Program-made: the position numbers and the translations under genes
Origin: a virus
Length of the DNA stretch: 37,522 bases
Virus record (IMG/VR): IMGVR_UViG_3300009094_000040
Location: 1-37,522 of that record
Direction: 5' to 3' (one strand)
Part shown: positions 1 to 37,522 of the stretch, one piece after another
How positions within the stretch are numbered: position 1 is the stretch's first letter
Layout: each line of letters opens with the position of its first letter
Notes under the pieces: model-generated
Database searches by the model: none
Told to the model about the DNA's origin: nothing
What the model saw: only the letters and a program-made list of their open reading frames with translations

Positions 1-27
1 ACGGTCTTGTTATTGCTGTACTTCTGA

Positions 28-141
28 ATGTTTATAACCCTAATCGGGTCATCTTTGGCGACCGGAGTAGGGTTGCTTAAGCTGCTCATAAACCCATCGT
101 ACAACGCTCTTGACACACTGTCAAGGGTGATGTACCATTGA
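28..141 (+). CDS. possible 37-aa membrane peptide
   Basis: A short ATG ORF directly follows an in-frame TGA (25-27). The product is hydrophobic for about residues 2-22 and ends in a polar segment, so it could be a single-pass membrane peptide. The nine codons before it (1-27) read as a hydrophobic tail ending in TGA, so it may be coupled to a gene entering from the left edge. It overlaps the promoter at 110-138. No clear ribosome-binding site is seen. This may be chance. Confidence 0.28.
   Translation: MFITLIGSSLATGVGLLKLLINPSYNALDTLSRVMYH
109..125. promoter_or_regulatory. 17-bp inverted repeat over the -35 box (candidate operator)
   Basis: CTTGACA-CAC-TGTCAAG is a perfect 7-bp inverted repeat with a 3-bp centre. 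It contains the -35 hexamer of the promoter driving the HTH gene at 145. Its position and symmetry suit a repressor operator, possibly autoregulation by that HTH protein. The 12-mer CTTGACACACTG also occurs at the minus-strand promoter at 32341. Binding is inferred, not shown. Confidence 0.5.
110..138 (+). promoter_or_regulatory. promoter of the HTH regulator gene, leaderless geometry
   Basis: TTGACA (110-115), a 17-bp spacer and TACCAT (133-138, fitting TANNNT). The ATG of the next gene begins 6 bp after the -10 box, so transcription would start at or next to the start codon. That gives a leaderless mRNA, a common arrangement in actinobacteria. The same 6-bp gap is found before whiB at 23282. 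Confidence 0.6.
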
Positions 142-144
142 AGT

Positions 145-714
145 ATGAGGACTACTGGCAACGACACCCTCCCTGTAGAGGAACCCGTGTCTATTATTAG
201 ACAGGTTAGAACTAATAAGAACTTAACGTTAAAAGAGTTCGCTAACTTAGCTCGATGCTCTGATCAAGTGGTAATGCGAGCCGAGCAAGGTATTTATAGT
301 AATATCCCTCCAGCTGTTGCTTACGCTTTATCAGAAATGCGTGGCTACACTATTGAGGAGTTAAACGAGCATTACAAACTCTTTATTAAAAAACATCGTG
401 TATGGGCCCAAAGAAAGAAACCACTAGTTCCTGCCAAATTAGAACTAGCTCCATTAGATACGGAGGAAGGTTTGCATCCTTTTATTTGGTGGAGGCATCG
501 CTGTGGTTATACAACTCGTATGGGTTTCTGTACTGCTTTTTGTGTACATAATAGTACTCTCTCACGTTTTGAGAAAGCTAAGACTGAGTACGTACCTGAT
601 ATCCTGTATGAACTCTTCCAAGACGTTTTTCCCGGAAAGGGAATGGCTACGCGAGTTTACTCAAAGCTACAGCGTCTCTATGACGAATTTACGGGAAAGA
701 GGGAGGCCGCATGA
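145..714 (+). CDS. tandem helix-turn-helix DNA-binding regulator (XRE-like)
   Basis: A 189-aa cytosolic protein with two HTH-like segments. Residues about 16-64 fit the Cro/C1 type (LTLKEFANLARCSDQVV, then an E-Q-G helix). Residues about 112-160 repeat the pattern (RHRCGYTTRMGF, then STLSRFEKAKTEYVP). A basic linker (84-92) separates them. It is probably a transcription regulator that binds DNA through two domains. It is the first gene of the rightward operon, behind a promoter whose -35 lies in a 17-bp palindrome, so autoregulation is plausible. The start is the ATG 6 bp after the -10 box. Its stop overlaps the next tiny ORF as ATGA. XRE-like is sure in outline; its role as repressor or activator is not known. 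Confidence 0.72.
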   Translation: MRTTGNDTLPVEEPVSIIRQVRTNKNLTLKEFANLARCSDQVVMRAEQGIYSNIPPAVAYALSEMRGYTIEELNEHYKLFIKKHRVWAQRKKPLVPAKLELAPLDTEEGLHPFIWWRHRCGYTTRMGFCTAFCVHNSTLSRFEKAKTEYVPDILYELFQDVFPGKGMATRVYSKLQRLYDEFTGKREAA

Positions 715-764
715 CTAATCGAATCTGGCAATGGTTTTGTAATTGGTTAGTGGGCTCCTCATGA
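711..764 (+). CDS. 17-codon coupled mini-ORF
   Basis: ATG at 711 overlaps the TGA of the HTH gene (ATGA), and its own TGA at 762 overlaps the ATG of the next ORF (ATGA). The peptide, MTNRIWQWFCNWLVGSS, is Trp-rich and amphipathic. The double ATGA chain suggests it is translated by re-initiating ribosomes. It could be a functional micropeptide or only a relay that couples its neighbours. It is too short for similarity arguments. Confidence 0.42.
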   Translation: MTNRIWQWFCNWLVGSS

Positions 765-886
765 GTGAAGCTGCTTACATCTTAAGTCTCGAAGAACGAG
801 TTAAAAACTTAGAGACGAAGGTTACAGATTTAGAGAATTTAGCAGCGTATTTAATGCGTAAGGCGGCAGATAATGACGACGGCTAA
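761..886 (+). CDS. 41-aa coiled-coil mini-protein
   Basis: This short ORF starts in an ATGA overlap with the preceding mini-ORF and runs 14 bp into the next gene. Residues about 7-32 carry hydrophobic residues at heptad-like spacing (I7, L10, V14, L17, V21, L24, L27, L31), so the product is almost wholly one amphipathic coiled-coil helix. It could oligomerise with itself or bind the HTH protein or the small terminase next door. The function is not recognised. Confidence 0.55.
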   Translation: MSEAAYILSLEERVKNLETKVTDLENLAAYLMRKAADNDDG

Positions 887-1655
887 ATTCGCTCAAACTC
901 GGGATAAAGTCTTCGTTGATAAGCTGATTGATAAAAACCCCGACCTTAAGGAAGATCAAGTTGAGTTCATCTTACTCGTCGAACAATTCTTCCTCAAAGA
1001 AGGACGACTTCCCACGCATGAGGAAGCACAAGAATTCATCAGCATATCGGAGAGCGAATGGTCTAAAATCTGGCGGAGTAACGCAGTCCGAAATTGCCTT
1101 AATACTAGAGGCGTTCCATTACGAACTCCTGAACCTCTCTCAGCAGAGGCGCAAAAACAGCAAGTTAAAGCGGCATTAACCTTTCGTCAACTTGAAGCAG
1201 CTAAAGCTTTATACGATCCAAATGATATGCGGCCTGACCACACCAAGTTAAAGAAACTCGGTATTAGCACTCAGGAGTACAACACTTGGCGTAAAGACCC
1301 AGTCTTTTTAGAGTACCAGCATTCTTTAGCTGCTAACTTAGTACGTGATGGGGACGACGACGCCTACCGAGCTTTTATGGATAACATTCGGTCAGGTGAC
1401 CACCAAGCTATTAAGATGTACTTTGAAATGAAGGGTATTTACCGTCCTAACGATACAGCCCTTGTTTCAATGCAGACTATTGTGCAACAGATTATTGACA
1501 TCATTCAGCGTGAAGTTACAGACCCTGAACAGTTACAGCGTATCTCGGCTCATATTTTTATGGCTATTAATCAACAGACTGTGCAAAACCCTAGCTTCAT
1601 TGATAAATCCACAGTCACTCCTGTAGGAGAAATTGAGTCGGGGATTGATTTCTAA
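873..1655 (+). CDS. probable small terminase subunit
   Basis: A 260-aa soluble protein, mainly helical. The N-terminal third (about 35-90) looks like an HTH region (LPTHEEAQEFISISESEWSK). A second HTH-like segment lies at about 122-146 (HTKLKKLGISTQEYNTWRKD). The C-terminal half is charged and suited to oligomerisation. Small terminases recognise phage DNA and load the motor. The call rests on this architecture and on position one gene upstream of the large subunit; there is no diagnostic motif. The stop overlaps the next start (TAATG). Confidence 0.55.
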   Translation: MTTAKFAQTRDKVFVDKLIDKNPDLKEDQVEFILLVEQFFLKEGRLPTHEEAQEFISISESEWSKIWRSNAVRNCLNTRGVPLRTPEPLSAEAQKQQVKAALTFRQLEAAKALYDPNDMRPDHTKLKKLGISTQEYNTWRKDPVFLEYQHSLAANLVRDGDDDAYRAFMDNIRSGDHQAIKMYFEMKGIYRPNDTALVSMQTIVQQIIDIIQREVTDPEQLQRISAHIFMAINQQTVQNPSFIDKSTVTPVGEIESGIDF

Positions 1656-2440
1656 TGGCACAGAGTAGTAGTTCAGGTAAAGGTCCTTTAGGTTCACCTC
1701 CTCATCAACTCCCTCATTACTACCACCCCGGTAAAGGTGGAGACAAGCAAGACGGAGATAAGCAAAATTTAGATAAGCAGTTATTAGAAGGCTTCGATCA
1801 AGAAAAAGTCCACCGGCTGCATTTAGCTAGTGATACGGATTCCTCAACGAGAAGTAGTCATCACACTTTAGGTCCTGGAAGAAACCAAGCAGCACCAGGA
1901 GACCACAGTCACCGATTAATTGGAATTTGGCTTTATAGGTCAAGTGACGGTTTGCACAACAGTTCAGGTAACTACCAGGCTTTAGCTTTTACCGATTACA
2001 AGTTTTGGGATCAGGAATACTATTCAAAAGTTTCATCTAGTGAAGTTAAAGTCTTAAAGCGTCACATTGCGACCATTACTTGCAGAACCTCTTTTGAAGG
2101 TAACGGTACAGGACGCCGTGGAATTAGTTATTTCAGTAACGGTGTACAACAACAGCGACAGGAACTTCCTACGCTTGGTGGTGGAGCAACTCAAACTCAA
2201 GTTCAAGACCACGCTTTTGGAATTGACTTAAACGTAGATGAAGTAATTCAGATTCAAACGTTCCAGAACTCAACTGTAAACTTAGCAATTAAAGCGGGGT
2301 TCTTCATTACTCATATGAAAATCATTAGGACCCACCCTCTGAAAATCGACTCCGCAGGTTTAGCATCAGGTACTATTGTGCCTCAGATTCCGGGTCCTGA
2401 AATCGCTTCACGTAAATTCCTATTGAATGGGTCTTGGTAA
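1655..2440 (+). CDS. hypothetical protein, beta-rich C-terminal domain (possible virion fibre or decoration)
   Basis: A 261-aa protein not assigned to a family. Residues 1-70 are Gly/Pro/His/Lys-rich and likely disordered, with a DKQ repeat at about 30-42. Residues 80-90 are His-rich. From about 90 to the end the sequence alternates hydrophobic and polar residues as in a beta-sandwich domain. Such a layout is common in head fibres, decoration proteins or receptor-binding knobs. It sits between the two terminase genes, joined on both sides by TAATG overlaps, an odd place for a structural gene. No signal peptide or membrane segment is seen. Confidence 0.5.
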   Translation: MAQSSSSGKGPLGSPPHQLPHYYHPGKGGDKQDGDKQNLDKQLLEGFDQEKVHRLHLASDTDSSTRSSHHTLGPGRNQAAPGDHSHRLIGIWLYRSSDGLHNSSGNYQALAFTDYKFWDQEYYSKVSSSEVKVLKRHIATITCRTSFEGNGTGRRGISYFSNGVQQQRQELPTLGGGATQTQVQDHAFGIDLNVDEVIQIQTFQNSTVNLAIKAGFFITHMKIIRTHPLKIDSAGLASGTIVPQIPGPEIASRKFLLNGSW

Positions 2441-4065
2441 TGCCTAGGCGTAAGAAAGAAGAATTTAACCCGGCTGACGCTTTACGTCAGGTGGGTGAGT
2501 CTTTACGTACTCAGGCTTTACAACCTAATTTATACAGATATGAACCGCACGAAAAGCAGAAAACTTTTCACACTTGTGACAGTGATGAATACCTTACTGA
2601 TAAATCAGATATTCAGAAAGTGAGATTCTATGTTGGCGGCAACCGCAGTGGAAAAACGGTCGGAGGAATTGTCGAGGATATATGGTGGGTTACTAAAGAG
2701 CACCCCTTTATTGACATCGAGAATATCTGGCCTGAACCTATTAGGGGCCGCATCTGTACGACAGACTTTGTTAACGGCGGTGAGGGTATCATTATCCCAG
2801 CTCTCAAAAGATGGTGCCCTGCTAGTAAGTTTAAAGGCGGGTCCTGGGAATCTGCTTGGGACGCAGAAGAACGAACAGTCCATTTTAGTAATGGTGGATT
2901 CATTGAGTTACGTTCATACGACCAACAGCTTGATAAACATGCCGGTACTAGTAGACATTTTGTTCACTTTGATGAAGAACCCCCCGAAGACATTTATGGT
3001 GAAAACATGGCGCGCCTCATGGACACCGGAGGTCGTTGCTGGTTTACCATGACTCCTGTAGAGGGTATGACTTGGACTTATGACAGATTATACGAGCCAG
3101 GTTCTACAGGTGAAGCAGCTTTTCCAATTTTAATTGTGAACGTTTCAGTTTTTGATAACCCTCACATCGATAAAGATGAAATTTCAATGTTCGCGTCATT
3201 ATGGCAGGACGATGACGACGAAAGTGCGATGCGTATTGAGGGAACTTACATTAGTAAGACGGGTCTTATTTACCCAGGGTTTAAGAAAGAAACACACGTA
3301 ATTCCTAACTGGACCCCTCAAAGGGATGAGGGGACAGTATTCGCTAGCCTAGACCACGGTTTAGCTAACCCTACAGCCTGGTTATGGCATTGTCTCTTAC
3401 CTAACGGTAGAATTATTACTTTTTATGAATACTACGTTAAGAACAGGGTTGTGAGAGAACATGCTATTGAGGTCCTTAAAATTAACAAAGCCCTTGGACG
3501 AGAGCCAGACTTTTACGTTGGCGATCCCAGCATCCGAAATACTGACCCAATTACCCGTACTAGCATATTGGAAGAGTACGGTAAATTTGGAATTTTCATT
3601 CAAGCAAACCCAGGACTCAACGATGTTACAGCTGGAATTGACCGCGTCCGTGCTTACATGAAGCCAGTTTATAAAGACGAGCAAGGAGTAATGCGGTCTT
3701 TATGGGCTGTATGTGAAAGATGTACTCACACTATTAAAGAAATTGGTCATTACCGTTGGGACCCCTGGAAAGAAAAGGGCGCTAAGAGAGAAAAGAATGA
3801 GAAAGAGCGTCCTAAGAAAAAGGACGACCACACTTGCGACTCATTAAGGTATATGATGATGTGCCGTCCGGACTTCGCTGAAATTGCTAAGTCTTTAAGG
3901 TCTGAGATTAACCCTCTCAAGTATTCCCCTGTAGAAGCAACTAGGGCGGTGAGATTAATTGAACGTGCCGACATTCCTAAGAACGCCATTAAGACTAGTG
4001 GTTGGGAATACGATCCGGGTGTTAGAGAAAATCGAGTCGAGTTTAACGAATCGAGTGGATGGTAA
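2440..4065 (+). CDS. terL: terminase large subunit (ATPase-nuclease)
   Basis: A 541-aa packaging motor that docks on the portal, pumps DNA into the prohead and cuts it. The ATPase domain shows Walker A GGNRSGKT (66-73), Walker B FVHFDEEP (174-181) and the coupling motif TMTP (about 203-206). The RNase H-like nuclease shows acidic residues at ASLDHG (D305), VGDPS (D362) and HTCDSLRY (D467). The ATG at 2440 is chosen because it overlaps the preceding stop (TAATG), as at neighbouring junctions; an in-frame TTG lies at 2434. The length is normal for the family. The next gene again starts in a TAATG overlap. Confidence 0.95.
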   Translation: MPRRKKEEFNPADALRQVGESLRTQALQPNLYRYEPHEKQKTFHTCDSDEYLTDKSDIQKVRFYVGGNRSGKTVGGIVEDIWWVTKEHPFIDIENIWPEPIRGRICTTDFVNGGEGIIIPALKRWCPASKFKGGSWESAWDAEERTVHFSNGGFIELRSYDQQLDKHAGTSRHFVHFDEEPPEDIYGENMARLMDTGGRCWFTMTPVEGMTWTYDRLYEPGSTGEAAFPILIVNVSVFDNPHIDKDEISMFASLWQDDDDESAMRIEGTYISKTGLIYPGFKKETHVIPNWTPQRDEGTVFASLDHGLANPTAWLWHCLLPNGRIITFYEYYVKNRVVREHAIEVLKINKALGREPDFYVGDPSIRNTDPITRTSILEEYGKFGIFIQANPGLNDVTAGIDRVRAYMKPVYKDEQGVMRSLWAVCERCTHTIKEIGHYRWDPWKEKGAKREKNEKERPKKKDDHTCDSLRYMMMCRPDFAEIAKSLRSEINPLKYSPVEATRAVRLIERADIPKNAIKTSGWEYDPGVRENRVEFNESSGW

Positions 4066-4274
4066 TGATAAAGATTGCACATTTAGAACACCCCGAAGGT
4101 TCTAATCGAAAAGCTTGTAATGGAGAGTTATTAGATATTGAGGACTACTCAACTTATCCAGTTCCGGCTACTAAAAATGCTATCAAACAGTGTCGAGCTT
4201 GTTTGTTAGCTGCGAATAGAGTTGCGGTGAAAGAACGTGAGCAGAAAAAGTCAGCTTTTAATCGAGCACCATAG
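4065..4274 (+). CDS. small hypothetical protein with paired Cys
   Basis: A 69-aa protein of unknown function. Cys at about 18, 43 and 46 (CRAC) and a His at 6 could bind a metal. The C-terminus is basic. The start is taken as ATG 4065, overlapping the terL stop (TAATG); an in-frame ATG lies at 4059. Its 3' end overlaps the next small membrane ORF. Confidence 0.6.
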   Translation: MIKIAHLEHPEGSNRKACNGELLDIEDYSTYPVPATKNAIKQCRACLLAANRVAVKEREQKKSAFNRAP

Positions 4275-4401
4275 AAAACACCCTTTGGCTGCTTTTAGGT
4301 ACTACTTATTTTGGATTACAGTCTGGACCATCATTGCTTTTGTAACCCTATTCTTTTGTTTCACTCAAGCCTTCGACCCGAGTTATGGTATTTATGACTG
4401 A
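4237..4401 (+). CDS. small single-pass membrane protein
   Basis: A GTG ORF of 54 aa, overlapping the previous gene by 38 bp. The N-terminus is basic (SRK, HHRKH) and is followed by one strong membrane segment at about residues 24-42 (YLFWITVWTIIAFVTLFF). The tail is short and acidic (FDPSYGIYD). By the positive-inside rule the N-terminus would be cytosolic. An internal TTG at 4285 would give 38 aa. It is the last ORF before a terminator at 4431. The function is unknown. Confidence 0.5.
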   Translation: MSRKSQLLIEHHRKHPLAAFRYYLFWITVWTIIAFVTLFFCFTQAFDPSYGIYD

Positions 4402-4411
4402 TTAGATTGGC

Positions 4412-4440
4412 TTGACAAGCATTAGCGAGGCGACTACTCT
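4412..4440 (+). promoter_or_regulatory. promoter overlapping a terminator
   Basis: TTGACA (4412-4417), a 17-bp spacer and TACTCT (4435-4440, fitting TANNNT). The predicted start, near 4447, falls inside the right arm of the terminator hairpin 4431-4451. The new transcript would therefore lack the hairpin and carry AAGGAG before ATG 4475. Both signals share the same 45 bp. Confidence 0.5.
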
Positions 4441-4456
4441 TGGAGTAGTCGTTTTT
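4431..4456 (+). terminator. rho-independent terminator
   Basis: CGACTACTC, loop TTG, GAGTAGTCG (perfect 9-bp stem) followed by TTTTT (4452-4456). It ends the packaging operon after the membrane ORF at 4237-4401. It is the clearest intrinsic terminator in the window. Confidence 0.8.
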
Positions 4457-4474
4457 CGCGTTCAAGGAGCTATA

Positions 4475-4981
4475 ATGGCTGCTAAATCAAAGAGTAAGAA
4501 TGGTCGTTTACCCACGCTTCCTGAGCGTGATCGTTTTGAGGCTGAGCTTTTAAGTGCAGCCCGAGAAGGCCGTGAGCCAAAATATAAGACCGTTGCCGAT
4601 GTTATGGCTGAGGGTCTTGCTGAGGAAATGATTGTGTGGGGTTCTCCTAGTCAGCAGTTGCAGACTAAAGAGGGCCGTTATGCAACTCGTCAGCACAATG
4701 ATAAGACTGATAAAGATCAAGGTCTTAAGACTATTGAAGGCACGACTCAGAATACTCAGACGCCTTATGATGAAGCTCAGCGTTTAGAGGCTGAGGCTGA
4801 TGAGAACCGTCGTAAGAGTAATAAAGAGCGGCGTGAGAGTGGAGCAGAAAACGTGGAGGCTTACGCCCCCGTTATGTACGTTAAGGACGCTCCGCAGACT
4901 CCGGATGAGAAGCGTGAAGCTGCTGAGTCAGAGGATGAGTCAGAAGACGATTTTGATTTTGAAGCAGAAAGCACTAAGTAA
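4475..4981 (+). CDS. hypothetical protein, charged, acidic tail
   Basis: A 168-aa hydrophilic protein not assigned to a family. The N-terminus is basic (KSKSKNGR), the middle is Gln/Thr-rich, residues about 105-130 form a charged helix, and the last 20 residues are strongly acidic (ESEDESEDDFDFEAE). The start is ATG 4475, with AAGGAG 7 bp upstream; a longer frame from TTG 4412 would begin inside the promoter and terminator and is rejected. It leads the operon that contains the portal gene and may be a virion or assembly factor. The stop overlaps the next ATG (TAATG). Confidence 0.65.
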   Translation: MAAKSKSKNGRLPTLPERDRFEAELLSAAREGREPKYKTVADVMAEGLAEEMIVWGSPSQQLQTKEGRYATRQHNDKTDKDQGLKTIEGTTQNTQTPYDEAQRLEAEADENRRKSNKERRESGAENVEAYAPVMYVKDAPQTPDEKREAAESEDESEDDFDFEAESTK

Positions 4982-5568
4982 TGTCGGATAACGTTATTAG
5001 TTATAAATTTAAAGTTGGGGAATATTATCAGGCCCCTAACATTTGTATTGGATGCGGAACTACCGATAATGGAAACACCGAAGGTAAAAGCTTCGGAATG
5101 GTTGATTTAGGCCGAGACATTGATTGGTACGGCGTCTGCTACATCTGTTATAACTGTATTCGTGAATTAGCAGCTGTTGCCGGTCTAATTTCCCCTGGTG
5201 ACTATGAAGATATTGCTAATAGACTTGCTTCTCGGGAATTGCAGGTCACTCAATTAACAACGGAAAACGAGCACCTGCGAAGGATTGTCGATGGATACTC
5301 CAGTCTTAGTCTTTCTAATTTTGGTAACGACGATAGTATTGGGACTGATTTGGAAGACACTCCAAGTTTGGGAGAAGAAACCGCGTCGAACGAGAGTGAA
5401 GACATTAGCTCCGACGGAGATAAATTACCTGAGGAAGCTAGTGGGGGAACTAATGATGAGGAATCAGGAACTGACGAACTTAGTTCTGTCGAAGAATCCT
5501 CAGACGTTCTCAGCACTTCAAGCGACGACGACAGTGATTCCAAATTCCTCGATGAACTCGACGAGTGA
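4981..5568 (+). CDS. zinc-ribbon protein with coiled coil and Ser/acidic tail
   Basis: A 195-aa protein of unknown role. The N-terminal part has Cys pairs CIGC (22, 25) and CYICYNC (53, 56, 59), which suggests a zinc ribbon. Residues about 78-100 form a short coiled coil. Residues from about 115 to the end are low-complexity Ser/Asp/Glu. The +1 frame is open through this tail (from 5285) and runs on into the ORF ending at 5692. The same layout, zinc ribbon plus Ser/acidic tail with an open +1 frame, recurs at 36546-36872. Confidence 0.62.
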   Translation: MSDNVISYKFKVGEYYQAPNICIGCGTTDNGNTEGKSFGMVDLGRDIDWYGVCYICYNCIRELAAVAGLISPGDYEDIANRLASRELQVTQLTTENEHLRRIVDGYSSLSLSNFGNDDSIGTDLEDTPSLGEETASNESEDISSDGDKLPEEASGGTNDEESGTDELSSVEESSDVLSTSSDDDSDSKFLDELDE

Positions 5569-5692
5569 GTATCTTGCATCCGGTACAGATGTAGATGAAG
5601 TAAACCGTCAGCGTATTGCAGAAGGCTTACAGCCTTTTGACCTCTCTGAGTTTATAGGGTCGGATGATGGCAGCGGATCTTTCATCGGTTGA
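5552..5692 (+). CDS. 46-aa acidic ORF, separate gene or +1 frameshift extension
   Basis: Starting from ATG 5552 this frame encodes an acidic 46-aa peptide (EYLASGTDVDEVNRQRIAEG, then LQPFDLSEFIG). It overlaps the 3' end of the zinc-ribbon gene by 17 bp and the portal start by 29 bp. No good Shine-Dalgarno is seen. A +1 slip at GAG-TGA-G (5563-5569) would join it to the preceding acidic tail. A longer reading from 5285 gives 135 aa with an apparent membrane segment, but that part lies wholly over the zinc-ribbon gene and is probably a shadow. Confidence 0.45.
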   Translation: MNSTSEYLASGTDVDEVNRQRIAEGLQPFDLSEFIGSDDGSGSFIG

Positions 5693-7784
5693 TTCTCCGA
5701 GCCGTGCGCAACAGGCTCTTAGTTTTATAACCGGAAAAGGTCAGGTAGCGGAAGATAAGAAAACCGTAGCCTGGGTTAAAGATCAATACAAGCGTTGTAA
5801 GGCTCAGCGACTCAAAAAAGAACGTCAGTGGTATTTGAACCTGAGTTTTCTTTTGGGGCATCAGTACGTAGATTGGATTAAGACTTCTACTTCTGCCTCA
5901 GGTTTTAAGCTGTACGTACCTCCTGCTCCGCGTTGGCGAGTGCGTTTACAGATTAATATGATTCGCCCGATTATTCGTAAAGAGATTGCTAAATTAACCT
6001 CATCTAAACCTAATTGGACTGTCGTACCTAATACTACAGAAGATCAAGATGCAGTAGCGGCCCGAGTGGCAGAACAGATTTTTACTTCGATTTATGATGA
6101 GAAGAAGATCCAAAATAAATTAAAGAAAGCAGTCTTTTGGAGTTCTTCTTGTGGGGTCGGGTTTATCAAGTCCATTTGGGACCCGATGGCTATTTGTGGA
6201 TACGGCCAGTACGAATACCAGGGCGATATTGATTACCTAGTGGTAGACCCTTTTCATATTTTCGTACCTGATCTGTTAGAAGAGGAAATTGAAAATCAGT
6301 CCTACATTATCCATGCTCAGACACGTTCTGTAGAGTGGGTTAATTCTCGTTTTCCTGGATTGAAAGTTCAGCCTGATGTTAAGGCCGTTTCTTCTATTAT
6401 GGAAGAGGCTTTTCTTAATTTGACGGCAGCTAAAAATAGTGAGCCTGATGAAGTCTTATTGCTTGAAATGTGGATTAAGCCTGGGAAAGTTGCTCGTTTC
6501 CCGAAAGGTGCTTACCTTTTAATTGTGGGTGATAATCTGGCTCAGATTAGTAGGATGCCGATTGTTGATCCTAATTTGCCGCCAGAAATGGCGGCTATGG
6601 CGCCTCAGCAATCTGAGGTTGCGTATCCATATCACCATAAGAAGTACCCGTTCGTTAAAATTGATCACATTCCTACTGGTCAATTTTATCCTGCCTCGGT
6701 TATTGAGGATTTAGTTCCAGTACAGAGGGAACTTAATAGGACACGTTCTCAGATTGTTGAGAATAAGAACTTGATGGGCAAAATTAGTTATATCAGCCCG
6801 AAGGGTTCTATTGACCCTACGCGGATGACCTCTGAACCTGGACAAGTAATTGAGTTTAATCCGGGTCTTGGAGAGCCTAAAGCACAACAGCCTCCGGAGA
6901 TTCCTAGCTACGTAATTAATCATCTAGAACAGTTACGTATGGACTTTGATGATTTAAGTGCGCAGCATGAAGTTTCCCGAGGAAACGCTCCTGGAAGTGT
7001 GGTAGCGGCTACTGCTATTAGCACTCTTCAAGAACAGGATGATTCCCAACTTAGTACCACGATTGATAGTATTGAAATGGGAATGGAGAAGTTAGGATTT
7101 CTTACACTCTCCTACGTTGAGCAGTATTGGGATACTGAACGTTTAGTCAAGACCGTTGGTACTGACGCTTACTTTGACGCTCAGATGTTCCAAGGTTCAG
7201 CTATCCAAGGTAATAAGGACGTTCGAGTTGAGCAGGGTTCTGCTCTTTCGATTAGTAAATCTGCTCGTCAAGCCTTTATTACTGACTTAATGAACAACCA
7301 GCACATTCCGGCATTGGCTGGATTAGAGGTTCTCAATTTTCCGGGTATTGAGAAACTCTATGAGAACTTGGAAACTGATAAACGACAGGCTACTCGAGAA
7401 AACCTTAAAATGCAGCAGGGCATGTTAGAACCAATGACAGGTCCTGATGGGATGCCATTAATGGATCCGAATAGTGCTGACCCGATGACAGGTCAGCCTA
7501 CGCAGCCTATTATGGGATTGCCTGTTAATACGTTTGACAATCATGAGCTTCACATTGAAGTTCATAATCAGTTCCGTAAGACTCAACAATTTGAAATGCT
7601 CCCGCCAGAAGCACAGGCCGCTTTTGAAGACCACGTTACTCAACATCAAATGATGGTTCAAATGGCTATGATGCAACAGCAGGGAATTGCGCCCCCTGTA
7701 GACCAGGGTGGACAAGAAGTTAGTCAGCAACAAGCTCAGCAATATCCGCAAGACCCGATGCAACAGGTATTGCCTGGGATGTAA
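5664..7784 (+). CDS. portal protein
   Basis: A 706-aa portal, the dodecameric ring at one capsid vertex through which DNA enters and leaves. The N-terminal region has the basic helical start and the NMIRPIIRKEIAKLTSSKPNW stretch typical of podovirus portals. A central beta-rich wing follows. At about 430-500 lies the GxVVAATAIS...QDDSQLSTTIDS helix that lines the tunnel. The C-terminus is Gln/Met/Pro-rich. The length is close to that of the P22-type portal. The position between terminase and scaffold/capsid genes supports the call. The start could be ATG 5664 or 5667; AGGG lies just upstream. Confidence 0.9.
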   Translation: MMAADLSSVDSPSRAQQALSFITGKGQVAEDKKTVAWVKDQYKRCKAQRLKKERQWYLNLSFLLGHQYVDWIKTSTSASGFKLYVPPAPRWRVRLQINMIRPIIRKEIAKLTSSKPNWTVVPNTTEDQDAVAARVAEQIFTSIYDEKKIQNKLKKAVFWSSSCGVGFIKSIWDPMAICGYGQYEYQGDIDYLVVDPFHIFVPDLLEEEIENQSYIIHAQTRSVEWVNSRFPGLKVQPDVKAVSSIMEEAFLNLTAAKNSEPDEVLLLEMWIKPGKVARFPKGAYLLIVGDNLAQISRMPIVDPNLPPEMAAMAPQQSEVAYPYHHKKYPFVKIDHIPTGQFYPASVIEDLVPVQRELNRTRSQIVENKNLMGKISYISPKGSIDPTRMTSEPGQVIEFNPGLGEPKAQQPPEIPSYVINHLEQLRMDFDDLSAQHEVSRGNAPGSVVAATAISTLQEQDDSQLSTTIDSIEMGMEKLGFLTLSYVEQYWDTERLVKTVGTDAYFDAQMFQGSAIQGNKDVRVEQGSALSISKSARQAFITDLMNNQHIPALAGLEVLNFPGIEKLYENLETDKRQATRENLKMQQGMLEPMTGPDGMPLMDPNSADPMTGQPTQPIMGLPVNTFDNHELHIEVHNQFRKTQQFEMLPPEAQAAFEDHVTQHQMMVQMAMMQQQGIAPPVDQGGQEVSQQQAQQYPQDPMQQVLPGM

Positions 7785-7786
7785 TA

Positions 7787-8563
7787 ATGCCTTACAAATC
7801 AGATAAGCAGCGAGCCTGGATGCATATTCATGAGCCTGTGATTGCTGCTCGGTGGGATAAAGAATATGGAGGAAAACCAATGCCAGATGCTCGCTCAAAG
7901 ATTAAAAATGCAATGAAAAACGTTGGCCCAGGTAAGGGTCGTAGTCCTGGTGGCCCTCGTTCTCCTTTTAATTTACCTGGTCGTCGCGTTGGTCGCAATA
8001 TGACTCCTGGTGTTCCGAGGCGAGTTGGTTCTAATAGTAAGGGACCCTTACAGAACAATAAACCACCTTATATTCAACGTGATCCGTTGAATGACTACCA
8101 GGGGCATAATCTACCTCCTAAGAAGAATATTGCTCCAGGAGAGCCTGATCCTAATAGTGGTCCTCCGATTATTCCCGGAGTTGAGCCTGAGCCCCGTCCT
8201 AGGAATCAACCAGTTAAGGGGCGACTGAATACTCTTACGGATAAGAATAAGAAGAACAACCGTAAGGCTATGAAGCCTTTACTGCGTATGTATACTCGTG
8301 CATTACAGGGTAAGCAGTTTGGTGGTTACGTCTTTGGTGAGAATAAGGGTAATACTACGGCTGATTTCTTAAAGACTATTAAGCCGTACACTAAAGGCAC
8401 AGGAATGTATAAGATGTTCAACCAGCAGATTAACCCTAAGCCTAAGCGCGGCGGGGATGACACTCCGACTTCTAATCCTCCTCCTGAGCCTGAGGGTGCT
8501 AAGTTATCTGCTAGAATTGCCAAGGCGCGTCAAAGGGCTATGGCAAAGAAAGTACGTTCTTAA
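7787..8563 (+). CDS. hypothetical phage protein with MPYKSDKQR motif
   Basis: A 258-aa protein. The N-terminus (MPYKSDKQRAWMHIHEPVIA, then ARWDKEYGG) is a motif I have seen at the start of many unassigned phage ORFs near portal genes. Residues about 45-140 are Pro/Gly/Arg/Asn-rich and disordered, residues 145-205 are basic and helical, and the C-terminus is basic. The whole protein is strongly cationic and may contact DNA or the portal. It is the last gene before the scaffold promoter. The function is unknown. Confidence 0.6.
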   Translation: MPYKSDKQRAWMHIHEPVIAARWDKEYGGKPMPDARSKIKNAMKNVGPGKGRSPGGPRSPFNLPGRRVGRNMTPGVPRRVGSNSKGPLQNNKPPYIQRDPLNDYQGHNLPPKKNIAPGEPDPNSGPPIIPGVEPEPRPRNQPVKGRLNTLTDKNKKNNRKAMKPLLRMYTRALQGKQFGGYVFGENKGNTTADFLKTIKPYTKGTGMYKMFNQQINPKPKRGGDDTPTSNPPPEPEGAKLSARIAKARQRAMAKKVRS

Positions 8564-8569
8564 CCTGAC

Positions 8570-8599
8570 TTGACACGTTTATAGGTCAGGGTTTATCCT
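8570..8599 (+). promoter_or_regulatory. promoter of scaffold and capsid genes
   Basis: TTGACA (8570-8575), an 18-bp spacer and TATCCT (8594-8599). The intergenic gap 8564-8685 holds this promoter and a leader of about 80 nt. The predicted start (about 8606) coincides with the 13-bp element TCCTAGTGACTAA at 8607. A separate promoter here would give extra transcription of scaffold and capsid, which are needed in many copies. Confidence 0.58.
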
Positions 8600-8606
8600 A
8601 GAAGTG

Positions 8607-8619
8607 TCCTAGTGACTAA
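8607..8619 (+). repeat. 13-bp element, copy 1 (direct)
   Basis: TCCTAGTGACTAA lies at the predicted transcription start of the scaffold-capsid promoter. It is identical to 10728-10740, and 12 bp of it are the exact reverse complement of 9487-9498. Each copy is also nearly palindromic around TAGT-S-ACTA. Confidence 0.7.
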
Positions 8620-8685
8620 GGCAGCGGTACAGTCCTAATAAGGGCCAAGGCCAAAGTACGGTCTACCGAGTAGAAAGTTTTTTAA

Positions 8686-9489
8686 ATGTCTAACATGATT
8701 CCCGAGCCCCAAGGCCAACCGGGTACAGGGCAGGAAAATGCAGGTCAAGAATCTCATCCTCCTTATTGGAATGAGCTTCAAGAATTGCCAGAGGCAATGC
8801 GGCCTGTTGTTGAGCCGACATTTAAAAAATGGGAACAACAGGTTAATCAGCGGTTCCAACAGCAAGCTCAGCAGTATCAGCGTTACCAGCCTTATGAGCA
8901 GATCATTAATCAGTATCAGCCTAATGACGTTCAAATGGCTATTCAGCTTGCTACCCAACTGCGTGATAATCCTGAGGAAATCCTTAAGCAGTTAGCAGCC
9001 TCATTAGATTACGATATTGGTGAGGATGACGTTGATCCGGATGAATATATGCCGGATGGAAATAACGCGGAATTAACTGCTATGAGGCAGGCTATTTCTG
9101 ATTTAAGTGAACGTATTGAAAATGATACGCAGACTCGAAGTCAGGAAGCCGAAGAAACAGAAATCTGGAATACTTTAACAGCGGTAGACGAGGAAATGTC
9201 CTCGGAGTATGGCCCAATGGATATGGAAATTGTTCTTACTAGGGCAGCTACTTATCCAGATCAGGGCCTAGAGAGTGCATTAACCTGGTATTATGAGAAT
9301 GTTGCTCGGCCTTCTAATGGAGGTCAACAGGTTAACGGTGCGCCAACTACTCCAACTGCGCCTCAGCCATTAGGTGCTGGCGGAGGTCTGCCGAGTGAAC
9401 AGGGCGACTTACAGAAGATTTATTCTGATAAGAAAGCTCGACAGTCAATGGTTGAGCAGTTATTAAATTCTGCCAATCAACAGCAGTAG
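8686..9489 (+). CDS. capsid scaffolding protein
   Basis: A 267-aa protein that would template prohead assembly and leave before or during packaging. It is Gln/Glu-rich and mostly helical with coiled-coil propensity (about 45-80 and 118-150), and a flexible Pro/Gly segment (about 205-240) is followed by a charged C-terminal helix (SDKKARQSMVEQLLNSA). In P22-like phages the C-terminal helix binds coat protein. The acidic, low-aromatic composition and the position directly before the capsid gene support the call. There is no strong Shine-Dalgarno before ATG 8686. Confidence 0.75.
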   Translation: MSNMIPEPQGQPGTGQENAGQESHPPYWNELQELPEAMRPVVEPTFKKWEQQVNQRFQQQAQQYQRYQPYEQIINQYQPNDVQMAIQLATQLRDNPEEILKQLAASLDYDIGEDDVDPDEYMPDGNNAELTAMRQAISDLSERIENDTQTRSQEAEETEIWNTLTAVDEEMSSEYGPMDMEIVLTRAATYPDQGLESALTWYYENVARPSNGGQQVNGAPTTPTAPQPLGAGGGLPSEQGDLQKIYSDKKARQSMVEQLLNSANQQQ

Positions 9490-9498
9490 TCACTAGGA
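9487..9498 (-). repeat. 12-bp element, copy 2 (inverted), containing the capsid SD
   Basis: On the + strand this reads TAGTCACTAGGA, the reverse complement of the elements at 8607 and 10728. Its last bases form the AGGAG Shine-Dalgarno of the capsid gene (ATG 9506). Pairing in RNA with copy 1 or copy 3 would hide the capsid ribosome-binding site. Confidence 0.7.
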
Positions 9499-9505
9499 GT
9501 TTAAA

Positions 9506-10720
9506 ATGCCAGCGAGTTTAGCAACCGTAAACGCGCTGCTCAAAGAAATCTATCAGGGTTCTCTCCGAGAGCAGCTGCAAAGTGAAGTTATTGGATATAA
9601 GCGTATTGAGAGTACCAACCGTGGTGTTTCTCAAGACGTTGGTGGTAAATATGTGACTTTCCCCCTCCGTGTTCGTCGTAATCACGGTCAGGGTTATAGG
9701 CAGGAAAATGAGCAGCTTCCTGCGGCTGGTCAGCAGGGTTATGCGTCCGTTCGTATTCCATTGAAGTATGGTTATGGACGAGTCCGTTTAACTGGTCAGC
9801 TTATGAAATTAGCGGAAACCAATCCTCAATCCTTCGCTAATGCGATGGAAAAGGAAATGGACGGTCTTAAGGATGACACCGCTAAGGACTGCGCTCGAAT
9901 TTTCTACGGTAACGCGACTGGTCAATTAGCTGTTGTTACGGCTGATGGTGCTAACACCGTTACCGTTTCTAATATCCAGTATCTTGAACTGGATATGATG
10001 ATCGACGTTATTACGCCGGGTACTGGTGCTGTTAAGTTCAGCAACCGTAAGATTACTGCTATTGTGCCGGGTACTTTCCCGGCTGGTACGGTTACTTATG
10101 ATGGTGCTGACGGTACGGCAGTGGCTAACGACGTTATTGTGCGTACTGGTTCCGGTACTGTTTCGGCTGGAGTTTTCCGTGAGCCGAACGGTTTAGGAAG
10201 CATTATTGCTTCTACTGGTGCTCTTTATAACGTTGACCCTGCTACTGAGCCTAAATGGGCTTCGATTATTGACACAAATGGTGGCTCTAACCGCTCACTG
10301 ACTGAGGAAATGTGGATTAAGGCTTGCGACAACACTCGTATTAATGGCGGCAAGGTGTCCGTTATTTTTGCGAGTCTTGGTGTTCGTCGAGCTTATTTCT
10401 CATTACTTAAGGCGCAGCGTCAATTTGTTAAGGCTCAGACGTTCGAGGGTGGTTTCCAGGGATTAGCTTTCGCCGCTGGTGGAGGAGATATTCCTGTAGT
10501 GGAAGATGTTGATTGCCCGCCGAACACTTCATTTGGTTTACAGGAGAGCAACTTTACTGTTTACCGTGAGGCTGAGTGGGAATTTGCGGACGACGATAAT
10601 TCCGTTCTCAAATGGGTTACCGACTTCGACGCTTGGGAAGCAATTCTCCGTCGTTATTGGGAGCTTGGTATTGATCGGCGTAACTCTCACTTTAAGGTTG
10701 GCGACATCACTGAGACGTGA
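9506..10720 (+). CDS. major capsid protein
   Basis: A 404-aa shell protein, probably of the HK97 fold. The N-terminal helix (residues 1-30), the E-loop-like basic stretch (about 48-85), a helix with KEMDGLKDDTAKDCARIFYG (about 115-135), a beta-rich central insert (about 140-230, repeated GTGTV-type motifs) and a C-terminal P-domain-like part are in the expected order. A good Shine-Dalgarno (AGGAG) precedes ATG 9506. Position after the scaffold, a separate promoter upstream and a strong hairpin downstream all fit a highly expressed coat gene. Confidence 0.88.
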   Translation: MPASLATVNALLKEIYQGSLREQLQSEVIGYKRIESTNRGVSQDVGGKYVTFPLRVRRNHGQGYRQENEQLPAAGQQGYASVRIPLKYGYGRVRLTGQLMKLAETNPQSFANAMEKEMDGLKDDTAKDCARIFYGNATGQLAVVTADGANTVTVSNIQYLELDMMIDVITPGTGAVKFSNRKITAIVPGTFPAGTVTYDGADGTAVANDVIVRTGSGTVSAGVFREPNGLGSIIASTGALYNVDPATEPKWASIIDTNGGSNRSLTEEMWIKACDNTRINGGKVSVIFASLGVRRAYFSLLKAQRQFVKAQTFEGGFQGLAFAAGGGDIPVVEDVDCPPNTSFGLQESNFTVYREAEWEFADDDNSVLKWVTDFDAWEAILRRYWELGIDRRNSHFKVGDITET

Positions 10721-10727
10721 TTCGTAA

Positions 10728-10740
10728 TCCTAGTGACTAA
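10728..10740 (+). repeat. 13-bp element, copy 3 (direct)
   Basis: TCCTAGTGACTAA, identical to 8607-8619, lies 7 bp after the capsid stop and directly before the hairpin at 10741. It is complementary to the capsid Shine-Dalgarno region at 9487-9498. Confidence 0.7.
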
Positions 10741-10779
10741 CGAGAGGGCCGGTTCCATTATGGGGGCCGGCCTTTCTCG
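10741..10779 (+). terminator. strong intergenic hairpin after the capsid gene
   Basis: CGAGAGGGCCGG (10741-10752) pairs with CCGGCCTTTCTCG (10767-10779) with one bulged T and a G-T pair, around a 14-nt loop. The U-tract is weak (TTTCTC falls within the stem), so it may be a partial terminator or an mRNA-stabilising stem. Either would set a high capsid level relative to the downstream head-tail genes. Confidence 0.5.
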
Positions 10780-10791
10780 GAGGGATATGAA

Positions 10792-11439
10792 ATGACTAAC
10801 GCTGATCTAGAACGACTTTACTACCTGACGCAATTAGGTTTAAGTTCGTCTGGATTATCTATCCAGGATTTACAAGCACTTTTCTATGCTCAGCAAACAT
10901 TTGGAATTGCATCTAATAGACGCTTTGCTACCGGTTTATATTATGGCGTAGATGCAACGGGTGGTAACTCAACAAAAGTTCCCACTCTTAATGAGTTGGA
11001 TCTTTTTCCGTTTGTTGTTGGAGAACGTCAAGCATTTGATCAGATTGCTTGTGCTTGCACTATTCTTCAAGCGACTTCTGTTTACCGTTTAGGTCTTTAT
11101 AATTCCGACTCAGGTGGTAAACCTAGTACGCTTTTAGTTGATGCGGGTACGGTGGACTGTTCTACTACTGGCTCTAAGACACTTCCAATTACTCAGACGT
11201 TAAATCCAGGTCTTTATTGGTTAGCTGGTTGTGCTCAAGTTGCTGCTGGAACTATGGAACTACGTGGTTATGCAGCAGGTTGGACACCCTATGTTGCTTT
11301 AGATGATCCTTCTAGGGTTACATCTGGATCAGGTTATATTCAGGCAGGAGTGACAGGCGCTTTACCTGGTACGTTTACTTTCTCTGCTAATAACTTGTAT
11401 TCAGGTGCTTTGCCACGACTTTTGTTAAGGGCGACTTAA
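10792..11439 (+). CDS. hypothetical virion protein, beta-rich
   Basis: A 215-aa protein. The N-terminal 35 residues are helical (ADLERLYYLTQLGLSSSG), and the rest is rich in Gly/Thr/Ser with alternating hydrophobics as in jelly-roll or fibre domains. The N-terminal helix could anchor it to the capsid, and the beta domain could be displayed as a decoration or fibre. It lies directly after the capsid gene, with a clear GGAGGG ribosome site. Cys at about 85, 87, 119 and 150 do not form a clear motif. Role inferred from position only. Confidence 0.55.
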   Translation: MTNADLERLYYLTQLGLSSSGLSIQDLQALFYAQQTFGIASNRRFATGLYYGVDATGGNSTKVPTLNELDLFPFVVGERQAFDQIACACTILQATSVYRLGLYNSDSGGKPSTLLVDAGTVDCSTTGSKTLPITQTLNPGLYWLAGCAQVAAGTMELRGYAAGWTPYVALDDPSRVTSGSGYIQAGVTGALPGTFTFSANNLYSGALPRLLLRAT

Positions 11440-11906
11440 TGTCTAATCGTCAATTAGCCTTTAATAAGGCTCTTATTTTAGCTCCATTGACTGACGGTAA
11501 TGCTGTCAATGAGAGGACTGTTCATATTGTTGAGGCTATTCGCGCTTATAATCCTCGATTGGACGTTAAGTGGATTCCTGCTGATAAGAGGCTTCCGGGG
11601 GAACCACAATTCGCGGTCGTTGAAAGGGTGCATGGAAAAGAATACATAATTTTCCACGTTCAAGATGAATCCCAATTTGATGGACGAATCCTCGAACAGA
11701 TTATTAAAGCGGATACGTCGCGCAACGATGTTCTCACCGATGTTGATGCGCACAATGAAGCCCTTAAACTCATGCATAAGAAAGCGCAACAAGAGCAAAT
11801 GGCCGAGGCGACTGACATAGCTAAACATGTCATCGCTTCTCCTCTGAATAAATACCGTGTCAATAAGGATACTGTGATTAGGGACTACGGGAATAGGTTG
11901 CGATGA
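11439..11906 (+). CDS. hypothetical protein in head-tail module
   Basis: A 155-aa protein of mixed alpha/beta type. Residues about 40-75 look beta-rich (FAVVERVHGKEYIIFHV), followed by a charged helix (about 100-125, LKLMHKKAQQEQMAEA). It is joined to its neighbours by TAATG and ATGA overlaps. It may be a small capsid or neck component. No family is recognised. Confidence 0.55.
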   Translation: MSNRQLAFNKALILAPLTDGNAVNERTVHIVEAIRAYNPRLDVKWIPADKRLPGEPQFAVVERVHGKEYIIFHVQDESQFDGRILEQIIKADTSRNDVLTDVDAHNEALKLMHKKAQQEQMAEATDIAKHVIASPLNKYRVNKDTVIRDYGNRLR

Positions 11907-12568
11907 GAACTTTAGACGTTGCTACTCGGGTCAAGCGCCAATTCGGTGATGAGTCAGGATCACAGATTACTGACGCTGTTATTCTTGACTGGATTAATGA
12001 CGCCCAAAGGGAAATTGTTAATCGCAACAAAGAAATTTTGCAGAAAAAAGCTACTATGGCTACGGTTAATGGTACGGCTAACTATGCTTTACCTACAGAA
12101 ATTATCCGTCTCCATCGGGTAGCGTATAAAGGAATTGCTCTTAATCCTATTTCGATCCAAGCCGCAGAGCAAGATTACCCTGACAAAGATTTAACCCCTA
12201 TTCCTACTGGTACGCCGCTTGAATACTGGTTCTTTAATAACGAAATTAATTTACGTCCTGCACCTGCAACAAGTAGCGCAGCAGATTTAACGCTTTACTA
12301 CGAGCGTTATCCTACGGACGCTTCTGCAATTGCTGGTACTGACCCTACAGGGACAATCGACTTACCCCTTCAATATCATCAGAGGGTGGTAGAATATTGC
12401 ATAGCTCAGGCAGCAGAATTAGATGATAATGATAGTCGTTACGCTACTAAAATGGCTCAGTTTAATAGTAGCCTAGATGATGCACAGTCAGATTCTTTTA
12501 TCCGAAATCAGAACGTGTATCCGTCAATTCAAATAGCAGAAGAAGATTCGAGCTATTATGCCACCTAG
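11903..12568 (+). CDS. head-tail adaptor protein
   Basis: A 221-aa protein with the usual layout of podovirus adaptors that bind under the portal. An N-terminal helical bundle (ITDAVILDWINDAQREIVNR, about 22-41) is followed by a beta segment beginning ANYALPTEIIRLHRVAYKG, then NEINLRPAP and LTLYYERYP, and a C-terminal helical part with YCIAQAAELDD. This resembles adaptor families of the P22 gp4/T7 gp11 role. It starts in an ATGA overlap with the previous gene and overlaps the nozzle gene by 11 bp. Confidence 0.72.
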   Translation: MRTLDVATRVKRQFGDESGSQITDAVILDWINDAQREIVNRNKEILQKKATMATVNGTANYALPTEIIRLHRVAYKGIALNPISIQAAEQDYPDKDLTPIPTGTPLEYWFFNNEINLRPAPATSSAADLTLYYERYPTDASAIAGTDPTGTIDLPLQYHQRVVEYCIAQAAELDDNDSRYATKMAQFNSSLDDAQSDSFIRNQNVYPSIQIAEEDSSYYAT

Positions 12569-14219
12569 CGATAAGATCAGTCGTTACGTTGGTCCTTGGC
12601 CGGATGGATTAATTACTCGGCACGAGGGTAGTTATGACGTTGCTGAATCCTTCGTGGGTGACATTATTAATTTGGACGTGACAGATTATGGTGTCTTGAT
12701 ACAACGTCCGGGTTTTGTTCGTTTTCATGATGCTTGGGCTGATGGTTGGCCTGGTAGTTTCACCAACTTTGGAACATTTCGGTTATTAGGCTCTCATCCC
12801 TCGGCAATTAATGGTAACCTTCGACTGTACGTTTCAATTTTAAAACAGGTTACAGGAACTTGGCGGGAGCGAGTTTATTACACGGATGATCCGACGACTG
12901 GTTCTCCGACTCAATTATTTGAGAACGATCACGGAGCTTCAAAACCTGCGGATAATAAATTAATTAATTCAGTTGTTTTGTACAACGGAGAACTTTTCTT
13001 TATCCGTCGTGGTGCTGCTAGCGCAGGTACTTTTCAGAATAATATTTCTATGGATAATGGAGATACTACAGGAGCTACTGCGAATGCTTTAACTCTTGTA
13101 CAATCTCAATTTGGATACTATTCCTTCGTAATGCAGGATCGTGTGTTTGTAGTAGATTTGAATGGTTCTAAAGTGAATTATTCAAAGGCTACTGCTCCGC
13201 GAAACTGGACTGCTCCTGATGGTGGATTTTTTAGTGTTAATCCTTTAGATGCGCAACAGGTTACAGCTGTTATTGCTTTAGAAGATATTGTCTACATTTT
13301 TAAAGAGGATTCCACCTGGGCCTTCACTTTTAATACTGACCCAGCAGTGGACGGTATTCTTCGCCAGGTCAATAAACAGTTTGGTGCTCTTGATGCTACA
13401 AATAAGGGTAGTGACATTTATGTTGTTAATCGTCAGGGTATTTATCGGTTTATTGATGGTGAGTTCCTCAGTATTGCAGAGAACATTCGAACGATTATTG
13501 ACTCTCCTGACTCTTGGGGCGAGAGCGTTAGTATCACCATCGTCGCTAATCGTCTCATCTTAGGTGGATTTTTCGAGTCAGGGAGTTATACTTCTCTTTG
13601 TATGAATCTTAATACAGGAGCCTGGACTAAATACGATCCTTCGGATAGCTTCATTAGTGCTAATAGTAAACGATCTTTTGCTGTTTCCTCTAGTTCGGGT
13701 ACTGCTTGGCAGGTATGGGGTGATACTCCAAGTGCGGTAGTGGATGGTGTTCTGAATTCAGGTGGCGGATATTTCTCCATGATGCGTATTGGTGGAGATA
13801 TCAACAATCCGGATGGAAAATGTAAGGATCAAGACCGCTCCGGTAACTTTTTAGTTCCTCGTTATATGATGGTAACAGTACCATTAGCTATGGATGATGC
13901 TACGCGATGGAAAAAACTTTACAGGTGGCGTTATGATTTACAGCATGTGGATGCGGATAACCTGGATGCAAAACCAACTTTCTCGATTAGAGAAGGCGAT
14001 CCATCGGTCGTTGATGCCAGTCAACTTATTACTAATTACGCTGATTTTTATACTGATTTTTTCGATAGCGTTGTGACGAAACAACAGCGTTTTCGAGTTA
14101 TTCAATTTGGTATCGATAAAGCTGAAACGGCTACGGGTTCCGGAATTACGGATCAAGTTACTTTCCGTGTTCGTGGTTTAACTATGGATTATAGCATCCG
14201 TGGTCTTATTCGGACTTGA
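12558..14219 (+). CDS. tail nozzle / packaged-DNA stabilisation protein
   Basis: A 553-aa protein, predicted almost wholly beta with repeated blade-like units (for example VVLYNGELFFIRR, FVMQDRVFVVDLNG, IVYIFKEDSTWAF, DIYVVNRQGIYRF, VANRLILGGFF). This is the pattern of the beta-propeller nozzle proteins of podoviruses (T7 gp12/P22 gp10 role), which attach below the adaptor and close the DNA exit channel. The position right after the adaptor supports it. The call is by fold pattern and context. Confidence 0.78.
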   Translation: MPPSDKISRYVGPWPDGLITRHEGSYDVAESFVGDIINLDVTDYGVLIQRPGFVRFHDAWADGWPGSFTNFGTFRLLGSHPSAINGNLRLYVSILKQVTGTWRERVYYTDDPTTGSPTQLFENDHGASKPADNKLINSVVLYNGELFFIRRGAASAGTFQNNISMDNGDTTGATANALTLVQSQFGYYSFVMQDRVFVVDLNGSKVNYSKATAPRNWTAPDGGFFSVNPLDAQQVTAVIALEDIVYIFKEDSTWAFTFNTDPAVDGILRQVNKQFGALDATNKGSDIYVVNRQGIYRFIDGEFLSIAENIRTIIDSPDSWGESVSITIVANRLILGGFFESGSYTSLCMNLNTGAWTKYDPSDSFISANSKRSFAVSSSSGTAWQVWGDTPSAVVDGVLNSGGGYFSMMRIGGDINNPDGKCKDQDRSGNFLVPRYMMVTVPLAMDDATRWKKLYRWRYDLQHVDADNLDAKPTFSIREGDPSVVDASQLITNYADFYTDFFDSVVTKQQRFRVIQFGIDKAETATGSGITDQVTFRVRGLTMDYSIRGLIRT

Positions 14220-14240
14220 CAGATAGATTAGGATAAGAAT

Positions 14241-14579
14241 ATGAAGGGTCAAGAACGGGAGCGTAGCTTCTTAAACGGTAATAGAGTTTACCGTGGAACT
14301 AGCCATGCTCCTGATTCGGGACGTAAAGACCCGACTGGCTATATCCAACGAGGAATTAAAAAAGAACAGAGTGATAGTCGTTCAGGATTAGCCGCAGCAG
14401 CATTAAATCTTAGAGATCGAATTAACGGTAATCAACAGCAAAGTATGCCTCCTCCTGTTATTCCACAGCCTCTAGTTCCTGTAGGTCCTGGATTAATGAA
14501 GGATCGTAGAGGGAGAATTTATAATGCCGGAAATCAAGCGCAAGCCCCGCAAGCCGCCCAAGAACCCAGGCCCGCCTAA
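14241..14579 (+). CDS. small basic Pro/Gln-rich protein
   Basis: A 112-aa hydrophilic, mostly disordered protein. The N-terminal half is charged and basic, a short helix lies at about 48-63 (SGLAAAALNLRDRING), and the C-terminus is Pro/Gln/Ala-rich. AGGAT precedes ATG 14241. It is the first of a series of basic proteins before the large internal virion protein and may be packaged with DNA. Its 3' end overlaps the next gene by 56 bp. Confidence 0.58.
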   Translation: MKGQERERSFLNGNRVYRGTSHAPDSGRKDPTGYIQRGIKKEQSDSRSGLAAAALNLRDRINGNQQQSMPPPVIPQPLVPVGPGLMKDRRGRIYNAGNQAQAPQAAQEPRPA

Positions 14580-15039
14580 GCCTCAACCTACTGCGCTTCC
14601 TTTTGATTTAGGCGCTGCACAAAGGCGACGGAGTTTATTGCAGGGCCGTATGAACATGCGGTCTGATTATCGACGTAATGTTCAGGACGCTAATAGGTAT
14701 ACGACTAATGCCATTCGGGACATTAATCAAGAGGCACCTAATGTTTATCGTAGTATTTTAAATAATGCTGCGGGACGAGGAATGGCATTCTCCTCAGGTT
14801 ATGGTTACAATTACGGTCAAGCAGCGAATCAAATGGCTAATCAGAAGGCTAACCTTACTTCTGAATTAGGGATTAATTTAGACCGTATGCGTGAAGATAA
14901 AGAACGTGCTATGGCTAATTATCAGTATCAGCTGTCTAATGTGATGCAGGGACAAGCGCAAGGCGCTGAGAGAAATGCTGGTAATTTAGGTTTTGGTCGA
15001 GGAAAGCTTACAAAGAAGAAGAAAAATAGGCGGCCATAA
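14524..15039 (+). CDS. basic internal virion protein candidate
   Basis: A 171-aa protein with a Lys/Pro/Arg-rich N-terminus (KRKPRKPPKNPGPPKPQP) and a very basic C-terminus (GRGKLTKKKKNRRP). The middle (about 45-150) is helical, Asn/Gln/Ala-rich, and similar to small ejection proteins. The basic ends could bind DNA. The stop overlaps the next ATG (TAATG). Assignment to the ejected protein set is from context. Confidence 0.58.
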   Translation: MPEIKRKPRKPPKNPGPPKPQPTALPFDLGAAQRRRSLLQGRMNMRSDYRRNVQDANRYTTNAIRDINQEAPNVYRSILNNAAGRGMAFSSGYGYNYGQAANQMANQKANLTSELGINLDRMREDKERAMANYQYQLSNVMQGQAQGAERNAGNLGFGRGKLTKKKKNRRP

Positions 15040-16889
15040 TGTATCCAGTAAATCCAGGCGGTGGCGGATTAAATCGTCGTCGAGGATTGCATACTTCACG
15101 AAAGATTAGGCGTGTTCAGCGTTTAGTCCGTAGCGGTGCATCTAATCGACAGATTACTCGTGCCACGAGGCGTGCTGTGAACGCTATTAATACTTCACAG
15201 GCACGAGGTACTTATGGACGTCAACAGAAACGGTCTACGCATCGTTTAGTTAAAAGACTGAACCGTAGTAATAACTTCTACGCTCGACAGTCAGCTAAGC
15301 GAGTTTCTTCTGCGCGCCGTAATACTAAGCCTCATTATGGTGGTATTGGTAGCGGAGTAGGTTTAGGCGGAAACGCTGTTGGTCAGGGCGGTTCTAAAGG
15401 ACATGGCACTAAGCCAAAGAAAAAGAACCCTCCTACTCATAATCGGCCGCCTCCGAAATTAGGTTCTCCGCATCACCAAGGGCCAGGAACACCAGGGCGA
15501 CCTCATCGCAAGCCTGACCGGCCAAAGCTCAAGAAGAGGCACCATCCCAAGGGCAAAGGTCCAGGCAAGGGACCAGGTAAAGGGAAGCCTAAAAAGCAGG
15601 ATATTAAACTTGGCAAGCCCGGTAAGCGTTTAGCGCGTAAGATTACGAATATCACTGAGAATCGTTATCTCCGTGCTAATGAGCAGAACGTTAAAAAGGA
15701 AGTTGCAGACTTTCGTAAGCGACGTAAGTATATCGTTAAGCATACGAAGAGTCCTAAGCGAGAGAAAAAACTAGTTCAAATTGCTCGTAAGAACATGATG
15801 AAAGATGTTCGAGAGCGAGGTACTGGTGCGGGTAAATTATATCGTAAAGCTGGTTTAGCTGTTAGTGCTGAACTTGATCCGCAGCTTAAGGCTCTTACGC
15901 ACCGCGTTAAGCAGACTCGAAAAGAAAGGAAGCGTACGCTTCAAGACTTAAAGGGTCTATACGAACGTGCAGGAGCACAGAACGAGAGTAATACAGAACG
16001 TATTGATACTCGTGGTGCTAATGCTCTTGAAGATACTCGTAATGCTTATGAGCGGATTAAAGAGAATCTTGGCAGTAATTATGGTAGTGCGACCCAAGAT
16101 GTTAAAGACGAATTATCTCGCCTAGGTATTAGTGGAGTTACTGACGCTGCTACTTCCGGTTTATCCCGAGACGAAAAATACGCTCTTAGTCAAGCTAATC
16201 TTTCTCAGGCTGAAAGCTCATCAGCACAGCGAGAGAATACTCAGGGCTTTGATCAATTAATGGCTTTGATTGGTGGAGAATTACAAGCTCAGGGATTAGG
16301 AGCTCGTACTACTGCACGTCAGAAGTTTACTGATGAGATTATGTCTCTCAGGGATCAGAGGTCTGCATTAGGGGCTACTCGACTCGGTAAAATTAGCACT
16401 GCTGTTACTGCTTTACAGGCGGCTAATAGGGCTGCCAAGAGTCAAGCAATTCAGGATCGTTTAGCTTCTAGGTTAGCTAATCGAGAGTTCGGTCTTGACG
16501 TTGCTAAATTCAAGCAGGACACTCGAACTCAGCGATTCCAAAACAAATTGGACCTCAAAAAGTTCGGTTTGGATAAAGCTAAGTTCATGGCTGACCAGCT
16601 TGATAATAAGCCTAAGAGGAAGAAGCCGCGAGGTTACTCTAATTCTCGAACCGGAGCGGTTGATTATTTGAAGGATCGTGGTCTTAAGGGCGGTGGAGTT
16701 GACCTTTACATTAGGGTTGAAGAGGCAGCTAATAACATCGCCTCTGCTGGTGGTTGGGCTAATCTTCCTCAGCGTAAAGACAACCACATGATTAAGTATC
16801 TTATGACTCACACGAACCTTAAGACTGCGCCTTTGAAGTTGAAGCTTGCAATTAAACAGGCATTACAGATTGAGTGGGGCTTAATTTAA
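15039..16889 (+). CDS. basic internal virion protein with coiled coils
   Basis: A 616-aa protein. Residues 1-100 are Arg-rich, about 105-195 are a low-complexity Gly/Pro/Lys/His stretch (GKGPGKGPGKGKPKK), and about 200-480 are long charged helices with coiled-coil potential. The C-terminal 90 residues look globular (VDLYIRVEEAANNIASAGGW, then ANLPQRKDN). Disordered basic head plus long helices suits an internal, DNA-contacting virion protein ejected into the cell. No enzymatic motif is seen. Confidence 0.62.
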   Translation: MYPVNPGGGGLNRRRGLHTSRKIRRVQRLVRSGASNRQITRATRRAVNAINTSQARGTYGRQQKRSTHRLVKRLNRSNNFYARQSAKRVSSARRNTKPHYGGIGSGVGLGGNAVGQGGSKGHGTKPKKKNPPTHNRPPPKLGSPHHQGPGTPGRPHRKPDRPKLKKRHHPKGKGPGKGPGKGKPKKQDIKLGKPGKRLARKITNITENRYLRANEQNVKKEVADFRKRRKYIVKHTKSPKREKKLVQIARKNMMKDVRERGTGAGKLYRKAGLAVSAELDPQLKALTHRVKQTRKERKRTLQDLKGLYERAGAQNESNTERIDTRGANALEDTRNAYERIKENLGSNYGSATQDVKDELSRLGISGVTDAATSGLSRDEKYALSQANLSQAESSSAQRENTQGFDQLMALIGGELQAQGLGARTTARQKFTDEIMSLRDQRSALGATRLGKISTAVTALQAANRAAKSQAIQDRLASRLANREFGLDVAKFKQDTRTQRFQNKLDLKKFGLDKAKFMADQLDNKPKRKKPRGYSNSRTGAVDYLKDRGLKGGGVDLYIRVEEAANNIASAGGWANLPQRKDNHMIKYLMTHTNLKTAPLKLKLAIKQALQIEWGLI

Positions 16890-16890
16890 A

Positions 16891-19800
16891 ATGGCTAAGG
16901 GTAGGAACTCTTACGCTAGGAAGCTGCGTAAGCGGCATCCTACGCGCAGGCGTACCTCAAGTCCTAGCCCTAATTTCTACGATCCAGGGCTTAACCTATT
17001 CATGCAGTATTTAATGAATAGGGAGTCTCATCCTGCCCCAAAGCCATTAGCTAAGTTTAACGTTCCTTACAGCTTTATGAATTCTGACCTTCCTCCAAAA
17101 TGGGCGATTGCTCAGAACGATGCTGAGAATAATGACCAGAGTGGATTCTGGACTAGTTCTCCTATTCAGTGGACGGTGGATAAACTCTCTCGTCCTCTTT
17201 ACGCTGTTGCCGAAGGTTCTAAAGATTTCAGTGAACAATTCACTGACGTCATTAGAGGTGGCAGTCTAAGTAATCAGCTTAGGGACGTTGGAGATATGTT
17301 CCGGGCAGGTGGAGCCGGAGCATGGCAAGGTTTTAGTGGAAAAGAACACACTACCTTTGGAGAAGTTCTTCGGAACACGCAAGCTAATCCCGTTTCTGCT
17401 GGATTCGGAATTGGTGTTAAAAAAGCTACGGGTGTTAATGTACCTGGAACTACTCCTGAATGGTGGAGGAAGCATAATAAGACAACCGCTGCTGTAGGTC
17501 TGACTGGCGATATTTTGCTTGACCCTACTACTTATATTGGTGTTGGTCTTGTAGGTAAAATGGGTACTGGCGCTCGTATCTTTAAGGATGCTAAGTCAGT
17601 AGAAGCAGCTGTTACTCGGCAAAATAGACTGGTTGATAACCTTCTTAAAACCGGTGTTATGTCGGATGAGCAAGCACGTAAGATTAAAGACCTATTAACC
17701 GCTAATAAGTTCCGTCAAGGATTCCAGAAGGCTAAGGGAGCGCAGGCTAAAGAGGGAGAAGCTGCTGACTTAATTCGACACATCGCCAATGATAAAGGTC
17801 GCTTTGCTGCTAATAGAGTATTTAGTGATACCTTAACTAATATTCAGAAACTGCCTAAGTCCTCTATTCAGGACCGTAATTACCGGTTTATGAGTCCTAA
17901 GGTTATGGCAGGAGAAGCTGCTACTAAAGCTGGTGATGAAGCTGTTGAATTAACGATTAAAGAGGCTCTGGATAATTACCGTACCATTGTTGAAGCCAAT
18001 TACAAACAGACTCTTGGTATTGGTACGAGGAAAGTCCGATTCCCCATTTTGCCTTCTAAGACACTTGAAGGTTTACAGAAGATTGCTCAAATTAAGCCTA
18101 TTGAGCAAGGTCTTGACATCACTCAAAAGTATTTGCGTAACTCCCATAAAATTGTGGAGGACGTATATCGCACTAAAGTTGAGGCGATGCATTTAGGCCG
18201 TTCTACTACTTATATGGCTGGTCGTTATATTGACGACACCTTTAAGCATGTAAAGGACGGTAGTGCTATCCGTAAAATGACGCGAGAGGATCGCGTTGCA
18301 GAATGGATGTTAGGACTTCGCAGAGATTCGGGACAGCTTTTAGTTAAAGCTCCAGGGTCTAATGTGGAACAAGTAGCTTCGGACGTATTTAGTGCTCACG
18401 TTGATATGCTTTCTCAGCGGGTTACAGGTTTATTAGGAGAGCTTCCTTATTCTCCTGCTGAGCTTAATAGGATGCTGCCTCCTGGTTTGCCTCCTATTTT
18501 TGGTAAGCGTAAGATGAAGGAGATTGGGCTAGAACTTGGTTTAATTAATCCTAAGACTGGTAAAGTTCTTAAAGGAAAGAAAGCTGAATTACAGAAAGCT
18601 TTCCAAGAGCAGGATTGGTTCCGTTCTTCTTTACTGCGCGTAGCTAAAGACTCCAACATTAAGGGTATGAAGGATGGAGCACACTCTTTATGGATCGCTA
18701 CTGCTGCTGTAGAGCACGCTGCTGCACGTCGTCAATTACTTGATAATCTGACGGCTTCATTTGGTTTTTCTCGAGAATTATCTTCTGTTGATGAAGCAGG
18801 ACGAATTCTTGTGAATGACTTAGTGAAGAAACGCGGTTGGGTTGAAGCTAAGGGTGTTAAAGAATTAGAGGATGTTGTCTTTAATCCAGAAGTTGCCGAA
18901 GGCATCTCTAAGATGCTTAAGACAATGGAGGATCAGAGGGAATGGTCTAACTTCACTAAATTCTTGAACCGTATTACAGGACCCTGGAAATTCCTAGTTA
19001 CACAGCCTAATCCTGGTTACCATATTCGTAACCTTATGGGAGACGCTTTTATTAACTGGATTGATGGTGCTATTAATCCGGCTGATTACCGAGCGGCTGC
19101 TAGGTTATTAGGTTGGCGCTTTCATGGGATGGAAAAATTCGAGGGTTTTGCGGACGGTTCTGATCCGCTGTTACGCATGGCTGGTGACCCTCTTAAGAAC
19201 GCTTTAAAGATTCAGAACAAACCTTTAATTCGGAATACTGCTAATCTTCGTGACGCAGAAGGACAGGTTAAGAAATACATTCTTGACTCTGAAATCTATG
19301 CTGGAATGAACAAGCACGGTATTCGTCAGAACTTTGCTGTGTCTCAATTCGGTGAACTAGAGTCAGCTGTTAATACTTTCGAGACTGCTTTCTCAGGGGT
19401 TACTCGAAAGATGGGAGAGCCGTTTAGGCGTATTTCTGAATGGCGCGAAGATTATATGCGTATGGCTCACTTTATGCATTTACTTCGTTCTAATCCCAGT
19501 AAAGCTAAATCTCTTGATGAGGCTATGCAATGGGCCGCTGATAGAGTTAGGATGACTCACTTTGATTACACGGACTTCACCAAATTTGAACAGCAGTATT
19601 TGTCCAACGTGTTTCCCTTCTATAAGTGGACAAGAAAAGCCTTACCCCTTATGTCTCGGTTCATGTTCGAGCATCCAGGGAAGGTTATCATTCCGGAGAA
19701 AATTACCCGAAACCTCAGTGGGGCATTTGGATATTGGCCTACAGAAGATGATCCGCTGCCAGGATTAGATAATCAATTAGTACCTGACTGGTTAAAGGCC

Positions 19801-20286
19801 GGCGGTTACTTACCGATGTATAACACTCCTGGTACTGGTAATCCGATGTTCGCTCGCTACCCCTCGCCATTTAGTGACATTCTCGCCTTCCAGGGTGGAG
19901 ATTTTGCTGCCGGAGGACGTGGAATTGCGGACTCCTTTATCTCACAGTCTAACCCTGCAATTAGAATTCCGGCAGAATTAATGATGGGTCACCAGTCAAT
20001 GTTTGCTGGTGAAAATGTACCTTTGCCTGGTCCGGTTGAGTACACTGCTAACCAATTACCTGTTCCATTTATGCGACAGATTCTTGGAGCTACTGGTGCA
20101 TTTAATGAGGGTGAAGGTAACTTGGGTCCGGCTGCAACTAACTTGACTGGTATGTATTCTCGTGAATTAACGGAACGCGATATGCGTAATGAGCTTTTGC
20201 GTCAGCTGTTTGAGGAAGATTTAACAACCGAAGAGAACGCTCGAATTAGGCAGATTCTTAAGTATCGTTTCGGAGTTGAATACTAA
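16891..20286 (+). CDS. large internal virion (ejection) protein
   Basis: The largest gene in the window, 1131 aa. The N-terminus is Arg/Lys-rich (ARKLRKRHPTRRR). Small hydrophobic or Gly/Ala stretches at about 150-230 may contact membranes. The rest is mostly helical, with a conserved-looking block at about 690-730 (PNPGYHIRNLMGDAFINWID) and another at about 895-930 (SNVFPFYKWTRKALPLMSRF). Its size and place before the wall hydrolases match the large core proteins that podoviruses eject to extend the channel through the envelope. No nuclease or polymerase motif was found. Confidence 0.68.
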   Translation: MAKGRNSYARKLRKRHPTRRRTSSPSPNFYDPGLNLFMQYLMNRESHPAPKPLAKFNVPYSFMNSDLPPKWAIAQNDAENNDQSGFWTSSPIQWTVDKLSRPLYAVAEGSKDFSEQFTDVIRGGSLSNQLRDVGDMFRAGGAGAWQGFSGKEHTTFGEVLRNTQANPVSAGFGIGVKKATGVNVPGTTPEWWRKHNKTTAAVGLTGDILLDPTTYIGVGLVGKMGTGARIFKDAKSVEAAVTRQNRLVDNLLKTGVMSDEQARKIKDLLTANKFRQGFQKAKGAQAKEGEAADLIRHIANDKGRFAANRVFSDTLTNIQKLPKSSIQDRNYRFMSPKVMAGEAATKAGDEAVELTIKEALDNYRTIVEANYKQTLGIGTRKVRFPILPSKTLEGLQKIAQIKPIEQGLDITQKYLRNSHKIVEDVYRTKVEAMHLGRSTTYMAGRYIDDTFKHVKDGSAIRKMTREDRVAEWMLGLRRDSGQLLVKAPGSNVEQVASDVFSAHVDMLSQRVTGLLGELPYSPAELNRMLPPGLPPIFGKRKMKEIGLELGLINPKTGKVLKGKKAELQKAFQEQDWFRSSLLRVAKDSNIKGMKDGAHSLWIATAAVEHAAARRQLLDNLTASFGFSRELSSVDEAGRILVNDLVKKRGWVEAKGVKELEDVVFNPEVAEGISKMLKTMEDQREWSNFTKFLNRITGPWKFLVTQPNPGYHIRNLMGDAFINWIDGAINPADYRAAARLLGWRFHGMEKFEGFADGSDPLLRMAGDPLKNALKIQNKPLIRNTANLRDAEGQVKKYILDSEIYAGMNKHGIRQNFAVSQFGELESAVNTFETAFSGVTRKMGEPFRRISEWREDYMRMAHFMHLLRSNPSKAKSLDEAMQWAADRVRMTHFDYTDFTKFEQQYLSNVFPFYKWTRKALPLMSRFMFEHPGKVIIPEKITRNLSGAFGYWPTEDDPLPGLDNQLVPDWLKAGGYLPMYNTPGTGNPMFARYPSPFSDILAFQGGDFAAGGRGIADSFISQSNPAIRIPAELMMGHQSMFAGENVPLPGPVEYTANQLPVPFMRQILGATGAFNEGEGNLGPAATNLTGMYSRELTERDMRNELLRQLFEEDLTTEENARIRQILKYRFGVEY

Positions 20287-20888
20287 TGGCTTACGGCTCT
20301 GAAATTGAAAAGATTGCGCGTCAAAGCGTTGCTTCCTCACAATCTAGTATGGATGCGACCGGGCGTCTCATTAAAATGTATATGAACGCTCGCGCATCAC
20401 AGAGTGCTGGATTTGGTGGCGGAGGGGGAGGAAAATTCGGAGGACCCCCTGTAGGGATGGGTAAGAGTCTCGGTAAAATTGGTCATGCTCGTGGAGCGGT
20501 TGGACCTATTAGGCCAAACGCTAAAATTGTTACTATTAGGGATGGTCAAGGCCATTCGGTTCAAGTCAATAAGACGGTGGCAGATGACTTCAAACGATTC
20601 TTACGAGCCCTTAAGAAAACGGGTTACGATATTGACTCTATTGGCGGCTATGCCAATAGGAATATTGCTGGGACTAGCACTCGCAGTCTACATTCGTACG
20701 GTTTAGCTATTGACATTAACCCGTCCTCTAACCCAGTCTATTATGGTTCTCGACGTGGAATGCACGAAAATCTTCCGCGTGGAATTGGACGACTAGCTAA
20801 GCGTTACGGAATTACCTGGGGCGGTAATTGGCACGGAAGTAAGAAGGACCCCATGCACTTCTCCTTCCCATTCTTCGGGACTAAATAA
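20286..20888 (+). CDS. virion-associated M15-type peptidase
   Basis: A 200-aa protein. A Gly-rich linker (about 42-60) leads to a zinc peptidase domain from about 80. The M15 (VanY/endolysin) signature is SLHSYGLAIDIN with H136-x6-D143, plus the second metal histidine in DPMHF (H191). Such enzymes cut peptide cross-links of peptidoglycan. It lies between the large internal protein and an SLT-like gene, joined by TAATG overlaps, which suggests a virion enzyme that opens the wall during entry, although a role in lysis is also possible. Confidence 0.82.
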   Translation: MAYGSEIEKIARQSVASSQSSMDATGRLIKMYMNARASQSAGFGGGGGGKFGGPPVGMGKSLGKIGHARGAVGPIRPNAKIVTIRDGQGHSVQVNKTVADDFKRFLRALKKTGYDIDSIGGYANRNIAGTSTRSLHSYGLAIDINPSSNPVYYGSRRGMHENLPRGIGRLAKRYGITWGGNWHGSKKDPMHFSFPFFGTK

Positions 20889-21532
20889 TGGCCGAAGATT
20901 TTGATGCAGCGAGTGTTCGCTTCAATACTAATTATGGAGCGACTGGTTTACTTAAGGTTCTAAGTGACCAGCAAAAAGCTTCCGTTAAACGGCGTAAAGC
21001 CACTATGGGATTGCTTAGTTCTATTCAGAAAATGGATAGAATGTCAGCAGCAAGCAGTGGAAGTATGCGGGGTTTAGGTGGTGGTGGAGGACATAAAGGT
21101 GGTCCTAAACATCACGGTAAAATGCCACATAGCAATAACGCTCGTTTTGAAGCCTTTATGAAAGCTATCTCTGGACAGGAGTCTGGCGGTAATTATGGTG
21201 CTGTGAACTCTAGTTCAGGTGCCGCAGGTAAATACCAAATTATGCCAGGTAACTTCGTTGGGCCAGGTGGTTGGGATAAAGAAGCATTAGGACGAGACAT
21301 TAGACTCCGTTATTACATGCGTCACCCGAGGGCGCAAGAAAGAATTGCTCGCCATAAACTTAGGCAATACTTTCGCCAGTACGGAGCGCGCGGGGCTGCT
21401 CAGGCGTGGTATGGTGGACCTGGCGCAGTCGGTAATAACAATATTAGCGGTGGTAGTGGTTATCCCTCAACAGGCGGATATGCTGATAGTATTCTAGCAC
21501 AGATGCGCGCTATCATGAATAGACGGCGATAA
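20888..21532 (+). CDS. virion-associated lytic transglycosylase-like protein
   Basis: A 214-aa protein. A Gly/His-rich linker lies at about 60-82. The SLT/lysozyme-like domain follows, with the catalytic Glu in ISGQESGGNYGAVN (E98) and the GAAGKYQIMPGNF segment that lines the cleft. The C-terminus contains AAQAWYGGPGAV and a Gly/Ser region. It would cleave glycan strands. It resembles resuscitation-factor and transglycosylase domains found in tail proteins. Paired with the upstream peptidase, it would give a two-enzyme entry set. Confidence 0.78.
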   Translation: MAEDFDAASVRFNTNYGATGLLKVLSDQQKASVKRRKATMGLLSSIQKMDRMSAASSGSMRGLGGGGGHKGGPKHHGKMPHSNNARFEAFMKAISGQESGGNYGAVNSSSGAAGKYQIMPGNFVGPGGWDKEALGRDIRLRYYMRHPRAQERIARHKLRQYFRQYGARGAAQAWYGGPGAVGNNNISGGSGYPSTGGYADSILAQMRAIMNRRR

Positions 21533-21544
21533 GTAGGGTGGCTG

Positions 21545-21739
21545 GTGATAACTTCATGGAGAATCGTTTGCAGTTACATTCTAGTAATGGTCGGGGCCTT
21601 ACTAGGGGTTTATGAAACTGTATTCGGTCAACGAGACCCGGCAGTATACTTCTTCTGCACAGGAGCTTGGTCATTAGCCTTGGGACTTAAGGTTGACAAT
21701 GTTCTTAACAGAGATGAGACGAATGTCAAATCTGATTAA
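21545..21739 (+). CDS. small two-helix membrane protein (holin candidate)
   Basis: A 64-aa protein from a GTG start, with AGGGTGG upstream. It has two membrane segments at about 7-27 and 33-50 and a short charged tail (NRDETNVKSD). This is a typical holin or antiholin shape. It opens the lysis cassette, which ends with an endolysin and another two-helix protein (23055-23225). Confidence 0.62.
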   Translation: MITSWRIVCSYILVMVGALLGVYETVFGQRDPAVYFFCTGAWSLALGLKVDNVLNRDETNVKSD

Positions 21740-21833
21740 ACATAACCCTGCTACGAGTTTTGTTCTATTTGTAGTGTGGCCTGTTCTCTACACCCTTGCC
21801 GTCCTCACCGACCTAGGAATCATACATGCCTAA
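21723..21833 (+). CDS. 36-aa single-pass membrane peptide
   Basis: An ATG ORF overlapping the previous gene by 17 bp and the next by 8 bp. One membrane helix covers about residues 12-30 (SFVLFVVWPVLYTLAVL). Overlaps on both sides suggest coupled translation. It may assist the holin. The function is unknown. Confidence 0.55.
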   Translation: MSNLIKHNPATSFVLFVVWPVLYTLAVLTDLGIIHA

Positions 21834-22194
21834 CCGAGATAATCCATTATGGATTAATCGCAATCCCGGAATTACGGCGGTCATAGCCACCGTTGTAATA
21901 GGCTTTTTAATGATCAGTCCTTCGTATTATTTATGGCATACTGAAAATAGACAAACGAATGATATTGTTACATGTGCTATTAAATCTGTGGGTACAAGGG
22001 ATGAATCGTCTCAAACATATAGAGCAGCACTTGTAAAATTCTTTGCTGAATTTAGTTCATTTCTTAGGAATATTCAAGATCAAACTAGTGCGATACCTTT
22101 ATTGCAATCAAGTGAGAAAGCTAAGCATTCACTACAGGAGGTAGCTATTGTCGTAAACGCCAAAGATTTACAAGATTGTTTGGAGAAAGACTAA
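21826..22194 (+). CDS. membrane-anchored protein in lysis cassette
   Basis: A 122-aa protein. The N-terminus is charged, one membrane helix lies at about 15-38 (GITAVIATVVIGFLMISPSYYLW), and the rest is a soluble helical domain with Cys at 50 and 118 that could form a disulfide outside the membrane. The shape is reminiscent of tail-anchored lysis or spanin-like proteins, but no lipobox is seen. It lies 3 bp before the endolysin gene. Confidence 0.55.
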   Translation: MPNRDNPLWINRNPGITAVIATVVIGFLMISPSYYLWHTENRQTNDIVTCAIKSVGTRDESSQTYRAALVKFFAEFSSFLRNIQDQTSAIPLLQSSEKAKHSLQEVAIVVNAKDLQDCLEKD

Positions 22195-22197
22195 TAT

Positions 22198-23052
22198 ATG
22201 TTTACTAAATATAGAGTGAAAGGCCAACGTACTTTAGACGGCCGATATGATGTTCTTTACTTAGGTGACGACACTTCTGGACGTCCCCTTTTTATGAGTC
22301 GCCGTATGTGGGGGGCTTACTTAGCAACAATGGAGAAGCTACCTGACAGTCTGGCTAATGAGTTGGATATTGTCCAGGGTGCCTTTATGAAATACGCAGG
22401 TGGTGGAGCAGATGCCTCTGCGGGTTATCACGATCTAAGTTCCTGTATTGATACTCGAACTTGGGATATTGATTCAGCACAAGAGCGTAAAGTAATTATT
22501 GCTTCGCGTTCTGTAGGCTGGGCAGTTTGGAGACGAGATTCACAACACGGTGGGTTCGATGAACATATGCATTGGACTCTATTAGATGAATTTAAAGGTG
22601 TTGATGGTGGCGGCGCCGAACCATCAGGACCAGGTGCAGTATTTCAGTGGGGAAGTTATCGCAGAGGAAATGACGGATTAAGTCCTGAGCATACGGACTA
22701 TCATCCAAGGCCCCACCCTATTCCTGTATTCAATTTAAAGAAGTGGAAGGATAATCAGTTGCCTACGTTAGCGGAAATTTCAAATGCAGTTTGGGCTGAG
22801 AAAATTGGTCCTGAGGGTGACGTGGATGAAGCTCGTTCCAAGTTACAGGAAGCTTCTCAGCAGGCTGCTAATGCTACTGCTAAGGTGAACGCTTTAAGTG
22901 CGGAGTTTGAAGAGTTTCGTACTCGTGAGCTTGCTCGGGATAAAAACACTAAAGAGCGAGACGCGGCAGTAAAAGCGCAGTTAGACAGTATCACTGCTGC
23001 TCTCGTTAACATTGGCAATAGGCTAGATTCTATCGACAGTCAGGTGAGCTAA
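22198..23052 (+). CDS. endolysin, M15/hedgehog-like peptidase plus coiled coil
   Basis: A 284-aa protein. Residues about 55-135 carry the pattern of actinophage lysins: SAGYHDLSSCID (H78-x6-D85) and EHMHW (H123, H125) as zinc ligands. This indicates cleavage of peptide bonds in the wall. A Gly/Ala/Pro hinge (about 135-145) follows, then a linker with His/Pro and a long coiled coil from about 205 to the end, perhaps for oligomerisation or wall binding. No signal peptide is seen, so export would need a holin; small membrane proteins lie on both sides. Confidence 0.75.
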   Translation: MFTKYRVKGQRTLDGRYDVLYLGDDTSGRPLFMSRRMWGAYLATMEKLPDSLANELDIVQGAFMKYAGGGADASAGYHDLSSCIDTRTWDIDSAQERKVIIASRSVGWAVWRRDSQHGGFDEHMHWTLLDEFKGVDGGGAEPSGPGAVFQWGSYRRGNDGLSPEHTDYHPRPHPIPVFNLKKWKDNQLPTLAEISNAVWAEKIGPEGDVDEARSKLQEASQQAANATAKVNALSAEFEEFRTRELARDKNTKERDAAVKAQLDSITAALVNIGNRLDSIDSQVS

Positions 23053-23054
23053 TA

Positions 23055-23225
23055 ATGGCTATTCCGTGGAAAGCTGTGTTTGCTTTTATCGCTGCATTCT
23101 GTGTTTCTTTTTTAGCATTCGTTCAGGACAAAACTTCTTTTGATGACCTGACCGGATTCCAGTGGATGGTTGCCGTATTATCTTCCGTTGTTGTTGCTGG
23201 TGGAGTTTACGTCTTACCTAAATAG
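23055..23225 (+). CDS. holin-like protein, two membrane helices
   Basis: A 56-aa ORF that follows the endolysin after 2 bp. Membrane helices lie at about residues 7-22 (AVFAFIAAFCVSFLAF) and 36-54 (QWMVAVLSSVVVAGGVYV), joined by a polar loop (QDKTSFDDLTG). The layout matches two-helix holins found after lysins in actinophages. The gene is below the length cut-off of many gene callers. Confidence 0.7.
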   Translation: MAIPWKAVFAFIAAFCVSFLAFVQDKTSFDDLTGFQWMVAVLSSVVVAGGVYVLPK

Positions 23226-23246
23226 CAGTTCCCACTAACTGTGTGC

Positions 23247-23275
23247 TTGACTTCTATTAGAGGTTGTGACACACT
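23247..23275 (+). promoter_or_regulatory. whiB promoter, leaderless geometry
   Basis: TTGACT (23247-23252), a 17-bp spacer and CACACT (23270-23275, a weak -10). The ATG begins 6 bp later, the same gap as at 145, so a leaderless transcript is expected. A weak -10 box would suit an activated promoter. TGACACACT (23267-23275) is shared with the promoters at 110 and 32341. Confidence 0.45.
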
Positions 23276-23281
23276 CTAGGT

Positions 23282-23578
23282 ATGGCAGGGGAATGGAAGC
23301 TACTAAGTCAATGCAGCAGTTATGCTGAATGGCTTGCTGATGAGTTAGACGACCGGCGTCTAGCTTATCAAATGGTAGATGAAATGCTCTTCCACAAGAA
23401 TTATGGTGGAGCACGGTATCTTTGCGATGACTGTCCCGTCAAAGATATTTGCATTCGTACTGCCTATCAATTAAAGGAGAAGGGGTGGTGGGGAATTAGT
23501 GAGAGGGCGCGGAAGCGTCAACAGTCCTATCATCAGCAACCAGCTCTATTAGCGTCTCAGCTAAAAATTGCTGGATAA
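23282..23578 (+). CDS. whiB: WhiB-family Fe-S transcription regulator
   Basis: A 98-aa protein with the four cluster cysteines C11, C48, C51 and C57 (CDDCPVKDIC) and the turn GWWGIS (68-73), followed by a basic DNA-binding tail (ERARKRQQ). WhiB-like proteins are confined to actinobacteria and their phages, where they bind the main sigma factor and alter transcription. It is the last gene of the left arm, alone behind its own promoter, so it may act early on host transcription or switch phage programmes. Its last 83 bp overlap the convergent gene ending at 23496. Confidence 0.92.
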   Translation: MAGEWKLLSQCSSYAEWLADELDDRRLAYQMVDEMLFHKNYGGARYLCDDCPVKDICIRTAYQLKEKGWWGISERARKRQQSYHQQPALLASQLKIAG

Positions 23579-24014
23579 CAGGATGATGTGCAGCAGCCTT
23601 TAAGGCTTCGGCTGGTACGACTAATGGCACTGATTCAAAGTCCTCTGGAATTCCCCGCCAACCCCATCTCTGAGCAGGTGGCTTTTTATGATCCCATATA
23701 ATACCTTGCTCTTCTAGCTTTAATCTGCGACAGCGATTAGAGCAATAAGCGACATCAGCGTAGTTAGAAGCAAAAACACTATTGCAGCCACGATACTTAC
23801 AGACTTTAGATGTAAAAAGATCCTGGCGGCGGATAAGAGCAAGAATAGATTCAGCTTCACGAGATTTGTCGTCGAGGTCATTCTTCTCTTCTTTCTTTAA
23901 ATCCTCTTCAACTTGCAGCAAGTGACGTAGCTCTTCCTCCATTGCAGGAGTGAGCAGACCTTGATCCCGAAGAGTTTCTAAAGCCTTCTTCTTTTTAGTG
24001 ATCTCTTTGGTCAT
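23496..24014 (-). CDS. zinc-finger protein of unknown function
   Basis: A 172-aa protein. Residues 1-60 are charged helix (KKKKALETLRDQG, EEDLKKEEKND). Residues 72-95 form a C-x4-C...C-x3-C zinc finger (CKYRGC, YCSNRC) followed by a basic and Trp-rich segment (KKPPAQRWGWRG). The finger resembles those used to bind nucleic acid. It overlaps the resolvase gene by 20 bp, so it belongs to the replication operon and is its last member. Its 3' end crosses the end of whiB. Confidence 0.62.
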   Translation of the reverse strand: MTKEITKKKKALETLRDQGLLTPAMEEELRHLLQVEEDLKKEEKNDLDDKSREAESILALIRRQDLFTSKVCKYRGCNSVFASNYADVAYCSNRCRRLKLEEQGIIWDHKKPPAQRWGWRGIPEDFESVPLVVPAEALKAAAHHPVIQQFLAETLIELVADDRTVDASAPSH

Positions 24015-24459
24015 ATTCCTCGTTGTCCTTTATCGCCTTCTCCACAGTGAGGATACGGTTGTTGACTAGCCACTTAACTCCGTGAGCGTGGGCTGCCTTG
24101 TCATCAGGTGTATGTGATTTATACTGAAAGCCTAGCCATTTTTCAGCAGAGGTTCTTACATTTGGCTCCTGTAGGTGGAACTCTGCACCATTGATATGAC
24201 AATACGCTTCGATGAAACCAATAACTCGAACTACGTTAAAGGTGTTGAGAATAAAATTATATTCCATACCTGGGAATACACGGAAGTTCTCTACGATAAC
24301 ATCTGAAATCTGAGAGTAATCGGGATTAAAACGATCATCTAAGTAATGCTTAAAATATGAACGCTTAATCTTAGATCGTTGAGTTAAAGTCCCTTCATCA
24401 TCAAACTCTGCAACACCGATAGATTCACCTGGGTCAATAGCAAGAAATCGGCTTATCAT
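23995..24459 (-). CDS. RuvC-like Holliday junction resolvase
   Basis: A 154-aa RNase H-fold nuclease. Motifs are FLAIDPGESIGVA (D9), DVIVENFRV (E57) and SHTPDDKAAHAHGVKW (D119/D120, H124), the metal-binding set of RuvC-type resolvases. It would cut branched DNA before packaging and during recombination. It starts in an ATGA overlap with the MazG-like gene. The length is normal for phage members. Confidence 0.82.
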   Translation of the reverse strand: MISRFLAIDPGESIGVAEFDDEGTLTQRSKIKRSYFKHYLDDRFNPDYSQISDVIVENFRVFPGMEYNFILNTFNVVRVIGFIEAYCHINGAEFHLQEPNVRTSAEKWLGFQYKSHTPDDKAAHAHGVKWLVNNRILTVEKAIKDNEEYDQRDH

Positions 24460-24806
24460 ATCTTTTTACCGCCATGTCGATATGGACGTGTCCAGTTATA
24501 ATCCATTTTACGTCGAAAATGAAAGTCTAAGTCTACTCCATACACAGAAGAATAGTGGAGTAAACGAATAAAAAGATCAGCAAATTCTGAACCTACCCCC
24601 TCAGGTTTACCATCGAGAAAATAATCATCAAGACCTGTTTCACGCCAAGCCTCTAATGCTTCACTAGCTTCTGAATGTAGTAATGCAATAGCCTCAGGAA
24701 AATTAATTTCATCTGAATTTTTAGCCCATCCCTTAGCCTTAACAAACTCCATTACTTCTTGTTGCATATCTTGAAGTTCAGTCATTTCTGTACTTAAGTC
24801 GCCCAT
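24456..24806 (-). CDS. MazG-like nucleotide pyrophosphohydrolase
   Basis: A 116-aa all-helical protein. The metal-binding helices show HSEASEALEAW (E46, E49) and GSEFADLFIRLLHY (E74, D77), followed by the KMDYNWTRPYRHGGK tail typical of MazG-like enzymes. These convert NTPs or dNTPs to NMPs plus pyrophosphate, and may adjust nucleotide pools or alarmone levels. It overlaps the polymerase stop by 13 bp and the resolvase start by 4 bp. Confidence 0.82.
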   Translation of the reverse strand: MGDLSTEMTELQDMQQEVMEFVKAKGWAKNSDEINFPEAIALLHSEASEALEAWRETGLDDYFLDGKPEGVGSEFADLFIRLLHYSSVYGVDLDFHFRRKMDYNWTRPYRHGGKKI

Positions 24807-26026
24807 TGTTTATCCTCTACGTGGAATTTAACAAACGGTGTGTTGCTGTGCAGTTGAAGTTTGAAATCTTCCATACACTCCCTAATACGTGGAATGTAAT
24901 AGTCTAGCTTATCCTTACGAATCTCCCAAGCTAGTTCATCGTGAACCTGTAATACCATCTTGCATTGTGGGTTATCAATTTTCTTCATGCATTGGATCAT
25001 TGCTCGCTTGACGACTTCTGCCCCGCCTCCCTGACAAGCACTATTGAATGCCTTGTGTTCTTGTCCCTTATTCCAAATCGAATTAAAGTGACGGTGGCGT
25101 CCGGACCAATATTTAATATACCCTCTGTTTTTAGCCACTTCTTGAGCTCTATAGGCAGCGGGTCGGAATCCCGGAAATGCAGCGTTATACGCATCTAGAA
25201 GTTCCCTCACAGATTCTTCGGTTGCAATACCAGTAGACTTATCTCTAGTAGCCTTCATCATGTATACCAGTTTAGCAACCCCCGCACCGTAGACAATAGC
25301 GAAGTTCATTTGTTTAGCATCGTACCGAGTAACTTCTAAACCAGCCCGCTCTTTAATCATACTCGCCGTAGCTTGATGGAAGTCCTCGCCATTGTTAACT
25401 CGCTCAATAAGTTCAACGTCGTTGGCGTACAATAAAGCAAATCGGAATTCCAAGGCAGAGTAATCAAAGGTCCAGAGGATATGTTCTTCATCAGTGGGGA
25501 TAAAGAGTGACTTGACTGGTCCGGACCAAGGCTTATCTGACCGTCTAGGTATCTGTTGTAAATTCGGCTGTTCGCAAGAAGGGCGTCCAGTCCTTGTACC
25601 TGTTGGTTTATAATTCGGCCTAACACGTCCATCAGGACTCACCATATTCTGATAGCCGGTATAATAGAAACTGTCTGCCTGTTGCCAACCCCTGTATGCT
25701 AAGATGTCCTGAGCTAATGGGTTACCTAAAGCATCAAGCATTACATCGTACTCAGCCATAGCTTTCTTATTAAAGCTAGGATTACCATTTTTAGTTTTCT
25801 CAACTACAGGAAGTTCAAGGTCAACAAGCAGCGCTTTTTCTAAATCCAATTTGCTCTTGGGATTGAAGCCAATTCGATCTAGAATAGCGAACATTTCTTC
25901 ATGTGCTTTTGTAGCTAATTCTTCACATCTAGGTATATCAACTTTAAGACCGCGCTGTCCCAATTTGATAAAGGCGCGGATTGAGTCGGCCTCAGTCGGC
26001 CAAAGATGCCTTAGCCCTTGGCCCAT
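24794..26026 (-). CDS. family A DNA polymerase, polymerase domain only
   Basis: A 410-aa replicative polymerase lacking the exonuclease domain. Motif A is DYSALEFR (D188, E193), motif B R234-x3-K238-x3-F242-x3-YG (RYDAKQMNFAIVYG), and motif C VHDELAWE (H362, D363, E364). TGTRTGRPSCEQPNLQQIPR (143-161) is the usual pre-motif A segment. The residue equivalent to E. coli Phe762 is Phe242. The proofreading domain is encoded two genes upstream (26246-26872), with a small HTH gene between. It overlaps that gene by 35 bp. Confidence 0.93.
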   Translation of the reverse strand: MGQGLRHLWPTEADSIRAFIKLGQRGLKVDIPRCEELATKAHEEMFAILDRIGFNPKSKLDLEKALLVDLELPVVEKTKNGNPSFNKKAMAEYDVMLDALGNPLAQDILAYRGWQQADSFYYTGYQNMVSPDGRVRPNYKPTGTRTGRPSCEQPNLQQIPRRSDKPWSGPVKSLFIPTDEEHILWTFDYSALEFRFALLYANDVELIERVNNGEDFHQATASMIKERAGLEVTRYDAKQMNFAIVYGAGVAKLVYMMKATRDKSTGIATEESVRELLDAYNAAFPGFRPAAYRAQEVAKNRGYIKYWSGRHRHFNSIWNKGQEHKAFNSACQGGGAEVVKRAMIQCMKKIDNPQCKMVLQVHDELAWEIRKDKLDYYIPRIRECMEDFKLQLHSNTPFVKFHVEDKQWAT

Positions 26027-26246
26027 TATCTTTCCTTAGCTTTCCGACTCTAATAGCTGCCTTTACCCATTCATCACATTCATGTATCCAATACTGCTCA
26101 GGTATACCTCTGCCTGGATTCATGTTAATAGGTTGTGGGAAATTATTATGTTCTCGTTTTTCAATCCATCCCCGAACTGTGGATTCCGGAACATTGTATC
26201 TTCCGGATAAATCGCGTCGAGTTGCGATTTTCCATTTGTCGGACAC
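25992..26246 (-). CDS. small HTH protein (excisionase/AlpA-like), inside the split polymerase locus
   Basis: An 84-aa protein from a GTG start that overlaps the exonuclease stop by one base. Residues about 8-60 form a winged-HTH like that of excisionase or AlpA proteins (RRDLSGRYNVPESTVRGWIE, FPQPI, YWIHECDEW), followed by a basic tail. It probably binds DNA. It may act as a regulator, an origin-binding factor or a recruiter for the replisome. No integrase is present, so an excision role is unlikely. Confidence 0.7.
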   Translation of the reverse strand: MSDKWKIATRRDLSGRYNVPESTVRGWIEKREHNNFPQPINMNPGRGIPEQYWIHECDEWVKAAIRVGKLRKDNGPRAKASLAD

Positions 26247-26872
26247 TATCCCATCTCCTTCCAGAACACTTTAAATAATTGATGTGCGATCCACACATCT
26301 TTACAACAGTAAGCCCACATAACACTCGCTGGTATCTCTCCCCAACGTAAAGCTTTGAGCAAAACCTTAAGCGTGTCATCGTCCTTACCCTTGTCTTTCA
26401 ATACGTACTTAGCCAACCAGTCTAACTGTTTAGAAGGAAATTCTTCATTGACAAATTGTGCGAGACTAAGAGTACAATAGAAAGGTTTATCTAATACGTC
26501 AATACCAAGAGTAGCTAATGATGGAATATCGAATGGTGCATTATGATAAACCAATGTACTATTCTCTATTACTTCCGTGAATTCCTCTAGCCACTCATGA
26601 GGGAGATTATTGTCCACATGACGCCAAGGGAGATAATAATACCAATCGCTACCCATAGAAGTGTAGCCGACACCAACTCCAGTACAATAACAAGTGCCGT
26701 CAATAAGATATGAAGCTTTCGGTTTCGCACCCTTATACGCATCTGTTGTCTCCGTGTCACATACCACGTAAGGTGCTTGGGAAGCCGTTACTAATACAGT
26801 CTCAAATAGCTTACGTTCATTAACAAGTCTAAAAGTCGATCCCGCCCTCGGGACTAAACCCACCGATGTCAT
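26246..26872 (-). CDS. 3'-5' proofreading exonuclease (DnaQ/Pol I type)
   Basis: An exonuclease domain encoded apart from the polymerase. Exo I is VVCDTETTD, Exo II VYHNAPFDIPSL, and Exo III YCCKDVWIAHQLF, giving the DEDDy metal-binding set. The start is uncertain. The frame is open from 26923, but that would overlap the primase-helicase by 95 bp; ATG 26872 gives a 44-bp overlap and still precedes the domain. It would proofread for the polymerase encoded at 24794-26026. Confidence 0.85.
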   Translation of the reverse strand: MTSVGLVPRAGSTFRLVNERKLFETVLVTASQAPYVVCDTETTDAYKGAKPKASYLIDGTCYCTGVGVGYTSMGSDWYYYLPWRHVDNNLPHEWLEEFTEVIENSTLVYHNAPFDIPSLATLGIDVLDKPFYCTLSLAQFVNEEFPSKQLDWLAKYVLKDKGKDDDTLKVLLKALRWGEIPASVMWAYCCKDVWIAHQLFKVFWKEMG

Positions 26873-28634
26873 CGTCGTTTTCGATTGCTGCGTCTGTAAT
26901 AAGTCCGGACTCATTAATGACATCAGGCTGCTTCCTAGTGAGAGCTTTAAGATCAGTCTGTTCTGCTAGATTGAATCCATCAGTAAACTCAACAAGATAT
27001 GGATTCTCTAAACGACTGTAACGATGCTTGATGTTGATAAACTCTACAACTTTATGGAGAGGATCATTACTCCATAATGTGTAACCGTCATCTATAGAAG
27101 CTGTGATATAACCACTACCAAATACGTCATCTATTGTTTTCGGTTTCTTATTGCCGACTGACTCTTTTCTATTGTGGTGAATGTACCATGTGAAAATCTT
27201 ATACTGATTCCTAAGAGTCGCATCCCAATCCATAAGGGGCCTAACGTTTTCATCTTTACTGAGGTCCTTATGATTGGTCCGACCAAGGGAGTCGATGAAT
27301 ATTCCGTCAAGTTCATGTTCCTCGATCACACTTCTAATAAGTTGTGAGTTATGTGCGCCTTGAACTTCCATAGCTTGACCAAGTGGAATGATCTTTAGGT
27401 GCTCCTGTAGGAGAGTAATCTGTTCCTTGGTCATTTTAGGAACCATCTTGCTTAGGAAGAATTTGATACCAGGAAGGCTCATTTCAAGTGAAAAGAAAGC
27501 AACCTTTTTAGGTTTCTCGATATTATAACGTAAGAACGGTACACCTAATGCAAGAGAAATAGCGAACTGCAAGCTGATTTTAGTTTTGCCCACTCCGGGC
27601 TTGGCTGTCACCATGCCGCAGCCCTGCGATTGCAACATGCCCTCAGCGACCCATTCTAACTGTACGTTAGAGTCCAATACTTCCTTTAAACCGAGTACAG
27701 GCAACTCTCTAATAACCATAGAGTTGTTAGCAAAAGGATGCTTAACACGGGCCCTGACAATAATATCATTAAGTCTTTGTTCACGGTCATTCCGATGCTT
27801 AAACTTTCCCCACCAATTGTCTGCGGTGTGCAGGCAGGAAAATATCTCTCTGTCATTAAGTCCTATTTCAGCACAGTAATAACCTAGCTGCATTAACTTT
27901 GTTGATCTGTCACCTTCTGCTACATCTTTAGAACGAAGGAGACGGAAAGCTGCTAACGGCCAGGGGTATTTAGCTACAATTTCTTGAACGTTTAATAGAT
28001 CAGCTTTAGTGTAGATTTGCGCGGCAGTCGGAGGTTTTGGAACTGTATCGAATTTGGAAGGCTCAAAGATGAAGGTATTAAAGGAAGAAACTTCGACACG
28101 CCGTTTGCGTTTATGGTTATAAGTAGTCGGAGGTCTAAGGACTTGATTTCGGTCCCATCCCGAAGTATCAGCATTGAGTTTATAAGAAAGGGCTCGATTA
28201 ATGGATTCGATCCAGTCGGCATCTGAGTTGAAGGATTCGAGTCGCCAGTACCAATGTTCGTGTCCATTGTCTGATGTCTTAATCCTTAATGAAGGTTCCG
28301 GAATTTCTCCAAGAGACTCCGGAATATTACCGTCTAGTTCTATCCAAACAACATGGCTTCCAATAACAGCAGACTTATTAGCGTCATTAACCCTAAACAA
28401 TGAAGGGGCCAAGTAGACCTCTTTTTGCGGTGCCTCTTCGATGATGTGTTGAATAATCTCAGCCTTTTGGGAGGGCCAACTAAAGAAGCTTGTACTCCAA
28501 GTCGGCGGTTCCTTCTCTCCCGTATATTCTTTTGTTGGGGAATATACATAACCCTGCTCCGTCCCATAAAGAAATTCGAGGTAATCCTCTAGCGTCATCT
28601 GTCCGGACGAAACAGACTCTAACATGGAGGCCAC
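26829..28634 (-). CDS. AEP-type primase fused to RecA-like helicase
   Basis: A 601-aa replication protein. The N-terminal domain fits an archaeo-eukaryotic primase fold: VVWIELDG (E99, D101), NGHEHWYWRLE (H125/H127) and D155 or D161 before LRPPTTYNHK (about 166-175). A helical linker follows. From about 325 comes a RecA-fold ATPase of the RepA/DnaB group: Walker A AKPGVGKT (344-351), FFSLEMS (380-386) and Walker B IFIDSL (D448). It would unwind and prime DNA at the fork. The start is taken as GTG 28634, preceded by AGGA; ATG 28625 is the alternative. Confidence 0.83.
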   Translation of the reverse strand: MASMLESVSSGQMTLEDYLEFLYGTEQGYVYSPTKEYTGEKEPPTWSTSFFSWPSQKAEIIQHIIEEAPQKEVYLAPSLFRVNDANKSAVIGSHVVWIELDGNIPESLGEIPEPSLRIKTSDNGHEHWYWRLESFNSDADWIESINRALSYKLNADTSGWDRNQVLRPPTTYNHKRKRRVEVSSFNTFIFEPSKFDTVPKPPTAAQIYTKADLLNVQEIVAKYPWPLAAFRLLRSKDVAEGDRSTKLMQLGYYCAEIGLNDREIFSCLHTADNWWGKFKHRNDREQRLNDIIVRARVKHPFANNSMVIRELPVLGLKEVLDSNVQLEWVAEGMLQSQGCGMVTAKPGVGKTKISLQFAISLALGVPFLRYNIEKPKKVAFFSLEMSLPGIKFFLSKMVPKMTKEQITLLQEHLKIIPLGQAMEVQGAHNSQLIRSVIEEHELDGIFIDSLGRTNHKDLSKDENVRPLMDWDATLRNQYKIFTWYIHHNRKESVGNKKPKTIDDVFGSGYITASIDDGYTLWSNDPLHKVVEFINIKHRYSRLENPYLVEFTDGFNLAEQTDLKALTRKQPDVINESGLITDAAIENDDDIGGFSPEGGIDF

Positions 28635-28643
28635 TTAGTTTTC

Positions 28644-29204
28644 CTAGACTAGTGTGAGTAACACCTTGAAATCTGCAATTAACGTATTGATCTGCTTTGG
28701 GTTGTATGATGCAACCGCTGGATGGTACAAGAACACTACAGGGGGATTACTCTGAGTATAGGTGTGACCATGAGATTCACGAGGAGAATGTAATGGGAAG
28801 AACATTTGAATAGCTGGCTTACCCATTAATCCAAGAACCTTGGGTTTAACAATCTCAATTTCTTTTTGTACGTACGGTTTATTGTAAGCCGACTCAGCTT
28901 CTGTAGGTTTACGATCCTTACCTAGATCATCAATAGGTCGATACTTCACAGTGTTAGTGATGAATATTGAATCACGTTTAACTTTAGCTCTCAAGCAAAG
29001 TAGGTCCAATACCTCTCCGGCTGGACCTACAAATGGCTCTCCTACTTTGTCCTCTTGCTTACCTGGGGCCTCACCGATAAGCATAATATCAGGGTGTAGC
29101 GGGCCTACCCCTCGGACGAATTTAGTTGCACTCTCCCTCAAATTCACTAATATTGGATTCTTATCTTCTCGATACTTTCGATATAATTCTTCTAACTCTT
29201 CCAT
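28644..29204 (-). CDS. uracil-DNA glycosylase, family 4-like, lacking cluster cysteines
   Basis: A 186-aa enzyme predicted to remove uracil from DNA. Motifs are GEAPGKQED (44-52), PFVGPAG (57-63), NTVKYRP (84-90) and HPA (161-163). Family 4 enzymes normally bind a 4Fe-4S cluster; here the KCRP cysteine is Tyr88, the later cysteine is absent, and no CxxC is seen near the N-terminus. ATG 29204 is chosen because the upstream frame to 29246 lies inside a tRNA gene. That ATG begins two bases after the tRNA's last base, so no Shine-Dalgarno can precede it outside the tRNA. Confidence 0.85.
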   Translation of the reverse strand: MEELEELYRKYREDKNPILVNLRESATKFVRGVGPLHPDIMLIGEAPGKQEDKVGEPFVGPAGEVLDLLCLRAKVKRDSIFITNTVKYRPIDDLGKDRKPTEAESAYNKPYVQKEIEIVKPKVLGLMGKPAIQMFFPLHSPRESHGHTYTQSNPPVVFLYHPAVASYNPKQINTLIADFKVLLTLV

Positions 29205-29205
29205 G

Positions 29206-29288
29206 TGCCGGAGGCGGGAATCGAACCCGCAAGGTTCTCTAACCAACGGATTTTAAGTCCGTCGCGTTTGCCGTTTCGCCACTCCGGC
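29206..29288 (-). tRNA. tRNA-Leu (UAA anticodon)
   Basis: An 83-nt class II tRNA. The acceptor stem is GCCGGAG/CTCCGGC with discriminator A at 29206. The anticodon stem-loop reads GGACTTAAAATCC (anticodon TAA), a variable arm follows (GTTGGTTAGAGAAC), and the T arm is GCGGGTTCGATTCCCGC. CCA is not encoded. It lies on the minus strand between the SSB-like gene and the glycosylase gene, within the operon. It may supplement decoding of UUA codons, which are common in this genome by eye. Confidence 0.95.
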
Positions 29289-29292
29289 GGAA

Positions 29293-29342
29293 CCCTATAT
29301 AATCCCTGTGGTGGTGAGCCAGCCTGGGCTCATTATATAGGG
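29293..29342 (-). other. two-tier inverted repeat in the tRNA 5' leader
   Basis: Outer arms CCCTATATAA (29293-29302) and TTATATAGGG (29333-29342) enclose inner arms TGAGCC (29315-29320) and GGCTCA (29327-29332) with a 6-nt loop. A 12-nt bulge lies on one side. It sits just upstream of the tRNA on the minus strand. There is no U-tract. It could guide processing of the tRNA 5' end, or be a protein-binding site. Confidence 0.5.
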
Positions 29343-29359
29343 TCTATTCAGTTATATCT

Positions 29360-29377
29360 CTTCTAGTTTCCTAGAAG
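29360..29377 (-). other. hairpin at the end of the SSB-like gene
   Basis: CTTCTAG-TTTC-CTAGAAG is a perfect 7-bp stem. On the minus-strand RNA the loop is GAAA, and the stop codon of the SSB-like gene lies in the stem. There is no U-tract, so mRNA stabilisation is more likely than termination. Confidence 0.4.
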
Positions 29378-29901
29378 TCTGCGTCAGCATTAGTAGCTGG
29401 TGCAACTTCCTCAGATGCAAAAGGATCAATGCGACCCTCTGGACGTGGCTTAATAGCAGTCACGTTCCGATAAGTACCACTCTTCTGCACCTTAATCCAA
29501 ACAGGCTTACCCTCAAGGTTCTTCAAATCCGAGCGGGTAATACTGTTCAGGTCAAGTCCAAGGGACTTCATGTGCTCTTTAAGCTGCTGTTGCAAAAAGA
29601 GCTTGTCATTCTCTCCGTTAGCAGGGAGGAAGTGATCCTGGTTATAGCCGTCAAGCTTATCACCAGGCATATCAACCTTGTACTTGAAGGAAAAAGCACG
29701 AGCACTCGGGTCCTTTTTAGTTCCCTTAACTGCGCGAGCCATAGTGATATGGGCCGGGTAGGTCCCATTAAGTCCATCAGGAACATCGGCAAGACCGAGG
29801 TCTGCAACTAAGTTCTCATCCGGATCAAAAGAATCATCGTTCCCAACATTTGGAGTTGGGTCCGTAGTAGTGGGCTCATCTGCCCAAGGATCGGCTGTCA
29901 T
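29371..29901 (-). CDS. single-stranded DNA-binding-like protein
   Basis: A 176-aa protein. An acidic N-terminal tail (1-42) precedes a beta-rich OB-like core (about 43-150) with NGTYPAHITMARAV, FSFKYKVDMPG and LEGKPVWIKVQKSGTYRNV, then an acidic C-terminal tail ending DADF. The order of core and acidic tail is that of phage SSBs, where the tail recruits partners. It lies in ATGA overlap after a Sak4-like ATPase, the usual partner of such proteins. No sequence motif is decisive. Confidence 0.65.
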   Translation of the reverse strand: MTADPWADEPTTTDPTPNVGNDDSFDPDENLVADLGLADVPDGLNGTYPAHITMARAVKGTKKDPSARAFSFKYKVDMPGDKLDGYNQDHFLPANGENDKLFLQQQLKEHMKSLGLDLNSITRSDLKNLEGKPVWIKVQKSGTYRNVTAIKPRPEGRIDPFASEEVAPATNADADF

Positions 29902-30782
29902 TTCTTACCCATCGCTTTCTTTGCCTCAGCAATTAGTTCATCTTTAGCTTTTAGTGCCATATTGAAATTAAAGTTCTCGACTACTGTTGGTAGAGTACCA
30001 ATCCGAGACTTAGCAATAATGAGTCCTCGTTCAGTCTCCTTCTTTCGCGTGCGAGCGTAAAAGTGCTCGACTTCTTTATCATCAGTGAGCGACCAGAAAT
30101 AAACAATGAGGTCAGCGTACTGGTTCAGTACCTTAGCAACCTTGACTGTTGGGCTAGGTCGCTTAGTTACGAACTTAGTCTTTTCATTAACCTCATCTTT
30201 ATCGTGGCAAACAAAGATTACGTTAGCCTGGACATCCTTAAACGCGGATGCAATACGACGCATGTGTTCCGTATTTGCTTGATAGTCCCCGCCCTCTGGA
30301 CGATACTTGTCGTGCTCAATAGGGTCAAGGCTATGCTGTTGAACAATGCGGTTAGTTAATGCGTCGTCCTGTAGCTCAGAGAACGTGTCAATAATGATCG
30401 TCTTATACTGAGGGAATGCACCTTTTTTAAACTGCTCCGCAAACTGCTCAACCTGATTAACAGAAACGTATCGGAAAACCTTCTTCACATTCTTCAATAC
30501 GTTAATGTCGTTAAGGAGGGAACTCTGTCCTCGTTCGATTGCAAATAGTACAGGGTCAGGACTCTTACAAGCAGCCGTTGTCTTGCCACTTCCAACATCG
30601 CCATAGAAGATAGCTTTAATAAAAGGAACGGCATCCAGTGGGTCCTCAGCGTAACCCATGAGCCTATCAACAATTTGCTCATCCTTAGTTTTACTAGGCT
30701 TAGCAGGTGTCTCCTTATCCTTTAGGTTATCTACGACGGCCTCTGGCGACTGTGCCTCTTTGGCCTCTTGCGTAGTTGTCAT
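29898..30782 (-). CDS. Sak4-like RecA-fold ATPase (recombinase)
   Basis: A 294-aa protein. After a disordered N-terminus (1-35) comes a RecA-like core with Walker A GDVGSGKTT (61-69), Walker B TIIIDT (128-133), a sensor-like VIFVCHDKDE and a C-terminal basic region. It resembles phage AAA_24/Sak4 proteins that anneal single strands and support recombination and recombination-dependent replication. Its neighbours, a RecB-like nuclease and an SSB-like protein, form a classic recombination set. Joined to both by ATGA overlaps. Confidence 0.82.
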   Translation of the reverse strand: MTTTQEAKEAQSPEAVVDNLKDKETPAKPSKTKDEQIVDRLMGYAEDPLDAVPFIKAIFYGDVGSGKTTAACKSPDPVLFAIERGQSSLLNDINVLKNVKKVFRYVSVNQVEQFAEQFKKGAFPQYKTIIIDTFSELQDDALTNRIVQQHSLDPIEHDKYRPEGGDYQANTEHMRRIASAFKDVQANVIFVCHDKDEVNEKTKFVTKRPSPTVKVAKVLNQYADLIVYFWSLTDDKEVEHFYARTRKKETERGLIIAKSRIGTLPTVVENFNFNMALKAKDELIAEAKKAMGKK

Positions 30783-31687
30783 GCTGGCTCCATAGCCTGT
30801 TTGTTATAACCATAGGTATTCTGCTCGAAGAAAGTTTCGATGTCACCTTCAATATCTTCGCCTCTTAAGCTTGCAACACAAATACTAGCGAAATCACAAA
30901 AGTCACAAGCAGCACTGCCGAGGCTTCGAGTAACACTCTGCCTCCTTTCTTCGATAGGAAGTTTCCTATGGTTAATAATTTGTCTTGATAGTTTGACCTG
31001 CTCGATAAGGACATTTCTTTGTTCGGCGGCTGTAGGAGTCCATGCCGATTCCCGAAACATCTCATTATCTTCATAAGGCTTTGATTTACGATCCCGATAA
31101 CGGATCTGATTAATCATTGCCTTATCAATATCATAGCCTTTGATTTTAAGAACTGCAAAATACTTAGAGGTTTGGCCTGATCCCTTTGTGTCCAGCTTGG
31201 TTTGATTCCAGAAGTCATACGTAAACTTATGGTCTGTAAGATAGTTCCAAGGACCATCGGACCAAAGTAGATCAAGACGTAAACCGTAACTAAATTCATC
31301 AGTCAATTCTTGTTTGTGGGCCGTCTCGATTTCATGAATGCGAGCGTGAGGGTGTTCTTTACTAAAGTACAGAAAGTACCTAGAAAGAATACGACTCAGA
31401 ATACCATATACCTCTAGCGTCTGAACAAGCTCAGCCTTTGACATTCTAATTGCTAATGTGTTCAGAGCAACTTGCTGCGCATTATTAAAACGATCGGGAC
31501 CTAGGTCATCTTTCAAGACGTCAAAATACACGCTAAGAAGTTCATGCCCTAAAATTCCAATACGGAGGGCTTTACCAATTCGTTCATCAATAGGTTTCAA
31601 GCCCAAATCATAAGCGAAGAAATACTTCATCTGGCATTCCTGCCAAGCATTCGCTTCACTATTAGATACGATATGGGGCTCAGTCAT
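30779..31687 (-). CDS. Cas4/RecB-like PD-(D/E)XK exonuclease with Fe-S cysteines
   Basis: A 302-aa nuclease. The family motifs are GHELL (H48), LRLDLLW (D139), LTDHKF (D152, K154) and GQTSKYF (Q172, Y176). Cysteines at 18 (WQECQMKYF) and 261, 264, 270 (CDFCDFASIC) match the cluster ligands of Cas4, AddB and related nucleases. It would resect DNA ends for the recombinase encoded next to it. It is not tied to any CRISPR array here. Confidence 0.85.
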   Translation of the reverse strand: MTEPHIVSNSEANAWQECQMKYFFAYDLGLKPIDERIGKALRIGILGHELLSVYFDVLKDDLGPDRFNNAQQVALNTLAIRMSKAELVQTLEVYGILSRILSRYFLYFSKEHPHARIHEIETAHKQELTDEFSYGLRLDLLWSDGPWNYLTDHKFTYDFWNQTKLDTKGSGQTSKYFAVLKIKGYDIDKAMINQIRYRDRKSKPYEDNEMFRESAWTPTAAEQRNVLIEQVKLSRQIINHRKLPIEERRQSVTRSLGSAACDFCDFASICVASLRGEDIEGDIETFFEQNTYGYNKQAMEPA

Positions 31688-32049
31688 TTCTCTAACGCTT
31701 CCAATCTCTTAAGATCATCAATGTGGTTTAATGTTTTTTCAACTGTTGCAAAATTAGTTCCGCCACAGTTTTCGCATACGCCGTTAAATTCTTCTGTACG
31801 GTTCCAGAACCATAACACAAAATCCTCTGCACAATAGAGGCATGGCACTGTGTAATGGTTGTTTACCTTACTCGGTTTAAAACATTCAGGACAGACCCAC
31901 ATATTCCTTCTAGGGTCTTTGTAAGAACCGTGTGGTGATTTATGATATGCGTTGATGCAAAGTAACGGACTTAGTTCTCTTCGGTAATTAGAGTCATTTA
32001 TTTCTTTATAAAAAGGGGAGTTCGTATCAACTCCACGGACCATTGTCAT
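31684..32049 (-). CDS. multi-zinc-ribbon protein
   Basis: A 121-aa protein with three Cys pairs: CPEC (53, 56), CLYC (70, 73) and CENC (92, 95), and a further C31 with nearby histidines. This predicts two zinc-binding modules. A short C-terminal helix follows. The function is unknown; such ribbons often bind nucleic acids or proteins. It starts three bases after the previous stop, and overlaps the nuclease start by ATGA. Confidence 0.62.
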   Translation of the reverse strand: MTMVRGVDTNSPFYKEINDSNYRRELSPLLCINAYHKSPHGSYKDPRRNMWVCPECFKPSKVNNHYTVPCLYCAEDFVLWFWNRTEEFNGVCENCGGTNFATVEKTLNHIDDLKRLEALEK

Positions 32050-32051
32050 AA

Positions 32052-32282
32052 TTAATCATCTTCGGATAGAATATCAGACTCATCCACGGACTCAAAGTTA
32101 AACTCAACCTTAGCCAATTCAAAAGCTGGTTTGCACTTCTCAAGACAGAGGTAAGCATCCTCATAAAGAAGGCCAGGCTCATCAAGAGCGGCATTAATAA
32201 TCGTGTAACGCTCAACTTGACTGTCCGTTAAATCGGAGTCACTACAACGATTACAGGTATAAAGATTCGGCTGAACAGGCAT
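32052..32282 (-). CDS. small zinc-binding protein with acidic tail
   Basis: A 76-aa protein with CNRC (10, 13) and C46-x3-C50 as likely zinc ligands, and an acidic tail (ESVDESDILSEDD). It is the first gene behind the promoter at 32341-32313, with AGAGAGG about 10 bases before ATG 32282. As leader of the replication operon it may be an early regulator, but no family is recognised. Confidence 0.6.
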   Translation of the reverse strand: MPVQPNLYTCNRCSDSDLTDSQVERYTIINAALDEPGLLYEDAYLCLEKCKPAFELAKVEFNFESVDESDILSEDD

Positions 32283-32312
32283 TATACAGATCCTCTCTAA
32301 CAGGTGATACGT

Positions 32313-32341
32313 AGTCTATCAGGAATTTCTCAGTGTGTCAA
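32313..32341 (-). promoter_or_regulatory. promoter of the replication operon
   Basis: On the minus strand TTGACA (32341-32336), a 17-bp spacer and TAGACT (32318-32313). The predicted start is about 32306, giving a leader of about 24 nt with AGAGAGG before ATG 32282. The 12-mer CTTGACACACTG (32342-32331) is identical to that at 109-120. The promoter lies inside the 3' end of the preceding gene. Confidence 0.62.
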
Positions 32342-32642
32342 GGGGATTAGCGGTAAAGTTTTTAGGACTTAGGTATTCTTCAAAAGTTGTGGCTGCTTCT
32401 ACGATCTGCTTATCAAAATCAGCTACAGGGGTCTTTGCCATTCCTCTTACAATACTGGCGAAGAACTCGGTAGCGTTATTCAGAGCCTGAATTTTGATAG
32501 AGGTTTGAACGGAATGCTCACCCGTTTCCATTTCATGAATGTGCTTCAACAATTCATCATTAGCTTCAAATAGACGTTGAAGAATAGTCCATTTCACAGT
32601 ATCACCTGCATTGTCCCATTCTTCTCTACTCAACATACTCAT
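32319..32642 (-). CDS. hypothetical helical protein
   Basis: A 107-aa soluble, mostly helical protein with no recognised motif (EEWDNAGDTVKWTILQRLFE, then NDELLKHIHE). It starts in an ATGA overlap with the previous ORF. Its last codons hold the -35 box of the replication operon promoter. Confidence 0.58.
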   Translation of the reverse strand: MSMLSREEWDNAGDTVKWTILQRLFEANDELLKHIHEMETGEHSVQTSIKIQALNNATEFFASIVRGMAKTPVADFDKQIVEAATTFEEYLSPKNFTANPLDTLRNS

Positions 32643-32896
32643 CTTAGAATTCCATCTTTCTTTCGTATAGCTGCTGGCATATGTTCTTGTTTCTTATCAA
32701 CACCTAGCATGTTCACAAGTATTAAAGTTGTTGCCTTATCGAAATCTCCCATCCTGTAGCGTCTAATGAGACCTGAACGACACCAGGCTTTATTCCATTT
32801 AGAAATTCTTGTATTTGATTTAGTCCATACGTTAGTATTAGCTAAGCCTTCTACGTAAGAGCCACCAGGTATATCACTCGGTTTCTTTTTCTTCAT
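32639..32896 (-). CDS. small basic hypothetical protein
   Basis: An 85-aa, strongly basic protein (MKKKKPSDIPGG at the start, RSGLIRRYRMGDFDKA in the middle, IRKKDGILR at the end). A short helix-turn region at about 50-70 might bind DNA. ATG 32896 is chosen over the upstream in-frame 32938 because it overlaps the previous stop by only 23 bp. Not recognised. Confidence 0.55.
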   Translation of the reverse strand: MKKKKPSDIPGGSYVEGLANTNVWTKSNTRISKWNKAWCRSGLIRRYRMGDFDKATTLILVNMLGVDKKQEHMPAAIRKKDGILR

Positions 32897-33149
32897 TTTT
32901 CTTATCCTTAGGGTAATCTGCGGATTGCGCTGCTCCATCAGGGAAATTACTAAAAATTAAATCTGGAATAGTGGAATGAAAGAGTTGATCCCTAATAGGT
33001 TCAAGTACACTGCCAAGAGGCTTCCCTTCTTCTAGTTTAGTTTCATGCGTATCTAGGGAAGAGGTGTAATGAATATCATTATTAATATCAGTGACTGTAA
33101 TAATTGTATGAACATCGACTCGTTTAACATGAGCGTTGGAGTTTAACAT
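32874..33149 (-). CDS. hypothetical protein
   Basis: A 91-aa protein. A beta-rich N-terminal half (VKRVDVHTIITVTDINNDI) is followed by a charged tail (KDKKNEEKETE). ATG 33149 overlaps the stop of the HNH gene (TAATG), so it is preferred to 33173. No family is recognised. Confidence 0.55.
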   Translation of the reverse strand: MLNSNAHVKRVDVHTIITVTDINNDIHYTSSLDTHETKLEEGKPLGSVLEPIRDQLFHSTIPDLIFSNFPDGAAQSADYPKDKKNEEKETE

Positions 33150-33529
33150 TAGTCTGAGGTCCTTCCTGACCAATCGTAGTCCTCGTCATTTAACATATGC
33201 CACAAGTTATGATCTCTTGTGCAAATACGGTGGACGTTGCCCTTTTCATTGTTAAGCGGGTTTTTATCTGGGCCGTGATGCCTGTTTAGTTGTTTCCCTT
33301 CCTCGCATGGGCCGAAGGGTAGGCGGCTGCCTGACACTTCCTGTACGTCCCAGGGATCAAGCCCTTGCCACTCGCACGGGGCCTCTTTATCTAGAGGGTA
33401 GAGCTTAGCGGCTCTCTTACGGCCTGTTGATTCAGGGTCTTTTAGTTTGCGCGTACTCTTAGTTCTACGTTTTTTATCCCTAGCTAGTTCTTTACGCCAA
33501 TTGGTTCTATTCTTGTCCACTATTGGCAT
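33149..33529 (-). CDS. HNH-type endonuclease-like protein
   Basis: A 126-aa protein. The N-terminus is very basic (KKRRTKSTRKLK). The C-terminal half has an HNH-like core: NRHHGPDKNPLNNEKGNVHR then ICTRDHNLWH, with H84/H85, N93 or N94, H100 and H107, and Cys at 52, 75 and 103 as possible zinc ligands. HNH proteins nick or cut DNA; free-standing ones in phages may be homing enzymes or packaging nucleases. GGAGAA lies before the ATG. Confidence 0.68.
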   Translation of the reverse strand: MPIVDKNRTNWRKELARDKKRRTKSTRKLKDPESTGRKRAAKLYPLDKEAPCEWQGLDPWDVQEVSGSRLPFGPCEEGKQLNRHHGPDKNPLNNEKGNVHRICTRDHNLWHMLNDEDYDWSGRTSD

Positions 33530-33902
33530 TAGAGTATTTCTCCGTGGTACAAGTTCCCCAACGATCCTTTACACAATATGCAACACCATCTTGAATGACA
33601 TGAAGATGAGAATATCTTGCAAGATCAGTAGTTTTTGATTCTAGGTATTTAAGAGAAGCGAAAGCAATAGTAATAGGTGTATTCTCTGTACCCCATTCCA
33701 TAGGGTCATGGAGTTCTCGACGAGTTCGACGAGGAACGATTGGAAAAGTTACAAATTCCTTTTTCCTGGTTTTAATCTCAGCAATTTTTAGATCAGTTTC
33801 ATTCTCAACTGCATCAATAAAAGCACGAGTCCAATGTCCTGCATTCTGATCAATTGGATCATCAACAGTGACCTTAGCGTGAATTACTATCTGAGTTCCC
33901 AT
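33507..33902 (-). CDS. hypothetical protein
   Basis: A 131-aa protein of mixed alpha/beta character (GTQIVIHAKVTVDDP; PITIAFASLKYLESK). The C-terminus includes YCVKDRWGTC. ATG 33902 follows the previous stop by one base; an in-frame ATG at 33923 would overlap it. No family is recognised. Confidence 0.55.
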   Translation of the reverse strand: MGTQIVIHAKVTVDDPIDQNAGHWTRAFIDAVENETDLKIAEIKTRKKEFVTFPIVPRRTRRELHDPMEWGTENTPITIAFASLKYLESKTTDLARYSHLHVIQDGVAYCVKDRWGTCTTEKYSNANSGQE

Positions 33903-33903
33903 T

Positions 33904-34089
33904 TTATTGCCAATCAATTCCATCGCGAATAAGGTCTAGTTCAATTCTACGGTATTGAGGATCATTAACGATAGCCTTGATCTTTTCAACAACTTCCTCA
34001 TAGAGAAGATTATCAATCTCGTCTCTAGGGTGATCGTTATGTCTAGAAAGACGAGCAGTTAATTCAATACTAGGTGCGTAATATCCCAT
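33904..34089 (-). CDS. small hypothetical protein
   Basis: A 61-aa helical protein (IDNLLYEEVVEKIKAIV). ATG 34089 is chosen because GAGG precedes it and it lies just after the stop of the mini zinc protein at 34092; the frame is open upstream to 34134, but that part overlaps the mini zinc gene. The function is unknown. Confidence 0.55.
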   Translation of the reverse strand: MGYYAPSIELTARLSRHNDHPRDEIDNLLYEEVVEKIKAIVNDPQYRRIELDLIRDGIDWQ

Positions 34090-34091
34090 GA

Positions 34092-34250
34092 TTACCTCGT
34101 AAATGGAATGTGTTGATCCGCAGACCGACCACAAGTAGAAATGTTATTAGCAGTAGCCCAATAGCTTTCTTTTGTCTGATCATCATACCACTCATGAATG
34201 TCTGCACCACAATTAATACATTCAGTGGAATCACCAACTTGATATTGCAT
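34092..34250 (-). CDS. mini zinc protein, paralogue 2 (52 aa)
   Basis: A 52-aa ORF whose ATG overlaps the stop of the lysozyme-like gene (TAATG). Motifs are CINCG (11-15), YWATANN (30-36), CGRSADQH (40-47) and a terminal IPF. The ligand set C11, C14, C40 and H47 suggests one zinc site. The same motifs in the same order occur in the 56-aa ORF at 36259-36429, so the two are paralogues. I do not recognise the family. It is below many gene-caller cut-offs. Confidence 0.75.
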   Translation of the reverse strand: MQYQVGDSTECINCGADIHEWYDDQTKESYWATANNISTCGRSADQHIPFTR

Positions 34251-34774
34251 TAGTGTGGGTTAGCCAGAATCGATTGCCATTTAGGGATACGTTCATCAAC
34301 CATACGCTGTGCGTAAATAGAATCATTCCAAGCGTTAAAAACTGCCAACCAGCTATCCTGTGCTGCACTTGTACCACGCTGTTTATTAAGGAAGTTAACT
34401 CCGGTTAAGACGTTACACATTGGATTCCAGCAACCACCAATACGGTCAGCTTCGTCCTGTAGGTCAGGTTGAGTAAGTTGCATAGGCCCAACTCCCTGAT
34501 TTTTATCATAAAACTCGCGCTCTAATTTGTAGTCGTGGTAATTCTGCTGAGTGACTAGTTTATTGTGATGACCTTCAAAGATAGTAGGGTCACCTCCATA
34601 GTGATTTTTTCCACCGCCACTTTCAACTTCTAGTACGGCACAAGTAACAGCAAAATTAAACCCAATCCAACGACAGGCAAGCATAGCAATTTCAGGGATG
34701 AGAATACCATTGCTTTTAGCCTGGCTAATCATCCAGCTATCTTTGGGGGTGAAGTCAAAGCTAATGTCTGACAT
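34250..34774 (-). CDS. lysozyme/transglycosylase-like protein on the early arm
   Basis: A 174-aa protein with an SLT/goose-lysozyme-like core. The catalytic Glu is in AVLEVESGGGKNHYGG (E51), followed by the GVGPMQLTQPDL segment (about 94-105) and WNPMCNVLTGVNFL. There is no signal peptide. AAAGGAG precedes ATG 34774. It lies far from the lysis cassette, downstream of two secreted proteins, so it may serve a role other than final lysis, or act as an extra endolysin. Confidence 0.72.
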   Translation of the reverse strand: MSDISFDFTPKDSWMISQAKSNGILIPEIAMLACRWIGFNFAVTCAVLEVESGGGKNHYGGDPTIFEGHHNKLVTQQNYHDYKLEREFYDKNQGVGPMQLTQPDLQDEADRIGGCWNPMCNVLTGVNFLNKQRGTSAAQDSWLAVFNAWNDSIYAQRMVDERIPKWQSILANPH

Positions 34775-34789
34775 AATTCTCCTTTAGTA

Positions 34790-34824
34790 TGGGCCCCTCC
34801 ACGGCCCTCCCACAAAGGGGCCCA
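34790..34824 (-). other. 9-bp inverted repeat between secreted-protein and lysozyme genes
   Basis: TGGGCCCCT (34790-34798) and AGGGGCCCA (34816-34824) form a strong GC-rich stem with a 17-nt loop. No U-tract follows on the minus strand. It may pause transcription, protect the upstream message from decay, or limit lysozyme expression. Confidence 0.5.
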
Positions 34825-34834
34825 CACGTCTTAA

Positions 34835-35434
34835 TTAATCGTTATCTTCGATCCAGTCGATGTAATCTTCAAAGTCCGGCGGAGGTAATGGACGGCATCC
34901 TGCGCAATAAGCGTCAGTAATTGCAGTCCCTTCACCACAACAAATAGTAGTGGTGAAATCTCCTGGACCCTGATTCATACAACCGTCACCATTATGCAAA
35001 TGAGCGCCTAAGGCAAATTGCACTGCCCTACAGCCGTCCCTCTGTTTAACGGATCGACTACTCTTATACTGGAACACAAGGTTATCATTAACCGATGCGT
35101 CATGATGTACGATCATAGAAATATGACCGCACTGATCAGGACCGCCACCGGAATCTGAGCAGTTAACGTTCTTAAGAACCTTTACGCACTTACCCGGATT
35201 ACCACTGCAATCCCGGGCGTATACGTGGACTCCGGAGATATTGTTATCGACATTCTGTAGTCCATCTTTAAAATTAGCTCCGTTGAATCCAACTACCTCG
35301 AAGTTAACGTTAGCAAAGTTATTGTACCTTGGATCACCCACATGAGGATTATTACCAACATGCGCAACAACCGGAGAGGAAGCAATAGCTAACGTAACAC
35401 CTAATGTTCCTAAGAGAACTAAGAATTTACGCAT
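34835..35434 (-). CDS. secreted Cys-rich protein
   Basis: A 199-aa protein with a clear signal peptide (MRKFLVLLGTLGVTLAIA, cleavage likely after VVA near residue 24). The mature part has ten cysteines (for example DCSGNPGKC, GCRAVQ, TICCGEG, YCAGC), an even number suiting disulfides, and ends acidic (DWIEDND). It would be exported by Sec during infection. No domain is recognised. It follows the RTX gene by 5 bp, with AGGTAGGGAAC before ATG 35434, and so shares its promoter. Confidence 0.75.
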   Translation of the reverse strand: MRKFLVLLGTLGVTLAIASSPVVAHVGNNPHVGDPRYNNFANVNFEVVGFNGANFKDGLQNVDNNISGVHVYARDCSGNPGKCVKVLKNVNCSDSGGGPDQCGHISMIVHHDASVNDNLVFQYKSSRSVKQRDGCRAVQFALGAHLHNGDGCMNQGPGDFTTTICCGEGTAITDAYCAGCRPLPPPDFEDYIDWIEDND

Positions 35435-35439
35435 GTTCC

Positions 35440-36078
35440 CTACCTAATAGCGAGAACAGTAGTCTCACAGTCCGTGAAATTATCCTTAGGGTCAATCTCA
35501 GTAGATTGAACAATAGCAACATCATCACCGTCGCCACAATTAACGTCATCACGAGTACCATCATTACTCAAGATAACGGAGTCATTGTGATTTCCGGCGA
35601 GAACGTAATCCTTACCAGGTCCAGGGTAAATAGTGTCCTCACCATTACCTCCCTGAACAATGTCCGCACCAAAATTTCCCCAAAGGGTATCACTGCCACG
35701 GTTTCCGCGAACCTTATCATTACCATCCCCACCCTGGCCCAGATCATTTCCAGCACCAAGGGCAAGAACATCGTTACCATTAAAACCATTAACAGCACCG
35801 ACAACTAAAGTACGGCCGTTATCCGTACCGTCATCACCATCACCAGTAAAGACCTTATCGTCACCAGTACCAGCGAAAACATTGTCAGCACCATTAAGAG
35901 TAGTAACCTGATCGTCGCCACCCTTAGAATTGACGTCATCGGCAGAGTCAACACTGTTCTGAGTGTTAATAGTATCTGATCCGCCAGTGCCAACGTAATC
36001 GTCAGCCTGAGCCGCAACAGATGCAACTGCTCCAATAGTAAAAATGCTAGCAATTACAACAAGAAACTTCTTAAACAT
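35440..36078 (-). CDS. secreted RTX calcium-binding repeat protein
   Basis: A 212-aa protein with a signal peptide (MFKKFLVVIASIFTIGAVASV, cleavage near AQA-DD at about 25). The mature part is about ten Gly/Asp nonapeptides of the GGxGxDxhx type (TGDDKVFTG, GDGNDKVRG, NRGSDTLWG, GNGEDTIYP), which fold into a calcium-loaded beta-roll outside the cell. A final segment has two Cys (NCGDGDD, TDCE). No catalytic domain is attached. It is first in the operon behind the promoter at 36132. Confidence 0.85.
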   Translation of the reverse strand: MFKKFLVVIASIFTIGAVASVAAQADDYVGTGGSDTINTQNSVDSADDVNSKGGDDQVTTLNGADNVFAGTGDDKVFTGDGDDGTDNGRTLVVGAVNGFNGNDVLALGAGNDLGQGGDGNDKVRGNRGSDTLWGNFGADIVQGGNGEDTIYPGPGKDYVLAGNHNDSVILSNDGTRDDVNCGDGDDVAIVQSTEIDPKDNFTDCETTVLAIR

Positions 36079-36104
36079 TTTAATCCTTAAGCTCGATATT
36101 GAAA

Positions 36105-36132
36105 GGTCTATACTAGATTGTCAGATAGTCAA
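36105..36132 (-). promoter_or_regulatory. promoter of the secreted-protein operon
   Basis: On the minus strand TTGACT (36132-36127), a 16-bp spacer and TAGACC (36110-36105). The predicted start near 36098 gives a leader of about 20 nt, with AAGGA before ATG 36078. The -35 lies in the 3' end of the small membrane ORF at 36121-36258. Confidence 0.52.
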
Positions 36133-36258
36133 CTCCTTTTCTAGTTCTTTACGACCTTTATACCATCCTCGATCCTTGCCGATGTAATAGGCAATGAACA
36201 AGGAAACAGGGGTAAACCAAAGGGTGGGAGAAGAAACTCCAAGAATCATATCAATCAT
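36121..36258 (-). CDS. 45-aa single-pass membrane protein
   Basis: ATG 36258 directly follows the stop of the mini zinc gene (TAA-ATG). A hydrophobic segment at about residues 4-26 (MILGVSSPTLWFTPVSLFIA) is followed by a basic amphipathic tail (GKDRGWYKGRKELEKELTI). It is likely an N-out/C-in small membrane protein. The function is unknown. It was found by direct reading, being short. Confidence 0.6.
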   Translation of the reverse strand: MIDMILGVSSPTLWFTPVSLFIAYYIGKDRGWYKGRKELEKELTI

Positions 36259-36429
36259 TTAATACTCCATTGGTACGTGTCGTTTGTCTGATCTTCCACA
36301 GAATACATTGCCGGTATCGGTAGCCCAAAACTCCTCCAAGTCAGAAACGTCTAAAGTTTTCCAGACCTTTTCCCCACAATTAATGCATTCTCGTGGATCA
36401 CTAAGCTGAACGTAATCCTCTATCGCCAT
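36259..36429 (-). CDS. mini zinc protein, paralogue 1 (56 aa)
   Basis: A 56-aa ORF. Motifs are CINCG (15-19), FWATDTGN (34-41), CGRSDKRH (44-51) and a terminal VPMEY. Ligands C15, C18, C44 and H51 would make one C2-C-H zinc site. It is a paralogue of 34092-34250 with the same motif order. ATG 36429 overlaps the previous gene by 29 bp. The pair may bind RNA, DNA or a host protein. No family is recognised. Confidence 0.75.
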   Translation of the reverse strand: MAIEDYVQLSDPRECINCGEKVWKTLDVSDLEEFWATDTGNVFCGRSDKRHVPMEY

Positions 36430-36595
36430 AATTTTCTACCGTCTGTTGGAAGATTTTTAGAACTGCGTCGGGGCCAGCAATAGTAAGAATTATATGGAAA
36501 GCATTAGCGTCTGGACATTCTCTCAAAGCAAAATAAAGAGTGTGCCTAAACTTCATCCTGTGCAAAGAGAGGTCTTGCTTTTCGTCTAGCGTCAT
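36401..36595 (-). CDS. hypothetical protein, start uncertain (overlaps zinc-ribbon gene in +1 frame)
   Basis: The frame is open from 36715 (104 aa) to 36401. The unique part reads as a real protein (RHTLYFALRECPDANAFHII; GPDAVLKIFQQTVENYG). Candidate starts are 36715, 36700, 36595 and 36556; 36595 is given as a compromise with a 50-bp overlap. If the long form is real, 170 bp are read in two frames. It may also be reached by a +1 frameshift from the upstream zinc-ribbon gene. The function is unknown. Confidence 0.55.
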   Translation of the reverse strand: MTLDEKQDLSLHRMKFRHTLYFALRECPDANAFHIILTIAGPDAVLKIFQQTVENYGDRGLRSA

Positions 36596-36872
36596 CAAGC
36601 GGTAAGCTTCGATAGCCGCGTAACGCTTCTCTGCTCTTACTAGATGAAGCTTCATGTTCGCTAGAACTTGAATCGCTGGATGATGCTTGTCCAATGTCAT
36701 GATTATCCCACTCATACTCGGTCAGACACTTACCGCAACAGAATTTTTGGTAATTAAAAATAAAATAAATAGTGCCAGGCTGAATCAAAACGCTACAACC
36801 ATAGCAATAGAAGAAATCCTTGGGACCTGATACAGCAGTCTCCCAAGTAATTTGTGTGTATTGGCTAGCCAT
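36546..36872 (-). CDS. zinc-ribbon protein with Ser-rich tail
   Basis: A 108-aa protein. CYGC (23-26) and CCGKC (45-49) form a likely zinc ribbon around a beta stretch (GTIYFIFNYQKF). From about 60 on it is Ser/Asp/Glu-rich (SSSDSSSSEHEASSSKS), then basic. ATG 36872 overlaps the previous stop (TAATG). The design resembles the protein at 4981-5568, although the two are not clearly alike in sequence. The function is unknown. Confidence 0.6.
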   Translation of the reverse strand: MASQYTQITWETAVSGPKDFFYCYGCSVLIQPGTIYFIFNYQKFCCGKCLTEYEWDNHDIGQASSSDSSSSEHEASSSKSREALRGYRSLPLDDARRKARPLFAQDEV

Positions 36873-37333
36873 TAGAAATAGTCAACCAATCCATCAGGCA
36901 GCACAAGGTAAAGACGCTTGTTAGCATCATAGGTCATACGGATAGTAGCCCAACTTCCAGAACGAGTAGCTTTCTGATACACAGCAGTTTTAGGTGTAGC
37001 AATCATTCGCCAAGCGTTATCTACAATGAAATGATTACGTGTCATAGCAGGTGCAGGAATCTTAATCTCAGTACCTACAACCGGCTCTTTCTTAGATACC
37101 CATTTCGTATTAACATCGCTAGCAGGAAAACGTGTTACACGAATACCGATCTTATCACAAATTTCTTCAAATTCTTCATCGGCACCTACACAGCCACCAT
37201 GAAGCGCACCATCTAGTGCGTCACCCCAATCATTAAGGATTTTCCAGACAGTACGCTTTTGGGCCGTTGTCATTCCATTACGGCTACCAGTAAAACCCAT
37301 GCAACCTTCCATATGAATTTCACTCATTGTCAT
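36872..37333 (-). CDS. SLOG-like (Rossmannoid nucleotide-binding) protein
   Basis: A 153-aa protein. GFTGSRNGMT (13-22) and LHGGCVGADEEF (44-55) are the two glycine loops of SLOG/YspA-like domains, which bind nucleotides or nucleotide-derived ligands. TRNHFIVDNA and YLVLPDG follow. Related domains act in nucleotide metabolism, DNA uptake and phage-defence signalling, so a role in sensing or removing a signal nucleotide is possible but not shown. It overlaps its neighbours by 14 bp and 1 bp. Confidence 0.7.
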   Translation of the reverse strand: MTMSEIHMEGCMGFTGSRNGMTTAQKRTVWKILNDWGDALDGALHGGCVGADEEFEEICDKIGIRVTRFPASDVNTKWVSKKEPVVGTEIKIPAPAMTRNHFIVDNAWRMIATPKTAVYQKATRSGSWATIRMTYDANKRLYLVLPDGLVDYF

Positions 37334-37514
37334 CTACCAACTCTGCCTCGAAAATCTCTTCTCCTACAGGGGCGTGCATTGTAATATAGGTTTCAGCAAA
37401 GAAGCCTTCAAACTTATCTCCCCATTGTGGTGAGGACAAGTGATGAGTAATAAGAAATTCGTGTACGTCATCAGTATGCTGGCCGCAAGCTTGTGCTACT
37501 GCACTAACACGCAT
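37320..37514 (-). CDS. small helical protein, IF2N-like
   Basis: A 64-aa protein near the right edge. Residues 1-25 (MRVSAVAQACGQHTDDVHEF) resemble the small N-terminal domain of initiation factor IF2, a three-helix fold also found in unrelated small proteins. The C-terminal half is acidic (GEEIFEAELVDDNE). ATG 37514 lies in TAATG, which suggests coupling to an upstream gene outside the window. The similarity is weak. Confidence 0.55.
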   Translation of the reverse strand: MRVSAVAQACGQHTDDVHEFLITHHLSSPQWGDKFEGFFAETYITMHAPVGEEIFEAELVDDNE

Positions 37515-37522
37515 TACAGGTG

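Follow-up and report, generated by a model that had tools for sequence, protein, structure and literature searches.

Constant spacing between tRNA-like elements and start codons in related actinophages suggests that tRNA-cutting enzymes divide phage messages into separate mRNAs, some starting at the start codon

In mitochondria, tRNAs lie between genes, and their excision sets the ends of the mRNAs; start codons are found at or next to a tRNA 3' end, and the products are leaderless. The phage locus described here resembles that system in having a tRNA between genes with a start codon next to the tRNA 3' end. It differs in that these phages infect bacteria that also use Shine-Dalgarno (SD) starts, in that cleavage is predicted, and in that the tRNA is often replaced by a minihelix that does not decode. 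A second related system is formed by the leaderless mRNAs of mycobacteria and Streptomyces, messages that actinobacterial hosts translate well (PMC4633059, PMC4681348). In both cases the ATG or GTG would be the 5' end and there is no SD sequence. The known leaderless mRNAs, however, start at a transcription start site, whereas in the phage it would be tRNA-type processing that creates the 5' end, and a sense-strand scan for sigma70-like sites turned up nothing promoter-like in the phage tRNA. Finally, tRNA-like RNase P substrates in mRNAs and bacterial Y RNAs (YrlA), which contain tRNA-like modules, have in common with our elements that an RNA other than a decoding tRNA folds like a tRNA and could be recognized by tRNA enzymes. 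The minihelix differs in being short, intergenic and repeated, with a 12-bp acceptor/T stack, a 3' purine-C and no Rfam match.

The window, by which we mean the whole stretch of DNA analysed, covers positions 1-37,522 of IMG/VR record IMGVR_UViG_3300009094_000040 (37,522 nt, or 37.5 kb). Its minus strand carries an operon in the order exonuclease, Sak4-like protein, ssb-like protein, hairpin, tRNA-Leu(UAA), a single C, a UDG-superfamily gene and a helicase. The tRNA-Leu(UAA) occupies 29206..29288 on the minus strand (Rfam RF00005, 64.4 bits; the ARAGORN call, 29205-29288 (-), includes the spacer base). It is complete, with a cloverleaf, a UAA anticodon and the long variable arm of class II; CCA is not encoded, and the discriminator is A 29206. 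This tRNA has an ordinary reason to exist because TTA is the commonest Leu codon in the window (282 uses). The bases, read directly, run ...CTCCGGC-A(29206)-C(29205)-ATG(29204-29202), with the C at 29205 (minus strand) as the only spacer, and the end of the tRNA, the spacer and the ATG thus lie exactly where the initial annotation had placed them. The ATG opens a gene of 186 aa (28644..29204, minus strand; PF03167, E 3.7e-29, 102 bits against a cut-off of 24.3) in which GEAPG and HPA motifs are visible. Its product is assigned to the UDG superfamily only; a strict family 4 UDG was rejected, as this requires four Fe-S cluster cysteines and the protein has a single Cys.

Downstream lies a replicative helicase/primase-like gene (26829..28634, minus strand; phrog_3123, E 6e-83; PF13481), which served as the query for relatives. 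As a single query it recovered none, and a two-sequence alignment query did recover relatives; in the phage collection no close DNA relatives were found apart from tRNA-Leu similarity. The helicase and terminase relatives belong to phages of Arthrobacter, Microbacterium and Cellulosimicrobium, and an actinobacterial host background therefore fits. The upstream gene (29371..29901, minus strand; 176 aa) has no Pfam or PHROG match, and based on its position and its acidic/Phe C terminus it probably encodes an ssDNA-binding protein; its counterpart in a relative, L012, has a DUF669 match just below the cut-off. Directly 5' of the tRNA is a stem-loop (29292..29343, minus strand) with 12-bp arms, ACCCTATATAAT / ATTATATAGGGT, a fold of -23.7 kcal/mol and a regional z of -3.8 against shuffles.

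The 20 bases 5' of the UDG ATG have an anti-SD energy of -1.1 kcal/mol, i.e., no SD sequence, against a median of -4.25 kcal/mol for the 42 genes of the window. Energies of -4 or below are found for 67% of the window genes versus 23% of random 20-mers. The start itself is backed by alignment and by the absence of good alternatives. A TTG at 29246 lies inside the tRNA and was rejected by conservation, and GTG/TTG starts at codons 20/22 would cut off conserved residues. The same annotation had named a better downstream start, and also a promoter within the tRNA, as evidence against its reading; neither turned up, with no sense-strand sigma70-like site between 29000 and 29500 in a scan that covered sigma70-type promoters. 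The UDG gene thus carries both sequence marks of a leaderless gene, the lack of an SD and an ATG/GTG start, as well as that of tRNA punctuation, a tRNA that abuts a coding sequence and is kept in relatives. As far as sequence can tell, the proposal that tRNA maturation releases a leaderless message appears partly supported.

Based on this arrangement, we infer that the junction between tRNA-Leu and UDG may be an operon punctuation site in a polycistronic phage message. RNase P would cut at the tRNA 5' end and RNase Z, or another 3' tRNA endonuclease, at the 3' end. The products would be the tRNA-Leu, an upstream message ending in a hairpin cap, for which the stem-loop at 29292..29343 is a possible candidate once the tRNA 5' end is cut, and a glycosylase message starting at the AUG or one base before it, which actinobacterial ribosomes would read without an SD sequence. 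The junction would be one instance of something more general among actinophages, namely the use of full tRNAs, reduced tRNAs and minihelices of 43-53 nt between genes as cleavage signals. We give this model as a whole, for the junction and the wider elements together, a probability of about two in three.

What is described of the enzymes bears on the details. RNase Z usually cuts just past the discriminator, and some of these enzymes require an acceptor stem and a T arm but can dispense with the other two arms, D and anticodon (PMC7479834). Cytidines right after the discriminator lower cleavage by several RNase Zs, the strong effect being that of CC/CCA trailers (PMC7479834); the window has one C there and not such a trailer, and this C nonetheless counts against RNase Z cutting. 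Most S. coelicolor tRNAs with an encoded CCA are cleaved between its two Cs, one base past the discriminator (PMC4681348). Such a cut would here fall just before the AUG, and with either cut the message would begin (C)AUG. Leaderless translation in mycobacteria requires ATG/GTG (PMC4633059), and the abutting starts use only these two codons, matching that requirement.

Three other IMG/VR contigs (L001-L003) have the same locus and gene order, with UDG 47-48% and helicase 51% identical. Their junction, tRNA-Leu(taa) with ...CTAGGGC-A-C-ATG, has the same tRNA, spacer base and spacing as the window, and L001 has no alternative in-frame start nearby. Between the window and these contigs the acceptor and T stems differ through paired changes, and each locus of the family has its own, different hairpin directly 5' of the tRNA. 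Another relative, L013, still has tRNA-Leu behind the ssb-like gene, but the ORF that comes next carries AGGAGGTGA and is thus SD-led, and UDG is located elsewhere with its own SD. The junction is missing from several relatives (Jasmine, Shocker). The tRNA-Leu(UAA) of L001 (4897-4970) and that of L013 (2871-2945) have a short variable arm and not the long class II arm; they may be poorly charged and may represent an intermediate between the window tRNA and the stub of L012. L013 also contains unassigned structured RNAs (2560-2850 and 4160-4206): its tRNA is surrounded by several strong inverted repeats and by segments resembling tRNAs, and a terminator-like hairpin lies ahead of UDG.

In L012, a more distant relative, UDG is absent and an unrelated 165-aa ORF begins at the same place. 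It is preceded by a stub, TCCCTAG-(14 nt)-TAGGG-TTCGATT-CCCTA-CTAGGGA-G-C-ATG, consisting of a 7-bp acceptor and a T arm, which can be aligned with tRNA-Leu as a relative that has lost the D and anticodon arms. Past its 3' end the one-base spacer C and then the ATG are retained. Against Rfam, the stub has no match above the gathering score. As it cannot decode, what was retained would be the region that RNase Z and RNase P recognize.

Another reading is that we see gene packing only, with UDG translated from intact polycistronic RNA by SD-independent initiation or re-initiation and no processing at this place. We consider this unlikely, even though the phage is compact, with numerous ATGA-type overlaps, and the tRNA is complete and useful for the many TTA codons. 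From the upstream stop to the UDG ATG there are 165 nt, too far for simple coupling, and the ATG comes after a stable tRNA fold. Moreover, the exact spacing and the C outlast both the loss of the tRNA body in L012 and gene replacement in several lineages, and packing does not predict that a covarying stub is retained. ATGs that abut a tRNA at other spacings do exist in viral contigs, in agreement with packing. We surveyed a sample of viral contigs, with at most 120 stretches per scan and not as a census, for full tRNAs followed by C-ATG, and among the matches listed an ORF of at least 60 aa was found in 26/73 cases at spacing 1 versus 7/62 at spacings 3-8 (Fisher p = 0.0012); for ORFs of at least 40 aa the numbers were 39/73 and 10/62 (p = 6e-6). 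tRNA stubs outside the family of the window surfaced in the same survey. In this sample, ATGs at spacing 2 from the discriminator, which share the A of an encoded CCA, are commoner than those at spacing 1, and 9/33 such cases have an ORF of at least 60 aa; starts at spacing 2 make up a second class of tRNA-abutting starts.

The element that takes the place of the tRNA elsewhere, the minihelix, is a tRNA-like structure of 43-53 nt with a 12-bp acceptor/T stack, a canonical T-loop and a 3' purine-C. Its helices of 6+6 bp add up to a 12-bp stack, as do the 7+5 of a tRNA. It occurs in intergenic gaps of phages and prophages of Microbacterium, Gordonia, Mycobacterium and Streptomyces, and a weaker match was found in Corynebacterium phage StAB. 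Across 12 sequences pairing is 99.3% and 7/12 pairs have changed on both sides, giving 25 such cells, a result reached in 0/500 shuffles and lost when the pairing partner was slid. A further lineage, together with its upstream hairpin, gave 14 double-changed cells (0/500 shuffles). A search for the acceptor and T arm in shuffled genomes gave approximately 0 hits. When the C was not required in the search, all strict minihelices still ended in A-C or G-C (22/22), and therefore the spacer C of the window seems to belong to the element and not to be a gap that arose by chance; a C follows the discriminator in every relative examined. No Rfam family matches the minihelices of L443, L449, L450 and L403, and no description was found in the open-access literature, whose coverage is incomplete, so the minihelix seems to be a previously undescribed element.

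Our model of the element, R1, consists of a 6+6 or 7+5 bp acceptor/T stack, a TTCRANY loop and a 3' R-C. The window, which has the full tRNA, is not matched by R1 at E 0.1, and the homologous position of L012 is; a minihelix model built without L012 matches the L012 stub at E 0.0036. The window tRNA and the minihelices may be one homologous element or may reflect convergent use of tRNA parts, L012 being the link between them by synteny and by the model. Whole-genome scans with R1 found the element in 1/250 Microbacteriaceae and 0/245 control-class genomes, counts of little weight because just 25-26 candidates per genome were scored. A 46-nt type A query recovered 27 actinophage/phage records with 45 places, mostly unannotated gaps.

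Following the operon outward from the stubs (exonuclease, ssb-like, stub, small gene, prim-pol) gave three types of junction. Type A (GCCCGG-A-tggtcgcagg-CGCGG-TTCGACT-CCGCG-C-CCGGGC-A-C-ATG) is found in Microbacterium sp. 3J1, in a prophage (L403), and in IMG/VR contigs, and L420 has a compensatory change in the T stem. Type B (GCCCTG...CAGGGC-A-C-ATG) is found in M. salsuginis and others, and type C, which combines a hairpin with a reduced tRNA, in contigs that carry a WhiB-like gene. A tRNA or minihelix comes after the ssb-like gene in several lineages. An ATG or GTG directly after R-C was found for at least six unrelated gene families, and there is nothing between the C and the start codon in the case of UDG, the L012 ORF, Zn-ribbon-like ORFs, a glutaredoxin (L413), a prim-pol with GTG (L419), and a 60-73-aa family with ATG, or GTG in L430. 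Some lineages may share the junction by descent, and these families are therefore not fully independent events. Two ORFs after a minihelix (L410 and L411; 232 and 220 aa) have no Pfam hit, may be spurious and were excluded from the family count. The initial annotation had asked whether relatives keep the one-base spacing, and they do, together with the C, in L001, L012 and other actinophage lineages. At loci without the 60-73-aa gene, the gene that comes next is equipped with a GGGGG-type SD of its own.

In most phages the next gene is SD-led and begins 11-50 nt downstream of the minihelix. Gordonia phage VanLee has 17 catalogued copies, all in sense orientation and all intergenic, and in its left-going block they are present in 16/17 gaps of at least 60 nt. 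They mostly lie 2-34 nt, typically 5-15 nt, past the upstream stop, and typically another 27-49 nt separate them from the SD-led start that follows. Indlulamithi, a phage of M. smegmatis, has a minihelix in 9/14 gaps of at least 60 nt, and copies also occur in Morgana, Dagobah, SWU2 and HINdeR. None was found in Arthrobacter phages Eileen, Shambre1, Bridgette and RootBeer, which are prim-pol relatives. On the chromosome of Arthrobacter sp. GMC3 (L405, 3908-3952) a minihelix lies ahead of an SD-led prim-pol gene, presumably in a prophage. At a VanLee locus separate from the minihelices (L443, 25330-25558), two sub-threshold YrlA matches (47 and 33 bits; gathering 69) adjoin an annotated Ro-like protein and a tRNA-Arg; this is likely a phage Ro/Y RNA system.

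The position of these copies raises the question of whether the tRNA or minihelix mainly serves the upstream message after the ssb-like gene, as a 3'-end former, a stabilizer or a pause or termination signal, the abutting start being secondary. Most minihelices of the VanLee gaps sit 2-34 nt past upstream stops, minihelices are retained even ahead of genes that have an SD of their own, and unrelated hairpins are found directly 5' of the element in the window, in L001 and in type C loci. The absence of a T-run argues against such a role, which also leaves unexplained why unrelated genes start, with ATG or GTG, exactly one base past the element. As the main function we find it rather improbable, somewhat more so than packing; it is compatible with the cutting model rather than opposed to it.

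Two further readings have much less in their favor. The uncleaved element could be a tRNA-mimicking translation-initiation structure touching the start codon, an idea suggested by the exact spacing to RTG in a subset and by the canonical T-loop and GGT-containing linker, which point to a tRNA-like elbow. Since most copies lie 11-50 nt before an SD-led start, and since the window and L001 have a full tRNA at that place, this is very unlikely. tRNA 3' ends are frequent phage integration sites, and a copy of a host tRNA 3' end that serves as attachment site and is adjacent to the ATG incidentally might be considered for that reason. We rejected an attP of this kind, the least probable of the readings, because both acceptor strands are present and covary and because there are many copies, up to 17 per genome, over many gene gaps.

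Because of their placement, covariation and conservation, we read the elements as candidate cleavage signals that separate messages. Since most minihelices precede an SD-led leader, message cutting is probably the conserved function, leaderless starts being one outcome. The VanLee-type copies point the same way, as do those type C loci that lack the small gene: the common denominator is message cutting or upstream 3'-end formation, and not leaderless translation. On balance it is probable, a little less so than the model as a whole, that tRNA enzymes cut the polycistronic mRNA of actinophages one gene at a time at minihelices, of which a genome can have as many as 17, that some of these cuts fall at a start codon and give leaderless mRNAs, and that the window tRNA-Leu is the full-tRNA form of the same signal.

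The minihelices may explain why gaps of ~90-100 nt recur regularly in some actinophage genomes, and annotators gain an unlisted RNA element and a start-codon rule. Cultured phages of M. smegmatis and Gordonia, as well as Microbacterium prophages, allow the punctuation model to be tested. If it is true, these phages would have a bacterial-virus counterpart of mitochondrial tRNA punctuation, and actinobacteria would have a second route to leaderless mRNA, by processing rather than by transcription start.
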